A stretch of 64,000 bases of DNA from Lachnospiraceae bacterium (GTDB lineage: Bacteria > Bacillota > Clostridia > Lachnospirales > Lachnospiraceae): assembly GCA_022647575.1 (NCBI GenBank), contig JALCKY010000001.1, forward strand, positions 620,001-684,000, written 5' to 3'. The notes beneath the pieces are model-generated. The model ran no database searches. It was given only the letters and a program-made list of their open reading frames with translations, and was not told where the DNA came from. This document shows positions 1-64,000 of this stretch, one piece after another. The translations under genes and the position numbers were made by a program. Position 1 is the first letter of the stretch; every line of letters starts with the position of its first letter.

Positions 1-482
1 TAGAAATCATCGATGTACGACTCCGTCTGCATTTTCTTTCCTTCCAGCACTTCGTCGATGGTCCGCTTGATCGTCGTGTCTCGGAGCGTCAGGTGCATGT
101 CCTCGAAGACCCTCTCCAGAATATCCTTTTCATCCTCCGTGTCCAGGATCAAAAATTCTTTCGGGAAATGAAGCACGTGCACGTCTTCTCTTAACAGCTG
201 CACGCAGAACGCATGGATGGTGCAGACATAGCCGAGATCGAGATTGTCCCCGAGCATCGAACGGACGCGGCTCTTCATTTCATTTGCCGCACGGTTCGTA
301 AACGTCACGCAGAGAATGTTCTTCGGCGCGACGCCGAGCTTCGAGACCAGATAGCAGTACCGGGACGTCAGGGCACGCGTCTTGCCGGTGCCGGCTCCTG
401 CCAGCACGCGCACATAGCCCTCGGTCGCAAGAACCGCGGCCTTCTGCTCCTCATTTAATTTTTCCATAAAATCATCCGGCAT
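1..482 (-). CDS. UvrD/PcrA-family ATP-dependent DNA helicase, N-terminal part (runs off window)
   Basis: The first 160 codons of a superfamily 1A helicase, which unwinds DNA with 3'-5' polarity in repair or replication. The start of motif Q (LNEEQKAAV) is followed by the Walker A loop AGAGTGKT and a motif Ia region (VTFTNRAANEM), in the order typical of UvrD, Rep and PcrA. The frame stays open to the window edge, so the C-terminal two thirds lie outside. The start is taken at 482 because GGAG lies 6 bases upstream; an internal ATG at 467 is the alternative. It is the last visible gene of a minus-strand run and lies 31 bases after DUF3810. PcrA is the likely subtype in this phylum, but subtype cannot be fixed from the N-terminus. 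Confidence 0.9.
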   Translation of the reverse strand, partial: MPDDFMEKLNEEQKAAVLATEGYVRVLAGAGTGKTRALTSRYCYLVSKLGVAPKNILCVTFTNRAANEMKSRVRSMLGDNLDLGYVCTIHAFCVQLLREDVHVLHFPKEFLILDTEDEKDILERVFEDMHLTLRDTTIKRTIDEVLEGKKMQTESYIDDF

Positions 483-513
483 GCCTGTCTCCGCTTTTAA
501 TGCCGTCAGTTTC

Positions 514-1581
514 TCAGCTTCCGTTTTTCAGATATTCCGTCACGATCAGGTCGACGGCCTTGTCGTAGCTCAGGATTCCTTCGCTCTCACCCTGCGACTT
601 CAGATAGGAATCGTTCAGGCTGTCGGCCGTTTCCCGGGCCTTGCCCTTGCGGGCATCCCAGTATTTTGAATTCGCTTCCAGATCCAGATTGGCTCTCTGA
701 TCCAGCTGTCCCGCAGCCGACTCCCACAGGGACTTGTCACGCGCATAGAGTTCGTTTCCGACATAGACCCAGCCGGTCAGGTATCCGCTGTAGGAAATAT
801 CCGCATCCGATGAATCCCGGCAGGCGAGGTAGGCGATAAAATTGCATTCATCTTCCGGCATCGAGCCATGCAGATGCGAAAGCTCATGGCACATCGTAAA
901 CGGAATGTTGTAGGCCGTCATGTCGACGTTGACATTCGCTTCCATCGTCGCAGCTGAAAAGACACCCGTGATCCCCAGGTAGGAAAGCGCCCAGGAATTG
1001 AATACGTCTTTTGTTTCCGGATAATAGCCCGACAGGATGGGATAAATTTTCGCTTCATTTTCCATGGCGGTCCGGATCCGTTCCTTAAGGTTCCCGGACA
1101 CCGTCATGATTTCATTTTCATCCCGGCTGACGGAACCCGCCCGCGCATTGATATTCTGAATCAGCATCCGTCCTGTCGCCGCCAGATTCTCCGTCGAATA
1201 GGAACCGCTTGAAAGTCCGTATCTTTCGGAAAAACTCGGCTGGGAAAACGGCACGTCCTGATTGGCTTCGTACAGGAAGAAAAGAACCGCGGCAATGAGA
1301 AGAAGCACGGCTCCCCTGTTCAGCATGTATTTTCCGGCGCCGGTTCTCCGCACGCCTTTTACGATGCTCCGCACGATCCACACGACAAGGAGAAGGATCA
1401 GCAGATAGATCAGCATCTCGGCCAGCGAAAAAGGAAGGAAGCCGCTCAGGCGTCCCAGCGTATTCACCGCGATCGGGTTCATGATCTGCGTGAACCTTTC
1501 GGCAAAGCCTGACACGCCGCAGAGAAGGCGCAGGACAACCGCTGCCGCAGCAAAAGCTGCGGCGGTGTAAACCTTGCTCAT
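514..1581 (-). CDS. DUF3810 family membrane protein with HExxH metalloprotease-like motif
   Basis: 355 residues. Hydrophobic segments near residues 5-25, 52-74 and 89-105 anchor the protein, and the rest is predicted to lie outside the membrane. CHELSHLHG (H232, E233, H236) is the HExxH zinc signature conserved in DUF3810, followed by an acidic stretch that may supply a third ligand. The family is common in Clostridia and Bacteroidota, and its substrate is unknown. The start ATG overlaps the upstream gene stop by 4 bases, so the two are translationally coupled. The neighbouring M14 carboxypeptidase and amidase suggest an envelope or peptidoglycan role, which is inference only. Confidence 0.8.
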   Translation of the reverse strand: MSKVYTAAAFAAAAVVLRLLCGVSGFAERFTQIMNPIAVNTLGRLSGFLPFSLAEMLIYLLILLLVVWIVRSIVKGVRRTGAGKYMLNRGAVLLLIAAVLFFLYEANQDVPFSQPSFSERYGLSSGSYSTENLAATGRMLIQNINARAGSVSRDENEIMTVSGNLKERIRTAMENEAKIYPILSGYYPETKDVFNSWALSYLGITGVFSAATMEANVNVDMTAYNIPFTMCHELSHLHGSMPEDECNFIAYLACRDSSDADISYSGYLTGWVYVGNELYARDKSLWESAAGQLDQRANLDLEANSKYWDARKGKARETADSLNDSYLKSQGESEGILSYDKAVDLIVTEYLKNGS

Positions 1582-2450
1582 ACGCGGAGGCTCTTCTTTT
1601 TGAATTCGGTGACATAGACCTGCTTGACATCGAACCCGTGCGCGGCAAATTTCGAATTCAGGAATTCATACACATAAGGCGTGATGCGGATCAGATTGAG
1701 ACGGACCGGAAACTTCGCCAGCTTCTCCGGATCATGTCCGGCGGCTTCCGCCGCTTTCCGGTATTCATCATTCATATACGGAATAATGGAGGCACGGCCG
1801 GTGATCTGCAGCCCGCCCAGCTTGTCCATTCCGGCATACGGATCGTAAATCGCTGCAGAGACTTTTTCATTTACCAGAAGGCCGCGGAACTTGCTGCCGC
1901 CTTCCGAGAAAATGTAAAACATTTCATCGAGATAGGTATAGCCCACCGGAGTGCAGCGCACGTCCTTCTCGGTGCTGGTCGCAAGCGCCATCGTATCATG
2001 CGAGGAAATGAACGCGCGGATCGAATCCATCAGCGTTTCCGCATCCATCGGCTTCTTCGGGTCGCGGAGGACTTTCGCGATCTCATGGCCCGCCTCGATG
2101 GCCTGCGCTTCGCCGCTGATGAAGCGGCTGGAAATCTCTCCGCAGCCGATCAGGTCCTGCATGTCCAGAATGTATTTTCCGAAGCCGGTGTCGGAAATGC
2201 CGACGCCCACGAATGCAACCTGTTTCTTCTTCAGGCGCTCTTTGTTCTCAGTCAGGTAGACCTTCGTCTTGCCCGCCGTCAGCGTCCCGTAGAAATTGAA
2301 GACGAAACAGACCTTCTCATAAGCATCGAAGCTTTCCGGTGCCTCGGTCAGTTCCGCCGTCATTGCATTTCCGATCAGATAGCTCAGGGAATCTGCAATC
2401 CGTTCCGTCGTGCTCATTTTTCCGTCGTAGAGAATCAGTGTGCTCGCCAT
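1578..2450 (-). CDS. Flavodoxin-like domain fused to pyridoxamine-phosphate-oxidase-like FMN-binding domain
   Basis: 290 residues. The N-terminal half opens with a flavodoxin-type phosphate loop (LILYDGKMSTTERIA, residues 4-18) and continues with a fold resembling flavodoxin domain proteins of the HemG type. The C-terminal half, from about residue 155, resembles PNPOx-like split-barrel proteins (SSHDTMALATSTEKDVRCTP, then KVSAAIYDPYAG). A flavin-dependent reductase role is likely but the substrate is not evident. The start is set at 2450 because a purine-rich AAAGGCGGAAGAA precedes that ATG just after the M14 gene stop. The frame stays open upstream inside the M14 gene, but that part reads as a shadow. 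It forms an operon with the genes on both sides. Confidence 0.75.
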   Translation of the reverse strand: MASTLILYDGKMSTTERIADSLSYLIGNAMTAELTEAPESFDAYEKVCFVFNFYGTLTAGKTKVYLTENKERLKKKQVAFVGVGISDTGFGKYILDMQDLIGCGEISSRFISGEAQAIEAGHEIAKVLRDPKKPMDAETLMDSIRAFISSHDTMALATSTEKDVRCTPVGYTYLDEMFYIFSEGGSKFRGLLVNEKVSAAIYDPYAGMDKLGGLQITGRASIIPYMNDEYRKAAEAAGHDPEKLAKFPVRLNLIRITPYVYEFLNSKFAAHGFDVKQVYVTEFKKKSLRV

Positions 2451-2463
2451 TTCTTCCGCCTTT

Positions 2464-3798
2464 CTAACCCGCGTATTTTTCTGCTGCCGCGGGAATGACA
2501 TCAATGTTCTGCGCCAGGATCTTCGGGAACTGATCAATCGCGACCGGGCATTTCCCGCTCCCGGTTTCAATCGTGACCGATGGGATGCAGCGGATGAGCT
2601 CCATGTAGTCGGAGCATCCGCCGACTGCCTTCGATGAATCGGTATAGGCTGCCACGAATGCATAGCCCGTCAGATTCGTGCACATCGTCCCGAGTACCTT
2701 ATTTGCCGCAAGCAGGTCCCCGGTCAGTCCGTAATTCCAGTAGACGGTCTGCCCCGCCGCGTGATAGGAAATGAAGCAGACGCAGTTGATGCGGTCCACG
2801 AGCGAGATCAGCGCCTTCGTTTCCGCTTCCGAATTCGCGGAGAGTCCCTTGTAGCAGTCGGTCGAACTGTACGGGACGCCCGTCACGTAGTTCTCCCAGT
2901 TCACGTCAAAATTCTTGTTGAGGTCGACACCCCGGGCATTGGCCTTGAACGTCTTGTAATAATCCGCTTCCGATGCCTTCGTGCGGCCGAGTCTTGTATC
3001 CGATGCATAGGTCTCTTCCAGACTCTTCCGGAGACTTGCCTTCGCGATATGGTCAAGTCCCGACTGCGCCACCGTGTCGCCGTCCGGATTCGTCATCGGC
3101 ACCATGTGGATGCAGACATTGGAAAAAAGATCTGCATAAGTCCTGCCGTCATAGGTACCGGTCTGATAATTCATGAGATAAAGCTCGAGTGATTTCATCG
3201 CCGTCAGCGTGTTGATGTATTCCCGCGCATGCAGGGAATACTGCACGACGATATGATTGGCCGCCTGGGGGTTTCCGATGACCGCTTCCATGACCTGCCG
3301 TCCGTCCGCCGTCTCGCCGAGCGAATCGACGGTAACCAGATCCGGATAGCGGACCGAAAGCAGATACAGGTCGCGTCTCATTTCCTCATAAGTATAGGCG
3401 GCATGATCGATCGGCACGATCTCGTCCCCGTCTGCCGGCATCTGTGATGCCCACACGGACTCATCCGTTTCTTTGTACGGAACATCCGGTTCCGTACTCT
3501 CGTCCGAAGAATCCCCTCCCGAAGAAGTGTCTGAGACAGCGGAGGCAGAATCCCCCGCATGAGAGGCATCGGAAATGCCTGAAGCGCTGCCGCTTCCGGA
3601 AGAAGTTCCGTGTCCTGCCGAAGAGACCTCCGAAGCAGAAACGACAGCCCGGGAAACAGAAGCACCGGAAAGCGTACTGCCTGCCACATTCAGATACCAG
3701 CGGATTCCAAGGGTGGCGATGCCCGCCGCAAGTCCTATAAGAACTCCTGACAGAAGGATCGTCGCAATGAATTTTTTCTTGTTCCCCCGGTTATCCAT
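2464..3798 (-). CDS. Membrane-anchored M14 family zinc carboxypeptidase
   Basis: 444 residues. Residues 10-33 form an N-terminal signal anchor. Residues 40-105 are a Ser/Gly/Ala-rich linker, and the M14 catalytic domain follows. H190 and E193 (HAREY) and H346 (SYHAAG) match the zinc ligands, and E411 in SVTIETGSG matches the catalytic glutamate. TNPDGD and RGVDLNKNF are further family motifs. Members act outside the cell on peptides or as DL-endopeptidases on peptidoglycan stem peptides. Lying 28 bases downstream of the amidase gene, it fits cell-wall turnover. The ribosome binding site is weak (GGAGACTG, 13 bases upstream). Confidence 0.88.
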   Translation of the reverse strand: MDNRGNKKKFIATILLSGVLIGLAAGIATLGIRWYLNVAGSTLSGASVSRAVVSASEVSSAGHGTSSGSGSASGISDASHAGDSASAVSDTSSGGDSSDESTEPDVPYKETDESVWASQMPADGDEIVPIDHAAYTYEEMRRDLYLLSVRYPDLVTVDSLGETADGRQVMEAVIGNPQAANHIVVQYSLHAREYINTLTAMKSLELYLMNYQTGTYDGRTYADLFSNVCIHMVPMTNPDGDTVAQSGLDHIAKASLRKSLEETYASDTRLGRTKASEADYYKTFKANARGVDLNKNFDVNWENYVTGVPYSSTDCYKGLSANSEAETKALISLVDRINCVCFISYHAAGQTVYWNYGLTGDLLAANKVLGTMCTNLTGYAFVAAYTDSSKAVGGCSDYMELIRCIPSVTIETGSGKCPVAIDQFPKILAQNIDVIPAAAEKYAG

Positions 3799-3826
3799 TC
3801 AGAAAAGCAGTCTCCGTAAATGAAAT

Positions 3827-6244
3827 TCAGTTTCCGAAATAAGCATCGATGCCGTTGGCCAGTCCCTCGACGATGGCCGCCTGTCCTGAAGAGGATGCCA
3901 TGTAGAGATCATCGCTCTGGTTGCTCATGAAGCCCATTTCCACAATGGCGACCGGCATCTTGGCCCAGTTGATGCCCGTCATGTCGTCGCCTTCCAGCAG
4001 TCCCCTGTTGCGAAGTCCCGTGGCTGCGCACTCGCCGTTCACCAGAAGCTGTGCAAGCCTTCTGGAACCGGAAATGACCGAAGAACTCAGATACGGGTTC
4101 GAAGTCGAAGGCGCATAGCAGAGAGCTCCGCTGACCGAACTGCTGTCGACGGAATTTCCATGGATCCTGACGAAAATGTCAGCGCCCGCATCCGCCGCCA
4201 TCTGTGCTCTTTCGGCGTTGCTGATGTCGACGTCATTGGTCGTACGGATCATATAGACGCTGTAGCCGCGGCTCTGAAGTTCGTCCCGCAGCTTCAGCGA
4301 GACATCCAGATTGAGCTGATATTCATTGAGTCCGGACCAGTCTCCGTAGGTACCGGAGGAAACCTTCTGCTTCATGGTCGAGGAACCCGGTCCGACCGGT
4401 TCCGTGCCGGTATCGGCATGGAGCTGATGTCCCGCATCGATCGCCACCAGACGGCTGTTTTTCTTCGGAGCCGTATAAACAGATGCCGTCGTCGGAATCA
4501 GCGAAAAAGCCTGCGCCGCTGTTCCGTTTCCGTTATAGGCCTGCACGTTCGTGCCGGCAGCCGACTGACCGCCCGCCACGTCCAGGACCGTCCCGAGCGC
4601 CGAAAGAATGGTGTATTTCCCGTCGCCGGCATAGACGAATTTCCAGCTTCTGGGCATTGGAACCATTTCCGTCATACTGCTGGACATTGGCTCCTGACGC
4701 ACTGCTCCGCGAAGATGCTGGATATCGACCGGTCGGCAGCAGTGCGTCAGGAGCCTATGTCCAGCAGGATGACGGAAGATGGTTCCAGATGCCCAGAAGT
4801 GGAAATTCGTCTATGCCGGCGACGGGAAAGTGAGCAGCGCAGTTCCGTTTCGTCGCTCGGGACGGTCGCTGGACGTGGCAGCCGACTGACCGCCCGCCAC
4901 GTCCAGGACCGTCCCGAGCGCCGAAAGAATGGTGTATTTCCCGTCGCCGGCATAGACGAATTTCCACTTCTGGGCATTGGAACCATTTCCGTCATACTGC
5001 TGGACATTGGCTCCTGACGCACTGCTGCCGCCGGTGATATCCAGCATCTTCGCGGAGCAGGCACACTGCAGAGTATACCAGCCGCCGCCCAGGTAGCTGG
5101 TCACGAACTTCTGCGCATTGGTCGAATTCGAATTCCAGATCTGCAGATTTCCGCCGTTTTCCGTGGAGGCACCTGCGATATCCAGTACTTTTGAAGAATC
5201 CAGGGAAGAGGAAATCATGAAGGTCCCGCTGCTCGGAAGCGTGCGTGCGGAATCCGTCATTTCAAAGGAAAAGCTCTGGGCAGCCGTGCCGTTTAAAGAC
5301 CAGAGCTGCACGTTTCTCCCATTTTCGCTGAGTCCGCCGGAGACATCCATGCCGCAGGCCGAAGACAGTTCAGACACCAGCGTATAGCATCCGTCGGCCG
5401 TCGGCACCGCCTTCCATTTCTGGGATGCGGTATTATTATAGGTATACTGCTGAACATTGGTGCCGTCGGATGTCTGCCCGCCCGCCACGTCGAGGGCCAG
5501 GGAAGAACACAGAGGACTGATGAGGAACGAGCCGTCGGATACGGCCGTCAGGGTAAAGAGCTGCGCTCCGGTATTGTTCTGATCCCAGATATCGAGATTG
5601 CCGCCGCTTGCCGTGCTGCCTCCCGCAATATCCAGAACCTTCTCATCCGCATAGGAAGTGTGGATGATGTAGGTTCCGCTCGTCAGCGTTTCCGCAGATG
5701 CGGGCGTAAAAACAAAATGCTGGGCAGCCGTCCCGTTGCTTTCATAAATCTGAATCGCGTTTCCGGCACTTGCAATGGCGCCCGGAACGTCAAAGACCAG
5801 GGAGCAGCTGGAAGGACTGATCAGACAGGAGCCTGAAGCCTCGTCCCTGAGAATGCGGAATTTCTGGGCAGCTGTGCGGTTGCGGCTGTATTGCTGGACT
5901 TTCGTGCCGTTGACCGTTCCGCCGCCGCGGATATCCACGGATTTTCCCGAATAATAGCTGTAGATGGAATAGAGGTTATTTCCCAGCGGTCTTACGACAA
6001 ACTTCTGCGCCGCACTGCCGCCGGCATCCTGAAGAGTAACGGAGGCTGTGGAATCATAGCTGTTTCCATCTATGCCGAGCACCTTTGAAGAATCCAGACT
6101 CGAGCTGATCGTATAGATTCCCGCGGAAAGGTTCGCATCAGATGCGGAAGCACTGACCTCCTGAAGCCCCGCAGCGGGACAGATTCCGCCGATAAGACTG
6201 AGAATCAGGGCAAATGAGGCTAAGACTGCAGTCATTTTCTTCAT
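3827..6244 (-). pseudogene. Secreted ricin-lectin repeat N-acetylmuramoyl-L-alanine amidase (Amidase_3), disrupted
   Basis: The gene reads as one protein broken near its middle. From 6244: a signal peptide (MKKMTAVLASFALILSLIGG), then about nine QxW-type units ending in AQKF, AQHF or AQKW, i.e. about three ricin-B lectin domains. The C-terminal part (3827 to about 4480) is an Amidase_3 zinc hydrolase with ligands in DAGHQ, NEYQL, RIHGNS and VEMGFMSN, which cleaves the bond between N-acetylmuramate and the stem peptide. A foldback triplication plus one extra base (about 321 bases in all) separates the halves. Removing it joins them in frame as a protein of about 698 residues. The start at 6244 is preceded by GGAGG, 8 bases away. 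It may be a real mutation or an assembly fault. It heads the operon with M14, PNPOx and DUF3810. Confidence 0.8.
4559..5060. repeat. Direct-inverted-direct foldback triplication inside the amidase gene
   Basis: A segment near 4559-4705 recurs in direct orientation near 4882-5027. Between them (4702-4880) lies an inverted, imperfect copy of 4882-5060. The inverted copy differs by many scattered single-base changes and its far end is scrambled. The first direct copy has one extra G compared with the second (about 4656). This snap-back geometry is what a hairpin-type read artefact, or a template-switch event, produces. Confidence 0.85.
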
Positions 6245-6265
6245 GTTGAAATCCTCCATGGACTG

Positions 6266-6294
6266 ATTATATCATGAACCGGCCTAAAAAGGAG
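6266..6294 (-). promoter_or_regulatory. Possible promoter of the amidase operon
   Basis: A perfect TATAAT (minus strand, 6266-6271) lies 22 bases before the amidase start codon. At 17-base spacing the -35 position is poor (CTCCTT), so the call rests on the -10 box and the divergent arrangement. Confidence 0.4.
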
Positions 6295-6300
6295 TTTGAA

Positions 6301-6329
6301 TTGCAAAACCCTCCTCCATAGTGTAGAAT
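6301..6329 (+). promoter_or_regulatory. Promoter of the glycosyltransferase gene, possibly giving a leaderless mRNA
   Basis: TTGCAA (6301-6306), 17 bases, TAGAAT (6324-6329). The first good ATG of the gene is at 6338, so transcription would begin at or next to the start codon. No ribosome binding site is visible before that ATG. Confidence 0.5.
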
Positions 6330-6337
6330 GTCTTCAT

Positions 6338-7565
6338 ATGACACCAATCGTAAAAATGATCATATTTTTCATCATTCTCCAGACGGTCTCATCTCTGCTT
6401 CTGACATGGACCGGCGTGGTGGCAACTTGCGGACTTTTGCTCCGCAAGCGTAAAAAGCATGAAAAAATCACCAATAAAAAGAACCGTTTTGCCGTCATTG
6501 TCTGCGCGCGAAATGAAGAAAAGGTACTGCCCTATCTTCTGGATTCCCTCGCCAGACAGGAATACCCCAAGGATTTCTGGCACGTCTACGTCATTGCCGA
6601 TCACTGCACCGACCATACGGCCGACGTCGTCCGGCACTATCCCCTGGCAACCGTCTGGGAGCGCAACGAAGGCCCCCGCACCGGCAAGGGCGATGTCCTC
6701 AACTGGGGACTCCGGCGCCTGCGGGAAGAGCGGGCCATGGCTTATGACGCCATTCTTGTCTTTGATGCCGACAATGTCGCTGCCCCGAATTTCATGGAGG
6801 AAATGAGCAATTCCCTGAATGAAGGCTCCGATGTCGTCCAGGCGAACCGTCTCGCCGGCAAGCCGTTCCGCTCCACCGTCACGAAATGGTACGCGATCTA
6901 CTGGACCGCCTATTCCTTCCTTTATTCCTTCCCCAGATACAGCCTCGGGCTTTCCCCGTTCCTGACCGGAACCGGGTTTGCCGTCCGCACTTCCCTTCTC
7001 CAGAAATACGGCTGGAAGACGACTTCCATGACGGAAGACGTGGAATACAGCATCCAGACCTGCCTGCGCGGAGACAAGGTGGCCTTCGCCATCAACGCGA
7101 TCTGCTACGACGAACAGCCTCATCAGCTCAGCGTCGCTTTCCGCCAGCTCTGCAGATGGTGCACCGGGACCTACCAGATTCTGGGGCGCTACTTCAAGCA
7201 GTGGTGCCGTTCCATGAAAGAAAAAACCCACCATCCAGAAATTCGACAATCTGGCCCTGCTTCTGACAGGACCCCTTTCCATTGTTTCCCTGTTCATGAC
7301 GATCATCATCAACGTGCTGATTGTGATTTATTTCCAGAGGGTGCGCCTGATCCAGGTCATTTTCATTCTCCTGTCGATCGCCGGCACTTATTTCATGACC
7401 TGGGAAACCACGCGCTACGTCCACATCAAGCTGAAGGACATCCTCTCGGGATGGCTGACATTTCCGCTCTTCCTGATGCTCTTTACGTTCTGCTCCTTCT
7501 GGTCCCTCTTCGTACCGGCCAGACGCTGGACGCCGATCGAACACGACGGCATCAAACGGACCTGA
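6338..7565 (+). pseudogene. Membrane glycosyltransferase family 2 (processive type), one frameshift
   Basis: When the frame is repaired this is a protein of about 408 residues. It has an N-terminal membrane helix (7-35), a GT-A catalytic domain with D143-A-D145 binding the nucleotide-sugar metal, TEDVE (232-236) as the acceptor-site acid, and QLCRW (270-274), the Q-x-x-R-W motif of processive synthases. Two further membrane helices lie at the C-terminus. It probably makes an extracellular polysaccharide or glycolipid. The frame breaks near 7220-7230 in GAAAAAACCC; removing one A from the A6 run restores KPTIQKFDNLALLLTG and the helices that end at 7565. A homopolymer error is as likely as a real mutation. 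It is transcribed alone and divergent from the amidase. Confidence 0.8.
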
Positions 7566-7604
7566 ACGAAAAAACCGGACCTGAGCAAAAGACCTGACCG
7601 CATG

Positions 7605-8936
7605 CTACAGCAGTTCCTCCATCAGCTTTCCATAGAATTCCGTCATCTTCAGCAGCCGCGCGGCTGCTATTTTTTCGTTCCGGCCGTGAACGGTTCCGCG
7701 CTCCGCAGCTGACATTTCCATCGGCGTGAATTTATACACGCATCCGGATATCCGGTGGAAGTGTCTCGAATCCGTCCCGCCGTTCAGTGTATACGGCGCG
7801 GGAAGCGCCTCCGGCCAGAAGTGTCTGACAACGCCGGTCAGCTGCTTCCATTTCTCACCTTCGCAGTCCGAGACCGGAGAAGGATTGCTTCCGGAAATGT
7901 ACCGGTATTCAATCTTCGGGTCGTTCACTGTCTTCCGGATATGCGCAAGCGCCGACTCCATTGTATCGCTGCCGAGAAGCCTTAGGTTCACTCCCATCAC
8001 CGCCCGGTCCGGAAGGACGTTGAAGGAGGACGACCCCTGCATCATCGTCACCGCACAGGTCGTCCGGACCATCGCATTGAACGTGCCGCCCATTTTCGCG
8101 GCCGCTGCCCGGATGGCAGGCGAAAGCAGTCCTGCATGCCGAAAGGCAGCACCGTAAATTCCCGGGACTTCCGTTCCGAGATAGCGGAACATTTCCAGGA
8201 CCGGCTTCGTGAGCTGTGCCGGAAACGGGTGCGTCTCGATGGCGACCGCTGCCCGTGAAAGCTCTCCCACCGCCGTGCTCTTCGGGGGCGTGGAGGCATG
8301 ACCGCCTGCATTCTGCACCGAAAGCTCCAGGTTTGCGACGCCCTTTTCGGCAATGCCGATCATCGCCGCCGGCCTCTTCACGCCCGGCAGTCCTTCCGGA
8401 ATGACGGCTCCGCCTTCATCCAGGACAAAGTCCGGATAAACTTTCCGTGCCTCAAAATCCTTCACGATGGCATCGGCGTCTTCTCCCTCGACTTCCTCTT
8501 CTCCCGAAAATGAAAGATAGAGATCGTGCGCCGGAATCCAGCCTTCCCTCAGCTTTTCTTCGACCGCTTCCATGACGGAGCAGAGCGTGCACTTCGTGTC
8601 GAGCGAACCGCGGCCGCAGATAAAACCGTCCTTCATTTCCCCGGAGAACGGATCAAAATCCCATTCCGATTCTTCGGCCGGCACGACATCGTAATGCGCC
8701 ATGAAGACGCAGGCCTTCTCCGCACTCTTTCCGGGAATGCGGTAAAGCAGTCCGGTCCTGCCGATGAGACGGCGCTGTCCCGCTTCTGCGGTCAGCGGAT
8801 ACAAGTCATCGAGCAGCTGCCGGAACTTCACGAACTCGGCCTCATCCGTCTCCGCAGCAGCAAAATGCGAGACGGTCTTCAGCCTCACCATCTTTGAAAG
8901 ATTGCTGCTGATTCGCCGTCCCGCATCTTCATTCAT
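7605..8936 (-). CDS. M20 family metallopeptidase (carboxypeptidase/deacylase type)
   Basis: 443 residues. Dinuclear zinc hydrolase of the M20 (PM20D1/CPS1-like) group, which removes terminal residues from peptides or N-acyl amino acids in the cytoplasm. Visible features are H81-x-D83 (MAHYDVVP), bridging D113 in GRGSLDTK, catalytic E146 with E147 in SGEEE, then a dimerisation domain and a C-terminal H (GGTDSRHFHR). It follows hypB by 5 bases and ends an operon that begins with the uracil/xanthine permease. AGGAG lies 11 bases before the ATG. Substrate is not predictable from sequence. Confidence 0.9.
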   Translation of the reverse strand: MNEDAGRRISSNLSKMVRLKTVSHFAAAETDEAEFVKFRQLLDDLYPLTAEAGQRRLIGRTGLLYRIPGKSAEKACVFMAHYDVVPAEESEWDFDPFSGEMKDGFICGRGSLDTKCTLCSVMEAVEEKLREGWIPAHDLYLSFSGEEEVEGEDADAIVKDFEARKVYPDFVLDEGGAVIPEGLPGVKRPAAMIGIAEKGVANLELSVQNAGGHASTPPKSTAVGELSRAAVAIETHPFPAQLTKPVLEMFRYLGTEVPGIYGAAFRHAGLLSPAIRAAAAKMGGTFNAMVRTTCAVTMMQGSSSFNVLPDRAVMGVNLRLLGSDTMESALAHIRKTVNDPKIEYRYISGSNPSPVSDCEGEKWKQLTGVVRHFWPEALPAPYTLNGGTDSRHFHRISGCVYKFTPMEMSAAERGTVHGRNEKIAAARLLKMTEFYGKLMEELL

Positions 8937-8941
8937 TTTCT

Positions 8942-9613
8942 TCAGTTCTCCTGATACTTCTTCACTTCGTTATAAAGCCAGTCTGTCCAGGCCGCGATGC
9001 CCTCTCCGGTCTTGGCGGAGATTTCGAAAATCTTCATGTCCGGATTGCGCATGAGGATATTCTTTCTGGCCTTCTCCTGATCAAAATCAAACACGCTGAC
9101 CGTATCGATCTTGTTGATGAGCACAACGCTGCTGACCTGGAACATCAGCGGATATTTCAGCGGCTTGTCGTCCCCTTCCGGAACGGAAAGAATCATCACG
9201 TTCTTTGTCGCGCCGGTATCGAACTCCGCCGGGCAGACAAGGTTGCCGACATTTTCCAGGAAAATGAGGTCGAGTCCCGAATCTCCGAGACCTTCCAGAC
9301 CCTCCGCCGTCATTTTCGCATCGAGGTGGCATGCGCCGCCGGTATGCAGCTGGATCGTCCTGACGCCGAGCGAAGAAACCGTCTTCGCATCGACATCGGA
9401 ATCGATATCCGCTTCCATGACGCCGATCTTCAGCTTATCCTTCAGGGCTTCGATCGTCCTTGTCAGCGTCGTCGTCTTGCCCGAACCGGGCGAAGACATC
9501 AGGTTGACCAGATAAACCTTCTTTTCCTTCAGACCCGCACGCAGCTTTTCCGCGCGCTCGTCATTGTCCTGAAAAACACTTTCCTTGATTTCGAGAATCC
9601 TGTAGCCGTCCAT
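8942..9613 (-). CDS. hypB: HypB-type GTPase, nickel incorporation
   Basis: 223 residues, a SIMIBI-class GTPase that helps insert nickel into [NiFe] hydrogenase. Walker A is SSPGSGKTT. EADIDSDVDA, HTGGACHLDAKM (the metal-binding Cys-His region), FLENVGNLVCPAEFD and the guanine-specificity motif NKID follow in HypB order. There is no N-terminal His-rich extension. HypA, HypC-F and hydrogenase genes are absent from the window. Its place between a uracil/xanthine permease (15 bases upstream) and an M20 peptidase (5 bases downstream) is unusual. UreG is the nearest alternative, but the CHLDA region favours HypB. Confidence 0.9.
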   Translation of the reverse strand: MDGYRILEIKESVFQDNDERAEKLRAGLKEKKVYLVNLMSSPGSGKTTTLTRTIEALKDKLKIGVMEADIDSDVDAKTVSSLGVRTIQLHTGGACHLDAKMTAEGLEGLGDSGLDLIFLENVGNLVCPAEFDTGATKNVMILSVPEGDDKPLKYPLMFQVSSVVLINKIDTVSVFDFDQEKARKNILMRNPDMKIFEISAKTGEGIAAWTDWLYNEVKKYQEN

Positions 9614-9628
9614 TTATCTGCCTCTGAA

Positions 9629-11101
9629 TTATTTATTTTCCGCGGCAGCCTCTTCCGCCGCCTCTTCCTCGATTTCTTCTTCAACAGCGTCTTCCCCGAG
9701 GCCCTTGTGGCCGATGGAAAGCAGCAGGTTCAGGAGAATGCCGAAGATGGCCGCACCTGCGATGCACGGGACATTCATTCCGAAGAACGGGATGTTGCCG
9801 CCGAAAGCGTACTGTCCGCCGATGCCGATGACCATGATCGTCGCGATGACCGCAATGTTCTTGGAGTTGAAGACGTCGACCTTTTTCTCAATCATGATGG
9901 CGATGCCCTGTGCGGCAATGGCACCGAACAGGTACATTTCCAGACCGCCGATGACCGCCAGCGGAATTCCGTAGATGGCCTGGATGAGCGGCGTGAAGAA
10001 GGAAATGACCATGGCAATGATGGAAGCCGCAATCAGCACCGGAATCGAGAAGACCTTCGTGATGGCCATCGTGGAAATGTTCTCGCCGTAGTTCGTGCCG
10101 GCCGGTCCGCCGACCACGCCGGAGATCATGTCGCAGAGTCCGTCGCCGATCAGGTTGCGGTCCAGCATGGAAGCGAGGTCATATTTTTTCTTGGAGCCTT
10201 TTTTCTTCGCCAGATCATTGACGTAAATATCGATCTGGTAAATGTGAGCCGTTGATTCCGGAATCGTCGCAATGGCGATCGGCATGATGGCGATGACCGC
10301 TGCGGCATTCGGGATCGGGAAGGAGAACGCGGGAACCGCGAACACCCCGGCCGTAAAGAGAGAACCTGCAAGAGCTTCCGCCGGCATGGCGCGGAAAAGG
10401 TTTCCGGCTCCGGCCAGGTAAAGAATGCAGGCCGCCGCGCATCCGGTAAAAGCACCCAGAAGCAGAGGCAGCTGCGCAAGGAATCCCTTGAGGTATCTTG
10501 CATAGATAACGGTGGAAAGAAGCGTGATGAGGGAAACGACCCAGACCCAGCTGGATCCGGTAATACCGGTCGCATCCGCCGCCGGGGCCGCATCCGAAAG
10601 TGCATTTCCCGCAAGCGTCAGGCCGATGATCATCGCGACCGAACCGGTGACGGTCGGAGGCAGAAGCGTTTCCACTGCTTTCCTGCCCGCGAAGCGGACA
10701 AGAACTCCTGCCGCGATGGAGACGAGACCGGAAAGGATAATGCCGAACTGTGCATACTGGATCAGCTGCGTCGGCAGGATGCCGGTCGAATTGAACTGGG
10801 CAATCTGTTCAGCGGTTCCCTGGCTTGCCACCATGGAAGAAATCGCCGTCAGATAGGCAAAGGAAGAACCATAGTACAGGGGGATCTTTTTCCCCGAAAT
10901 CATGATGAAGCACAGTGTTGCAAGTCCGCTTGCGAAAATCGTAGTCGATACCTGAAAACCGGTAATCAGCGCGACCGCAATGGTCGCAGGAAACATGACG
11001 ATGACCTGCTGCAGGGCATACAGAAACAGCCTGCCCGGCGTCGGTTTCTCATCAGGCAGATAACCGATCGCCTCACTTTTCTTTAAAGATAAATCAGCCA
11101 T
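9629..11101 (-). CDS. NCS2 family uracil/xanthine permease
   Basis: 490 residues with about 12-14 hydrophobic segments, a nucleobase:cation symporter-2 protein that imports uracil or xanthine. The N-terminal LYALQQVIVMFPATIAVALI and the central GGPAGTNYGENISTMAITKV (family signature near TM8 and TM10) support this. The last 20 residues are almost all Glu and Ala, an unusual acidic tail. The start at 11101 has AGGAAGGGG upstream; an in-frame ATG 17 codons earlier lacks such a site. It is first in an operon with hypB and the M20 peptidase. Uracil versus xanthine cannot be decided here; the large purine operon nearby makes either useful. Confidence 0.88.
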   Translation of the reverse strand: MADLSLKKSEAIGYLPDEKPTPGRLFLYALQQVIVMFPATIAVALITGFQVSTTIFASGLATLCFIMISGKKIPLYYGSSFAYLTAISSMVASQGTAEQIAQFNSTGILPTQLIQYAQFGIILSGLVSIAAGVLVRFAGRKAVETLLPPTVTGSVAMIIGLTLAGNALSDAAPAADATGITGSSWVWVVSLITLLSTVIYARYLKGFLAQLPLLLGAFTGCAAACILYLAGAGNLFRAMPAEALAGSLFTAGVFAVPAFSFPIPNAAAVIAIMPIAIATIPESTAHIYQIDIYVNDLAKKKGSKKKYDLASMLDRNLIGDGLCDMISGVVGGPAGTNYGENISTMAITKVFSIPVLIAASIIAMVISFFTPLIQAIYGIPLAVIGGLEMYLFGAIAAQGIAIMIEKKVDVFNSKNIAVIATIMVIGIGGQYAFGGNIPFFGMNVPCIAGAAIFGILLNLLLSIGHKGLGEDAVEEEIEEEAAEEAAAENK

Positions 11102-11171
11102 TTTTTCCCCTTCCTCATAGAAAACAGACTTCCCCGTGCAACGCATCAGCACGAGGCTTGCAATCCTTTAT

Positions 11172-11200
11172 ATTTTAAACAATCCCCTGCCGCATCGCAA
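11172..11200 (-). promoter_or_regulatory. Promoter of the permease-hypB-M20 operon
   Basis: On the minus strand: TTGCGA (11195-11200), 17 bases, TAAAAT (11172-11177), leaving a leader of about 65 bases before the permease start. Confidence 0.55.
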
Positions 11201-11262
11201 CCACATCTTTACAAAATCGTGTATTTTTTTCCGGCCCTCTCTTCTATATGTTGTGTAATCAT

Positions 11263-11304
11263 AAAAAAAAGACCGTTTCCGCGGATGTTTCACGGAATAC
11301 GGTC
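11263..11304 (-). terminator. Intrinsic terminator overlapping the end of the pseudouridine synthase gene
   Basis: Minus strand: GACCGT-A-TTCCG pairs with CGGAA-ACGGTC and is followed by eight T. The left arm is made by the last codons and stop of the rluA-type gene, so termination is immediate. Confidence 0.8.
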
Positions 11305-12237
11305 CTTGAGAAACGCTTTCATATCGTCCGGAACAGGCGCCAGGAGTACGATTTTTTCTCCGGTAAACGGCTGGAAGAATTCCGTCCTCCAGGCGTGCAG
11401 GGCCGTTCGCCTAAGCATCGGGGATTCAACTGCCCCCTCTCCGTACAGCGCATCTCCCAGAAGCGGATGTCCGATATGCGATAAATGAACCCGGATCTGG
11501 TGCGTCCTTCCGGTATCGATGGTGACCGAAAGCAGCGCATAATTCTCATACTGCTTCTCCACATGGATATGCGTGACGGCCGGATCTCCGTCCGGCCTGA
11601 CGCAGCGCTCGGTGGATGCACCGCGTGCAGGACCATCGCCCGCTCCTTCGCTTTTCCGTCCGATCGGCGCATCAACCGTCAGGTCCGTTTCCTCAAACTT
11701 CCCGGCCGCCAGGGCCAGATAGGTTTTCGTTCTCCGGCCGTCTTCCGACTGTTCCGTCAGCTTGGATACGGCGGTGCGGTTCTTTGCAAAAAGCAGGATG
11801 CCCGACGTGTCCTTGTCCAGCCTTCCGACTGTCCGGATCTCATGCACTTCGTTTTCCTGTTCATAATGATACGCGACATAATTTGCCAGCGAGTCGACAT
11901 AGTGTCCATGGGAGGGATGCGAAACAAGACCGGCCGGTTTATTGACCGCAATCAGGTCGGCATCTTCATAAAGAATGTCGATTTTCCCTTCGGTCGGCAC
12001 CGTCGTCTCGCTCTTCTTCTCCGGAATAAAGACACGGAGCATTTCTCCCGGCTTCATTTCATGACTGGCATAGACGCTTTTTCCGTCCACAGTGATGCCG
12101 CCCTCGCTGTATTTCGCGCGGGCGATGTCATGGTGCACGAGTCCCCATTCCTTTTTCAAAATATCGCGGACGCGCCTGCCTTCATCCGCATCCTTTGCGG
12201 TGAAGAGCAGTTCGCGTCCGCCTTGGATATTCATCAT
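11290..12237 (-). CDS. RluA-family rRNA/tRNA pseudouridine synthase
   Basis: 315 residues. Isomerises uridine to pseudouridine in rRNA or tRNA. An S4-like N-terminal region (residues 15-75) precedes the catalytic domain with GRLDKDTSGIL (catalytic Asp), INKPAG-type VNKPAGLVSHP and HQIRVHLSHIGHPLLGD. RluA, RluC and RluD specificity cannot be separated here. An odd insert (GAGDGPARGASTERCVRPDG) rich in Gly and Arg lies in the middle. The start ATG at 12237 shares its A with the TAA of the upstream toxin gene, so translation is coupled to the toxin-antitoxin pair. An ATG one codon later is equally possible. Confidence 0.9.
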   Translation of the reverse strand: MMNIQGGRELLFTAKDADEGRRVRDILKKEWGLVHHDIARAKYSEGGITVDGKSVYASHEMKPGEMLRVFIPEKKSETTVPTEGKIDILYEDADLIAVNKPAGLVSHPSHGHYVDSLANYVAYHYEQENEVHEIRTVGRLDKDTSGILLFAKNRTAVSKLTEQSEDGRRTKTYLALAAGKFEETDLTVDAPIGRKSEGAGDGPARGASTERCVRPDGDPAVTHIHVEKQYENYALLSVTIDTGRTHQIRVHLSHIGHPLLGDALYGEGAVESPMLRRTALHAWRTEFFQPFTGEKIVLLAPVPDDMKAFLKDRIP

Positions 12238-12500
12238 TATTTATCCCTATAATGTGATCCGCATTGAATAATTTCAATTCTGTTGTTTTTTATCCGGTAT
12301 ACAATTCTATTGCAATCATCAATCCTTCTGCTCCAATACCCGGATAAGTCCCCGGAAAGCGGTTCCGGTTTTCCCAAACCATCGTACCCATTCCGATCCA
12401 TATCTTTCAATAAATTCAGGATACGTTTCAATACTTTTCTATCCTGTCTGGTCCAGTATTCAAAATCTTCCCATGCATCATCAGACCAGGATTTATTCAT
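12237..12500 (-). CDS. YoeB/Txe-family toxin (mRNA interferase)
   Basis: 87 residues, RelE superfamily, Txe/YoeB branch. Toxins of this group enter the ribosome A site and cut mRNA. Motifs are SDDAWEDFEYW near the start, LLKDMDRNGYDGLGKPEPL, GYWSRRIDDCNRIVYRI and C-terminal CGSHYRDK (His-Tyr of the active site). It overlaps the antitoxin gene by 8 bases and its TAA overlaps the next ATG. All expected motifs are present, so the toxin looks active. Confidence 0.92.
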   Translation of the reverse strand: MNKSWSDDAWEDFEYWTRQDRKVLKRILNLLKDMDRNGYDGLGKPEPLSGDLSGYWSRRIDDCNRIVYRIKNNRIEIIQCGSHYRDK

Positions 12501-12750
12501 CCATCACCTCATGTATCGTTCCACCGGTCCTTGCCATTTCAGCAGCAGATTTTTTTAATCTGGCTATATTTGTTTTACTGTAAAATGGATCGGCAGCAAC
12601 CTCAAACGGTAATCGCTGTTCCCGAATAACGTCTTTTACAAACATATTAATCGCAACTGAAACATTCATACCTGTCTCACTGCAGAACGTTTCAAAATTT
12701 TTTTTGTCCTCTTTGTCAATTCGTACGCTGAGCGTTGATTCCTGAGCCAT
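12493..12750 (-). CDS. RelB/DinJ-family antitoxin
   Basis: 85 residues. The N-terminal ribbon-helix-helix (STLSVRIDKEDKKNFETFC, then GMNVSVAINMFVKDVI) binds the operator as a dimer. The C-terminal tail, with EVAADPFYSKTNIARLK, would wrap the toxin. Start at 12750 with GAGGTG 6 bases upstream; the in-frame GTG three codons earlier lies inside that binding site. It is expected to repress its own promoter alone or with the toxin. Confidence 0.92.
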   Translation of the reverse strand: MAQESTLSVRIDKEDKKNFETFCSETGMNVSVAINMFVKDVIREQRLPFEVAADPFYSKTNIARLKKSAAEMARTGGTIHEVMDE

Positions 12751-12765
12751 TTCTATCACCTCTTG

Positions 12766-12801
12766 TGCAATAATTGTATTGCAAATGTATTACTATGTCA
12801 A
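12766..12801 (-). promoter_or_regulatory. Toxin-antitoxin promoter and palindromic operator
   Basis: Minus strand: TTGACA (12796-12801), 17 bases, TACAAT (12773-12778). A perfect inverted repeat TGCAATA-N4-TATTGCA (12766-12783) covers the -10 box, as expected for autorepression by a ribbon-helix-helix antitoxin. Confidence 0.8.
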
Positions 12802-12820
12802 TACATTTCAGAGGGATGAA

Positions 12821-13807
12821 TTATTTTTCAAACGGATACACGATTCCGAACTGCTTCCGAATCTGATCCATCTGGCACATGATCTGAATAGTTTCGGAAT
12901 GAGGCATTTCCGGACATTCGATGCGTCCCTCTTCGATTGCTTTTTTGCAGGAGAGCACTTCGTATTCGTAGCCGGAAATCTGCTCAGGCGCATCGTAGGA
13001 CGCCAGCAGTTTCGGGTTGTCGCGGTCCGGCGCATAGACGCGGATCTGCCCGGGGTTGTTGATATTCTCGACCTCGATGAAACCTTCATCGCCGCAGATG
13101 AGACCCATCCGGTTCGTCAGCGTGTACATCGTCGTGAAGAGAGAGGCCATGCGTCCGTCCTGATATTCCAGCATGACCGTATCCTGTCCGTCGACGCCGG
13201 TGTCCGTATAGACGCAGCTTGCGCTGATCTTTTTTATGTCATCGCCCCAGACCATGCTTGCAAAATTCAGCGTATAAACCGTCAGGTCCAGAAGCGCGCC
13301 GCCGGCAAGATTCGGGTTTGTCATCCGGTCATTCATTTCGATGTGATAGCCGAGATTTGCGGAAACGGTGCGGACCCGGCCGATCGTGCCGCTTTCTACC
13401 AGCTTCATGATCATGTCGCGGGACGGCATATAGCGCGTCCAGATTGCTTCCGCAAGAAGGAGGTGACGGCTTTCTGCAAGCTCGATCATCTTCCGGGCCT
13501 CTGCCTCATTTACCGCGAAAGATTTTTCGCAGAGGACATTGCGTCCGGCATTCAGAGCGGCGCAGGTCCACTCGCAGTGATGCGAATGAGGCACCGCAAT
13601 ATAGACCAGATCAATGGCGTCGTCCGCCAGCATTTCCTCATAAGAGCCGTAAGCCTTCGTGAATCCGTACTGTGCTGCAAATTCCTGCGCATGGGAAAGA
13701 TCGCGCGAGCCGATTGCATAGCATTCCACGTCTTCCATCTTTGAAATCGTCGCTGCCATTTTGTGCGCGATACCGCCCGCGCCGAGGATTGCCATCTTCA
13801 TTTTCAT
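12821..13807 (-). CDS. Gfo/Idh/MocA family NAD(P)-dependent oxidoreductase
   Basis: 328 residues. The N-terminal Rossmann fold has AILGAGGIAHKMA (GxGxxA dinucleotide loop). AVPHSHHCEW and LCEKSFAVNEAEA carry the family E-K-P-like motif, here E-K-S. The C-terminal alpha/beta domain (GGALLDLTVYTLNF) binds the sugar or polyol. Start at 13807 with GGAGG upstream. It is transcribed alone from its own promoter. The substrate is not evident; trans-dihydrodiol dehydrogenase-like members have the same architecture. Confidence 0.88.
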   Translation of the reverse strand: MKMKMAILGAGGIAHKMAATISKMEDVECYAIGSRDLSHAQEFAAQYGFTKAYGSYEEMLADDAIDLVYIAVPHSHHCEWTCAALNAGRNVLCEKSFAVNEAEARKMIELAESRHLLLAEAIWTRYMPSRDMIMKLVESGTIGRVRTVSANLGYHIEMNDRMTNPNLAGGALLDLTVYTLNFASMVWGDDIKKISASCVYTDTGVDGQDTVMLEYQDGRMASLFTTMYTLTNRMGLICGDEGFIEVENINNPGQIRVYAPDRDNPKLLASYDAPEQISGYEYEVLSCKKAIEEGRIECPEMPHSETIQIMCQMDQIRKQFGIVYPFEK

Positions 13808-13850
13808 TGTCCTGTCCTCCTGTCTGTCATCGGTACCCTGAATCCATTTC

Positions 13851-13880
13851 ATTATATCATAATCCTGTCTTCTCAGTCAT
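13851..13880 (-). promoter_or_regulatory. Promoter of the Gfo/Idh oxidoreductase gene
   Basis: Minus strand: ATGACT (13875-13880), 18 bases, perfect TATAAT (13851-13856), 43 bases before the start codon. Confidence 0.55.
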
Positions 13881-13906
13881 TCTCTGTTGCATGCAGTCCC
13901 TGTCCC

Positions 13907-14041
13907 ATCGGAAAACCCGAGGCACTGAAATTTGCTCTTTCCGGCTGTTTCAGCAGGCGTATAGATGCAAAGAACCGCCTGGTCTATCAGACCGACGGTT
14001 CTTCTGTCATCATTCTTTCCTGCCGCTATCATTACGGATAG
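13907..14041 (+). pseudogene. Relic of a YoeB/Txe-type toxin gene (C-terminal half)
   Basis: Reading plus from 13907 gives IGKPEALKF, then GCFSRRIDAKNRLVYQTDG and SVIILSCRYHYG with a stop at 14041. This matches the second half of YoeB toxins, including the SRRI and RLVY strands and the C-terminal HY pair. No start codon, N-terminal half or antitoxin precedes it; the upstream bases belong to the opposite-strand oxidoreductase promoter. It is a decayed remnant on the opposite strand to the intact pair 1.2 kb away. The rest of 13881-14098 holds nothing else recognisable. Confidence 0.8.
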
Positions 14042-14098
14042 CACAATCTTCCCGGCAGGTTCTGTTCATCTTTTCTGTTTCTGTAACAATTCTGAAAA

Positions 14099-15607
14099 TC
14101 AGTTCTGCTGGCTCGTCTCTTTCTTGATGACGTCATGCGCGCCGCCCTCGACGATCGAGGTTGCGGAGACAAGCGTCAGCTTTGCATTCTGATGCAGGTC
14201 TTCGATGTTCGTGACGCCGCAGTTGCACATCGTCGACTTGATCTTCAGAAGCGATTTATTGACATTGTCGTGAAGGGAGCCTGCGTACGGAACGTAGCTG
14301 TCGACGCCTTCCTCAAAGGCCATGCCGTTCTTCGGCTTGCCGCCGAGATCGTACCTCTGCCAGTTGCGGGCCCGGTTCGAACCCTCGCCCCAGTATTCCT
14401 TCACATAGCCGCCGTTGACGAGCAGCTTGTTGGTCGGGCTCTCATCGAACCTTGCGAAATAACGGCCGAGCATCAGGAAGTCCGCGCCCATTGCCAGCGC
14501 CAGCGTCATGTGATAGTCATACACGATGCCGCCGTCGGAGCAGACCGGCACGTAGATTCCCGTCTCCCTGTAATATTCATCCCTGGCTTTAACCACTTCA
14601 ATCAGGGCTGTTGCCTGTCCGCGTCCCATGCCCTTCTGCTCACGCGTGATGCAGATGGAACCGCCTCCGATGCCGACTTTCACGAAGTCCGCGCCGGATT
14701 CTGCCAGGTAGCGGAAGCCGTCCTTATCGACTACATTTCCCGCACCGACCTTCACGGCATCTCCGTATTTTCCGCGGACAAAATCGATCGCGTTCTTCTG
14801 CCAGACGGAATAGCCCTCGGAGCTGTCGATGCACAGAACGTCCGCGCCTGCGTCCACCAGAGCCGGAACCCGTTCTGAGAAGTCACGCGTATTGATGCCC
14901 GCGCCGACCATGAAGCGCTTCTGGTTATCCAGGATTTCCAGCGGATGTTCCTTATGCGAATCGTAGTCCTTGCGGAAGACGATGTAGAGCAGCCTGCCTT
15001 CGCTGTCGATGATCGGCAGGGCGTTCAGCTTGTGGTCCCAGATGATGTCGTTGGCTTCCGAAAGCGTCGTGCCTTCGGTGCCGGTGATCATTTTCGCGAC
15101 AGGAGTCATGAATTCCGAAACCTTCGCATCGATCGGCGTGCGGCTCGGACGGTAGTCTCTCGAAGTCACGATGCCCATGAGCTTTCCGTTCGGCGTTCCG
15201 TCATCGGTAACCGGCATCGTCGAATGGCCGGTCTTTTCTTTTTCTTCGTAAACCTGCGCCAGCGTCATGTCCGGCGTCAGCGTGCTGTCGGAAACGACGA
15301 AGCCCGCCTTGTATTTCTTGACCTTCCGGATCATTTCGGCTTCGCTTTCAATCGACTGCGATCCGAAAATGAAGCTGAGTCCGCCTTCCTTGGCAAGCGC
15401 GATCGCCAGCGTATCGTTGCTGACTGCCTGCATGATTGCCGAGACCATCGGGATCTTCAGACGGATCGGGCACTCCTCTCCCTTTCTGTATTTCACGAGC
15501 GGCGTCGACAGATCGACGGAGGTCGGAATGCAGTCCGGTCCGGTGTAGCCCGGGATCAGCAGATACTCACTGAATGTTCTCGACGGTTCTTCGTAAATGA
15601 ATGCCAT
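14099..15607 (-). CDS. guaB: IMP dehydrogenase
   Basis: 502 residues. Oxidises IMP to XMP with NAD, the committed step to GMP. The TIM barrel is interrupted by two CBS domains (about residues 95-225: [30 protein letters not shown]). Catalytic loop [18 protein letters not shown] contains the active-site Cys, and the C-terminal flap has NWQRYDLGG with the expected Arg-Tyr. It differs in the N-terminus ([20 protein letters not shown]) from the common GuaB but matches the clostridial subtype. GGAGG lies 5 bases upstream. It is the last gene of the purine operon, 20 bases after purL, so GMP synthesis is tied to the de novo pathway. Confidence 0.95.
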
Positions 15608-15627
15608 GATTCCCTCCTGCGGCTCTA

Positions 15628-18600
15628 TTAACCGAAATATTTGACAGCTGATGTAAAGATATCCATATTATAATTGCCCGGAACGTTTTGGTAAAGCCCC
15701 TCTCCGGTACGTTCCGTATGTCCCATCTTTCCGAGCACACGGCCGTCCGGCGACGTGATGCCTTCGATGGCCAGCGTCGAGCCGTTCGGGTTGAAGCGGA
15801 TGTCGGAAGTCGGCACGCCGTCAAGACCGACATACTGCGTCGCGATCTGTCCGCCCGCCTTCAGCTTTCCGATCCATTTCTCATCGGCGACAAACCGTCC
15901 TTCGCCGTGGGAAACAGGGACGCTGTACACATCGCCGACCTTGATCTCCGCAAACCACGGACTCAGGTTCGAAGCGATGCGCGTACGCACGATCCGCGAC
16001 TGATGCCGGCCGATCAGGTTGAAGGTCAGCGTCGGGTCGTCATCCCTGGATTCGACGATTTCACCGTACGGTACAAGTCCCAGCTTGACCAGCGCCTGGA
16101 AACCGTTGCAGATTCCGGCCATCAGGCCGTCACGCTTCTTCAAAAGTTCCATGACCGCATCCGAAAGCTCCGGGTTGCGGAAAAAGGCGGTAATGAATTT
16201 GCCCGAGCCGTCCGGTTCATCGCCGCCGGAGAAGCCGCCCGGAATGAAGACGATCTGCGACTGCCTGACCTTATCGGAGAAGACCTTCACGGATTCCGCA
16301 ATGCTCTCCTTCGTCAGATTGTTCACGACAAATGTTTCCGGCTCCGCACCGGCCCTCTTCCATGCCTTCATCGTATCGTACTCGCAGTTCGTGCCCGGGA
16401 AGACCGGGATCAGGACATGCGGCCGGCCATTCACGGCACCGGTCATGGCGTCGGGCGCAGAGGCATGCTGCGCTGTCCCCTGCGTATATTCAATTTTTTC
16501 GTACGTCTCCGGTTCCTGGCCTTTGACATGATTGCAGATGAAAATCGGCTCCAGCTTGTCTTCCCAGAGCGTGCGCAGTTCCTCAAGAGAGACCGCCTGC
16601 GAAATGCCGTCCGCTTCTTCTATGCCTGCCGAGATGCAGCCATCGTCCGCCGTCACGCCCAGAAGCGATACCCGCGCGCCGCCCGGAATTTCCGCTGCTC
16701 CCGATTCATCGATATCGATTTTCTTCCCCGGCACAGCCTGGACATCTTCAAACTTCACGCCGTCCGCCAGTTCCGCGATAAATGAACCGTAAAGATACTG
16801 CGTCAGCTCTTCCGCGGAAATCTTTCCGAAGCGGAAACCGATTCCGTTTCCGAGTGCCATCTTGAGCACGGCCTCCGCGATGCCGCCTTCTCCGGGCGTA
16901 TAGACCGAAAGGATTCTCTTCGTGCGGATGAGGTTTTCCAGATACGGATAAATCATCTTCTCGCTCTTCGGCACCGGCACCAGCCCGCTCTCATCATAAA
17001 GCGGCCTGATGAAAATCACGTCATGGCCTGCGCCCTTGAATTCCGGTGAGACGGCATCCGACTTCACGCCCTTCGTCACGGCAAATGAAACCAGTGTCGG
17101 CGGCACGTGCAGGTTCTCAAATGACCCGCTCATCGAATCTTTTCCGCCGATGGCCGCAAAACCGAAGTCTTCCTGCGCCTTCAGGGCGCCGAGCAGGGCG
17201 GCAGCCGGTTTTCCCCATGTCGCCGGATCGCTGTCCATGCGCTGGAAATATTCCTGGAATGTCAGGTAGCATTCATGCATATCCGCACCCGTCGCCGCCA
17301 GCTTTGCCAGCGATTCGACGACCGAAAGATAGGCGCCGCGGAACGGATCCTTTTCACAGATGAACGGGTTGAAGCCCCAGGCCATGAAAGAGCAGGCATC
17401 CGTCGAACCATTTTCAACGGAGACCTGGTTCACCATCGCCTGCGGAGGCGTCAGTTCATATTTCCCGCCGAACGGCATCAGCACCGTGCCGGCGCCGATT
17501 GTCGAATCGAATTCTTCCGACAGTCCTCTCTTGCTGCAAACGTTGAGATCCGAGGCAGTCGCCTTCAGGGCTTCCGCAAAGCCGGCATATTTTTTGACCT
17601 CGGCTTTTTCCGGCTTTCCGATCAGCGCGTTCGTATGCTTCTCCGCACCGTTTGAATTCAGGAACTCCCTCGACAGATCGACAATCGTCTTTCCGTTCCA
17701 GGTCATGGTCAGGCGCTTCTCCGCCTTCACGACCGCGACCGGCGTCGCCTCGAGATTTTCCTTCCCGGCAAATGCAATGTATTTTTCGGCATCCTCCCTG
17801 GAAACGACGACCGCCATGCGCTCCTGGGATTCGGAAATGGCCAGCTCCGTCCCGTCGAGTCCTTCGTATTTCTTCGGCACCCGGTTCAGGTCGATCTCCA
17901 GTCCGTCGGCCAGTTCGCCGATGGCGACCGATACGCCGCCTGCCCCGAAGTCGTTGCATCTCTTAATCAGAAGCGAAGCCTCCCGGTTCCGGAAAAGCCT
18001 CTGGAGCTTGCGCTCAACCGGGGCATTTCCCTTCTGGACTTCCGCGCCGCACACCTTGAGCGAATCGGCGTTGTGCGATTTCGAAGAACCCGTCGCGCCG
18101 CCGCAGCCGTCTCTCCCGGTACGTCCGCCGAGCAGAATGACCACGTCTCCCGGCACCGGTTCTTCTCTTCTTACATTTTCCGCAGGAACCGCACCGATAA
18201 CCGCGCCGATTTCCATCCGCTTGGCCGCATAGCCTTCGTGATAGATTTCATCGACCTGTCCCGTTGCAAGACCGATCTGATTTCCGTAGGAAGAATAGCC
18301 TGCCGCCGCGGTCGTCACCAGTTTCCGCTGCGGAAGCTTGCCCGGCAGCGTTTCGGAAAGCGGCTTCAGGGGATTGGCCGCACCGGTCACGCGCATCGCG
18401 GAATACACATAGGCACGTCCCGAAAGCGGATCGCGGATGGCGCCGCCGATGCAGGTCGCCGCGCCGCCGAACGGCTCGATTTCCGTCGGATGGTTATGCG
18501 TCTCATTCTTGAAAAGCAGCAGCCAGTCCTCGTCCTTCCCGTCGACCTGAATGGTCATCTTCACGGTGCAGGCATTGATTTCTTCTGATTCGTCCAGATT

Positions 18601-19449
18601 CGGAAGCTTCCCTTCCGACTTCAGAAGGCGCGCCCCGAACGTTGCCAGGTCCATGAGATTCACCGGCTTCGTACGGCCGAGTTTTTTCCGGTCCTGAATG
18701 TATTTGATGAAAGCGTCCTGCGCTTCCGGATAGTCATCGAAACCGACGTTGTCGATGGTCGTCAGGAACGTGGTATGACGGCAGTGGTCGGACCAGTAGG
18801 TGTCGATCATGCGGATCTCCGTGATCGTCGGATCCCGGTGCTCGCTCTTAAAGTAGTCCTGGCAGAACCTGATGTCCGCCTCGTCCATCGCCAGTGAATA
18901 ATTCTTCACGAATTCTTCAAGGCCTGCTTCATTCAGACGGCAGAAGCCGCCGAGCGTTTCCACTTCGGTCGGCACTTCGTAATTTTCCTTCAGAGTCTCA
19001 AATGTTTCCATTGAAGCCTCGCGGCTCTCGACCGGATTGATGACGTAATGCTTCATCGCTTCCAGGTCTTCCCCGGAAATGTTTCCGCTGACCGCATAGA
19101 TTCTTGCCGTCCTGACCAGCGGGCGCTCCCCCGCCGAGGCGATCTGCACGCACTGTGCGGCAGAATCGGCACGGAGGTCGAACTGGCCCGGCAGATACTC
19201 GACCGCAAAGATCTTCTCTCCGGCTTCCGTCTTCAGTTCATCGGAAACGGTATCCTGCTGCGGTTCCGAAAAAACCGTCTTCTTGCATTTCTCCATCAGG
19301 TCCGCATCGATGTTTTCAACATCGTAGCGGCTGATGAGACGCACCTTCTCAAGGCCGCGGATTCCGAGGATGTCCCGGAACTCTCCCAGAAGCTTCTTCG
19401 ATTCATGATTCAGACCCGGTTTCTTCTCTACAAAAATTCGATAGACCAT
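15628..19449 (-). CDS. purL: Phosphoribosylformylglycinamidine synthase, single-chain PurL
   Basis: 1273 residues. Converts FGAR and glutamine to FGAM with ATP. The single chain unites the PurS-like N-terminus, the PurL ATPase core ([27 protein letters not shown]) and a C-terminal class I glutamine amidotransferase ([13 protein letters not shown] with the nucleophilic Cys; SHGEGRF with His-Gly-Glu). Length matches the large PurL of Clostridia and Gammaproteobacteria, so separate purQ and purS are not expected. It begins with CGGAGG upstream and follows purD by 78 bases. Confidence 0.97.
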
Positions 19450-19527
19450 TTCGTCCTCCGGTTTACATAATCTTAATTATCGTCAACCAGTCGGGTTTGA
19501 GTCCCCGAGGCTGTTTAGTTTACATAA

Positions 19528-20850
19528 TTATTTTTCCGTATTCAGTGCCTTCATCGCCCTTGCGCCGATATCCTTTCGGTAATACGCATTCTGAAAGCTG
19601 ACCTTCTTCACTTCCGCATAAGCCCTGTCAATTGCTTCCTTCAGCGTCGCGCCTTTTGCCGTCACGCCGAGCACGCGCCCGCCGTTGGAAAGCAGGGTGC
19701 CTTTCGGAACCGCAGAACCGCCGCTCTTTTCCGTTCCGTCCGCGCTCCTGGCTCCCGCGAAATACAGCTCGCCGCGGAAATCCTCCGCGACCGAGATTGG
19801 GAATCCCTTTTCATATTTTCCGGGATAGCCTTCCGAAGCTTCGATCACGCAGCAGGCACTTCCCTCTTCCCATTCAATCTTCATTTCCGAAAGAGTGCCC
19901 TTCTCGACCGCTTCCATGATTTCCAGAAGGTCGCTCTTCAAAAGCGGCAGCACGACCTGCGTCTCCGGATCCCCGAAACGGCAGTTGTATTCCACGACCT
20001 TCGGCCCGTCCTTTGTCAGCATCAGCCCGAAATAGAGGCAGCCTTTGAAGAGGCGTCCTTCCTTTTCCATGGCGCGGACGGTCGGCACGAAAATCTTCTC
20101 CATGCATTCCTGCGCAATGGCTTCCGTGTAATACGGATTCGGCGCGACCGTTCCCATGCCTCCGGTGTTGAGGCCCCTGTCTCCGTCAAGGGCACGCTTG
20201 TGGTCCATGCTCGAAACCATCGGGCACACCGTCTTTCCGTCGGTAAAGGAAAGCACGCTGACTTCCGGGCCTTCCATGAATTCTTCGATCACAACGGAAA
20301 GTCCGCTTTTTCCGAACAGCTCGCCGCTCATCATTCCGCGCAGCGCTGCCTCGGCATCCTCCCGTTTCTCGCAGATCACGACGCCCTTTCCGAGTGCCAG
20401 GCCGTCGGCCTTGACGACGATCGGAAGAGGTGCCTTCCGGACATATTCCAGAGCCGGCTCCAGTTCGGTAAAGGTTTCATATCCCGCCGTCGGGATATGA
20501 TACTTCTTCATGAGATCCTTGGAAAATACCTTTGAGCTTTCGATGACCGCTGCCTTTGCTTCCGGCCCGAAGCAGGGAATGCCTGCCTCGTGAAGACGGT
20601 CGACGCAGCCGGCCGCCAGAGGATCGTCCGGCGCGACAATGGCAAAATCAACCGCATGGCCCTTCGCAAACTCCGTGATTCCGGCAATGTCGGAAGCCTT
20701 GATATCGACAGGTTCCGCCTCATTTCTCATGCCGGCATTTCCGGGGAGAACGTAGATCTTTCCGCAGAACGGGCTCTGACTGATTTTCCGAATAATGGCA
20801 TGCTCGCGTCCGCCGCCGCCTACCACCAGAATGGTGCTGTTTTCTTTCAT
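19528..20850 (-). CDS. purD: Phosphoribosylamine-glycine ligase
   Basis: 440 residues, ATP-grasp enzyme that joins phosphoribosylamine and glycine to GAR. VVGGGGREHAI at the N-terminus, PIVVKADGLALGKGV in the ATP-grasp domain and NTGGMG with RFGDPETQ are family signatures. The C-terminal region contains an insertion (FAGARSADGTEKSGGSAV) compared with typical PurD. It lies 89 bases downstream of purH, a gap in which nothing else is seen. Confidence 0.96.
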   Translation of the reverse strand: MKENSTILVVGGGGREHAIIRKISQSPFCGKIYVLPGNAGMRNEAEPVDIKASDIAGITEFAKGHAVDFAIVAPDDPLAAGCVDRLHEAGIPCFGPEAKAAVIESSKVFSKDLMKKYHIPTAGYETFTELEPALEYVRKAPLPIVVKADGLALGKGVVICEKREDAEAALRGMMSGELFGKSGLSVVIEEFMEGPEVSVLSFTDGKTVCPMVSSMDHKRALDGDRGLNTGGMGTVAPNPYYTEAIAQECMEKIFVPTVRAMEKEGRLFKGCLYFGLMLTKDGPKVVEYNCRFGDPETQVVLPLLKSDLLEIMEAVEKGTLSEMKIEWEEGSACCVIEASEGYPGKYEKGFPISVAEDFRGELYFAGARSADGTEKSGGSAVPKGTLLSNGGRVLGVTAKGATLKEAIDRAYAEVKKVSFQNAYYRKDIGARAMKALNTEK

Positions 20851-20939
20851 GCTGTGTCCTTTCCGTATCGATGCTGATTCATGGCAGATGCACGGCCTTT
20901 CGATTTCATGACGGTACCGTCAGCAGTCTGCCTCATTTC

Positions 20940-22127
20940 TCAATGATGGAACAGGCGGATGCCCGTGAAGCACATGACCATTCCGAAGCGGTTGCAGGCG
21001 TCGATTACCAGATCGTCGCGGATGGAACCGCCGGGCTGTGCCACATATTTGACGCCGCTTTTCGCGCCGCGCTCGATGTTGTCCGCAAACGGGAAGAACG
21101 CATCCGACCCGAGCGTGACATTTTTCGCGTGCGAAGCAAGATAAGCCTTCTTCTCTTCTCTCGTAAACAGCTGCGGCTTCTCTTTGAAATAATTCTGCCA
21201 CACGCCGTCCTCCAGAAGATCTTCGCTTTCCTCTCCCAGATAGAGGTCGATGGCGTTGTTGCGCTCCGCCCTTCCGACGTTCTCCCTGAACTGAAGGTCC
21301 AGGACACGCGTGCTCTGGCGAAGCCACCATAGATCAGCCTTCGATCCGGCAAGCCTCGTGCAGTGGATTCTCGACTGCTGCCCTGCGCCGACGCCGATGG
21401 CCTGACCTTCCGCTGCGTAGCAGACCGAATTCGACTGCGTGTATTTCAGCGTAATCAGGGAAACGATCATGTCGCGGACTGCTTCCTCCGGCAGGTCCTT
21501 GTTTTCCGTGACAATATTCGAAAGCAGGTCTTTCCCGATGACCAGATTGTTCCGGCCCTGCTCAAACGTCACGCCGAAGACCTGCTTGTGCTCGACCGGA
21601 TCCGGCACATAGGACGGGTCGATCTTCACGATGTTGTAATTTCCCTTCCGTTTGGCCTTCAGGATTTCCAGCGCGGCCGGCTCAAAGTCCGGGGCGATGA
21701 TTCCGTCGGAGACTTCGCGGGATATGATCCTGGCCGTCACGACGTCACATTTCTCAGAGAGCGCAATCCAGTCGCCGAAAGAAGAAAGGCGGTCGGTGCC
21801 GCGGGCCCGGGCATAAGCCGTCGCCAGCGGCGAAGAATCGAGGCCGTCGATGTCTTCGACGAAACAGGCCTTCTTCAGTTCCTCGCTCATCGGAATCCCG
21901 AGCGCGCCCGATGTCGGGCTGACATGCTTGAAAGAAGCTGCCGCCGGCAGGTCCGTCTGCTCATGCAGCTCCTTCACGAGCTGCCAGGAATTCAGCGCAT
22001 CCAGAAAATTGATATAGCCCGGGCGGCCGCTCAGGACTTCAAACGGCAGGTCTGCCCCATTTTCCATAAATACCTTTGCCGGCTTCTGATTCGGGTTGCA
22101 GCCGTATTTCAGTTCAAATTCTTTCAT
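20940..22127 (-). CDS. purH: AICAR transformylase, stand-alone (no IMP cyclohydrolase domain)
   Basis: 395 residues matching only the transformylase part of bifunctional PurH. It formylates AICAR to FAICAR. FKHVSPTSGALG holds the Lys-His catalytic pair, and SDAFFPFADNIERG and QPGGSIRDD are later signatures. The MGS-like IMP cyclohydrolase domain is absent and is not encoded elsewhere in the window. Clostridia with this form usually carry a separate PurO-like cyclohydrolase. The ATG sits inside the end of purN (14-base overlap) with GGAGG in front. The symbol is used for the activity, not for the full bifunctional protein. Confidence 0.92.
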   Translation of the reverse strand: MKEFELKYGCNPNQKPAKVFMENGADLPFEVLSGRPGYINFLDALNSWQLVKELHEQTDLPAAASFKHVSPTSGALGIPMSEELKKACFVEDIDGLDSSPLATAYARARGTDRLSSFGDWIALSEKCDVVTARIISREVSDGIIAPDFEPAALEILKAKRKGNYNIVKIDPSYVPDPVEHKQVFGVTFEQGRNNLVIGKDLLSNIVTENKDLPEEAVRDMIVSLITLKYTQSNSVCYAAEGQAIGVGAGQQSRIHCTRLAGSKADLWWLRQSTRVLDLQFRENVGRAERNNAIDLYLGEESEDLLEDGVWQNYFKEKPQLFTREEKKAYLASHAKNVTLGSDAFFPFADNIERGAKSGVKYVAQPGGSIRDDLVIDACNRFGMVMCFTGIRLFHH

Positions 22128-22875
22128 GACTTCCTCCTTCTGTCTGAACCACGGGGACGGGGGTAGTGGTTCCTTCCGGAACCACCGGGACGGGGGTGGT
22201 GGTTCCTTTTTTCACAATTTCCGCCGAAACCTTCTCGACGCTTGCCGGCAGGATGACCCATTCGGCCTCCTCCATCACGCGCCTCTGCAGGATTTCCGGC
22301 GTATCGCCGTCCTCCACCGCGACCGCCTTCTGCATGATGATGCGTCCGCCGTCGGGCACCTCATTTACGAAATGAACCGTCGCCCCGGTCACCTTCACGC
22401 CGTACTTCAGCGCCTCTTCATGCACCTTCAGTCCGTAATATCCCTTGCCGCAGAAACTCGGAATGAGCGCCGGATGGATGTTGAGGATCCTCTCCGGATA
22501 ATGCCTGGTGAAATCTGCGGACAGGATGCTCAGGAATCCCGCCAGGACGATCAGCCCGATTTTCTCTTCTTCCAGGAGCCGAATCATTTCCTTCTCATAA
22601 TCTGCGCCCAGCACTTTCCTCTCGCAGACCGCCGTCCGGATTCCGGCCGCCTGCGCCCTTTGCAGTGCGTAGGCATCTGCCCGGCTGGAAATCACCAGCA
22701 CGATTTTTCCGCTCCGGATGATCCCGCTTTTTTCTGCATCGATGAGTGCCTGCAGGTTGGTTCCGCCGCCGCTCACCAGAACCGCGATCCTGACCTGCTC
22801 AGCGTTCCCGGCTTGTTCCGCTGTGCTGACTTGCGCCTGCGCCGCGTTCCCAGCCGCACTGACTTCTTCTGCCAT
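22114..22875 (-). CDS. purN: GAR transformylase with repeat-derived C-terminal tail
   Basis: 253 residues. Transfers a formyl group from 10-formyl-THF to GAR. The core runs from RIAVLVSGGGTNLQALIDA to about PASVEKVSAEIV, with NIHPALIPSF (catalytic Asn-His) and VNEVPDGG (Asp). After the core comes GTTTPVPVVPEGTTTPVPVV, which is the translation of a tandem GC-rich hairpin repeat (22144-22204). The first 26 residues are an Ala/Gln/Glu-rich extension not normal for PurN. The start at 22875 has GAGAGG upstream; the in-frame codons before it come from another repeat copy. It lies between purM and purH. Confidence 0.93.
   Translation of the reverse strand: MAEEVSAAGNAAQAQVSTAEQAGNAEQVRIAVLVSGGGTNLQALIDAEKSGIIRSGKIVLVISSRADAYALQRAQAAGIRTAVCERKVLGADYEKEMIRLLEEEKIGLIVLAGFLSILSADFTRHYPERILNIHPALIPSFCGKGYYGLKVHEEALKYGVKVTGATVHFVNEVPDGGRIIMQKAVAVEDGDTPEILQRRVMEEAEWVILPASVEKVSAEIVKKGTTTPVPVVPEGTTTPVPVVQTEGGSHERI
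22144..22204. repeat. GC-rich hairpin repeat, tandem pair, inside purN
   Basis: Two head-to-tail copies of the GAACCACGGGGACGGGGGTG family (22144-22171 and 22176-22204). Each is an imperfect palindrome ending in GGTTCC. The pair keeps the purN frame open and encodes the tail of that protein. Confidence 0.85.
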
Positions 22876-22900
22876 TCTGCTTCCTCTCTTCCGGGACGGC

Positions 22901-22929
22901 GGAACCACCACCCCCGTCCCCGTGGTTCC
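22901..22929. repeat. GC-rich hairpin repeat, single copy between purM and purN
   Basis: GGAACCACCACCCCCGTCCC followed by CGTGGTTCC on the plus strand. It touches the purM stop codon (22929) and ends 26 bases before the purN start, so it forms the untranslated junction of the operon. Confidence 0.85.
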
Positions 22930-23981
22930 TAAATCAGCGTTACCTTTTCGTAGCCTTCGCCGTGCACGATCGTTCCGATTCTGTAGGCTTCGATGCCCTG
23001 CGCCTTAAGGCACGCGACCGCCGCATCCGCATCTTCCGCCGCGACCGTCATCGTCATGCCGACGCCCATATTGAACGTGTTGAACATATCGTGCTCATCG
23101 ATATCGCCGCGCTTCTGCATCAGCCGGAAGACCGGCGGCGTCTTCACTTTCGATTTCGTGATTTCCGCACACAGGCCGTCCGGGATGCTCCGCGGAATGT
23201 TCTCGTAGAAGCCTCCGCCGGTGATGTGGGAAATGGACCTGATTTTCGCACATTTCAGCACTTCGAGCACCGGCTTCACGTAGATTTTCGTCGGAGTCAG
23301 CAGCACTTCGCCGAGTCCTTTCCCGTCCAGTTCCGCCACCGGCGCCATGAGCTGGTCCGCCTTCATTTCGTCCAGACCGAAGATCTTCCGGATCAGGGAA
23401 AAGCCGTTGGAATGCACGCCGCTTGAAGGCAGCGCGATCACGGCATCCCCTTCCTTCATCGTTTTCTTATCAAGGACCTTTTCGCGGGAAATGGCCCCGA
23501 CGCAGAAGCCCGCAAGGTCATATTCGTTTTCCGGATAAATGCCCGGCATCTCGGCCGTCTCTCCGCCGACAAGCGCCGCGCCCGACTGCACGCAGCCTTC
23601 TGCGACGCCGGAAACGATCGCGGCGACCTTCTCCGGAACATTTTTTCCGAGAGCAATATAGTCGAGGAAAAGCAGCGGCTCCGCGCCGCAGCAGATGACG
23701 TCATTCACGCACATGGCAACCGCATCGATTCCGATCGTGTCATGTTTGTCCAAAAGATACGCCAGCTTCAGCTTCGTGCCGACGCCGTCCGTCCCGCTGA
23801 CCAGGACCGGATTCGGGAATTTCGAAAGATCCAGTGCAAAAAGTCCGCCGAAGTCTCCGATGTCCGAGCAGGCGCCCGGCGTCATCGTCTTTGCAACGTA
23901 CTGCTTCATGAGCTCGACAGCCTTGTAGCCTGCCGTGATGTCGACGCCCGCCTTCTTGTAGCTTTCACTGAAACTGCTCAT
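22929..23981 (-). CDS. purM: Phosphoribosylformylglycinamidine cyclo-ligase
   Basis: 350 residues. Closes FGAM to AIR with ATP. Signatures are SGTDGVGTKLKLA, GGETAEMPGIY and SSGVHSNGFSLIR, with HITGGGFYENIPR in the C-terminal half. Normal family length. The start ATG overlaps the purF stop by 4 bases and the stop abuts a hairpin repeat. Confidence 0.97.
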   Translation of the reverse strand: MSSFSESYKKAGVDITAGYKAVELMKQYVAKTMTPGACSDIGDFGGLFALDLSKFPNPVLVSGTDGVGTKLKLAYLLDKHDTIGIDAVAMCVNDVICCGAEPLLFLDYIALGKNVPEKVAAIVSGVAEGCVQSGAALVGGETAEMPGIYPENEYDLAGFCVGAISREKVLDKKTMKEGDAVIALPSSGVHSNGFSLIRKIFGLDEMKADQLMAPVAELDGKGLGEVLLTPTKIYVKPVLEVLKCAKIRSISHITGGGFYENIPRSIPDGLCAEITKSKVKTPPVFRLMQKRGDIDEHDMFNTFNMGVGMTMTVAAEDADAAVACLKAQGIEAYRIGTIVHGEGYEKVTLI

Positions 23982-25405
23982 GTCATGTCCCCCTTCTTCT
24001 CAAGCCTTGCCTTGCCGCCCCTCGGCGTCTCCGTCGGGTAACTGCCCCCGAAGCAGGCCGTACAGTATTCGTCGCTGACCCTTCCCTCCGGCAGTGCCGT
24101 CACGGAATCGAAATTGAGATAGCCGAGCGAATCGACGCCGATGATCTTCGCCGTTTCCTCGACCGAATGCGAGTGCGCAATCAGGTTTTCCTCGCTGTCG
24201 ATGTCCGTCCCGTAGTAGCACGGATGAAGGAACGGCGGCGAACTGATCCGCATGTGGATTTCCTTTGCGCCCGCCCCGCGGATCAGGCTCACGAGACGTT
24301 CGGAAGTGACGCCGCGCACGATAGAATCATCGATCAGCACCACGCGTTTTCCTGCGATCACCGAACCTATGGCGTTCAGCTTGATGCGGACCGTGTCCTC
24401 TCTCATTTTCTGCGTCGGGGCGATGAACGTGCGCCCGATGTACTTGTTCTTGATGAGTCCGAGCGCGTACGGAATCCCCGAGGCCCGCGAATAGCCGATG
24501 GCCGCGTCCAGGCCCGAGTCCGGCACGCCGATCACGATGTCGGCATCGACCGGATGCTGCTTTGCCAGGAACTCGCCGGCCCTGACGCGCGCATCGTGCA
24601 CGGAGCATCCGTCCACGACGCTGTCCGGTCTTGCGAAATAAATATATTCGAAAATGCACATTTTCCGCTGTGCTTCGCCCACGTGATCCCGCACCGTCGT
24701 CACGCCCTTGTGGTCGAAGACGACGATCTCGCCGGGCAGGACGTCCCGCACGAATTTCGCGCCGACCGCATCAAGAGCGCAGCTTTCCGAGGCGATGATG
24801 TAGGTCCCGTCCGTCTTTTGTCCGTAGCAGAGCGGACGAAAGCCGTGAGGATCCCTCACGGCCAGCAGTTTGGACCGGGACATCAGCACAAGGCTGTAGG
24901 CCCCTTTGATTTTATTCATCGCAAGCGAGACCGCATGCTCGATCGTCGGGCTCTTGATGCGTTCTTTCGTAATCAGATAGCTGATGACCTCCGTGTCGGA
25001 AGTCGTGTGGAAAATGGACCCGTTCATTTCCAGCGCGTGACGCAGCTCGTACGAATTGACCAGGTTTCCGTTGTGTGCCAGCGTCATGCTGCCCTTGATG
25101 TGGTTCACGACGATCGGCTGCGCATTCTGTCTTCCGGAATTTCCGGTCGTGCCGTAGCGGACGTGTCCCACCGCCATTCTTCCCCTGCCCAGGGACTCCA
25201 GTTTTTCCGGCGTAAAAACATCGTTCACGATTCCCGTGTCACGATAGGATTTCACTTCGCCGCCGTTGCTCACGACGATTCCGCAGCTTTCCTGCCCGCG
25301 GTGCTGAAGGGCAAAAAGGCCGTAGTATGCCGTAGCCGCCACATTGTCTGCCTTGGGTGCATAGACCCCGAAGACACCGCATTCCTCATGAATCGTATTT
25401 TCCAT
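23978..25405 (-). CDS. purF: Amidophosphoribosyltransferase
   Basis: 475 residues. First step of purine synthesis: PRPP and glutamine to phosphoribosylamine. A short propeptide (MENTIHEE) precedes the nucleophilic Cys9 of CGVFGVY. The glutaminase domain has ALQHRGQESCG and HNGNLVNS, and the PRPP loop is VVLIDDSIVRG. C-terminal YCTACFGGSYPTE fits the iron-sulfur-containing Bacillus type. The start at 25405 has AAGGAAC upstream; an in-frame codon 6 residues earlier is less likely because Cys9 spacing is then abnormal. Confidence 0.97.
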   Translation of the reverse strand: MENTIHEECGVFGVYAPKADNVAATAYYGLFALQHRGQESCGIVVSNGGEVKSYRDTGIVNDVFTPEKLESLGRGRMAVGHVRYGTTGNSGRQNAQPIVVNHIKGSMTLAHNGNLVNSYELRHALEMNGSIFHTTSDTEVISYLITKERIKSPTIEHAVSLAMNKIKGAYSLVLMSRSKLLAVRDPHGFRPLCYGQKTDGTYIIASESCALDAVGAKFVRDVLPGEIVVFDHKGVTTVRDHVGEAQRKMCIFEYIYFARPDSVVDGCSVHDARVRAGEFLAKQHPVDADIVIGVPDSGLDAAIGYSRASGIPYALGLIKNKYIGRTFIAPTQKMREDTVRIKLNAIGSVIAGKRVVLIDDSIVRGVTSERLVSLIRGAGAKEIHMRISSPPFLHPCYYGTDIDSEENLIAHSHSVEETAKIIGVDSLGYLNFDSVTALPEGRVSDEYCTACFGGSYPTETPRGGKARLEKKGDMT

Positions 25406-25465
25406 TACGGTTCCTTTCAGCAAGCGGAGCCTGCCGCACCTTTGCGGCAGACTCCTGACTGGTAC

Positions 25466-26183
<718 letters not shown>

Positions 26184-26200
<17 letters not shown>

Positions 26201-26693
26201 TGTCGGCCTCCTTAGCCATGATTTTTCTGTCTGCCTCCAGCACTTTCTGCCGGCCGGCTTCCCTTGCTTCCTTAAGCTTCTTTGAAAGTTCCGCATCGCT
26301 GACCGCCAGGATCTCGATGCCCAGATACGCTGCGTTCTTTGCTCCGTCGATGGCCACCGTCGCAACCGGAATCCCGGAAGGCATCATGACCGTTGAGAGC
26401 AGGGCATCCATTCCTTCGAGGGCTGCAGATTTCACCGGAATGCCGATGACCGGAAGCGTCGTCTGGGCGGCTATTGCTCCCGCCAGATGCGCTGCCATGC
26501 CCGCCGCAGCGATGATGACTCCGAAACCGTTCTCTTCGGCAGAGCTTACAAAAGTTGCCGTTTCCGCAGGCGTCCGGTGTGCGGAAAAAACGTGCACCTC
26601 ATACGGAACGCCGAATTCCTTCAGCACGTCGACCGCTTTTCCGACAACCGGAAGGTCGCTGTCCGAACCCATTAATACCGCAATTTTTTTCAT
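26184..26693 (-). CDS. purE: N5-carboxyaminoimidazole ribonucleotide mutase, class I PurE
   Basis: 169 residues. [16 protein letters not shown] and [17 protein letters not shown] are the PurE core; SAHRTP and length point to class I, which needs PurK for its substrate. No purK is in the window, so either it is elsewhere or the enzyme works as an AIR carboxylase. It is the first gene of the operon. GGAGGAGCC precedes the ATG. Confidence 0.96.
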
Positions 26694-26710
26694 GGCTCCT
26701 CCAAAAACTT

Positions 26711-26747
26711 TGCAAAAGAAAAAGGACAGACTGTCAGTCTGTCCTTT
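26711..26747 (-). terminator. Terminator-like hairpin in the leader of the purine operon
   Basis: Minus strand: AAAGGACAGACT-GAC-AGTCTGTCCTTT, a perfect 12-bp stem, followed by TTCTTTT-rich sequence, 18 bases before purE. It lies about 45 bases downstream of the operon promoter, so it would attenuate the operon rather than end an upstream gene. The short leader (about 45 bases before the stem) does not fit a purine riboswitch. Confidence 0.7.
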
Positions 26748-26796
26748 CGTTTCCTAGCGTATGAATTTTCCCCACGCCCCATTTTCTCATGCCCCT

Positions 26797-26825
26797 AGTG
26801 TACAATAAGAGCATTTGTCCGTCAA
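26797..26825 (-). promoter_or_regulatory. Promoter of the purine operon
   Basis: Minus strand: TTGACG (26820-26825), 17 bases, TACACT (26797-26802), about 104 bases before purE. Confidence 0.7.
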
Positions 26826-26834
26826 ACGATTTGT

Positions 26835-26872
26835 CTGAACTTTTCGTTTTTCAGCAGATTGTGCACGTTCGG
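26835..26872. promoter_or_regulatory. Possible PurR-box pair upstream of the purine promoter
   Basis: Minus strand TTTACCGAAC (core CCGAAC at 26867-26872) faces an inverted CTGAAC (26835-26840), 26 bases apart, just upstream of the -35 box. Bacillus PurR boxes have core CCGAAC in inverted pairs at a similar place, with slightly smaller spacing. One arm has a mismatch. Confidence 0.35.
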
Positions 26873-26876
26873 TAAA

Positions 26877-26923
26877 TTACGTCAACTGATTTTCGACAAT
26901 TCCACCACGTTGGGTTGACATAA
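26877..26923. repeat. Inverted repeat between the coiled-coil gene and the purine promoter
   Basis: TTACGTCAAC (26877-26886) and GTTGACATAA (26914-26923) match in 9 of 10 bases, separated by 27 bases. There is no T run, so it is not a clear terminator. It could be a protein site or the footprint of a mobile element. Confidence 0.4.
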
Positions 26924-26925
26924 TA

Positions 26926-27687
26926 TCATCCTGCAGCAAGCTGATCCAGCTTATCCAGGATTCTATCAAGCTTCACGCTGTGTGCATTGAGGATCCGGGT
27001 GTGCTCGTCCAGTTTCTTACCATGTTCATTCAGGATCCGGGTGTGCTCGTCAAGTTTCTTACCATGTTCATTCAGGATCCGGGTGTGCTCGTCCAGTTTC
27101 TTACCATGTTCATTCAGGATCCGGGTGTGCTCGTCCAGTTTCTTACCATGTTCATTCAGGATCCGGGTATGCTCGTCAAGTTTCTTACCATATTCATTCA
27201 GGATCCGGGTGTGCTCATCAAGTTTTTTGCCATGTTCATTCAGGATCCGGGTGTGCTCATCAAGTTTCTTACCATGTTCGTTCAGAATCCGGGTGTTCTC
27301 ATCAAGCTTGGAGGAAAGTTCCCCAAGTTTTGTACTGTGTTCATTAAGCAGCCGGGTATGTTCATTGAGAATCTGGCCATGATCATCCAGCTTCGACGAA
27401 AGTTCTTCGAGCTTCTCATTATGTTCATTAATTTTTGAGCTGTGCTCTATCACAGTCTTTTTGATGAGTGCAATATCGGCATAGGCTGCTTCCGCCCTGT
27501 CCGCATGATTCTTATACCTTTCATAAGTCGAGGTATAACATGACTCCAGATTCTGTATCCTGGGCAGGATGCTGTTTTCCATGATCAGTTCCATCCGGGT
27601 CATCCGGTTATTCAGCGGTGCAAAATTCGCCTTCAGCTTGACGTCCAGCAAATCGGACAGGCTGATCATTTCCTCATTTGTAATCAT
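26926..27687 (-). CDS. Hypothetical protein with 14-residue coiled-coil tandem repeats
   Basis: 253 residues, no known catalytic domain. Residues 1-80 look conserved (SLSDLLDVKLKANFAPLNNR; LESCYTSTYERYKNHADRAE). From about residue 85 the chain is heptad-like with repeated HTRILNEHGKKLDE units, eight copies of a 42-base repeat, then a short C-terminal LDRILDKLDQLAAG. The pattern of Leu/Ile and His at fixed steps predicts a long parallel coiled coil. There is no signal peptide. Function unknown; structural or scaffold roles are guesses. It has its own promoter (27740-27769) and GGAGGATGC before the ATG. Confidence 0.75.
   Translation of the reverse strand: MITNEEMISLSDLLDVKLKANFAPLNNRMTRMELIMENSILPRIQNLESCYTSTYERYKNHADRAEAAYADIALIKKTVIEHSSKINEHNEKLEELSSKLDDHGQILNEHTRLLNEHSTKLGELSSKLDENTRILNEHGKKLDEHTRILNEHGKKLDEHTRILNEYGKKLDEHTRILNEHGKKLDEHTRILNEHGKKLDEHTRILNEHGKKLDEHTRILNEHGKKLDEHTRILNAHSVKLDRILDKLDQLAAG
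26988..27310. repeat. 42-bp tandem repeat, eight units
   Basis: Units start near 26991, 27033, 27075, 27117, 27159, 27201, 27243 and 27285 with GGATCCGGGTGTGCTC or a variant, all exactly 42 bases apart. Units differ by one to four bases, with the outer ones most divergent. Unit length is a multiple of 3, so gain or loss changes coiled-coil length without frameshift. Confidence 0.92.
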
Positions 27688-27739
27688 AGCGCATCCTCCT
27701 GTTCACGTTTCTGATGCCTTCTCTCATTCCTGTCCTATG

Positions 27740-27769
27740 AGTATACGCTTTGCTTCATGGATTTCTCAA
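27740..27769 (-). promoter_or_regulatory. Promoter of the coiled-coil repeat gene
   Basis: Minus strand: TTGAGA (27764-27769), 18 bases, TATACT (27740-27745), about 52 bases before the start codon. Confidence 0.6.
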
Positions 27770-27848
27770 TCGGCAATCATTCACAAAAATAACGAAGGAT
27801 TTTTCGTGACTTCCGCCGAAATATTCTGCCTGGTTCAGGATTCTTCTT

Positions 27849-29288
27849 TCATTTCAGAATATCCTCTGCGGCCGCCCTGGAAAAATTGAATTTCCGGAAA
27901 TCGCCTCCCGATTCCCGAAGCCGGCCGGCCAGTGTCTCTTTCGCCTCTTCCGGAAGTTCATTCTTTCCGGCATAGGCAGGCACGGAATCCGCAGAAAGCT
28001 CACTGAAATACAGAGAGTCGGAATTGCCTGCCGACAGATTATAGCGGGCAATCCAGTAATCCGGACTCGCAAAGGAAAAGATGAGATACAGGACCGTCAC
28101 TGTCACAAGGGCAAAACGAAAGAGATGAAAGCACGGCCGGAAAATGCTGACCATCACGCCGCCCATCAGAACCGCCAGGAGCGCCAGGGCAAAGAGGACA
28201 AAAAGGCGAAGAAACGTCAGATCATAAGCGCCGATATACAGAATCATGCGGTAAGCGGCAGAGGCAAGCATGACATACGTGCAGAGGCTGATGCCTGCCA
28301 GGATGCGGCGCAGCACTTTCGATTCACGCAGATGTTCCGTGCAGACCACGGCCGCAAGCATGTTGAGAATGCAGACCGCCAGCAGCTGATAGAAGCCCTG
28401 GTGCGCATATTCCGCATAAGTCATGTGCGCCGGCAGGCTGCCCCTGTGCAGGAAAAGGAAGATCACCTGCACCGCCGAAAAAATCAGATAAACAGCAAGG
28501 ACGGCACCGGACGCCACGATAAACGGCAGAGGTTCGCTGCTGCCCATGCGGCTCTCCTTCCGGAGCCCGCCCTTCTGCAGATACACGATCCCGCAGTAGG
28601 AGGCAAAAAAAACAAACAAAGTCATCAGCAGAATTCCCGGAAGATTCTCCGGAACATAGAGATTGCCGAAGATATTCTTCAGCCCTGTCCCGAAGACCGC
28701 ATCCGCCGCCGACAGGAGAAGAAGCACGACGGCAAGAACCGGCACCGTAATAATGATTCCGATGAAAATGAGTCGGCCGTTTCCTGAGTGCTTCTTTTCC
28801 GCCGATCCGCACATCGCCTGTTCTTCTCCGGACATCGCCCTTTCCGCTTCGCTCCCGCCCTGTCCGGCCAGATCCGTGAACGGAGCAAAAAGACAGCCCA
28901 CGGCTCCGAAAACGGCACAGAACATGGACGAGAGCTGCTGCCCGACGTTCCATTTCGCATCAGGATAATAGAAATGCAGGACATAGACAAGAAGCAGGAG
29001 GAAGCCGCCCGCTGCGTTCATAAAAATCACCGGGGAGCAGTCCGTCAGGCAGGACGAAATTCCCAGAAGCACAATCGCTGCGGCAAGGAACCATCCGCCG
29101 GAAGTCTCAATTTTTTCAGGGAACAGATTCCGGCTGACCGTCCGGAAATAAACCAGCGTCCCCGCCGCCGCAAACGGCACCGTGATTCCCGACCAGTTTT
29201 CATAGAGACAGAAGGTGAAAAAAACAGCGTAAATCAGAGAGGCCGGGCCCAGAATTTTCAGCCGGCCGGCTTTTTGTGCAAGTTCCAT
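27849..29288 (-). CDS. DUF4173/DUF4153-like multi-pass membrane protein
   Basis: 479 residues with about 11-12 hydrophobic segments and a soluble C-terminal tail of about 70 residues. AHMTYAEYAHQGFYQLLAV is typical of DUF4173 proteins. Function is unknown. The start is set at 29288 (ATG, GGAG 9 bases upstream); a TTG two codons earlier is the alternative. It lies 38 bases after a small HTH regulator and a DUF2975 protein, a three-gene module under one promoter at 30020-30048. Confidence 0.7.
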   Translation of the reverse strand: MELAQKAGRLKILGPASLIYAVFFTFCLYENWSGITVPFAAAGTLVYFRTVSRNLFPEKIETSGGWFLAAAIVLLGISSCLTDCSPVIFMNAAGGFLLLLVYVLHFYYPDAKWNVGQQLSSMFCAVFGAVGCLFAPFTDLAGQGGSEAERAMSGEEQAMCGSAEKKHSGNGRLIFIGIIITVPVLAVVLLLLSAADAVFGTGLKNIFGNLYVPENLPGILLMTLFVFFASYCGIVYLQKGGLRKESRMGSSEPLPFIVASGAVLAVYLIFSAVQVIFLFLHRGSLPAHMTYAEYAHQGFYQLLAVCILNMLAAVVCTEHLRESKVLRRILAGISLCTYVMLASAAYRMILYIGAYDLTFLRLFVLFALALLAVLMGGVMVSIFRPCFHLFRFALVTVTVLYLIFSFASPDYWIARYNLSAGNSDSLYFSELSADSVPAYAGKNELPEEAKETLAGRLRESGGDFRKFNFSRAAAEDILK

Positions 29289-29326
29289 TTTCAATTTCTC
29301 CTTATGATTTTATCGGATTGATTTTG

Positions 29327-29530
29327 TTAATCCGGTTTATACGAAAGAAGATCTCCGGGCTGGCAGTCCAGTTCCCGGCAGATGGCTGCAAGCGTCGAGA
29401 AGCGGATTGCCTTCGCTTTTCCGTTTTTCAGGATGGAAAGATTTGCTGGTGTTATGTCAACCTTATCCGCGAGGGCCATGAGTCCGATCTTGCGCTTGGC
29501 CATCATGACGTCCAGGTTCATTTCAATCAT
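29327..29530 (-). CDS. Small Cro/CI-type helix-turn-helix regulator
   Basis: 67 residues, almost entirely an XRE-family HTH: MALADKVDITPANLSILKNG (helices 2-3), then STLAAICRELDCQPGDLLSY, the usual ending of the HTH_26 (YozG-like) group. Such proteins commonly sit next to DUF2975 membrane proteins and are thought to be controlled by them. GGAGG lies 5 bases upstream. The palindrome at 30056-30072 is a candidate binding site. Confidence 0.9.
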   Translation of the reverse strand: MIEMNLDVMMAKRKIGLMALADKVDITPANLSILKNGKAKAIRFSTLAAICRELDCQPGDLLSYKPD

Positions 29531-29540
29531 GGCAGCCTCC

Positions 29541-29984
29541 TTAAATGGTCAGGTCGTTTTCAATTTTATAGGTAACGGCCTGATCGAATACGCGCGACAG
29601 GACTTTCGAAAAAAGCCCGGCAATGACGAAGACAATGATGATGACAAATGCAGAAGGCGTGGGAACCGTAAAAATCCGGATGCAGTACAGTCCGGCAATG
29701 GCGAAGCTGTACCATCCCATCCGGGACAGGCTGACCACGTTTTCACGGCGGAAGCAGTCTTCCGCGATGACGGTCCGGAACATTTTCCGCAGTTCCCACA
29801 GAATCAGCAGCGCAAAAACACCGCTGGCCATCATGACCAGCGTAACGCTCCAGTAGGCAGCTGTCGGGAAATAGAGACGGGCGACTGCCGTAACGAGATA
29901 CGGCACCGCCGCCGTGATCGGGATCCCGATGACAAAGAATACATCGAGAAGAATTTTCGTAAAATGAACCAGCCTGTCTTTCAT
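29541..29984 (-). CDS. DUF2975 membrane protein
   Basis: 147 residues with four hydrophobic segments (about 12-32, 45-65, 90-108, 115-135), matching DUF2975. AEDCFRRENVVSLSRMGW is the conserved cytoplasmic loop. Start at 29984 has GGAGG 7 bases upstream; a longer in-frame start lacks one. It is 10 bases before the HTH gene, so a membrane-partner/regulator pair is likely. The signal is unknown. Confidence 0.85.
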   Translation of the reverse strand: MKDRLVHFTKILLDVFFVIGIPITAAVPYLVTAVARLYFPTAAYWSVTLVMMASGVFALLILWELRKMFRTVIAEDCFRRENVVSLSRMGWYSFAIAGLYCIRIFTVPTPSAFVIIIVFVIAGLFSKVLSRVFDQAVTYKIENDLTI

Positions 29985-30019
29985 GAAGGTACCTCCGCAA
30001 AGCTTCTGCTTACAGAAAT

Positions 30020-30072
30020 ACCCTAGCACGCCCAGGCTTGTTTGTCAATAAATATTTATCGATATTCGATAA
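30020..30072 (-). promoter_or_regulatory. Promoter and palindromic operator of the DUF2975/HTH/DUF4173 operon
   Basis: Minus strand: TTGACA (30043-30048), 17 bases, TAGGGT (30020-30025). A perfect palindrome TTATCGA-N3-TCGATAA (30056-30072) ends 8 bases upstream of the -35 box, the natural place for an activator site or an upstream operator. Confidence 0.75.
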
Positions 30073-30077
30073 CTTAA

Positions 30078-30107
30078 CTACAGGAATCTACAGGAATCTA
30101 CAGGCAT
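30078..30107. repeat. Short direct repeats, 10-bp unit
   Basis: CTACAGGAAT occurs at 30078 and 30088, and as CTACAGGCAT at 30098. The repeats lie between the operator palindrome and the next gene's stop codon. Role unknown. Confidence 0.7.
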
Positions 30108-30108
30108 T

Positions 30109-31368
30109 TCAGCCCCACTCCGGCCCGTACTCGTACGGCAGCGTATAATTCCTGTAATCCCTGCACGTAATTCCTTCCTCTTCGAGGCCGGCAATCAGTC
30201 CCTTCACATAGACATCGTCTGCAAAGTTCTGGCCGATCGTGATGTAAAACTGCTCTCCCATCGCCATGACCTCGATCTCCAGCGGCATCAGGTTCACGTC
30301 CGCCACGACGCCCATGAAACGGATATGGTCATTCAGTTCCCCGTAGTCCTGCTTGCCGACATAGCTCACGGAAAATGTAACGCACCCGCTCCCTTTCATG
30401 ACGGCATAGGAACTGATCCGGCATTTCTCTTCCAGCGTCGGCAGACTTTGGATATACTGAGTGAACTGCTTTGACTTTACAAGTCCGGCCCGCACCACCT
30501 CGTCATCGCTCTGTAAAATGATGCTGCCCCTGGCACAGGTCGCGCACGTCGTGATCTCCATCTGATCCATTTTCTGAGGATACGGCAGCTTCAGCAGCCC
30601 GATATTGTCCCGGTAGCCCAGAAGATTGCCCGAGGCCTTCCGGAAATTGGCCGCCACTCCCGCGATAATGTTTTCCGCATCCGGATGTATCTTATGAATC
30701 GCCCTCGACATGAACAGCGCCATGATCGCATTCGGGCTGCCGTCGATCTCCTGCGAATATTTCATGAAGACATGAGAGTCCATGGTAAATGTAAACACAA
30801 AGACCTGCCTGTCCGGATCTTTCTGAACCGGCAGCACGAACGGATTCTCTTCCTTTTCCGAAAGCGTCCTCATTTTCTGATGCTCATCAAAATCGGCCAT
30901 CCAGTCACGGAGCTCCCCTTCCGGAATCGCATCCCCGGCCAGATGCACATCAGGCATCTGCGGCGGCTGTCCCGTCTTCTGCAGCCAATAGTAATAGAAG
31001 ATCGTCTTCACGAACGGCATAAAACCGCCGCCGTCGGCCATGGCATGCAGGAAGCTGATGTTGATCATGTTCCCGGCTGCCGAAACACGGAAGAGATAAT
31101 CCTGATTCTTCTCCGGCTCCAGCGTCGGAGCATCGGCATCTTCGTAAACACAGAGCGGCGCCGTGTTCTCTTCCAGAACCAGCTCCTCTTCTTCACGTGC
31201 CGTCTTCACCTTGAAATACGGATACCTGACGATTGCCTGCTTAAGTGCTCCCTCAAGTACACCTTTATCAATCTCTTCATCAAACTCCGTCCGGATCTGC
31301 ACGAAATTCGATAATTCCTTGCTCATGCTGTAAAACATCACCTGTTCCGACAGTAGCTTCTGACTCAT
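30109..31368 (-). CDS. Condensation/acyltransferase-fold (CAT-like) protein
   Basis: 419 residues. HAMADGGGF matches the HxxxDG active-site motif of the CoA-dependent acyltransferase superfamily (chloramphenicol acetyltransferase, WES/DGAT, condensation domains, alcohol acetyltransferases). The N-terminal MSKELSNFVQIRTEFDEEID and later LLGYRDNIGLLKLP fit the two-lobed fold. The general base His and the structural Asp are present, so catalysis is possible. Substrates are unknown. It stands alone, without carrier-protein or NRPS genes. GGAGGGC precedes the ATG. Confidence 0.7.
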   Translation of the reverse strand: MSQKLLSEQVMFYSMSKELSNFVQIRTEFDEEIDKGVLEGALKQAIVRYPYFKVKTAREEEELVLEENTAPLCVYEDADAPTLEPEKNQDYLFRVSAAGNMINISFLHAMADGGGFMPFVKTIFYYYWLQKTGQPPQMPDVHLAGDAIPEGELRDWMADFDEHQKMRTLSEKEENPFVLPVQKDPDRQVFVFTFTMDSHVFMKYSQEIDGSPNAIMALFMSRAIHKIHPDAENIIAGVAANFRKASGNLLGYRDNIGLLKLPYPQKMDQMEITTCATCARGSIILQSDDEVVRAGLVKSKQFTQYIQSLPTLEEKCRISSYAVMKGSGCVTFSVSYVGKQDYGELNDHIRFMGVVADVNLMPLEIEVMAMGEQFYITIGQNFADDVYVKGLIAGLEEEGITCRDYRNYTLPYEYGPEWG

Positions 31369-31448
31369 GGCTGCCCTCCGTGGCGCTCTTCATAAAATTC
31401 ATCTGCGTCAGAAAGAACTATGAACGTCAGACTACAACAAAACAACAA

Positions 31449-31480
31449 CAAAAAGGACCAGGTGCTGCGCACCTGACCCC
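31449..31480 (-). terminator. Intrinsic terminator after the DUF1294 gene
   Basis: Minus strand: CAGGTGC-N3-GCACCTG (31459-31475) extended by TCA/TGG flanks and followed by TCCTTTTTGTTG. It separates the Panacea-DUF1294 pair from the acyltransferase-like gene. Confidence 0.75.
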
Positions 31481-31510
31481 GGACACCTGAGCTCCATTCT
31501 GCAGAAAGTT

Positions 31511-31783
31511 TCATTTGCCGCACTGGCTGTAAATTACCGCGGCAATGACCGCCTGTGCAATCAGAATCGCCGGTATCCCGATCATGAACTTCAGATGCTT
31601 CGTCTTATGGTGAAAGACGAGCATGCCGATTAATGCTCCGACGCTTCCGCCAAGAACCGCCAGCAGAAACAGCGTGCTCTCGCGGATCCGCCACTGATGC
31701 ATTTCCGCCCTTCGCTTATCCGCTCCCATGGAAATGAAAGCCGCGATGTTGATTCCTGCAAGATAAATAATCAGCCCTGTCAT
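31511..31783 (-). CDS. DUF1294 small membrane protein
   Basis: 90 residues with three hydrophobic segments (about 4-20, 38-57, 68-86) and the family stretch MGADKRRA, then R-I-R-E-S-T-L and FHHKTKH. DUF1294 function is unknown. Its ATG shares one base with the TAA of the Panacea gene upstream, so translation is coupled. That makes it the only candidate partner of the antitoxin-like protein, either as a membrane toxin or as a bystander. Its base composition is closer to the chromosomal background than that of the Panacea gene. Confidence 0.8.
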   Translation of the reverse strand: MTGLIIYLAGINIAAFISMGADKRRAEMHQWRIRESTLFLLAVLGGSVGALIGMLVFHHKTKHLKFMIGIPAILIAQAVIAAVIYSQCGK

Positions 31784-32790
31784 TATGCTGCGGTTTTGAG
31801 CATGGCTGTAATATATGCATTCAAGCCATTAATGCTGCTGATATCATATTTATTATTAACCAAGGAAAAATACTCCTTTATGGATTCATTAGAAATTTCT
31901 TCGTTGGAAGTCTCGAACTCACCATATCCTTTTCGGGCATGGACCCAGGGTTCTTCTTTGTGAGTAATACGCTCCAGCGTTTTTCCACCATACATACCAA
32001 AAGTTCTGAGAACCAGATTTGTGACATTGCGTTCATTATCATTCAGCAAATCAGCTTTTCCGCGAAGAATGGAGAAACGAGCGTCATCAATGGGATTATA
32101 TTTGAAGTCACGGAAGAGATTGTATACATCCCGATAAACAGGGCCATGCTGCCATGCTTCGCTGGTTTCTTTGAAAATATACTTTCCAAAGAGAGCGGAA
32201 TAAACACCCTGAATGAAATAAAGCAGTTTCTGGAGCATAAGAGGAGTTACTTCCTCTGCTTCAAAGATATAGGATATGACGCCAAGCATTTTATCAGAAA
32301 CGGAAAATGTTTTCTCCATGCTTACAGCGGCACTCATTCCTTTTGAGTAAGCTGTATCCGCAATCTTTTCCTTGTTCTTTTCCAGCATCTCTTTCATATA
32401 TTTTGGTGAAGAGAGCGCGTGGCGAATAACATCGGAATACTCTTTAGAAGGGACCTGCCCTGCAAGGTAGCGTGTGATTGTGACTTCACCGAAACCGAGT
32501 GCCAGAGAAATTGGAGCTTTCCCGATGTTATATACCTTCAGAAGGTTTTCGATATCTTCGATGGTAACAAGCCCCTCTGCCGTACGATACTGTTCATCAA
32601 TTTCATGAGCATTTGTATCGAGAAGACCTGGTATACTCATTTCGCTTCCACATTCCTCACAGACTGCCGTAGTGATGATAAAATCATAAACTCTATCCCT
32701 TATAGTTTTGGTAATTGATTTTTTCCTGAGGGAATACGGTTTCATGTCTCTGCATTCCACACAGAAATCCTTTCTTTCTGTGCCTGCCAT
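31783..32790 (-). CDS. Panacea (SocA/DUF4065) antitoxin-like protein with zinc-finger and HTH N-terminus
   Basis: 335 residues. Two CxxC pairs (CVEC near the start, CEEC about 35 residues later) form an MqsA/YgiT-like zinc site. An HTH follows (PISLALGFGEVTITRYLAG). The C-terminal half is a Panacea domain (MLQKLLYFIQGVYSALFGK; EAWQHGPVYRDVYN), which neutralises diverse toxins in type II systems. Start at 32790 has AAGGAGG 8 bases upstream; a TTG 17 codons earlier also has a G-rich site. AT-richer than the flanks and next to an integrase relic, so probably acquired. Confidence 0.85.
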   Translation of the reverse strand: MAGTERKDFCVECRDMKPYSLRKKSITKTIRDRVYDFIITTAVCEECGSEMSIPGLLDTNAHEIDEQYRTAEGLVTIEDIENLLKVYNIGKAPISLALGFGEVTITRYLAGQVPSKEYSDVIRHALSSPKYMKEMLEKNKEKIADTAYSKGMSAAVSMEKTFSVSDKMLGVISYIFEAEEVTPLMLQKLLYFIQGVYSALFGKYIFKETSEAWQHGPVYRDVYNLFRDFKYNPIDDARFSILRGKADLLNDNERNVTNLVLRTFGMYGGKTLERITHKEEPWVHARKGYGEFETSNEEISNESIKEYFSLVNNKYDISSINGLNAYITAMLKTAA

Positions 32791-32863
32791 TCTGTTTTCC
32801 TCCTTTTGATTACCCTCAGAATCTTCTTTGCTTGGAGCCAAAGTGTATCCCCCCTCATTGCAG

Positions 32864-32921
32864 TGATAGGAATTTTCTATTTTTCTATCATTATAATAAG
32901 CTGATGATTGGATTTTGTCAA
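32864..32921 (-). promoter_or_regulatory. Promoter and possible operator of the Panacea gene
   Basis: Minus strand: TTGACA (32916-32921), 17 bases, TATTAT (32893-32898). Downstream of the -10 box, TGATAG (32864-32869) and CTATCA (32885-32890) form an inverted repeat suited to autoregulation by the HTH domain. Confidence 0.65.
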
Positions 32922-32973
32922 TATGCCATCATAAAGAATTCCAAATATTTATGCAGGGATATACCCCATCTCT

Positions 32974-33123
32974 TCACGCTCCGATTCTGACTTTCTTCAT
33001 TTCTTCCTGCTTGGTATTCGGCATAACATGTGCATACAGATCCATCGTCATCGCCAGAGATGCATGCCCCAGGATTTCCTTCAGCGTATTCGGGGCCATC
33101 CCTGCTTCAAGTGCCCTTGTTGT
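32974..33123 (-). pseudogene. C-terminal relic of a tyrosine recombinase (phage-type integrase)
   Basis: Minus-strand codons up to the stop at 32974 read TRALEAGMAPNTLKEILGHA, then SLAMTMDLYAHVMPNTK and EEMKKVRIGA. This is the last 50 residues of an integrase, with the GHA box (His-x-x-x) and the catalytic Tyr in LYAHV. The sequence upstream of TTRA no longer fits an integrase, and the match ends where the IS21 element begins. The catalytic Arg-containing part is lost, so it is inactive. Confidence 0.85.
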
Positions 33124-33232
33124 TTGTGCTAATCTAAATATAGGTCAGATGGTTCATTGAAAACTAGGTCACTTTCCACCCAAGACATGCTATCCTATCA
33201 GTATCACACTGAGAGGAGGCAAAGAAAGGAAA

Positions 33233-34813
33233 GTGATTGATTTGACACAAAAGCAAACAGTCATTCTGAAGCATCTGAATAACGTTAGCAACAGAGAAAT
33301 TGCCCGACAGATGCATATGAGCAAAGATACCGTCAATAAATATGTAAAAGAGTATGATGAGAAACGGAACGAGCTTCTATTCATGAATCCAGAACTGGAA
33401 CAGTCAGAAATTATCCAGGCTTTCGTCGAAAAGCCAAAGTATGACAGCCATAACCGTGGCCCATTAAAGAAAACAGAAGATGCAATGCTTATAATTGAGG
33501 AATGTCTGAAATTAAATGAAATACGTCGAGCAAGAGGGCTGCATAAGCAGCAGATGAAAAAAATCGATATCCATGAGTACTTAATCAAAGAAGGCTATGA
33601 CATCAGTTATTCCACTGTTAAACGTCTGATCAGGAAAATCGATGAAAGAAGCCAGGAAGCATATATCCGTCAGGAGTATGAAGATGGCGACATTTCCGAA
33701 TTCGACTGGGGAACTGTAAAACTTGATATTGATGGCACAGGTTACAAGAACTACCAGATGGCCGTGTTCACAGCAGCGAAAACGAATTACCGTTTTGCAA
33801 AACTATATAAGTCACAGGACACACCTGCATTTCAGGAATCCCATGCAGACTATTTCGCTCATTGTCATGGTGTATTTCACACTATGGTCTACGACAACAT
33901 GAGGGTCGCTGTCAGGAAGTTTGTGGGGCTTCATGAGAAAGAGCCTACAGAAGCACTGACCCAGTTGTCACTTTATTATGGCCACTGCTTCCGCTTCTGT
34001 AACATTCGGAGTGGAAATGAAAAAGGTCATGTAGAGCGCAGCGTTGAATATGTAAGACGAAAGGTCTTCTGTGGACCCGGGAACGATGTCTTCGATACGC
34101 TTGCGGATGCAAATACATTTCTATACCGAGAATGCATGAAACTGAATGCCAGAGATATCTATGATGGCACGATTCCGGCAGAATCATTTGAAAATGAGAA
34201 AAAGAACCTTCTTCCTGGGATGCCAAAATTCGAAAGCTGTAAGAAAAGCAGAGGACACGTCGATAAGTATTCTACTGTAACAGTAGCGCAGAATCATTAT
34301 TCCGTTCCTGATACATTGGTCGGCAAAGACGTGGACATCCGCACCTATACAGATAAGATTATCATCTATCATGGCGGAGAGATTGTTGCTCGCCATGAAC
34401 GAAGCTTTAAAGGGCATGACTGGAAAATCGATATTTATCATTACCTGCATACCCTGAAAAGAAAACCAGGTGCTCTTCACCAAAGCACAGCACTGCTTCA
34501 GTCGGACACCCGGATTAAAAAACTTTTCGAAACCTATTATAGCAGTGATGCCAGAACTTTTCTAGAGGTTTTAGAAATCATATACGAAAAAGGCGTAGAC
34601 GAAGTAGCAACCGCATTATTGAAACTGGAATCTCTCTCCCCGATGGATATGAGCGCAGACAAGGTAAAGGTGATATGTGACAAGATAAGCGAAAATAAGA
34701 ATTCCATAATGAAGACCGGAACAGACCGCCTGAGCCAGAAATCCAAGAGCACACTTGGACAGTATGATAGGCTCTGTCAGTTACAGAGCAAAGAAGAAAG
34801 GATGGTGGTCTGA
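33233..34813 (+). CDS. istA: IS21-family transposase IstA
   Basis: 526 residues. An N-terminal HTH (NVSNREIARQMHMSKDTVNK) binds the ends, and a second HTH-like region lies near DISYSTVKRLIRK. The DDE integrase core has D in FDWGTVKLD, D in MVYDNMRVAV and E in NEKGHVERSVEYVRR. The C-terminal Mu-type domain contains DKYSTVTVAQNHYSVP. Full family length. Its TGA overlaps the istB ATG, the normal IS21 arrangement. Whether the element can move is doubtful without istB. Confidence 0.95.
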   Translation: MIDLTQKQTVILKHLNNVSNREIARQMHMSKDTVNKYVKEYDEKRNELLFMNPELEQSEIIQAFVEKPKYDSHNRGPLKKTEDAMLIIEECLKLNEIRRARGLHKQQMKKIDIHEYLIKEGYDISYSTVKRLIRKIDERSQEAYIRQEYEDGDISEFDWGTVKLDIDGTGYKNYQMAVFTAAKTNYRFAKLYKSQDTPAFQESHADYFAHCHGVFHTMVYDNMRVAVRKFVGLHEKEPTEALTQLSLYYGHCFRFCNIRSGNEKGHVERSVEYVRRKVFCGPGNDVFDTLADANTFLYRECMKLNARDIYDGTIPAESFENEKKNLLPGMPKFESCKKSRGHVDKYSTVTVAQNHYSVPDTLVGKDVDIRTYTDKIIIYHGGEIVARHERSFKGHDWKIDIYHYLHTLKRKPGALHQSTALLQSDTRIKKLFETYYSSDARTFLEVLEIIYEKGVDEVATALLKLESLSPMDMSADKVKVICDKISENKNSIMKTGTDRLSQKSKSTLGQYDRLCQLQSKEERMVV

Positions 34814-34848
34814 TGAAGGCAAAGATCAATGAAGAGATAAAAGAATAG
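34813..34848 (+). pseudogene. istB: Truncated istB
   Basis: Only MKAKINEEIKE and a stop remain, after which the sequence changes to a CWB2 surface-protein gene. IstB is an AAA+ helper ATPase of about 250 residues needed for IS21 transposition. The cut lies at about 34848-34851. Confidence 0.85.
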
Positions 34849-34850
34849 TT

Positions 34851-37388
34851 TCCAATGGGACGTATGATTCTTCTTCAGCAGCAGTTGCAAGTGTTCAGAA
34901 ACTTAATGTTGCTGATGATCTTACAGCTTCTGTGACAGGTGTTACTTCAGGATATTCTGTTTATCTGTTCCAGATGAAACAGGCTGCACTTACTGATATT
35001 ACAAATGGGACAGCGTTCTGTTCTGAACTTACTACAGCTTCAAATGGTACTGTTCCTACAGCTGCAAACTTTACTATTGACAATACAGCTGCTTTCCCAA
35101 CATATACAGGATCTGCTATTACAGTCAGCCAAGTTCTTTCAATGATCACTTCTAAGACATATACTAAAGATGTCGCTGTTGGTGACGTCATCAACGGTAA
35201 ATCATCTGGATTTACAACAGCTGAAATTGGTATTGTTGGTATTGAAAAGGGCGGGACAACATATACTGCTAATACCCGTTCACAAATTATTACAAATACC
35301 ACAACAAATGCGACAGATGCTGGCACTTATAATATTAAAGGATATATAAAGATGAGTGGTGTTGGCAATGAAGGGGCTGGCTCAAAGACCATTTTCTCAA
35401 CTGCAGGATCCGCTACGGAGCCGATTACCCTTGGTTCTTTCAAAGTAGCTCCGAAACAATTAGATTCTGCAACTCTTACGGTTAAGCTTGCAGATCTAAG
35501 CCAGTTTGCAGATACGAGCTATACTGTTGCATCACTGGCATTAACTTCAAGTGCAATCAATTCAAAAGAAACTGTTAATGCGAAGAATGCAAAGGTCATC
35601 CTTGTTGAAACATCAACTGGAGCAACAGAAGACAAATCAGCAACAAAAAATGCAGGCACAGCATATGCATATATTACATTGGCAAAAGCTTCTCTGGATA
35701 ATGCAAACTATACATTAGCAGCAGAAAAGAAATTCAATTCTTCAGTAGCGGTTAAGGCGGTTAATATTACCGGAATTGCAATTAAAGAAAACCCGACTAA
35801 TCTTTACTACAAAGTAGGAGCAAACTTCAATCCTAAGGGATTGGTTATCACGCTGAATTATGAAGGCGGAAAGAGCACAGATATTTATTGTTATGACACA
35901 GCTGGATCAAATGATGGTTCAGGTACATTTACATTTGATCCTGATACATCAACTGCATTAAAAATTAGTGATAACAAGGTATCCGTTACTTATTCAATTA
36001 ACTATAAGTCTTATACTGCTACATCGACAATTCCGATTACTGTTATGACGAATGATGTAGCACTTACTAAAATCAGCATTCCTGACACGCTTAAGACAAA
36101 CATTAACGGAACGGTTGATCTTCCTTCTGTAACATATACTTCTGCAAAAACAAATACAGATAAAACCGTTACCTGGAAACTTCCGACAGTTGCTGTTTCA
36201 GGCACAACGCATGATGCTAATGATAAGGCTTATTTCGTAGATGCAAATGGTGATGAAGCCGATAGTATCAGTGGTTCTTCCTTAATTGCTGCATATAATG
36301 CTGTTGCCATTAAGGGCAATGCAAAAGGCACAGCATCTCTCACTGCAACTGTTGGTTCATTCACTGATGATTGCACTGTAACAGTATCTTCCAAGAGTGA
36401 CTCTGTTGAATGGATGAGACTTGCTGGAGATGATCGTTATACAACAGCCGCTAAAGTCGCAGCAGAAGCCTTCCCGGATGGTGTTGCAACAAAAGATGTC
36501 GTTATTGTTTCAGGCGAATCAATTTGGGATGCACTTTCTGCAAGCGGTTATGCAGGAACAATAGAGACTGGTGGTGTGCCGATTCTTTTAACTGCTAAAG
36601 ATTCTATTCCGGACGCAACAGCAACACTTCTTAAGGATTGGGGAATTACATCAGCTACAATCATTGGTGGTGAAGCTGTTGTAAGCGCAAAGGTTAAGTC
36701 CTCACTTGAAAATGATTACAAGATAACAACTAATAGGATTGCCGGAGATGACAGAATCAAAACAGCTGAAGAAGTAGCAAACGCAGAAAATCTGACCGAT
36801 GGTGACTACGATGTTGTAGTCACAACAAGCAAGACTGGCGCTGATGCTGTATCTGTTTCTGGGTTTGCTTATAGCAGAGGATATGTTATACTTCTTACGG
36901 ATGCTAATGGTAATCTTTCCACAGCATCTCAGGCAATTGCAGAAAAAGCTGAATTTGGACTCATCCTTGGTGGCAATGCTGCAGTTAACAGTAGTGTAGA
37001 TAGTTTATTTAGCGATAATGATATTGAGTACAAGAGGCTCGCAGGGCAGGATCGTTATGATACGTCTGCTATGCTTGCTGATTGGGCTACTCCTGGGGGA
37101 CCAGGTAGTGGCATGTTAAACTATACTGCATTTGCAAATGGTGAAGATGCACATTTGGTAGATGCTTTATCAGCTGGTCAATTAACAGGAATGACAGATT
37201 CTCCGATACTTTTAGTCAGTGGAACATCAGGATATGGTTTCAACTATGTAAAGAATACTTATGTTAAAGCCGATAGCGAAGTTACAAGCTTATATATGGT
37301 CGGCGGAACGAGCGTTATACCTGCAACGACAGTATCTGCTTTGCTGAGCGGATGGGCTAATCCAAAAGAAGTCACATCATTCAGCTAA
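34851..37388 (+). pseudogene. Cell-wall-binding repeat 2 (CWB2) surface protein, 5'-truncated
   Basis: The frame is open from the IS21 junction (SNGTYDSSSAAVASVQKL) to 37388, about 845 residues, without signal peptide or start. Domains: an N-terminal stalk of Thr/Ser/Ala-rich beta-domains, a bacterial Ig-like unit (NPKGLVITLNYEGGKSTD), an Ig-like block (ALTKISIPDT), then three CWB2 repeats beginning RLAGDDRYTTA, RIAGDDRIKTA and RLAGQDRYDTS. CWB2 domains bind anionic wall polymers non-covalently, as in clostridial S-layer proteins. A GTG at 34932 could serve as a start but would yield no export signal. It is paralogous to the protein encoded by 38558-41954 on the other strand, with similar low GC. 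Confidence 0.85.
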
Positions 37389-37440
37389 TTATTAGAGTTT
37401 TGCTTGTGATGCATTTCTTCATGCAGCACATTTAACCGAA

Positions 37441-37484
37441 AGTCCCTTGGGCGGATATATCCGAAAGACGCCCAAGGGATTTTC
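37441..37484 (+). terminator. Terminator of the first CWB2 gene
   Basis: GTCCCTTGGGCG (37442-37453) pairs with CGCCCAAGGGA (37469-37479), followed by TTTTCATATTCTTTT. The sequence just before it (GTGATGCATTTCTTCATGCA) is also found after the second CWB2 gene. Confidence 0.85.
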
Positions 37485-37556
37485 ATATTCTTTTCTATTT
37501 AATTTGTGATAACATGGATGTAAAGATACAAATACGTTCATGGGAGGTTCAAAACA

Positions 37557-38439
37557 TTGGATATTACATTAAAACTGGGTGATTTGACTGTCGGTGCCAA
37601 ATCCTTCGGCGGTCAGCTTACAAGCATTAAAAAGGGCAATCTTGAGTATCTGTGGCAGGGAGATCCGAAATGGTGGCATGGTCAGGCACCGATTCTTTTC
37701 CCGATTGTCGGTTCCCTGCGCGACAATAAAGCCATGACATCCAACGGTCCTACAGAAATGCCGCGTCACGGCCTGACCCGCAAGATGGAACAGACACTTG
37801 ATCGATTCAACGGATACCTCCGCAGAGTTCGAAATTCGGGCAAATGAGGATACTTTAGCCAAATACCCCTATAACTTTACCCTACGTACGGCATATACGC
37901 TTAAAAATGAGAATACGCTGGAAACGAAACTGACTGTCATCAATAACGGTTCTAAACCGATGCCATTTGCAATCGGCGGACATCCGGCATTTAACGTACC
38001 AGTGGATCCGTCAGCAGATGAAGATTTTTCTGACTATACACTGCATTTCACGAAGAAAATGACCTGGGACAGTCCGATGATGGACGAAAGGGGACTTTAT
38101 GATTTGAACGACTGTACTCCTTTAATGAAGGATTCGGATACTTTGAACCTTTCGCATGATCTCTTAAGTCATGATGTTTTGACTTTTAAGAATGTTCCGG
38201 ATTATACTGTCACCCTGAAAGGGAATAGAACAGGACATGGCGTTAAACTGACTTTCCCTGGCTTTGATTATCTTGGCCTTTGGTCTGCTGCCAATGATGC
38301 TCCTTTTGTGGCCGTAGAACCATGGATTGGATGCAGTACATGCTCGGATGAAGATAATGTGTTCGAGCATAAGAGGGGAATAAAGATTGTTGAAGCAGGA
38401 GAACAGTTTGAGGCCGCTTTTACAATAATGTTGTTCTGA
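37557..38439 (+). pseudogene. Aldose-1-epimerase (GalM-like) family protein, one frameshift
   Basis: The two halves, 37557 to about 37795 and about 37798-38439, lie in different frames but form one protein of about 293 residues. Motifs: WQGDPKWWHGQAPILFPIVG and PRHGLTRKME (first catalytic His region), AIGGHPAFNVP (second His) and VAVEPWIGCST (catalytic Glu). The family interconverts sugar anomers. The start is TTG at 37557 with GGGAGG upstream. The break lies near CAGACACTTGATCG. It is flanked by the two inverted CWB2 genes and is the only gene between them. Confidence 0.8.
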
Positions 38440-38464
38440 AATGTGCTCTGATTTATTATTCAAG

Positions 38465-38500
38465 CAAAGAACCCGGACGGTTATCCGCCCGGGTTCTTCT
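38465..38500. terminator. Bidirectional terminator between the epimerase and the second CWB2 gene
   Basis: AAGAACCCGGACGG-TTAT-CCGCCCGGGTTCTT forms a 14-bp stem with one mismatch. It lies between convergent genes. Confidence 0.75.
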
Positions 38501-38557
38501 TGGTTAAATGCTCTGCATGAAGAAATGCATCACAACATAAACCATATACAAATCAGA

Positions 38558-41500
38558 TTAAGCTTTACCTTCTTTTGCTGTCTTCCAATTGCCTGTAATC
38601 GCGTTCTGTGTTTCTGGCGTAACAGCAGCTGTTCCGCCAAGAATCCAAAGCTGAGAAACATTAGCACTTGCCTTTGTCAGTTCATCAGTAGTAAGTGTAA
38701 AACCTGCGCCTGATGTTCCATCAACAAGGAGAATCGGTGCGCCAAAATATTCTTTTTCATACTGATGACTCCTGAAGCATTATATCCGTCAAGAATTGTT
38801 GATGCTCTGCCCTGGAGCATTCCGCCGACTAGAGCATCCGCGTAATGCGTATCGAGACCTGATGCATAAGCAGTGTTGTCATAAAGAACAGGTGCAGCTG
38901 CCAGAGTAGTATGTGCTAGCATCTGTATAGATTGTTGTATTCTTCAGGCCAGAAGCAAACTGTTTTGCAATGGCAACAGATGTTTCATAACGATCATCAC
39001 CAGCAAGACGTGTTGCCGTATGTCCGGAAACTGCTTTTAATGCTGTTTCAGCATCTTTATTTACAACTGCCGTTCCGCCAAGTAAATAAGTTGTTGCGAA
39101 GGACTTTGCGATTGTTAAAGAAGAGCTGTCAAGCACTCCGTTATCTCCTGCGAGGAAGATTGGCATAGCCTTAGAATACGTCCAAGGTGAAATTGAAAGT
39201 GCATCTGCTGCTTTCAGTCCGGTTGCAATAACAGCTGAATCGCCCCAAATAGACGAACCACTGTCCGCTGTCAGACCATTGAGGTAAACAACCTTAGCTG
39301 TTTCATATCTGTCATCACCGGCATAACGATTAATCGTTGTAACACCAGCACTTGTCAATGCTGTCTCGACATCCTTTGTCACGACTGCCGTGCCACCGAT
39401 GATATAAATGGTCTTAACACCCCAGCCGGTTATCAAATCTTTTGTTGCATCCGGAAGAGTTGATGTATCAGTGAGAAGAATCGGAAGATCAAGCCCGCCT
39501 GCAAAACCGCTTGCTGTAAGAGCATCAGCAAAGCTCATTCCGGAAACAAGAACGGCTGCATCTGGAGTCGCATCAGAAAATGCCTGTTTTGCGATTGCTG
39601 CTGCTGTAAGATATCTTGTATCTCCGCTGAGACGCTCATAATAGACAGATGTTGATTTATCTGCGATTGTGATGGTCTGTGATACTGCTTCACCTCCAGC
39701 TGTCGGCGTTGCAGTCAGTGTTACGGTTCCGGCTGTCAGAGCTTTAATTCCGACAACTGTTTTCGCATCCCATGCACCTACTGTATTTCCGTCTGCATCA
39801 ACGAATTCTGCAGTTCCCGTACCTGGTACGATGCTCCATGTAACTTCCCTGCTATCGGTTGTATTTGAAGGATAATAAGATACAGATGGCATATCTGCTA
39901 TATCATCAATAGCCATTGTACTTGTTGCCGGGATAGAAATCTTGGATAAAGACACTTCCGAAGGGACAATCTTTGCTGTAAATGTTCCGCAAGTGAATTT
40001 TGTTCCGCTTGCAGCATCGGTGTAATAAACAGTTACGGTTTCATCCGCAATCATTGTTGTGCCTGTAAGAGCCGGGTCAAAGCTAAACGGCTGGCTTCCA
40101 GCAGCACTGTCATAGATGATTGTCTTTGTATTTCCGCCTTCATATGTAGCTTTGATTGAAAGTCCGTCAGCATTAATTGTGTCTGTTCCGGTTACATATG
40201 TAAGTGTTGTCGGAACATCCTTGATTTTTGCTGCTGTCATTGCCGCAGCAGTAACATCGACTGTCGCATCATCTTTAATATAGTTCGTTCCCTTGATGGT
40301 ATAATTTGCATTATCAAGAGCACTGATGGTTACTTTTGCATATACGCCTGGAGCGGCTGTATCTGTAGCACCGTCTCCAAGAACCACGGATGCATTTACT
40401 GCATTTACTTTGTCGTTTGCAGAAATTTCTGTATTTGCCGCAGCATTTGTTAATGCGAGGCTGGCTACTTTATAAGAAGTAGCTGAATACTGCTTAATAC
40501 TTGGCAGTGTAAATGAAGTCTTGGAAAGATCAATAATTTTCTTATCTACAGTGACCGTACCTAACGTAATTCCGGTTGCAGTTCCATAGACAATTGTATC
40601 TTTTGTTGTATCTGTAGGTGTTTCAGTCCAGCCAGTTGTAACATCACCGATAACAGTGTATGTATCGCCTGCTTTTAATGTTAAAGGAGAAGCTGCGGAT
40701 GCGGTAACTGCTGTATCACCTTTTTTAAGACCTGTTACTGTAACAGCTGCTGTCTCCACTTACTGTATAGCCGGTTGCTGCTTTAACAGTCGGTGTAATT
40801 GTTGCATAAAGAGCTGAATCTAAACCTGCTGCATCGGTAATCTTATCACCTGTATAAGTAATATTTGCAATCGTGAAGTTTGTGCTGCTCGGTGTAGCTT
40901 TGCCTGCATTATTCAGTTCTGTAGGAACAGAGGCAAGTGATGTAACAGTATCATCAGCAGTTTTATAATAGTACAGATAAACAACATCATCATCAGCAAG
41001 AGCTGTATCATTTACAGTCACAGTCTTTTTATCTTCAGAGATTGTGACGGCGGCATCGGTTTTAACGTTTCCTAATTCAGCATCAAATTCTGTATATGCC
41101 TTATCTGCTGTGAAATATCCTACAGAAACACCATCCGGAACAGCTGTCTTTAATGTAACAACTGCACCTGCGCCAGCTGTCAGATCAGCGCTCTTAACAT
41201 CCGGCGTGCTGACGGAAGAATCGATTAACGTAAGTTCAGCAGTCGTCTTCCTACCGGAAATTGTTACAAACAGAGCTTTCGTTCTGTCATTCAGATCAAG
41301 ATTCGCAACTGGCTGATAACCGGCATTTGCTGCAGTTAAAAGCTGAATTGAAGGTCCAGTAGCAGCACCTGCGACAACATAACCGGAAGCACCTCCGCCA
41401 GTTACATCTGTAAGGGTATCTCTTGTAAGAGTTCCATCAATATATCCACTTGTATTGTCAATTTCATAAGCACTCGGAAGATAGAACTGAGCAGATGATA

Positions 41501-41954
41501 CACCAGGATCATGAATCGTTGCCTTTACAGAACCTTCAACGGTCTTATTTGCATAATCATGAGCACCTAAAGTATCAATATTTGTTGCCTGGAAAAGTCC
41601 TAATTCAGCTGCAGAAAAATACGCTTTTGTATTCGCAAGCCATGATGTGCTTGATGATGCACTTGACTTTGCAATATTCAGAACATTCGCTTTGTTTTGT
41701 TTATCTGCGGAAACGGTGTTGCTTAAAATGTCCCAAGCAACCGGAACTGTTTCGCTGTCAGATGTTGTTTTTCCAAATTTCAGAACTGTCGTACCTTTTG
41801 TATATGCACTCATATTGTTTGCAAAATAGATGCCGTCATCGCCAGCAGCTGCATACACCGTCGATGTCATAGCCGGGATTGCACCGCTCATGGTCAGCGC
41901 CATAGCTGCTGATAACACCCATGAAAGGGCCTTGCCCATAACCTTATTCTTCAT
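38558..41954 (-). pseudogene. CWB2 surface (S-layer-like) protein, three frameshifts
   Basis: Repaired, this is about 1130 residues. From 41954: signal peptide (KALSWVLSAAMALTMSG, ending near VYAAAG), a unique N-terminal domain resembling DUF6273-like surface domains (VPVAWDILSN), Ig-like stalk units (KIKDVPTTLTYVTGTDTINA; LSKISIPATS), and three CWB2 repeats starting RLSGDTRYLTA, RYAGDDRYETA and RLAGDDRYETS. The last frame ends with ILGGTAAVTPETQNAITG and the stop at 38558. Frames change near 40750, near 38910 and near 38770. Low GC, alanine- and threonine-rich, strong promoter and a 300-base leader suggest an abundant surface protein. Paralogue of the gene at 34851-37388. Confidence 0.85.
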
Positions 41955-42002
41955 GCTTTAACCTCCATTTAACCCTTTTAGTTATTTTGGTTTCGTTTTT
42001 CG

Positions 42003-42048
42003 TTCCGATCGCAACCCCTGCGATCCGGAACCACACCCCTGTGGCTCC
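42003..42048 (-). promoter_or_regulatory. Two adjacent hairpins in the CWB2 leader
   Basis: Minus strand: GGAGCCACAGGGGTGTGGTTCC (42027-42048 region) and ATCGCA-GGGGT-TGCGAT (42007-42025). Both stems carry a GGGG-containing loop. They lie about 50-95 bases before the CWB2 start and could control mRNA stability or translation. Confidence 0.55.
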
Positions 42049-42097
42049 ACCCTCATTTATCACATCAAACCCGACACGACTGACGCTTGCGGCACGG

Positions 42098-42142
42098 TCA
42101 CTCATTGTTGCATAACGTTTGCCGTTTGCACATGCCAGGCAT
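42098..42142 (-). CDS. Possible 14-residue upstream ORF in the CWB2 leader
   Basis: MPGMCKRQTLCNNE followed by TGA, with a near-perfect GGGGAGGTG 6 bases before the ATG. It lies inside the leader of the second CWB2 gene, 143 bases before its start codon. No homologue is recognised. It may be a leader peptide or an accident of a purine-rich leader. Confidence 0.35.
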   Translation of the reverse strand: MPGMCKRQTLCNNE

Positions 42143-42265
42143 TTTTTTCACCTCCCCTGACTCACTGCTAAGGGTGCGCAGATTATCAAGAATGACTTCG
42201 CTGTACCTCATCCAAAAATATACTGGTAGACATAAAGGTACACGTTCCGCCACCATGTTGAAACC

Positions 42266-42293
42266 ATTTTAACACAATTCACTCGCAATTCAA
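42266..42293 (-). promoter_or_regulatory. Promoter of the second CWB2 gene
   Basis: Minus strand: TTGAAT (42288-42293), 16 bases, TAAAAT (42266-42271). This gives an untranslated leader of about 305 bases. The stretch 41955-42365 holds this promoter, the leader elements above and two long poly-A tracts (42308-42334); no further gene is seen. Confidence 0.6.
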
Positions 42294-42365
42294 GGTCTTT
42301 TCACAAAAAAAAAAACGAAAAAAAAAACGAAAATGAAGATGCGCACTTTTCGGTTTTTTTGCCCC

Positions 42366-45165
42366 TCATGCGCAGGCCTCTGCCGTGATGCGTATCAGCT
42401 GCTCTGCATCGATCGGTTTTGAAATGTGTCCGTTCATTCCGGCGGAGAGGCACTCCGCCACATTTTCCGGATAGGCATCTGCCGATACGGCGAAGATCGG
42501 AACCGACTTGGCATCTCTTCTGTCCATGCCCCGGATGGCCCTGGCGGCCTGCATGCCTCCCATGACCGGCATGCGGAGATCGAGGAAAATGATATCGAAG
42601 TTTCCGATCACGCTGCTGCGGAATGTTTCCACGCCGATGTTGCCATCCGTGCAGGGCGTCACGGACATGCCGAAACGCTCCAGGATAGACTTGATGATTT
42701 CCATATTTAAAGAGTTGTCTTCGCAGATCAGGGCTTTCTTTCCCTTCAGTTTTTCCGTATCCGCATTCTTTACGGCATCTTCTTTTTTCGGGGCCTTTGC
42801 TGAAAGGAGCGGCAGGCGGACCGTGAAGGTGGTTCCTTTTCCCTGCGTGCTTTCGGCATCGATGGTTCCCTTCATGGCCTCGACGATGCTCTTGACGATC
42901 GGAAGGCCCATGCCGCTTCCGGAAATGTCGCTGCCCGGAGCATTCTCCTGCGCGAAGGGTTCGAACATGCGCGGAAGGAATTCTTTGGAAACGCCGATTC
43001 CGTTATCCGAGACACGGAAGACGCTGATGCTGTCATTTTCATTTCCATTGGAAGGTTCAAGGGATGCCTTCAGCGTGACGGTCCCGCCTTTCGGCGTAAA
43101 CTTCACGGCATTGGAAAGAAGGTTGAGCAGGATTTTCTGGATACTCAGGCGGTCCGCGCTGACCCAGTGTCCCTGCACGGCGGAAATGTCCGCGGAAAGC
43201 GCAACGCCTTTTTCATCGGCGATGCTGCGGATCGGTTCCAGCACGCCCTGCACGGTATCGGAAAGTTCATTCGTCTCCGGATGAAGGACGTATTTCCCGT
43301 TCTCGATGCGGGACATGATCAATGTATCGTTGACGAGACCGCTCAGGACATTTCCGGAGGAACGGATTTTCTTCAGACACTCGCGCACTTCTTCCGGCTT
43401 GTCGCTCTTCAGCGCCAGGTCCGTGAAACCGAGGATGCCGTTCAGCGGGGTACGCATGTCATGGCTGACCGTACCGAAGAACTCGCGGCGCGCACGGTTC
43501 ATTTCCATCTCGGCGGCAACTTCGTTCTGTTTGGCGGCAAGCTTCCGCTCCGTCTTGCGGCGGCGCAGAATGATGACAAGAGCCAGAACGGTAATGATGA
43601 GAAGCGCTGCCGCGATGACTCCGATTGTCGCGATCAGGGAAACCGGCAGCTTGTCGAAGAAGGTCGAGAAGTCGGCGGAATCCGCCAGCGTATCGGAAGT
43701 GATGAGCTGCTGGATGTAGCCGGTGTCGGTGCGGATTGTCTTGTTCAGGATGGAACGCAGCATGCGGCCGTCCGCCGTCGACGGAAGCGCGCAGGTTATA
43801 TTGAAGGTTCCGCTTGCAAAGGAAGAGACGACGTAATCGGAAGAGCGGTTGCGGTTCAGCAGCCAGGTCGCCGTCGGCTGCGAGCAGATGACGGAATCGA
43901 CTTCTCCGGTTTTCAGGGCTTCGAAGCATTTGACGCCGTTGGGATAGACGGAAAGCTAGAGATCTTCCTGATTATTTTTCAGGGCTCTGCTGACCCAGTC
44001 CTGCAGGCTTTCGGAAACGGCCGCCGTGCGGATGGTATTCGTTCCGGCGCGTGCAATCTGCACCGGGTTGATTTCGATGTAGGCATTCGTCAGGATGACT
44101 CCGCGCTTCTCCGCATCGTAGGCATCGTTTTCTTCTTTTCCGACCGCATCGACATCGCCGGATGCAAGAGCTGCGAACTCTTCCTCCACGGTATCGTAGC
44201 CTTTAAAGGAGAAGTCCGTTCCGACTTTTCCGGAAAGATGCATCAGGTATTCCGGAAGGATTCCGGTGAAAGACCCGTTCGCTGCCGTTTCGGAAAACGG
44301 AGCGTCGTTTTTGAGAAAGGCAACGCGGATCAGGTGGTGTCTTTTGATGTAGTCTTTTTCCTCGGCGGAAAATGACGGCGAGGTGTTCTTGGTGTCCGGG
44401 AAATATTTTGCGAAGAGATCATTTTCAAAGGAAGAGTCCTGAAGCTGGAGAATGTTCATCGCGCGGTCGAGCTGCGCTTTCATTTCCGTGCGGCTTTTGT
44501 TGAGCATGAAATAAAGATCGAGCGCCGGGAACTCGGCAATCTTCTGGGCGCCTTCGATCGTCGAACCGCCGGCGATGGCATCCACCTCTCCTGCTTTCAG
44601 CGCCGCGTTGCGTTCATCGATCGTATCGTACTCGGTGATGTGCGGCGTCAGACCGTTGCTGCTGCACCAGTCCTTGTACTGCTGGATCAGGATGGAGCCC
44701 TTGAGGATGCCGCAGGTCATGTCCGTCATTGTATCCGTATCACCTGCGGAGAAACGGTCGTCGTCTTCACGCACCTGGACGGAAATATGAGACGTGCACA
44801 TTTTCCGGCTCGACTGGATGAACTTGCTTTCGCGTTCAGTCGTTTTGGCCAGGCCGCTCATGATATCGACAGTGCCGTCTTCCAGAGCCTTCGTCGCATC
44901 GTTCAGACTGTCGAAGTCAACAAACTCAATATCCCATCCGGCATAGCCTGCGATCGTGTAGTAATACTCTGGTATCGTATCCTTCGTAGGAGCCGTCCGC
45001 CGCCTTGTGCATGAAGTCGCCGTTGTAGAAATAGGCGGCCTTCACCTTGAGATGCTGGTCCTGCGAATCGGAAGCAGAAACGGTTTTTGGAGAAAGGAAA
45101 AGAACTGCCGTTAAGGCAATCAGGAAAAAAGGTATGAGAAAAAGTCCGCGATTCTTTTTATTCAT
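42366..45165 (-). pseudogene. Hybrid sensor histidine kinase with two SBP_bac_3 domains, frameshift plus amber stop
   Basis: About 930 residues when repaired. From 45165: signal anchor (LFLIPFFLIALTAVLFLS), two tandem type-3 solute-binding domains (about 45-290 and 300-545), a membrane helix (TIGVIAAALLIITVLALVII), HisKA with SHDMRTPLNGI, HATPase (LLSNAVKFTPKGG; GSGMGLPIVKS) and a receiver domain with phospho-Asp in IIFLDLRMPVMGG. Such kinases sense amino acids or related ligands through the outer domains. The frame shifts near 44955 (one extra A in GATACCAGAG) and an in-frame TAG at 43956-43958 interrupts the second sensor domain; downstream codons continue in the same frame. It is divergent from the MFS gene. 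Confidence 0.85.
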
Positions 45166-45218
45166 GCACTCCCCCGTTCCCTCATGCGGGCATAAAAAGC
45201 CGTTAAAGTGTTTTTAAC

Positions 45219-45258
45219 ATTATAACACAGAACTCCCCTGCGGGAAAAATGTTATAAT
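45219..45258. promoter_or_regulatory. Divergent -10 boxes between the kinase and MFS genes
   Basis: Perfect TATAAT on the minus strand (45219-45224) and on the plus strand (45253-45258), each preceded by GT or GTT. The -35 positions are weak on both sides. Confidence 0.45.
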
Positions 45259-45288
45259 CATTCTATTAAAGACAATGAGGAGGAATCC

Positions 45289-46617
45289 ATGAAGCTGAAT
45301 TCGAAACGCACGGTTCTGATCGGTCTTGCCTTCCTTTCCATCTGCGCCTTCTGGCAGATGTACAACAGCGTCGTCCCCCTGATCCTGACAAATACTTTTA
45401 AAATGGATGAAACGATTTCCGGTCTCCTCATGGCGGCCGACAACATCCTCGCCATTTTCATGCTTCCGCTTTTCGGTTCTCTCTCCGACCGCTGCAAAAA
45501 CCCGATGGGGCGCCGGATGCCTTTCATTCTTTCCGGAACCGCCGCGGCCATCGTCCTGATGTTCTTCCTGCCGGTCCTTGACAACAGCTATTTCGCAGCG
45601 CCGGCGCCGTGGAAAATCGTCGCCTTCGTCGCGGTCCTTCTGCTTCTGCTGATCGCGATGGGCACGTACCGCTCTCCCGCGATTGCCCTGATGCCGGATG
45701 CGACTCCGAAGCCCCTGCGCTCCAAGGGAAATGCGGTCATCAATTTAATGGGCGCCGTCGGCGGAATCATTTACCTCCTCATCGCCTCGGTGCTGTACAG
45801 TGCCAAGCGGACGAAGGGCCTGGAGCACGTCGACTACTTCCTGCTCTTTGCCTGCGTCGCCGTGATCATGGCCGTGTCGGTGCTGATCATCCGGCTGACG
45901 ATTCATGAGAAAGCCATCGAGACGGAAATGAACGCCTACGAATCGGCCCACCCGGAAGAGAATCTTGCGGAGAAGGACGAAAGCGGAAATGAAAAGCTGC
46001 CGCCGCCTGTGAAAAAGAGTCTCCGCTTCCTTCTGCTTTCCATCGCCTTCTGGTTCATCGGATACAACGCGATCGAGACCTGGTTCACGACCTACGCCAA
46101 TCACGTGTGGGGAATGGCGCTCGGGCAGGCTTCGGTATGCCTGACGGTCGCGACGGTCGGAGCCATCATTTCCTATATTCCGATCGGGATCATCGCCTCA
46201 AGGGCCGGACGGAAGAAAACGATTCTTTTCGGGATCATCGTCCTGGCCTCCTGCTTCATCGCCGCGTTCCTGTTCACGCTGGCCAGCTCAAAGTTTTCGC
46301 CGGTCCTCTACGTGCTCTTCGTGCTCGTCGGAATCGCCTGGGCTTCGATCAACGTGAACTCGCTGCCGATGGTCGTGGAAATGTGCCGCGGCTCCGACAT
46401 CGGAAAATTCACCGGATACTATTACACCTTCTCCATGGCGGCCCAGATCGTGACGCCCATCGCCGCCGGCTGGCTTCTGAACCATGTCAGCTACGATGCC
46501 CTCTTCCCCTACGCGGCCGCGTTCGTCCTGCTGAGCTTCGTCACGATGCAGTTCGTGAAGCACGGGGACAGCAAGCCGGAAGGAAAGAAAGGTCTGGAGG
46601 CATTTGATGCGGACTGA
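45289..46617 (+). CDS. MFS transporter, glycoside/sugar-cation symporter type
   Basis: 442 residues with 12 hydrophobic segments and a long charged loop in the middle (EKAIETEMNAYESAHPEENL). LSDRCKNPMGRRMPFI after the second helix is the MFS loop motif as found in GPH/SLC45-like sugar transporters. It likely imports a sugar or glycoside with a cation. GAGGAGG lies 5 bases before the ATG. The GDPD gene starts inside its last codons. Confidence 0.85.
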   Translation: MKLNSKRTVLIGLAFLSICAFWQMYNSVVPLILTNTFKMDETISGLLMAADNILAIFMLPLFGSLSDRCKNPMGRRMPFILSGTAAAIVLMFFLPVLDNSYFAAPAPWKIVAFVAVLLLLLIAMGTYRSPAIALMPDATPKPLRSKGNAVINLMGAVGGIIYLLIASVLYSAKRTKGLEHVDYFLLFACVAVIMAVSVLIIRLTIHEKAIETEMNAYESAHPEENLAEKDESGNEKLPPPVKKSLRFLLLSIAFWFIGYNAIETWFTTYANHVWGMALGQASVCLTVATVGAIISYIPIGIIASRAGRKKTILFGIIVLASCFIAAFLFTLASSKFSPVLYVLFVLVGIAWASINVNSLPMVVEMCRGSDIGKFTGYYYTFSMAAQIVTPIAAGWLLNHVSYDALFPYAAAFVLLSFVTMQFVKHGDSKPEGKKGLEAFDAD

Positions 46618-47450
46618 AATTTTTGCACTGCTGATCATCGTCATTGTTCTGGCGGTTCTGTTTGCTGCATGGCTTTTCATGATTGCCCCGCGGGTGAATC
46701 ATCCCGGATGGGAATTCCTGGGGAAGTTCCGGTACGCGCACCGGGGACTGCACAGCCTTCCTGACTCTCTTCCCTGCATTCCGGAGAATTCTCTGCCTGC
46801 GTTTGCGCTGGCTGCAGAGAAGGGTTTCGGTGCCGAACTCGATGTTCATTTCACGAAGGATTTGCAGCTGGCCGTCGTGCACGACAGCAATCTGAAACGC
46901 GTCACGGGTGAGGACGTGCGCGTGGAGGATCTGACGGCGGAGGAAATGCGCCGGCTGCATCTGATGGGAACGGAAGAAAAGAATTCCGTTCCTCGAAGAA
47001 GTCCTGCCGCTGTTTGCAAAGTCCGGCACGCCGCTGGTCGTCGAAATCAAGACCGCCGGAAGAAATTACAATGCGCTGACCGATGCGACGGTCGCCTGCC
47101 TCGAACGCTTTCCCGTGAAATGGTGTATGGAAAGCTTTGACCCGCACGTCATCCTGCATCTGAAAAAAAGCCGCCCGGATATCATCCGCGGGCAGCTTTC
47201 GATGAACCATATGCATAACAAAAGTCTCGGCGTCATCAACCGGTTTTTCCTGACGAACCTGCTGTACGATTTTCTGACGCGGCCGGATTTCATTGCCTAC
47301 GATTTCGGCTCGCGCAGGAATCTTTCGTGCCGGCTTTCCTGCGGCCTGCTCCGCGGGCATGAAGTCAACTGGACGATCCGGAGCCGGGAAGATATGCAGC
47401 AGGCCGAGAAGGAAGGGCATCTCGTCATCTTTGAAAATTTCGTGCCGTAG
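46607..47450 (+). pseudogene. Membrane-anchored glycerophosphodiester phosphodiesterase, one frameshift
   Basis: About 280 residues when repaired. An N-terminal membrane helix precedes the GDPD barrel: YAHRGLH (catalytic His), ENSLPAFALAAEKGFGAELD, TKDLQLAVVHD (catalytic His), and in the second frame VVEIKT and CMESFDP. The enzyme hydrolyses deacylated phospholipid headgroups or teichoic-acid-like diesters to glycerol-3-phosphate. The frame breaks near 46980 in GAAAAGAATTCCG; removing one A restores KIPFLEEVLPLF. Start ATG 46607 with GGAGG upstream, overlapping the MFS gene by 11 bases. Confidence 0.83.
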
Positions 47451-47457
47451 AATTTGA

Positions 47458-47521
47458 GAACCGCGGGGACGGGGGTGGTGGTTCCGGTTTTCCGGAACCA
47501 CCACCCCCGTCCCCGCGGTTC
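47458..47521. repeat. GC-rich hairpin repeat, perfect inverted pair acting as bidirectional terminator
   Basis: A 30-base arm (47458-47487, beginning GAACCGCGGGGACGGGGGTG) and its exact reverse complement (47492-47521) around a TTTT loop, followed by TTTTTC on the plus side. It lies between the convergent GDPD and aminotransferase genes, where it can end both transcripts. Confidence 0.92.
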
Positions 47522-47529
47522 TTTTTCAA

Positions 47530-49056
47530 TTATTTCGCCTGTACCATTCCCTTGTCCGTTTTCTTCACATGCTTGAAGACGTCATCGAAATGATTCAGCG
47601 CTTCGTCGACGATGGCATCCGTGTCCGCAAGAGATGTATAGAGCCTGCTGCCGGCCAGCGTCACGATTCCGTTTGCCATATAGGCCGCACCCATGCGTTC
47701 CATGGAATCCTTGCGCACGTACATCATGTCTTTGTTTTTCAGAAGTCCCATCGCCGATTTAACGAAGGACATCGATGAGAAATCGAAGCTCATCGCGCCG
47801 GTGCATTCCAGATGTACGATGGATCCCTGGTTGTACGCGACAAACGGAAGCCCGTAATGCTTGATCAGGTCTTTGAGTCCGTCCGCCAGACGGTCGCCTG
47901 CCCGGCCTGCCTTCTCGCAGGCATTCGTCTTCTCGATGCAGCGGATGGCCGTGTAGCCGGCCGTGCTGGAAAGAGGATTGGCCGCGAGCGTTCCGCCGAC
48001 GTAAGCCCTGTGCTTGCCGGTCGCAAGTCCTGCCGCCATCAGCTGGGCATATTCTTTCTTGCCTCCGACGCCTCCCGCCGCGGGATAACCGCCTGCCACG
48101 ATTTTCCCGAAGACGGTGAGGTCAGGCACGATGTCGAAGAAGTCCTGGGCGCCGCCGATGCCGACGCGGAATCCCGTGACCACTTCGTCGAAAATGAGAA
48201 GGGCTCCGTAACGGTCGCAGAGTTCTCTCACGCCTTTGTTGTAGTTCAGCGCAACCGGACGCGTGCCGCTCTCCGGTCCCACCGGTTCGAGAAGTACGCC
48301 GGCCGTGCCGCCTTTCATCTTGTTGCGTTTCAGCATCGCCTCGAGCATGTTCAGGTCGTTCGGACGCACTTCATCCGTCGTGCCGTAATCGCTCTTGGGA
48401 ATACCGTGCGATTCCAGAAGTCCGCGGCTTCCCGGAATCTTCAGTCCGTAGACCATCTGGTCGGACCATCCGTGATAAGCCCCGCCGATCTTGATGATGC
48501 GTTTCTTTCCGGTTGCGATCCGGGAAATGCGGAGCGCGGCCATGACCGACTCCGTGCCGGAGCCGAGCATCCGGAACATTTCCACGTGAGGCATGTGCTT
48601 GTTGATTTCTTTGGCCAGAAGCATTTCCGATTCATGCAGAAGACCGGTGACCGGTCCGCAGGTATTGAGAAGTTCAAAGACCTTCTCTCTCACTTCCGGA
48701 TAGTTGCTTCCGAGAATCGTCGGCCCGCCTGCCTGCAGGAAATCGATGTAGGAATTGCTGTCCTTGTCGGTCAGGTACGCGCCGTTTGCCGCGGTCATGC
48801 ACATCGGGAACGGCTTGTTGAAGGCCAGGTTGTGCTGCACGCCGCCCGGGATATATTTCTGAGCTTCTTCGTAGACGGCATGGGACTCCCTGCATTTCTC
48901 ATCGTAGTATTTCAGGATGACGTTGTTGTAATAATCGTCGTCCACTTCCCAGATCGGCTGGCTCGTAAGATCTTTGAGCTGAGCGTTGATTTCATCCGGA
49001 TCATCCCAGCGGCTGATGCCGCAGTTCACTTTTTTCGGAACGGACTGCTGTGACAT
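47530..49056 (-). CDS. Class III PLP-dependent aminotransferase (HemL-like)
   Basis: 508 residues, longer than glutamate-1-semialdehyde aminomutase (about 430) by an N-terminal extension of about 60. The fold-type I core has GSGTESVMAALRISR (PLP phosphate), GAYHGWSD, IFDEVVTGFR (PLP Asp) and FGKIVAGGYPAAG with the Schiff-base Lys. Substrate is unknown. It ends an operon of kinase, class II aldolase and GtrA protein rather than heme genes, so a sugar- or aldehyde-linked transamination is more plausible than a HemL role. AGGAGG precedes the ATG. Confidence 0.85.
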   Translation of the reverse strand: MSQQSVPKKVNCGISRWDDPDEINAQLKDLTSQPIWEVDDDYYNNVILKYYDEKCRESHAVYEEAQKYIPGGVQHNLAFNKPFPMCMTAANGAYLTDKDSNSYIDFLQAGGPTILGSNYPEVREKVFELLNTCGPVTGLLHESEMLLAKEINKHMPHVEMFRMLGSGTESVMAALRISRIATGKKRIIKIGGAYHGWSDQMVYGLKIPGSRGLLESHGIPKSDYGTTDEVRPNDLNMLEAMLKRNKMKGGTAGVLLEPVGPESGTRPVALNYNKGVRELCDRYGALLIFDEVVTGFRVGIGGAQDFFDIVPDLTVFGKIVAGGYPAAGGVGGKKEYAQLMAAGLATGKHRAYVGGTLAANPLSSTAGYTAIRCIEKTNACEKAGRAGDRLADGLKDLIKHYGLPFVAYNQGSIVHLECTGAMSFDFSSMSFVKSAMGLLKNKDMMYVRKDSMERMGAAYMANGIVTLAGSRLYTSLADTDAIVDEALNHFDDVFKHVKKTDKGMVQAK

Positions 49057-49067
49057 TTTTATACCTC

Positions 49068-49601
49068 CTATTTTTCAGATGCGGAATTTTCTTTCGCATC
49101 ACTGCTGACGTTCTGCGTGCCGGATACCTGCTGCGTGCCGGCTGCCGGCTGCGTATCAGCCATCTGCTGCGTGCCGGCTTCTTCCTGCGCGGCCCGTTTA
49201 TTGGTGTCGACTGCCTTGCCGTAGACGACGAAGCGGTCGAAAATGTACTCGGTGGTCAGGTTGAGCGCCATGTTGATGAGCGTGACGACGAACCCGTTCC
49301 AGCCCAGATTCTCTGCCAGGTAATTTCCGAGGATTGTGGTCAGCGGCGTGAAGACGGCATAGTAGCCGGCGACCTTGAGCATGGCGATCGGCACGTTGTT
49401 CGCAGCCTTGAACGTGAATTCCCTGTTCAGCGTGAAATTCCACAGGACGGACAGGACCAGCGCGATCAGGTAGCACGGCCAGTACGGCCAGTCGGTCAGG
49501 GTGTCCAGAAGCGAGAACGTAATGATTTCGATCGCTCCGGCTGAAATCGAGAACAGGACGAACTTGATCATCCTTGTGCTTTCTTTTTTCTTCGTATCCA
49601 T
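49068..49601 (-). CDS. GtrA-family membrane protein
   Basis: 177 residues. Four hydrophobic segments in the first 125 residues match GtrA, a family linked to flipping of polyprenyl-phosphate sugars; NREFTFKAA is the conserved loop after the second helix. The C-terminal 45 residues are a low-complexity Gly-Thr-Gln-rich tail (AGTQQMADTQPAAGTQQVSG). It lies between the aldolase and the aminotransferase genes with 10-11 base gaps, an unexpected partner for a catabolic set. AAGGAGG precedes the ATG. Confidence 0.85.
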   Translation of the reverse strand: MDTKKKESTRMIKFVLFSISAGAIEIITFSLLDTLTDWPYWPCYLIALVLSVLWNFTLNREFTFKAANNVPIAMLKVAGYYAVFTPLTTILGNYLAENLGWNGFVVTLINMALNLTTEYIFDRFVVYGKAVDTNKRAAQEEAGTQQMADTQPAAGTQQVSGTQNVSSDAKENSASEK

Positions 49602-49611
49602 GGTCCCCTCC

Positions 49612-50604
49612 TTATTTCTTCTGCCTGGAATATTTTTTTATGTAAACCACATGCTGCAGGGCGACATCGAGTCCGCCGAGACGGCATTCCTTCTCTTTTC
49701 CTGCGGCCAGCGTATGCAGATGGCACAGCGCCGCTTTCTCCAGCAGGATGCCCATCGCTTCGCAGTCATCTTCATTTTCCGCTTTGACGGCGGCGCCGAT
49801 GCCCGGCAAAAGAACCGCATCGAATTTCTGCAGAAGCGGAAGCACCGCCTGCTCCTCAGCACCTGCCGCGCACGGAATGACTTTGCCGATCATCTGCGCC
49901 ATGTCATCGACCTGCGCATAGATTGGCTCCTTCTTTGCCGCCGCAGCCATTGCCGCCGGAGTACGGACAACCGCTGAGTGAGGATAAACTTTGCGGATAG
50001 AATCCTGAATGCCGGATACGGAGCTCTGCTTCGCCGCATCCATTTCCGCCCTGCAGTTTCTCCTGCAGATCCGGTCGAGCAGCAGCGCCTTTTCCATCGT
50101 CTCCTCTTTCGACTTCCCCGCGATCACGACTCCGTGATGCGGCATGAAAACCGTCTGCGCTCCCGACTCGAAGGCGGCCTTCACCGCATTCGTCAGCTTC
50201 TTCGTTCCGCTCAGGCCGTACGCCGCTTTCGCGATGCCGCCGAGTTCTTTTTTTTCATCCTCTGAAATGTCCATTGTCTCGCAGCCGCACAGCCCGAGTG
50301 CGGTCGCGTATTCCTGATGCGTATGGATCACGAACTGCGCATCCGGACAGACGCGGTACGCTTCTGCGTGCACGCCTTTTTCGCTCGACGGCTTGTGCGG
50401 TCCCGTCCACTCCATGGTTTCAAGATCCATGACCGCAATGTCCTCGGGCTTCAGGGAACGGTAATCGAGACCGCTCGGCGTGACGAGCATGTGTTTTTCA
50501 TCCAGCCGGCAGCTGATATTTCCCCAGGTCCTGGCAACCAGTCCCTGATCGAGAAGCTCATTTCCGCATGCAACGAGCAGTTCCCGCGCTTTCTGTTCTT
50601 CCAT
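49612..50604 (-). CDS. Class II aldolase/adducin family protein, tandem-domain form
   Basis: 330 residues. The N-terminal domain (1-195) has the zinc site: TWGNISCRL, HTHQEYATALG (two His) and MPHHGVVIAG. The catalytic Glu is plausibly in SSEKGVHAEAYR. The C-terminal part (about 235-310) resembles a second, degenerate domain without the His pair (VDDMAQMIGK, LLPGIGAAVKAEN, LEKAALCHLHT). Such proteins cleave sugar phosphates or epimerise ribulose-5-phosphate. The FGGY kinase gene ends 40 bases upstream, consistent with kinase-then-aldolase action. Start 50604 has GGAGG upstream. Confidence 0.85.
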   Translation of the reverse strand: MEEQKARELLVACGNELLDQGLVARTWGNISCRLDEKHMLVTPSGLDYRSLKPEDIAVMDLETMEWTGPHKPSSEKGVHAEAYRVCPDAQFVIHTHQEYATALGLCGCETMDISEDEKKELGGIAKAAYGLSGTKKLTNAVKAAFESGAQTVFMPHHGVVIAGKSKEETMEKALLLDRICRRNCRAEMDAAKQSSVSGIQDSIRKVYPHSAVVRTPAAMAAAAKKEPIYAQVDDMAQMIGKVIPCAAGAEEQAVLPLLQKFDAVLLPGIGAAVKAENEDDCEAMGILLEKAALCHLHTLAAGKEKECRLGGLDVALQHVVYIKKYSRQKK

Positions 50605-50644
50605 TTTCGGCCTCCGTTTCAATGCTGAAATTCACAGGCAGGCT

Positions 50645-52312
50645 TTACCGGTTTCCTTCAGAGTGATTCAGCATCGTGAAATTCTTCTTATTTGAATCGT
50701 ACAGTTTCTTGAAGACTTCAAAATTCCGGTCGTAGATTTTTTTACTCGCCGGATCCGGTTCGTACCGGTCCGCGACGGAAATGAAGCTCTTCACGGCATC
50801 CATGTCTTTCATTCTTCCGCACCCGACGGCAACCAGCACCGCCGCTCCGACCGCTCCGACGTCTTTCGTTTCTTCGACGGTCTCGACCGGGCGCCCGATG
50901 ATGTCGGCAAGCATCTGGCAGACGACTTTCGAAAGCGCGCCTCCGCCGACAAACCGGATCACACCGGAAGTACGGACTTTCTTCTCCTCGCACTCGAGCA
51001 TCCAGCGGAGGTGATAGCAGATGCCTTCAAGGACGGCTCTGATGAGTTCGGTCTTGCCGGTCTCCAGCTTGATGTTGAAGAACATTCCGCCCGCATCCGG
51101 TCCTTCGAACGGGCAGCGGTTTCCGTGGAGCCACGGCGTAAAGAGCACGCCGCCCGCGCCGGGTTCCGATTTGGAAACGGTATACGACAGATAATCGTAG
51201 AGGCTTTCGAAGGTCGCCTCCCTGTCCGTGCGTCCCGCTTCCTCCGTGCTGCCGGCTTCGGTCTCGGACTCAAAGGCTTTGGCCTTCTGCGTCACGTCGG
51301 TCTTCTTCAGATAAATGCCGATCTCGTCGAGCGCCAGGTGATTCTTGACCCACTCGAAGCATTTGCCGGCAGTCTCCATTTCCGCAAAATAGGTGTAGCG
51401 CCCTTTCTGTGCACCGACAATGGCCGCGATCATCGTCTGGATGTCGACGACCTGCTTGTCCGTGACCGTGCCGACCCAGCCCGAGGTGCCGGAGTAAATG
51501 TGCGTGCTGCCGACTTCCGTGCAGCCGGCTCCGATGCCGATGAGCGTCGCGTCGCCGCCTCCGCCGTAGACTTCCGTCCCGGCTTTCAGTCCCAGTTCCG
51601 ACGCCGCCTTTTCGGTCAGCTTTCCCGCCACGTCCGTGCAGCGGATGATTTTCGGAAGATGCTCCGGGTTCACTTTGTAGTAGCCGCACAGTTCCCGGTT
51701 CCATCCTTCTTTTCCCGGACGCGTATCGTAGAGGAACGTCGAGTACGCCGAGTCTTCCGTCATGACGCATTCGCCCGTGCAGCGGCAGATGAGGTATTCC
51801 TTGACGTCGAGCCATTTGTAAACCTTCGCGAAAATGTCCGGTTCATTTGCCTCGACCCATTTGTATTTCCACAGCGGATCCTTCACGCTGGTGGAAGCTG
51901 CGTGCGTGATGATCAGGCTGCGCAGCATGATTTTTGCGTTGACGCCGGAAATGGTGAGGCCCTTTCCCTGCGTCTGCTTCATTTCCCGTCCCGCTCTCTG
52001 GTCCATGTAGCTCATCGGGCGGCGGAGCGCTTTCCCGTCGCGGTCGACCAGCACCAGCCCCTGCATCTGCGAGCAGAAGGAAATGCCGGCAATCTGTTCC
52101 GGGCGGATATCCGTCTTCGTGAACACTTCCTTCGTGGTGCGGCACATCGCGTCCCACCATTCGTCGGCATCCTGCTCGGCGCCGCCGTTCTCGAGAATGT
52201 ACAGGCCGTAGGACGCATAGCACCCCACGAGCAGCTTCACCTTGTCCCCGATTTCAAAGAGACAGGTCTTGACGCCCGTCGTTCCGAAATCATAAGCGAT
52301 CACATAAATCAT
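50645..52312 (-). CDS. FGGY-family carbohydrate kinase
   Basis: 555 residues. Phosphorylates a sugar or polyol with ATP. IAYDFGTTGVKTCLFE is the phosphate-1 motif, SYMDQRAG and SGTSGWVG follow, and GGALSKVVCQMLADI is the adenosine region (FGGY signature 2-like). It resembles xylulokinases but carries an inserted Glu/Thr-rich stretch (ESETEAGSTEEAGRTDREA). Start at 52312: a hairpin repeat ends directly against the ATG, so the usual binding site is replaced by GGTGG within the repeat. It heads the operon after tetR. Confidence 0.88.
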   Translation of the reverse strand: MIYVIAYDFGTTGVKTCLFEIGDKVKLLVGCYASYGLYILENGGAEQDADEWWDAMCRTTKEVFTKTDIRPEQIAGISFCSQMQGLVLVDRDGKALRRPMSYMDQRAGREMKQTQGKGLTISGVNAKIMLRSLIITHAASTSVKDPLWKYKWVEANEPDIFAKVYKWLDVKEYLICRCTGECVMTEDSAYSTFLYDTRPGKEGWNRELCGYYKVNPEHLPKIIRCTDVAGKLTEKAASELGLKAGTEVYGGGGDATLIGIGAGCTEVGSTHIYSGTSGWVGTVTDKQVVDIQTMIAAIVGAQKGRYTYFAEMETAGKCFEWVKNHLALDEIGIYLKKTDVTQKAKAFESETEAGSTEEAGRTDREATFESLYDYLSYTVSKSEPGAGGVLFTPWLHGNRCPFEGPDAGGMFFNIKLETGKTELIRAVLEGICYHLRWMLECEEKKVRTSGVIRFVGGGALSKVVCQMLADIIGRPVETVEETKDVGAVGAAVLVAVGCGRMKDMDAVKSFISVADRYEPDPASKKIYDRNFEVFKKLYDSNKKNFTMLNHSEGNR

Positions 52313-52340
52313 GGAACCACCACCCCCGTCCCCGCGGTTC
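52313..52340. repeat. GC-rich hairpin repeat between tetR and the FGGY kinase gene
   Basis: GGAACCACCACCCCCGTCCC followed by CGCGGTTC, single copy. On the minus strand it fills the whole gap between the tetR stop and the kinase ATG. Confidence 0.85.
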
Positions 52341-52962
52341 ACTTCAGCGCGGCGTTCATAAAAGAAACAAAGGCCTTCCGTACTTTTGCATCATCGCCTG
52401 CGGCATCTTTTCCGCAGTAGATTTTCATCCTCTCGCGGTAATAGTCGCAGCTGTAGGAAAACTGCAGCATCATCAGCAGATTATCAAAAAAGAACGCGCT
52501 CATCCGGGCGTCCGCATCGCTGCGGATCCGGCCGGATTTCTTCGCGTTCTCCATCATTTTCCGATAGGCATTCGCCGAGGGCTGTTCGATTTCCCCGGCG
52601 AGGACTTTGGCATATTCGCGGCAGCTGCCCGACGTGATCTCGTGGTACATCGTATAGTAGCTGCTGTGGATGGCGGCATTTTCCTGAAGGGCCTTCACGA
52701 TGTTTTCCATGCACACCGAAATGTCGTCTTCCTCTCCGACCGCCTCGGAAAGGACCCGGTCCAGAAGACGCAGGCTGTAGCGCACGCAGGCCAGGAAGAA
52801 CTGGTCCTTGCCGTCATAATATTTGTAAATGACGCCGACGCTGACGCCGGCCTTCTTCGCGATCAGATTGATGTTCGCCCGGTCCAGGCCGTTCTGCGCG
52901 AACTCGTCGATTCCTGCTTCCAGGATGGCGTTCATTCCCTGCTCGTCAAGTTTTCTGTACAT
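52339..52962 (-). CDS. TetR/AcrR-family transcriptional regulator
   Basis: 207 residues. The N-terminal HTH (FAQNGLDRANINLIAKKAGV, then SVGVIYKYYDGKDQFF) is typical of TetR. The C-terminal ligand domain has CREYAKVLAGEIEQP and is otherwise divergent. It likely controls itself and the downstream kinase-aldolase-GtrA-aminotransferase genes. GGAGACGGC lies upstream of the ATG, and a palindrome at 53014-53029 is a suitable operator. Confidence 0.92.
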   Translation of the reverse strand: MYRKLDEQGMNAILEAGIDEFAQNGLDRANINLIAKKAGVSVGVIYKYYDGKDQFFLACVRYSLRLLDRVLSEAVGEEDDISVCMENIVKALQENAAIHSSYYTMYHEITSGSCREYAKVLAGEIEQPSANAYRKMMENAKKSGRIRSDADARMSAFFFDNLLMMLQFSYSCDYYRERMKIYCGKDAAGDDAKVRKAFVSFMNAALK

Positions 52963-53013
52963 CGCCGTCTCCGATGGTCTGCGCGACGTTTCCGTCCGCT
53001 GTTTTTTCGTGAC

Positions 53014-53029
53014 GTGAGCCGTGGCTCAC
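53014..53029. promoter_or_regulatory. Candidate TetR operator
   Basis: GTGAGCC-GT-GGCTCAC, a 16-base palindrome with 7-base arms, about 50 bases upstream of the tetR start. Confidence 0.65.
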
Positions 53030-53122
53030 AAGATAAGAACAGCATACCATCACCGTGCCATTTTGCACAGCCTGAGTAATCAACAAATCGGATGCGCTTT
53101 TTTTGTGAGATTTTGCAGAAAA

Positions 53123-53189
53123 GAACCACGGGGACGGGGGTGGTGGTTCCGTTTTCCGTCCGGAACCATCACCCCCGTCCCCGTGGTTC
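53123..53189. repeat. GC-rich hairpin repeat, inverted pair between the permease and tetR promoter
   Basis: Left arm 53123-53150 and right arm 53162-53189 are reverse complements with one mismatch (ATC for ACC), loop of 11 bases, followed by TCTTTTTTT on the plus strand. It lies just after the permease stop codon on the minus strand and probably terminates it. Confidence 0.88.
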
Positions 53190-53199
53190 TCTTTTTTTC

Positions 53200-54291
53200 T
53201 TACGCCAGCTTCATATCTCCATCCTTAACCCAGCCCCTCTTCCGGCAGAAGAGGTTGATGAGCGGGCACAGGACTGCCGGCAAAATGAAGCAGATCATGA
53301 AAAGTCCCAGCCAGTCGAACCAGGTGATGGCGCCCTTCGCGCCGGACGCGACATCCGCCGCCCATCCGGTATAGATGCCGATCTGCCCGACGAAGCCGCA
53401 GGTTCCCATGCCGGACGACACCGGCGTTCCGTTCATCTGCAGGCCGAAGAGGCACGTCGCCAGCGGCCCGGTAATGGCACTGGTCACGATCGGCGCGATC
53501 CAGATGCGCGGGTTCTTGACGATGTTTCCCATCTGCAGCATGGACGTCCCGATTCCCTGGGAAATGAGTCCGCCCCATTTATTTTCGGGAAAGCTCATGA
53601 CCGCGAAACCGATCATCTGCGCGCAGCATCCGGCAACCGCCGCACCGCCTGCCAGCCCGGTCAGCCCGAGGGCGGCACAGATGGCGGCAGAGGAAATCGG
53701 CAGCGTCAGGGCGATCCCGACGACGACCGATACGATGATTCCCATTAGGAACGGCTGCAGGTTCGTCGCCCACATGATGATATTTCCGACGGACATCGCC
53801 GCGGTTCCCAGAGGCGGAGCCCACCAGGCCGACAGCGCAATGCCCACGCCGATCGTAACGAGCGGCGTCACCAGGATATCCACTTTTGTTTCCTTGGAAA
53901 CAGCCTTGCCGACTTCCGAAGTGATGATGGCAACGAAGAGGACTGCCAGCGGTCCGCCGGCACCCCCGAGCGCATTGGAGGCAAACCCGACCGTGATCAA
54001 AGAAAACAGGACCAGCGGCGGACAGTGCAGCGCATAGCCGATGGCCACGGCCATCGCCGGCCCGCTCATCGCCACGGCGAGTCCGCCGACGGTATAGTCG
54101 GTCTTGGCTATCGTCGCGACCGTAGTCGTGAGGAATCCGATGTGGAACTGAATGCCCAGCGTGTTGATGATGGTCCCGATCAGAAGCGAACAGAACAGGC
54201 CCTGCGCCATCGCGCCGAGCGCATCGATTCCGTACCGCTTTGCCGAAATGACGATATCCTTGCGTTTCAGAAAAGCCTTGAATTTTTCCAT
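53200..54291 (-). CDS. EIIC-type (PTS_EIIC_2) membrane permease, orphan
   Basis: 363 residues, about 9-10 hydrophobic segments with Gly-rich helices (VGGLAVAMSGPAMAVAIGYA; GLTGLAGGAAVAGCCAQMIG), matching PTS transporter subunit IIC-like proteins of the PF13303 type. The conserved PENKWGG loop and GMGTCGFVGQ are visible. No EIIA or EIIB gene is near, so transport may be PTS-independent or served by distant subunits. Start at 54291 with GGGGGAG upstream. It may belong with the kinase operon functionally, but a strong hairpin separates them. Confidence 0.75.
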   Translation of the reverse strand: MEKFKAFLKRKDIVISAKRYGIDALGAMAQGLFCSLLIGTIINTLGIQFHIGFLTTTVATIAKTDYTVGGLAVAMSGPAMAVAIGYALHCPPLVLFSLITVGFASNALGGAGGPLAVLFVAIITSEVGKAVSKETKVDILVTPLVTIGVGIALSAWWAPPLGTAAMSVGNIIMWATNLQPFLMGIIVSVVVGIALTLPISSAAICAALGLTGLAGGAAVAGCCAQMIGFAVMSFPENKWGGLISQGIGTSMLQMGNIVKNPRIWIAPIVTSAITGPLATCLFGLQMNGTPVSSGMGTCGFVGQIGIYTGWAADVASGAKGAITWFDWLGLFMICFILPAVLCPLINLFCRKRGWVKDGDMKLA

Positions 54292-54410
54292 TTTTCTCCC
54301 CCGCAGATCTTCCCGCATTTGAAAAGATAATAAACGGTGAAGAGACATTTGTAAAGTTGCTTCCCGTGAATGAACGCACAAAAATGAATCCTTCACAGAT
54401 ACACGGTAAT

Positions 54411-54968
54411 TTATCCCGCAATCAGCGTGAAGACCGTGCGCGCCGCCATGAAGGCAGCCGTGATGATGAGGGGAATGGTGCCGTCGATGAAGGCGGCTTC
54501 TTTTTCAAGATTATAATAAGCCATATAGAAGTACATCACCGCAATGACCGCGGCGGCAAGAATCACGATAAAAATAACAGCTCCGGCAAATGAAAGCTTT
54601 TCCGTGCCGTAAAGAAGATTGATCAGGGACAGTTCGAGAATGACCCAGCCGTCGATCAGCAGAAGTTCCAGCGTGATCTGGCGGTGCATGAAAAACCAGG
54701 TGATCAGGATCAGAAGGATGTAGGCTGCAAAACCGCAGACGATCAGAATCATCCCGTTGAAAAGGGACCTCTTCATCACGGCCGAACGGATCGCGCCGAC
54801 GAGCTGCACGACGCCGATGATTCCGACGACGGTTGCCGTCCCGACCAGAAGGGCAGCCAGCCAGGTACGCCTTGCTTCGACACCGGGCTTGAACGCGACA
54901 ATCCACCATGCCAGATAAAACAGATTGCAGAGAATCAGCAGCAGACTGCCGGTCATCAGTTTATTCAT
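54411..54968 (-). CDS. Unknown six-helix membrane protein
   Basis: 185 residues with six hydrophobic segments (about 5-25, 38-60, 70-92, 98-115, 125-147, 160-180). Repeated short loops with few charges and a C-terminal AAFMAARTVFTLIAG. No known domain is recognised. It starts 3 bases after the stop of the short HTH gene, so the two are coupled and both lie behind the riboswitch-like leader. A membrane effector of c-di-GMP signalling is an inference from that position only. Confidence 0.7.
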   Translation of the reverse strand: MNKLMTGSLLLILCNLFYLAWWIVAFKPGVEARRTWLAALLVGTATVVGIIGVVQLVGAIRSAVMKRSLFNGMILIVCGFAAYILLILITWFFMHRQITLELLLIDGWVILELSLINLLYGTEKLSFAGAVIFIVILAAAVIAVMYFYMAYYNLEKEAAFIDGTIPLIITAAFMAARTVFTLIAG

Positions 54969-54969
54969 T

Positions 54970-55392
54970 TCATCTCGTTTCTTCACCGACTGCCGTTTCC
55001 AGAGGCTCCAGCAGCGAGGATGCTTCGTAAACGCTGGCAAGTCTTGTCAGCTTGCGCACGATTTTCCGGCACTTCTCCTGCGGAATGGTTTTGTCGGAAT
55101 TGACAGCATCTATAATAATCTTTAATTCAGAAAAATCAAATTCCCGTTCGGTCATATAGAAGTGGCTTCCCGCGCTTCTTTTTGATTTGATTGAATAGCC
55201 GGCGGCCACCAGTGTCTCGACGTCATTTTTCACGGTCTTCCGGTTGACTTCGACGCCGCGTTTTGCAAACCATTCGATGATCTGTCTGGTTGTCAGAGGA
55301 TGCGTTTCATCCGTCTGTTCATAAAGAAGCCGGTACATATAGACCAGCCTTCCTTTTTTATTCACGTCTTCGATTACTTTGATCTTTGCCAT
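54970..55392 (-). CDS. WYL-type HTH regulator, N-terminal half only
   Basis: 140 residues. The winged HTH at the N-terminus (MYRLLYEQTDETHPLTTRQI; NRKTVKNDVETLVAAGYSI) and the following EFDFSELKIIIDAVNSDKTI match clostridial WYL-domain regulators, which are normally about 300 residues. The chain stops after LTRLASVYEASSLLEPLE, before any WYL domain. Either it is a naturally short family member or the C-terminal half was replaced by the downstream membrane gene. GGAGG lies 4 bases before the ATG and a terminator lies just upstream, so expression depends on read-through. Confidence 0.8.
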   Translation of the reverse strand: MAKIKVIEDVNKKGRLVYMYRLLYEQTDETHPLTTRQIIEWFAKRGVEVNRKTVKNDVETLVAAGYSIKSKRSAGSHFYMTEREFDFSELKIIIDAVNSDKTIPQEKCRKIVRKLTRLASVYEASSLLEPLETAVGEETR

Positions 55393-55404
55393 GTTTCCTC
55401 CAAC

Positions 55405-55434
55405 AAAAAAGGGACCGTGCCGATAGCACAGTCC
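55405..55434 (-). terminator. Terminator between the riboswitch-like aptamer and the HTH gene
   Basis: Minus strand: GGACTGTGC-TATCG-GCACGGTCC followed by CTTTTTT, 13 bases before the start codon. Its position makes it the expression platform of the element upstream. Confidence 0.9.
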
Positions 55435-55435
55435 G

Positions 55436-55515
55436 TCTGCAACTGGCTGCCATTCCTATACGGAGAAGGCCCTTATCAGCTTTGCGGCCCAGCCTTTCGG
55501 CTGGTGTGCTCATTC
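55436..55515 (-). ncRNA. Probable c-di-GMP-I (GEMM-I) riboswitch aptamer
   Basis: Minus strand, in order: GAGCACACC, stem CCAGCC-GAAA-GGCTGG (55489-55504) with the GNRA tetraloop of GEMM P2, the joining core CGCAAAGC (55479-55486), GGGCCT, and ATGGCAGCCAGTTGC (ending 55439). This order and these core bases are the class hallmarks. Promoter upstream and terminator downstream complete a transcriptional switch. GGCAAACC is altered to GCACACC, so a related ligand (cGAMP-type variant) cannot be excluded. Confidence 0.75.
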
Positions 55516-55520
55516 ACCTA

Positions 55521-55549
55521 ATGATATTTCGAAATCAGAAAGATTGCAA
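55521..55549 (-). promoter_or_regulatory. Promoter of the riboswitch-controlled operon
   Basis: Minus strand: TTGCAA (55544-55549), 17 bases, TATCAT (55521-55526). The transcript would start near 55514, at the aptamer. 55550-55682 holds only AT-rich sequence and the MATE promoter. Confidence 0.7.
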
Positions 55550-55670
55550 GCATTCTTTTCTGGATTTTATTGTTTTTATTTTCTCTTAATTTTTTCGTTC
55601 ATTTACACCCTTATTTGCGCCTTTGTTTTCCCGTTCATCCCCCCGCCTGTTCAAAAGCCGCTTTCTCTGC

Positions 55671-55676
55671 TATACT
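55671..55676 (+). promoter_or_regulatory. Candidate -10 box of the MATE gene
   Basis: TATACT only 6 bases before the ATG at 55683, without a ribosome binding site. The -35 position is poor. If used, the mRNA would be leaderless. Confidence 0.35.
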
Positions 55677-55682
55677 GGTAAA

Positions 55683-57113
55683 ATGAATTCCGGGTTTGAA
55701 AAACTTTCCGTGCGCCGCTCCCTCATCGGGGACAGGGCTTTCTATCATCGGGTTTTCGTGATCATCCTCCCGATGATTGTTCAGAATACCCTTTCGAGCG
55801 TCCTGGGCCTTCTGGACAATATCATGGTCGGGCAGATCGGCACCCTGCCCATGTCCGCCGTCGCCATCACGAGCCAGCTGTTTTTCGTCTTCTATCTGAC
55901 ACTTTTCGGGGCACTGGCCGGCGCCGGCATCTACGGCGCGCAGTTCTTCGGCAGCGGAAATACGGAAGGCGTGCGCAACACCCTGCGCGTCAAATTCATG
56001 GTCGGCTTCCTCCTGACCGCCGCGGCAATGCTGCTGTTCTTCTTTGCGGGGGATGCGATCATCGCTTCCTTCATTTCCGCCGGGACTCCGGAGGCGGACC
56101 GCGTCGCGACGCTCTCCTATGCGCACGATTATCTTTTCATCATGATTCTCGGAATGCTTCCGTTCGCCGTCACTTCCAGCTATGCCAGCACGCTCCGGGA
56201 ATGCGGAAAGACCGCCCTTCCGATGAAGGCCGGCATTATCGCGATGATCACCAATTTCATTTTCAATTCCCTGCTGATTTTCGGCCTTTTCGGATTTCCG
56301 AAGCTGGGCGTGGCCGGTGCCGCGATTGCGACGGTGCTCTCCCGTTTCGTGGAAGCCTTCATCGTCGTCTTCTTCTCGCACCGGAATAAAAAAACCTATG
56401 GTTTCCTTGAAGGGCTGTACAGGCGCCTCACCGTTCCGCGTGCCTTTTTCTTCCAGGTCGTCGCCAAGAGCGCCCCGCTTCTCATCAATGAATTCATGTG
56501 GTCGGCCGGGCAGGCTTTCAGCCTGCAGTGTTTCTCGCACCGCGGCATCGCAGTCATCGCCGCCCTGAACATCTGCTACACGGTTTCCGACATCTGCCAT
56601 CAGGTTTACATAACTTTAGGCAGTGCTGCCCAGATCGTCATCGGGCAGGAACTTGGTGCCAACCATCTGACCGATGCCCGCTACTCGGCATGGCGCATGA
56701 TCACGCTGGCCACTGCCTGCTGCGTCCTGACCGGCATTCTCCTGGCGGTCTGCGCCCCGTTCATTCCTCTCATCTACAATACGGAAAATGAGATCCGTCA
56801 GATGGCCACCGGTTTTCTTCTGATCACCGCCTGCTGCCTGCCGCTCTTCGGCTTCGACACCACGGAATATTTCGTGCTGCGCTCCGGCGGCAAGACTGTC
56901 ATCACGTTTCTCTTCGACAGCTGCTTCTCCTGGTGCGTGACCATCCCGGCAACCTTCCTGCTGATTTATTTCACGGATCTTTCCATCATGCCGATCTTCG
57001 CTGTCGTCTGCGGCAGCGACCTCATCAAATGCATCATCGGCTTCGTCCTCGTCAAAAAGGGAATCTGGGTAAAGAACCTGGTCTCACAGGAAACGCCGCC
57101 GGCCTCAGCATGA
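55683..57113 (+). CDS. MATE-family multidrug/cation antiporter
   Basis: 476 residues with 12 hydrophobic segments in two similar halves. Exports drugs or metabolites against Na+ or H+. VQNTLSSVLGLLDNIMVGQIG near helix 1, GAGIYGAQFFG after helix 2 and IVIGQELGANHLTDA in the second half are MATE motifs. The start is placed at 55683, just before NSGFEKLSVRRSL. It ends 37 bases before the convergent ABC permease gene; no clear terminator is seen between them. Confidence 0.9.
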   Translation: MNSGFEKLSVRRSLIGDRAFYHRVFVIILPMIVQNTLSSVLGLLDNIMVGQIGTLPMSAVAITSQLFFVFYLTLFGALAGAGIYGAQFFGSGNTEGVRNTLRVKFMVGFLLTAAAMLLFFFAGDAIIASFISAGTPEADRVATLSYAHDYLFIMILGMLPFAVTSSYASTLRECGKTALPMKAGIIAMITNFIFNSLLIFGLFGFPKLGVAGAAIATVLSRFVEAFIVVFFSHRNKKTYGFLEGLYRRLTVPRAFFFQVVAKSAPLLINEFMWSAGQAFSLQCFSHRGIAVIAALNICYTVSDICHQVYITLGSAAQIVIGQELGANHLTDARYSAWRMITLATACCVLTGILLAVCAPFIPLIYNTENEIRQMATGFLLITACCLPLFGFDTTEYFVLRSGGKTVITFLFDSCFSWCVTIPATFLLIYFTDLSIMPIFAVVCGSDLIKCIIGFVLVKKGIWVKNLVSQETPPASA

Positions 57114-57150
57114 ATCCGGCATAAGCACCGGTCACGACAGGGGCTGATTT

Positions 57151-57891
57151 TCAGAATTCCAGCTCCCTCTTCCGGAAAACGAGGATCGACGCCGTAAGTC
57201 CCGCCGCGAAATACACCAGGATTCCGAGCAGGGCGGAGAAATCGCATTTCCCTGCCAGCAGAGCCTCTTTGAAAGCATCCAGGAACGTCGTCAGCGTAAA
57301 GGAATCGATATGGAGATTTGAGAACCCGGGCACAAGGGCCAGCGCCCCGATGGCCAGGTTCAGGAAGCCGATCTGCAGCGCCAGGTAAAGCAGCGTTCCA
57401 AGTCCCGTGCTCTGCATGAAGAACATCAGGATCATCGTCAGGTTCGTAAAGGAAATGATCCGGATCCATTCGACCAGCAGCTCCAGCACGATCGTAATGA
57501 GCTGTCCCGCATCCAGTCCCGCGCTGAAGGCGCCGACCAGGGCAACCGCGACGACTCCGAAGAAGACAAGATCGATGGCACTCATCAGCATCATTTCCAG
57601 CAGCTTGCTGACCACGACCTGCGGACGCGAAATGCCGATGCCGATGGCCGCCTGCATGGATTTGGCACGAAAGTCATCGCCGAAAACCGCCAGCAGTTCG
57701 GTCAGGCCGACGGCAAAGGACAGGACTCCGATATAGGTTCCGATGTTGTTGGCATAAGATGCGGGCTCGCCGCCCATCAGGCGCGTCACGCCCATGACTC
57801 CCAAAAGGATCAGGGCCAGAAGCAGGATCACGATCAGCCTGGGGATTCTCCGGAAAATTCTTTTAATGTCTGCCGCCAGATAATTACGCAT
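57151..57891 (-). CDS. ABC-2 type exporter permease
   Basis: 246 residues with six hydrophobic segments, an ABC-2 transporter permease of the lantibiotic-immunity/bacitracin-export type. AADIKRIFRRIPRLIVILLL opens the chain and VFRKRELEF ends it, as in the family. Pairs with the ATPase upstream, with which it overlaps by 8 bases. GGAGG precedes the ATG at 57891. Confidence 0.85.
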   Translation of the reverse strand: MRNYLAADIKRIFRRIPRLIVILLLALILLGVMGVTRLMGGEPASYANNIGTYIGVLSFAVGLTELLAVFGDDFRAKSMQAAIGIGISRPQVVVSKLLEMMLMSAIDLVFFGVVAVALVGAFSAGLDAGQLITIVLELLVEWIRIISFTNLTMILMFFMQSTGLGTLLYLALQIGFLNLAIGALALVPGFSNLHIDSFTLTTFLDAFKEALLAGKCDFSALLGILVYFAAGLTASILVFRKRELEF

Positions 57892-58693
57892 GGTCTGTCT
57901 CCTCCAGAAGATGGAAATAATACTCTTCCAGGCTGCCCGCTTCCTGCGTCTCCTCGAGAACCGGAACGCCGGCATCCTGAAGGGCTTTTTTGGCGCGCGG
58001 AAGATCATCGATCCGGAGCCGCACGGTACGGTCCGCCGCCATCAGGTCCTCCTGCGTCACGACCTTTGCGATCACGCCGTTGTTGACAATCCCGAAGCGA
58101 TGCGCCGTATGCTGCAGCTCGCCGAGGATATGCGAGGAAATGATGACTGTCATCCCGTAGTCATGGTTCAGCGTCTGCACCAGGTGCCGGACGTCGGCGA
58201 TGCCCTGCGGATCAAGTCCGTTGACAGGTTCGTCGAGTATCAGGATCTCGGGATTCCCCAGAAGCGCATTTCCGATTCCGAGCCGCTGCTTCATTCCCAG
58301 GGAAAAGGTCGAGAATTTTCCTTTCTCCGTATCGAGGCCGATGACTTTCAGCACCCGGTCGACTTCGCCCCTGTCCGGAATGTTCTTCAGCGTCCGGTAG
58401 TATTCGAGATTGCCGCGCGCATCCAGGTACGGGAAGAAATTCAGCCCGATGAAGAAGCCGATCCTCTTCCTTCCCTCTTCAATGCTCTCGCCTTCCCTGC
58501 CGATTCTCAGTTCGCCGTCCTTGTAGTCCGAGAGCCCGAGGATGATCTTGAAGATCGTCGTTTTCCCGGCTCCGTTCCGTCCGATCAATCCGAACAGCTC
58601 TCCCTTTCCGATTGAAAGGTCGATTCCTTTCAGGACTTCTTTTTTTCCGTAGCTTTTCCGGATTCCGTGAAGCTCAATAACCGGTTCTTCCAT
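57884..58693 (-). CDS. ABC exporter ATPase (BcrA-like)
   Basis: 269 residues. Walker A GRNGAGKTT, Q-loop near GFFIGLNFFP, signature FSLGMKQRLGIG, Walker B ILILDEP and switch His in SSHILGEL. The C-terminal domain (AADRTVRLRIDDLPRAKKAL) is typical of peptide-antibiotic exporters. With the permease it may give resistance to or export a peptide. Substrate unknown. Confidence 0.92.
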   Translation of the reverse strand: MEEPVIELHGIRKSYGKKEVLKGIDLSIGKGELFGLIGRNGAGKTTIFKIILGLSDYKDGELRIGREGESIEEGRKRIGFFIGLNFFPYLDARGNLEYYRTLKNIPDRGEVDRVLKVIGLDTEKGKFSTFSLGMKQRLGIGNALLGNPEILILDEPVNGLDPQGIADVRHLVQTLNHDYGMTVIISSHILGELQHTAHRFGIVNNGVIAKVVTQEDLMAADRTVRLRIDDLPRAKKALQDAGVPVLEETQEAGSLEEYYFHLLEETDHA

Positions 58694-58746
58694 TTGGTTC
58701 AGGCCGTCCTTTTCTCGTCATTTGCATAAAAAATTTCCCAAATCGG

Positions 58747-58775
58747 TTTCAACTTTCGCATTTCTATATTATACT
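58747..58775 (+). promoter_or_regulatory. Promoter of the nucleoside transporter operon
   Basis: TTTCAA (58747-58752), 17 bases, TATACT (58770-58775), about 68 bases before the BMP gene. A palindromic ATGTACAT lies at 58803-58810. Confidence 0.5.
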
Positions 58776-58843
58776 GTAAATGTAGCTGTGATTGCATTTT
58801 TTATGTACATTTTTCTTCGCCACACCTAAGGGAGGGATGCTGC

Positions 58844-59878
58844 ATGAAATGGAAGAGACCGGCTGCTTTTTTTGTCTGTGCAGCCATGGTTCTTGGCCTC
58901 ACTGCCTGCGCATCGTCGAATACAGGCAGCAAGTATGACTACATGATTGCCATGATCACCGATACCGGAGGCGTGAACGACCAGTCCTTCAACCAGTCTG
59001 CCTGGGAAGGCCTCAAACAGCTCCATGCCGATACCGGCATCAAAGTCAACTACATCGAATCGAAGCAGACGTCCGATTTCGTTTCGAACCTGGACGTCCT
59101 GGCAGACAACGGCGCGAAATTCCTCTGGGCCATCGGCTTCAATACCGTCGACGCGGTCACGCAGGCCGCTGCCGTCAACCCCGAACTCAATTATGCCGTC
59201 GTCGACAATGCTTTTGATGATCCGGCGGACAACATCACCGGCGTCGTGTTCCGTGCCCAGGAATCTTCCTTCATGGTCGGCTACATCGCGGCGGCGGTGA
59301 GCAAGACCGGAAAGGTCGGTTTCATCGGCGGCATTTCCCTTCCTGTCATCAAGCAGTTTGAATGCGGATATCTGGCAGGCGTCGCCTACGGTGCGAAGAA
59401 GCTGAACAAGACCGTGACCGTCTCGTCACAGTACGCGGAATCCTTTGCCGACGCGGCCAAAGGCAAAGCCATCGCCAACAAGATGTTCTCCGACGGCTGC
59501 GACGTCATCTACCATGCCGCCGGCAATACCGGGCAGGGCATGATCGAAGCTGCCAAGGAAGCCGGGAAATGGGCCATCGGCGTCGACCGCGACCAGGCTT
59601 ATCTGGCCCCGGACAACGTCCTGACCTCCGCCCTGAAGAATGTCTATGCCGGCGTCGAAAAACTCTCCGAGTCCTACATGGCCGGCGAGAAGATCGGCGG
59701 ACAGAACGTGTCGTACGGACTTGCGGACGGCGCAGTCGGCATCCCCAAGGAGCATCCGAACTATTCCGATGACATCTATAACGCGGCCATCGAAGTCGGC
59801 GATCAGATTTCCAAGGGAACCATCGTGCCGCCTTCCACGGAAGACGAATACAATGCCTTCATCAAGGCCCTGGGCTAG
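58844..59878 (+). CDS. BMP-family nucleoside-binding lipoprotein
   Basis: 344 residues. A lipoprotein signal ends in LTAC (Cys22), so the protein is lipid-anchored outside the membrane. The BMP/PnrA domain has TDTGGVNDQSFNQSAWEGL, VVDNAFDD, YIAAAVSKTGKVGFIGG, AAGNTGQGMIEAAKE and GVDRDQ, residues that hold purine nucleosides in PnrA. The operon continues with ATPase, two permeases and deoB, which confirms a nucleoside importer. AGGGAGG lies upstream of the ATG. Confidence 0.95.
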   Translation: MKWKRPAAFFVCAAMVLGLTACASSNTGSKYDYMIAMITDTGGVNDQSFNQSAWEGLKQLHADTGIKVNYIESKQTSDFVSNLDVLADNGAKFLWAIGFNTVDAVTQAAAVNPELNYAVVDNAFDDPADNITGVVFRAQESSFMVGYIAAAVSKTGKVGFIGGISLPVIKQFECGYLAGVAYGAKKLNKTVTVSSQYAESFADAAKGKAIANKMFSDGCDVIYHAAGNTGQGMIEAAKEAGKWAIGVDRDQAYLAPDNVLTSALKNVYAGVEKLSESYMAGEKIGGQNVSYGLADGAVGIPKEHPNYSDDIYNAAIEVGDQISKGTIVPPSTEDEYNAFIKALG

Positions 59879-59892
59879 AAAGGAGGAGCAGA

Positions 59893-61462
59893 ATGGCTGA
59901 AGCGGAGAACACCGTTTACAAAGCACCGGAAATCAGCAGCGAATATGCCGTGCAGATGCACGGGATCACAAAGAAGTTCGGTTCCTTCTATGCCCTGACG
60001 GACATGAACCTCGACGTGAAGAAGGGAACGATTCATTCCCTCCTCGGAGAAAACGGAGCCGGCAAGAGCACTCTCATGAACGTGCTCTACGGACTCTACA
60101 CGCCGGAAGAAGGCCGCATTTACATCAACGGAAAAGAAGTCAGCATCAAAAACCCGAACGTCGCGATTGCCAACGGAATCGGCATGGTGCATCAGCATTT
60201 CATGCTGGTCGAGGATTTCACCGTCACGCAGAACATCATCCTCGGAAGCGAAACCACCTCCGCGGGCATCGTCCTCAACATGGCGCAGGCGAAAAAGAAC
60301 GTTCAGGAGATCGTAAAGAAATACGGACTGGAAGTCGATCCGGACGCACTCGTCTCTGACATCTCCGTCGGCATGCAGCAGAGGGTCGAGATCCTGAAGG
60401 CGCTGTACCGCGGCGCCGAGATCCTGATCCTCGACGAACCGACGGCTGTCCTGACGCCGCAGGAAATCGAAGAGCTCCTGTCCATCATGAAGAACCTCAT
60501 AAAAGACGGCAAGACCGTCATCATCATCACGCATAAGCTGAAGGAGATCCAGCAGTCCTCGGACGTCTGCACGATCATCCGCCGCGGGAAATACATCGAT
60601 ACCGTTCCGGTTGCCGGATGCTCGGAAGAAGACCTGGCCACGATGATGGTCGGCCACTCCGTCAAGCTCATCGTCGACCGGACGCCCGCCAAGCCGGGAA
60701 AGACCGTCTTTGAGATTTCGGGCCTGACCGTGAAAAACGACCAGGGAATCGAGGCCGTCAAGGGCCTGAACCTGAAGGTCCGGGCAGGCGAGATCGTCGG
60801 CATCGCCGGCATCGACGGCAACGGACAGAAGGAACTGATGGAAGCGGTGAACAACCTGAAGAAAGGCCGAAAGCGGAACCATTTCCATCGACGGAAAGGA
60901 AATCCAGAACACCTCTCCTGCCTTCGCCCTCGAACAGGGGCTGGCGACCATTCCGGAAGACCGCCACAAGAACGGCCTCGTCCTGCAGTTTACCTGCAGC
61001 GAGAACGCGATCCTTGAGAAATACCGCAGTCCGGAATTTTCGAAGGGCGCCGTGATCGACCAGAAGAAAATGACGGACTTCATGAATGAACTGGTCAAAG
61101 AATACGATATCCGCCCGGAAGACTGCGGGCCGAAAAAGGCCGCGGGACTCTCCGGCGGCAACCAGCAGAAAATCATCATCGGGCGCGAGATTGCCAATCA
61201 CCCGAAGGTCCTGATCGCGGTCCAGCCGACACGCGGACTGGACGTCGGCGCCATTGAGAACGTGCACCGGACGCTGATTGCGCAGCGCGACAAGGGCGTC
61301 GCGATCCTGCTCATTTCCTATGAGCTCGATGAAGTCATGAATCTTTCCGACACCATCGCGGTCATTTACGACGGGCAGATCAAATGCACGTTCAATCACG
61401 GCGAAGCGACGCAGAACCAGATCGGACTTCTGATGGGAGGAGGCGGCACTGATGGAAAGTAA
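59893..61462 (+). pseudogene. Nucleoside ABC transporter ATPase (tandem domain), one frameshift
   Basis: About 522 residues when repaired. First nucleotide-binding domain: Walker A GENGAGKS, signature ISVGMQQRVEI, Walker B LILDEPT. Second domain: degenerate Walker A region GIDGNGQKE, signature LSGGNQQK, then LIAVQPTRGLD, the arrangement of NupO/RbsA-type importers. The frame breaks near 60868 in GAAGAAAGGCCG; removing one G restores KKAESGTISIDGKEIQ. The break lies in a conserved protein within an otherwise intact operon, so a base error is likely. Overlaps the next gene by 11 bases. Confidence 0.9.
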
Positions 61463-62588
61463 ATGGAAAACATTCCTGAAAAAACCGATCATGCTGTCGG
61501 TCATGGCGGTCATCTTCGGCTTCCTCGTCGCCATGGTCATCATGGCGCTGGCCGGCTATAACCCGTTTGCCTCGATCGGCTCCCTGTTTGTCGGCATGTT
61601 CGGCAGCCCGAAGCGGATCTTCAACATCTTCATCAAGAGCACGCCGATTATCTTCACCGGCATCGGCGTTGCCTTTGCCATCAAGACCGGGCTCTTCAAC
61701 ATCGGCGCCGAGGGACAGTTCATCATGGCGGAAATCGCCGCTGTCCTTATAGGCATCACAGTTCACCTTCCGGCCTTCCTGGAAATCCCGCTCATCGTCC
61801 TGGCGGCAGCGGTTGCCGGCGGACTCTACGGCGGACTGGTCGGATGGCTAAAGGCAAAATTCGGGATCAACGAAGTCATCACCTCGATCATGCTGAACTG
61901 GATCGCGCTTTATTTCTCCAACTGGATCTGCGGACTTTCCGCTTTTGCCGGGGCCGGCTCCAGCACGCAGAAGATCGACGCGGCCGGCTATACGACCATC
62001 CTCAATACCTGGAAGCGCACGGACGGAATGGACTCTCTCATGAACGGCGGACCGCTGGCCAGGGCTTTCCTCAAGACGGACGTGAACATCGGCTTTTTGG
62101 CGGCGATTGCCGCGGCACTCTTCATTTCCTGGCTGCTGTACAAAACCAAAAGAGGCTTTGAGCTTCGCGCCGTCGGCTTCAACAAGGACGCGGCGAAATT
62201 CACCGGCATCAACGTGAACCGCAGCATCGTCGAAGCCATGATCATTTCGGGTGCTCTCTGCGGACTGGGCGCGGCGTTCTACATCACCGGCCAGTGGCCG
62301 CACTGCATTTCCACGCTCACCAACTTCGAAGGCTACGGCCTCAACGGGCTGTCGGTGGCCTTCATCGCGATGAGCTCTCCGATCGGCTGCCTGTTCGCCG
62401 GGCTTCTGTTCGGCGGTCTCCTGTACGGCGGCTCGACCCTGCAGCTGGTCATGGGCGTCCCGACCGAAATCATCAACATCATCATCGGCATCATCGTCTT
62501 CTTCTGCGCCCTGACGTATATCCTTCCGAAATTCATCGACCGTCTCGGCACGAAGAAAGTGAAGAAAGGAGGTGCCGCAAATGTCTAA
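61452..62588 (+). CDS. Nucleoside ABC transporter permease 1
   Basis: 378 residues with 8-10 hydrophobic segments, BPD_transp_2 family (NupP type). IFTGIGVAFAIKTGLFNIGA and the EGQ motif, ELRAVGFNKDAAKFTGIN (coupling loop) and LNGLSVAFIAMSSP are the signatures. Pairs with the permease encoded next. Confidence 0.93.
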   Translation: MESKWKTFLKKPIMLSVMAVIFGFLVAMVIMALAGYNPFASIGSLFVGMFGSPKRIFNIFIKSTPIIFTGIGVAFAIKTGLFNIGAEGQFIMAEIAAVLIGITVHLPAFLEIPLIVLAAAVAGGLYGGLVGWLKAKFGINEVITSIMLNWIALYFSNWICGLSAFAGAGSSTQKIDAAGYTTILNTWKRTDGMDSLMNGGPLARAFLKTDVNIGFLAAIAAALFISWLLYKTKRGFELRAVGFNKDAAKFTGINVNRSIVEAMIISGALCGLGAAFYITGQWPHCISTLTNFEGYGLNGLSVAFIAMSSPIGCLFAGLLFGGLLYGGSTLQLVMGVPTEIINIIIGIIVFFCALTYILPKFIDRLGTKKVKKGGAANV

Positions 62589-63495
62589 CGTGATCCTCTT
62601 CATCGGCATCATGCTGATGTATTCCACGCCTCTTGCCCTGGCTGCCGAAGGCTCCGTGATCTCGGAGCGCTGCGGCGTCGTCAACATCGGCATTGAAGGC
62701 ATGATGACCATCGGCGCCTTTACGGGCGCGGCCGTCGGCTACTTCACGGGCTCCGCCTGGATCGGCTTTCTGTGCGCGGGCATCGCGGGCGGCGTCTTCG
62801 GGCTTCTGCACGCCTGGGCTTCGGTCAGCGGAAAGGCCGACCAGACCGTCTCCGGCATCGCGATCAACCTGATTGCCCCGGGGCTGGCCCTCTTCCTGAG
62901 CCGCCGTCTTTTCGCGGGCGGCACGCAGACGCCTCCGGTCACGGACAAGATTCCGAAGCTGATTCCATCCGGCCTGCCCGGCATCTGGAACAATCTGAAC
63001 GTCGACTGGACGACTGTCCTCGCACTGCTCTTCGCCGTCGCGCTCTGGTTCATTTTCTATAAAACGACCTGGGGCCTTCACATCCGCGCGGTCGGCGAAC
63101 ATCCCGGCGCGGCCGATACGCTCGGCATCAATGTCTACAGAGTCCGCTACATCTGCGTGATCCTCTCCGGCGTCCTTTCGGGCTTCGGAGGCGCGGCCGT
63201 CACGCTGGCGATCATTTCCCAGTTCTCGCCGACCGCCATCGCCGGCCAGGGCTTCATCGCCATCGCGGCCGTCATCTTCGGAAAATGGACCCCGCACGGC
63301 GGCTATCTTGCCTGCCTTCTGTTCGGCGCGGCGCAGGCCCTGACCGTTCTTCTGGGCGGCGGCAGCTTCGCGGTGCCTGCGGAGATCCTCAGCATGCTGC
63401 CTTACGTCCTGACCATCATCATCCTGATTCTCTTTGTCGGACGCGCTTCCGCTCCGAAAGCATCAGGTGTCCCTTACGAGAAAGGAGTCCGATAA
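62581..63495 (+). CDS. Nucleoside ABC transporter permease 2
   Basis: 304 residues, BPD_transp_2 family (NupQ type). STPLALAAEGSVISERCGVV, NIGIEGMM, LHIRAVGEHPGAADTLGIN (coupling loop) and GQGFIAIAAVIFGKW are characteristic. Start at 62581 with AGGAGGTG upstream, overlapping permease 1 by 8 bases. Confidence 0.93.
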   Translation: MSNVILFIGIMLMYSTPLALAAEGSVISERCGVVNIGIEGMMTIGAFTGAAVGYFTGSAWIGFLCAGIAGGVFGLLHAWASVSGKADQTVSGIAINLIAPGLALFLSRRLFAGGTQTPPVTDKIPKLIPSGLPGIWNNLNVDWTTVLALLFAVALWFIFYKTTWGLHIRAVGEHPGAADTLGINVYRVRYICVILSGVLSGFGGAAVTLAIISQFSPTAIAGQGFIAIAAVIFGKWTPHGGYLACLLFGAAQALTVLLGGGSFAVPAEILSMLPYVLTIIILILFVGRASAPKASGVPYEKGVR

Positions 63496-63498
63496 GCT

Positions 63499-64000
63499 AT
63501 GTCAAAGTATAATCGCATTTTCGTCATCGTCATCGATTCCATGGGAATCGGGAACGCGCCGGACGCGGCGGATTTCGGAGACAAGGGGGCCGACACGCTC
63601 GGACACATTTCCGAAAAGCTCGGGACCTTCCTCATCCCGAACCTCGTCTCGCTCGGCCTGTCGAACCTGAAGTCCATGACGTGGAATCCGCCCCGGGAAA
63701 ATACGCGCGGCTATGCCTGCCGGATGACCGAGAAGAGCCACGGCAAGGATACCATGACCGGCCACTGGGAAATGATGGGACTCTATACGACGCGTCCTTT
63801 CATCACCTTTACCGAACACGGCTTCCCGCCGGAGCTCATTAAAGAACTCGAAGAAAAATGCGGTAAGGAAATCATCGGAAATAAGGCGGCTTCCGGCACC
63901 GAGATCCTGGACGAGCTCGGCGAAGAGGAAATCTACCACAACAAGATGATTGTCTACACGTCCTCCGATTCCGTGCTGCAGATCTGCGGAAATGAAAAGA
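63499..64000 (+). CDS. deoB: Phosphopentomutase, N-terminal part (runs off window)
   Basis: 167 codons visible of about 390. Interconverts (deoxy)ribose-1-phosphate and -5-phosphate. [19 protein letters not shown] supplies the first metal Asp, [16 protein letters not shown] holds the phosphorylated Thr, and SDSVLQI follows. Placed directly after the nucleoside importer, it feeds salvaged pentose into central metabolism. AAAGGAG lies upstream of the ATG. Confidence 0.95.

What the first reader, a model, noticed from the sequence alone, without database searches (positions are those of the whole stretch)
54411..55549. c-di-GMP-I-like riboswitch controlling a half-length WYL regulator and an unknown membrane protein
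Promoter, GNRA-capped P2 stem, CGCAAAGC core, GGCAGCCAGTTGC tail and a terminator lie in the correct order on the minus strand just before a 140-residue HTH gene coupled to a six-helix protein. GEMM riboswitches usually control motility, surface or c-di-GMP turnover genes. A truncated WYL regulator joined to an unknown membrane protein would be a new kind of target. The altered GGCAAACC segment may signal changed ligand preference.
Basis: partly seen in the sequence, partly recalled or inferred. Interest (0 to 1): 0.75.

Follow-up and report, generated by a model that had tools for sequence, protein, structure and literature searches.

The report
Riboswitch ahead of truncated WYL regulator
A cyclic-dinucleotide riboswitch sits in front of a gene for the DNA-binding half of a regulator and a small membrane protein, and a sister riboswitch elsewhere in the same genome precedes the full-length version of that regulator, which suggests that switch and regulator were copied together and one copy then lost its own sensor domain.

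Summary
Rfam's c-di-GMP-I (GEMM-I) model matches 55520..55435 (-), full length, 50.8 bits (cut-off 35). A terminator, an RBS, a 140-aa HTH gene and, 4 nt later, a six-helix membrane protein gene follow. "Truncated WYL regulator" is supported: a 329-aa WYL+WCX protein in this genome is 57% identical over 132 residues and also follows a GEMM-I aptamer. The two aptamers are mutual best matches (79%, shared 2-nt insertion) among 17 compared. The riboswitch-regulator unit was most likely duplicated, and one copy lost WYL-WCX. The pairing looks local: 0 of 66 other WYL-homologue loci carry RF01051, and in seven contexts the membrane protein has other neighbours. Ligand-contact position 20 is A, not G, here and in 3 of the other 4 aptamers of the genome. 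That could mean cGAMP, but no Hypr GGDEF or SMODS cGAMP synthase was found, so c-di-GMP is likelier. The terminator leaves the ligand pocket free, which favours an OFF switch; polarity is unproven. The aptamer is a new member of a known class; its target is a new variant.

The parts
55521..55549 (-). candidate promoter TTGCAA-17-TATCAT
   Evidence: 9 of 12 consensus matches; 4 sites found in 1.55 kb against 1.4 in shuffles; weak
55519..55531 (-). 13-nt element CGAAATATCATTA shared (one degenerate position) with the promoter region of the sister WYL locus; candidate operator or relic of common descent
   Evidence: the two loci are the only exact matches in 3.03 Mb (the pattern was derived from them); a shared same-strand 10-mer in 11 of 1000 dinucleotide shuffles, either strand 49 of 1000; modest
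55435..55520 (-). c-di-GMP-I (GEMM-I) riboswitch aptamer
   Evidence: RF01051 50.8 bits, gathering 35, model 1-87/87
55510..55510 (-). aptamer position equivalent to Vc2 G20, here A
   Evidence: alignment, model position 11; Cd1 G11 = Vc2 G20 from a PMC9262584 passage, mapping to the Rfam model by my own reading
55439..55439 (-). conserved C expected to pair with the ligand (Vc2 C92, pilM C75 equivalent)
   Evidence: invariant in the alignment of five; role of pilM C75 from PMC9262584 passages, equivalence recalled
55405..55434 (-). intrinsic terminator: GGACTGTGC-TATCG-GCACGGTCC then CTTTTTT
   Evidence: folds together with the enforced aptamer pairs (-39.0 kcal/mol)
55397..55401 (-). ribosome-binding site GGAGG
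   Evidence: sequence
54970..55392 (-). 140-aa winged-HTH protein: DNA-binding part of a WYL regulator without WYL and WCX domains
   Evidence: 56-57% identical to the N-terminal 132-134 residues of the 329-aa paralogue; model; best fold match DriD (weak)
54411..54965 (-). 184-aa six-helix membrane protein of unknown function, starts 4 nt after the HTH stop codon
   Evidence: no family over its cut-off; homologues in 9 of 42 genomes of the genus including this one; six helices, low confidence

Best explanation
This is a transcription-terminating GEMM-I riboswitch that sets the amount of a DNA-binding protein derived from a WYL regulator, together with a small membrane protein made from the same message. 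The unit arose by duplication of a GEMM-I/WYL-regulator unit; in this copy the WYL and WCX sensor part was lost, so sensing rests on the RNA upstream. Most likely ligand: c-di-GMP, with relaxed or altered selectivity because position 20 is A. Most likely polarity: OFF. The terminator can form while the aptamer fold is intact; without ligand the nascent RNA may fold otherwise and read through. The protein most likely binds a site like that of its full-length paralogue and competes or forms mixed dimers with it. Shown here: aptamer, terminator, sequence kinship of both aptamers and both proteins, no detectable WYL remnant. Inferred: duplication order, ligand, polarity, target sites, role of the membrane protein.
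For: Aptamer: (50.8 bits). Sister locus: C2 aptamer 43.3 bits directly before a 329-aa protein with Pfam WYL 43.5 bits (cut-off 21.8) and WCX 24.8 bits (cut-off 23.9). Protein kinship: 57% over 132 aa; the next match by score in those 61 genomes is 41% over about 120 aa. Aptamer kinship: 79%, mutual best among 17 compared, FastTree local support 0.91, shared 2-nt insertion. Selection: dN 0.39, dS 3.3 (saturated), codon positions 61/80/39% identical. No WYL remnant: best tblastn E 0.62 within 53000-56000 and 1.2 in the whole window. Polarity: the terminator starts 5 nt downstream of the ligand-pairing C and coexists with the aptamer, unlike the ON switch pilM, whose terminator sequesters that C (PMC9262584, passages); class I switches of C. 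difficile are OFF switches (PMC11477304, passage). Ligand: 17 GGDEF matches; the ten with an intact GGDEF/GGEEF motif all keep D at the HxxGD position; no SMODS nucleotidyltransferase.
Against: No expression or binding data. A competing pairing (AGCACA with UGUGCU) appears in partial transcripts, but the terminator arm's best duplex with the aptamer is no stronger than that of shuffled arms (834 of 2000 as good), so no antiterminator is established. No clear P1 stem. In the protein tree the fork joining window and paralogue is not resolved, although they are nearest by path. A at position 20 is the hallmark of the cGAMP subclass. The genome is 94.3% complete, so a synthase may be missed; only the GGDEF and SMODS families were searched.
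Confidence: 0.58

Rival explanations
1. The aptamer is a cGAMP (GEMM-Ib type) sensor: A20 aptamers in this species report cGAMP made by an unrecognised synthase.
For: A at position 20 in 4 of the 5 aptamers of this genome and, by my reading, in 8 of the 18 hits in the genus. A to G at this position turns a cGAMP switch into a c-di-GMP switch (PMC6456294, passages). One A20 aptamer here lies upstream of type IV pilus genes, as does the Geobacter pilM switch (PMC9262584, passages).
Against: No S or T at the HxxGD position in the ten intact GGDEF domains of 17 matches; no SMODS protein. A20 also appears in 3 of 26 readable aptamers of the order, so it is not restricted to this species. PMC9262584 (passage) calls the position a selectivity factor, not a hard filter.
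Confidence: 0.25
2. The switch is ON: ligand stabilises the aptamer and prevents termination, raising HTH and membrane protein levels.
For: The Geobacter pgcA and pilM switches of the cGAMP subclass are ON switches (PMC6456294, PMC9262584, passages); pilus and surface-protein genes are other targets in this genome and such genes are commonly raised by c-di-GMP (general knowledge).
Against: The terminator stem uses none of the conserved pocket bases and folds alongside the aptamer.
Confidence: 0.35
3. The 140-aa gene is a decaying remnant of a WYL regulator, and the riboswitch now mainly controls the membrane protein.
For: The pair was not seen in the seven other contexts of the membrane protein; the sensor half is gone.
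Against: Intact frame and RBS, third-position-biased divergence, 4-nt spacing to the next gene; free-standing HTH-only relatives after aroA in two genomes of another family (L127, L128) show that such proteins can persist.
Confidence: 0.15

Closest known systems
c-di-GMP-I (GEMM-I) riboswitch, RF01051
   Same: full-length model match, GAAA-capped P2, conserved core and tail, terminator platform
   Different: A instead of G at position 20; target is a WYL-derived regulator
GEMM-Ib cGAMP riboswitches of Geobacter (for example pgcA, pilM)
   Same: A at position 20; a sister A20 aptamer in this genome lies upstream of type IV pilus genes
   Different: no Hypr synthase found; terminator does not overlap the ligand-pairing C as in pilM
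CmrRST of C. difficile under a c-di-GMP-II riboswitch (PMC8844915, passages)
   Same: a c-di-GMP riboswitch controlling transcription regulators, that is, a hierarchical circuit
   Different: class II riboswitch; two-component response regulators, not a WYL derivative
WYL-WCX transcription regulators (PafBC, DriD)
   Same: winged HTH and following helices; the paralogue has WYL and WCX; best Foldseek match of the window protein's model is DriD 8tpk (E 5.3e-3)
   Different: window protein lacks WYL and WCX

Membership tests
c-di-GMP-I riboswitch (RF01051) | covariance score above gathering threshold over the full model | tested here: met
   50.8 against 35, positions 1-87
c-di-GMP-I riboswitch (RF01051) | binding of c-di-GMP | not testable with these tools
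   needs in-line probing or ITC
c-di-GMP-I riboswitch (RF01051) | 5' UTR position with an expression platform | tested here: met
   terminator 55434..55405, RBS, ATG 55392
c-di-GMP-I riboswitch (RF01051) | P1 stem closing the ligand pocket (recalled; not part of the Rfam pairs) | tested here: inconclusive
   only weak duplexes between the two flanks (-3.1 kcal/mol for the window aptamer)
GEMM-Ib (cGAMP) subclass | A at position 20 | tested here: met
   alignment; for the siblings
GEMM-Ib (cGAMP) subclass | cGAMP synthase in the genome (Hypr GGDEF or DncV-like) | tested here: not met
   no S or T in the HxxGD column of the ten intact domains; SMODS none; 94.3% complete genome, other synthase families not searched
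GEMM-Ib (cGAMP) subclass | selective cGAMP binding | not testable with these tools
   needs binding assays
WYL transcription regulator | N-terminal winged HTH homologous to WYL regulators | tested here: met
WYL transcription regulator | WYL domain | tested here: not met
   no WYL; no remnant in the window; so it is a WYL-derived HTH protein, not a WYL protein
ON-type GEMM switch (pilM type) | terminator sequesters the ligand-pairing C | tested here: not met
   terminator stem starts 5 nt downstream of it

The most novel reading that the evidence does not exclude
Sensor swap with interference: after duplication, one WYL regulator lost its protein sensor and now relies on the upstream riboswitch alone; the two sister riboswitches tune the ratio of a full-length regulator to its own DNA-binding fragment, so a cyclic dinucleotide controls a regulator and its competitor at once, possibly through A20 aptamers of mixed c-di-GMP/cGAMP preference.
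Probability: 0.22. Interest if true: 0.65.

Novelty: new variant of a known kind. Interest (0 to 1): 0.42.

Why it matters
The class I c-di-GMP switches of C. difficile stand ahead of flagellar, adhesion, protease and small-protein genes and antitoxin RNAs (PMC11477304, passages). A duplicated riboswitch-regulator unit in which one protein lost its ligand domain would show sensing moving from protein to RNA, and would make a two-switch competition circuit directly testable.

Tried and rejected
Antiterminator: AGCACA (core) with UGUGCU (terminator arm) appears in folds of 95-101 nt. The null compared the arm's best duplex anywhere in the aptamer with shuffled arms, and 834 of 2000 were as good; it is not used as evidence. 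Related-loci scans of genome contigs for both proteins confirmed no relative, so no organism names were obtained. phmmer of the paralogue against PDB sequences gave nothing at E 0.01. The membrane protein's AlphaFold model is poor (mean pLDDT 57.5) and was not searched. The HTH model is moderate (69.1; residues 11-80 at block means 72-91); its fold matches are all above E 0.001. Co-location of RF01051 and WYL across 246 genomes of the order was compared only by eye on the listed rows, and not all GEMM rows were listed. The firmer test is cmscan of 66 WYL-homologue loci outside this genome, 0 with RF01051; these are the loci handed out, a part of all WYL matches. The protein tree left out L030 and L129 as fragments; the aptamer comparison left out L048. 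Literature: 'WYL domain'+riboswitch+c-di-GMP gave 0 papers and 'c-di-GMP-I riboswitch'+WYL 0, in an open-licence library only. Kellenberger 2015, Nelson 2015 and Ren 2015 are not held; nothing of them was read.

Full report
What is there. Rfam's c-di-GMP-I model matches window 55520..55435 on the minus strand with 50.8 bits (gathering 35), full length, and nothing else in the window reaches a gathering threshold. A terminator with a T-run follows at 55434..55405 (10 pairs counted), then GGAGG and ATG at 55392. The 140-aa frame ends at 54970. The membrane protein starts at ATG 54965, 4 nt after the stop codon; one search lists a longer frame from a TTG, but homologues begin near the ATG. The candidate promoter is a weak 9/12 match.

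The first gene. Pfam gives only a sub-threshold HTH_11 match (19.8 bits, cut-off 25) and no WYL. The protein is nevertheless the N-terminal part of a WYL regulator. A protein on contig C2 of the same genome is 57% identical over 132 residues and carries WYL (43.5 bits) and WCX (24.8 bits), both above Pfam's cut-offs. A tblastn of that protein's residues 136-329 finds no remnant (best E 0.62 within 53000-56000, 1.2 in the whole window). The N-terminal halves diverge mainly at third codon positions (61, 80 and 39% identity at positions 1, 2 and 3; dN 0.39, dS 3.3 and saturated), consistent with purifying selection on at least one branch. A single-sequence AlphaFold model gives a winged HTH followed by helices (mean pLDDT 69.1). 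Its best Foldseek match is the WYL activator DriD, weakly (E 5.3e-3; no match below 0.001).

The sister locus. The genome (3.03 Mb, 94.3% complete) holds five RF01051 matches, all over the cut-off. Downstream of them are: this HTH-membrane unit; the full-length WYL regulator on C2; type IV pilus-type genes on C9 (two T2SSE ATPases, the first about 320 nt downstream); a 1356-aa cell-wall-binding surface protein on C10; and on C4 an ECF sigma factor gene with a PrsW-type membrane protease gene further down. The window aptamer and the C2 aptamer are mutual best matches at 79% among 17 aptamers compared (of 18 hits; L048 was left out), share a 2-nt insertion after the core, and group with FastTree support 0.91. 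Proteins and aptamers agree, so the unit was most likely duplicated whole. The protein tree of 40 rows places the paralogue nearest by path (0.87 against 2.33 for the next) but leaves the fork unresolved. The two loci also share CGAAATATCAKTA upstream. It has only these two exact matches in the genome, but the pattern came from them; with up to one mismatch there are 11 places against 4 for the reversed control. A shared same-strand 10-mer arises in 11 of 1000 shuffles, on either strand in 49 of 1000, and two of the other nine pairs of own-genome leaders share a 9-mer. It is a lead for a shared operator, no more.

How local it is. Of 42 genomes of the genus, 8 including this one have RF01051 (above 40 genomes the filters are stricter and lose weak matches). 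Of 66 loci with WYL homologues outside this genome (28, 9, 29), none has RF01051 at gathering score within the stretch held; the two loci of the paralogue itself do. The membrane protein has homologues in 8 other genomes of the genus. I examined seven contexts, leaving out the weak match in G027. Among same-strand frames of at least 70 aa I saw no HTH gene beside it (by eye, no family search), and none has RF01051. In G017 a WYL gene lies on the same contig about 2.7 kb upstream of it. HTH-only relatives without RF01051 in the stretch held exist after aroA in two genomes of another family (L127, L128), so a WYL-less form is not unique.

Ligand. Model position 11, equivalent to Vc2 G20, is A in the window aptamer and in 4 of the 5 aptamers of this genome, and by my reading of the sequences in 8 of the 18 hits in the genus. 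In the 30 loci handed out for the order, the best-scoring ones, it is A in 3 of 26 readable by pattern; 4 were not readable. PMC6456294 (passages) reports that A to G at this position turns a cGAMP-selective switch to c-di-GMP; PMC9262584 (passage) calls it a selectivity factor rather than a hard filter. PF00990 has 17 matches. The ten with an intact GGDEF or GGEEF motif all keep D in the HxxGD column, where Hypr enzymes carry S or T (recalled; PMC6456294 lists a WspR D226S/E370D construct). No SMODS nucleotidyltransferase was found. Hence c-di-GMP is the likelier ligand, but cGAMP is not excluded.

Polarity. With the aptamer pairs enforced, the terminator still forms (-39.0 against -43.0 kcal/mol free), and its stem begins 5 nt downstream of the ligand-pairing C. 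That resembles the OFF switch Cd1, in which aptamer and terminator coexist, and differs from the ON switch pilM, in which they exclude each other (PMC9262584, passages). The terminator arm pairs with the aptamer no better than shuffled arms do (834 of 2000 as good), so no antiterminator is established. No convincing P1 stem was found. OFF is favoured, not shown.

Verdict. A GEMM-I riboswitch by covariance score, new member of a known class, with an unusual target: a WYL-derived, WYL-less DNA-binding protein whose full-length paralogue is under a sister riboswitch. The literature searches that paired WYL with c-di-GMP riboswitches found nothing (open-licence papers only). A c-di-GMP-II switch controlling transcription regulators is known (CmrRST, PMC8844915, passages). 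Not a categorically new system.

Noticed in passing
G000:C4:81947-82036 (L037 7948-8037, minus): The only G20 aptamer among the five GEMM-I matches of this genome lies before an ECF sigma factor gene, with small membrane protein and PrsW-type protease genes further down; an ECF operon under a GEMM-I switch looks unusual to me.
   Followed up: partly
L047 (G015:C16:8706-8789) and L051 (G015:C43:12637-12721): Two GEMM-I aptamers with changed core pairs that look compensatory by eye: GGC/CGC became GCC/CGG in L047 and GGU/CAC in L051.
   Followed up: no
window 38879-41954 (minus): What looks like one surface protein with cell-wall-binding-type repeats lies in two overlapping frames (409 aa and 626 aa), which suggests a frameshift or assembly error (by eye).
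   Followed up: no
L127 2924-3313 (+), L128 2997-3359 (-): Free-standing HTH-only WYL relatives (129 and 120 aa) directly after aroA in two genomes of another family, without GEMM in the stretch held.
   Followed up: partly
L007, L008, L009: WYL regulators behind an N-terminal stretch of about 200 aa that resembles a GDSL-type hydrolase (my reading of the sequence; 526-539 aa).
   Followed up: no
G000, 17 GGDEF places: Seven of the 17 GGDEF matches lack an intact GGDEF/GGEEF motif, among them several on contig C8.
   Followed up: no
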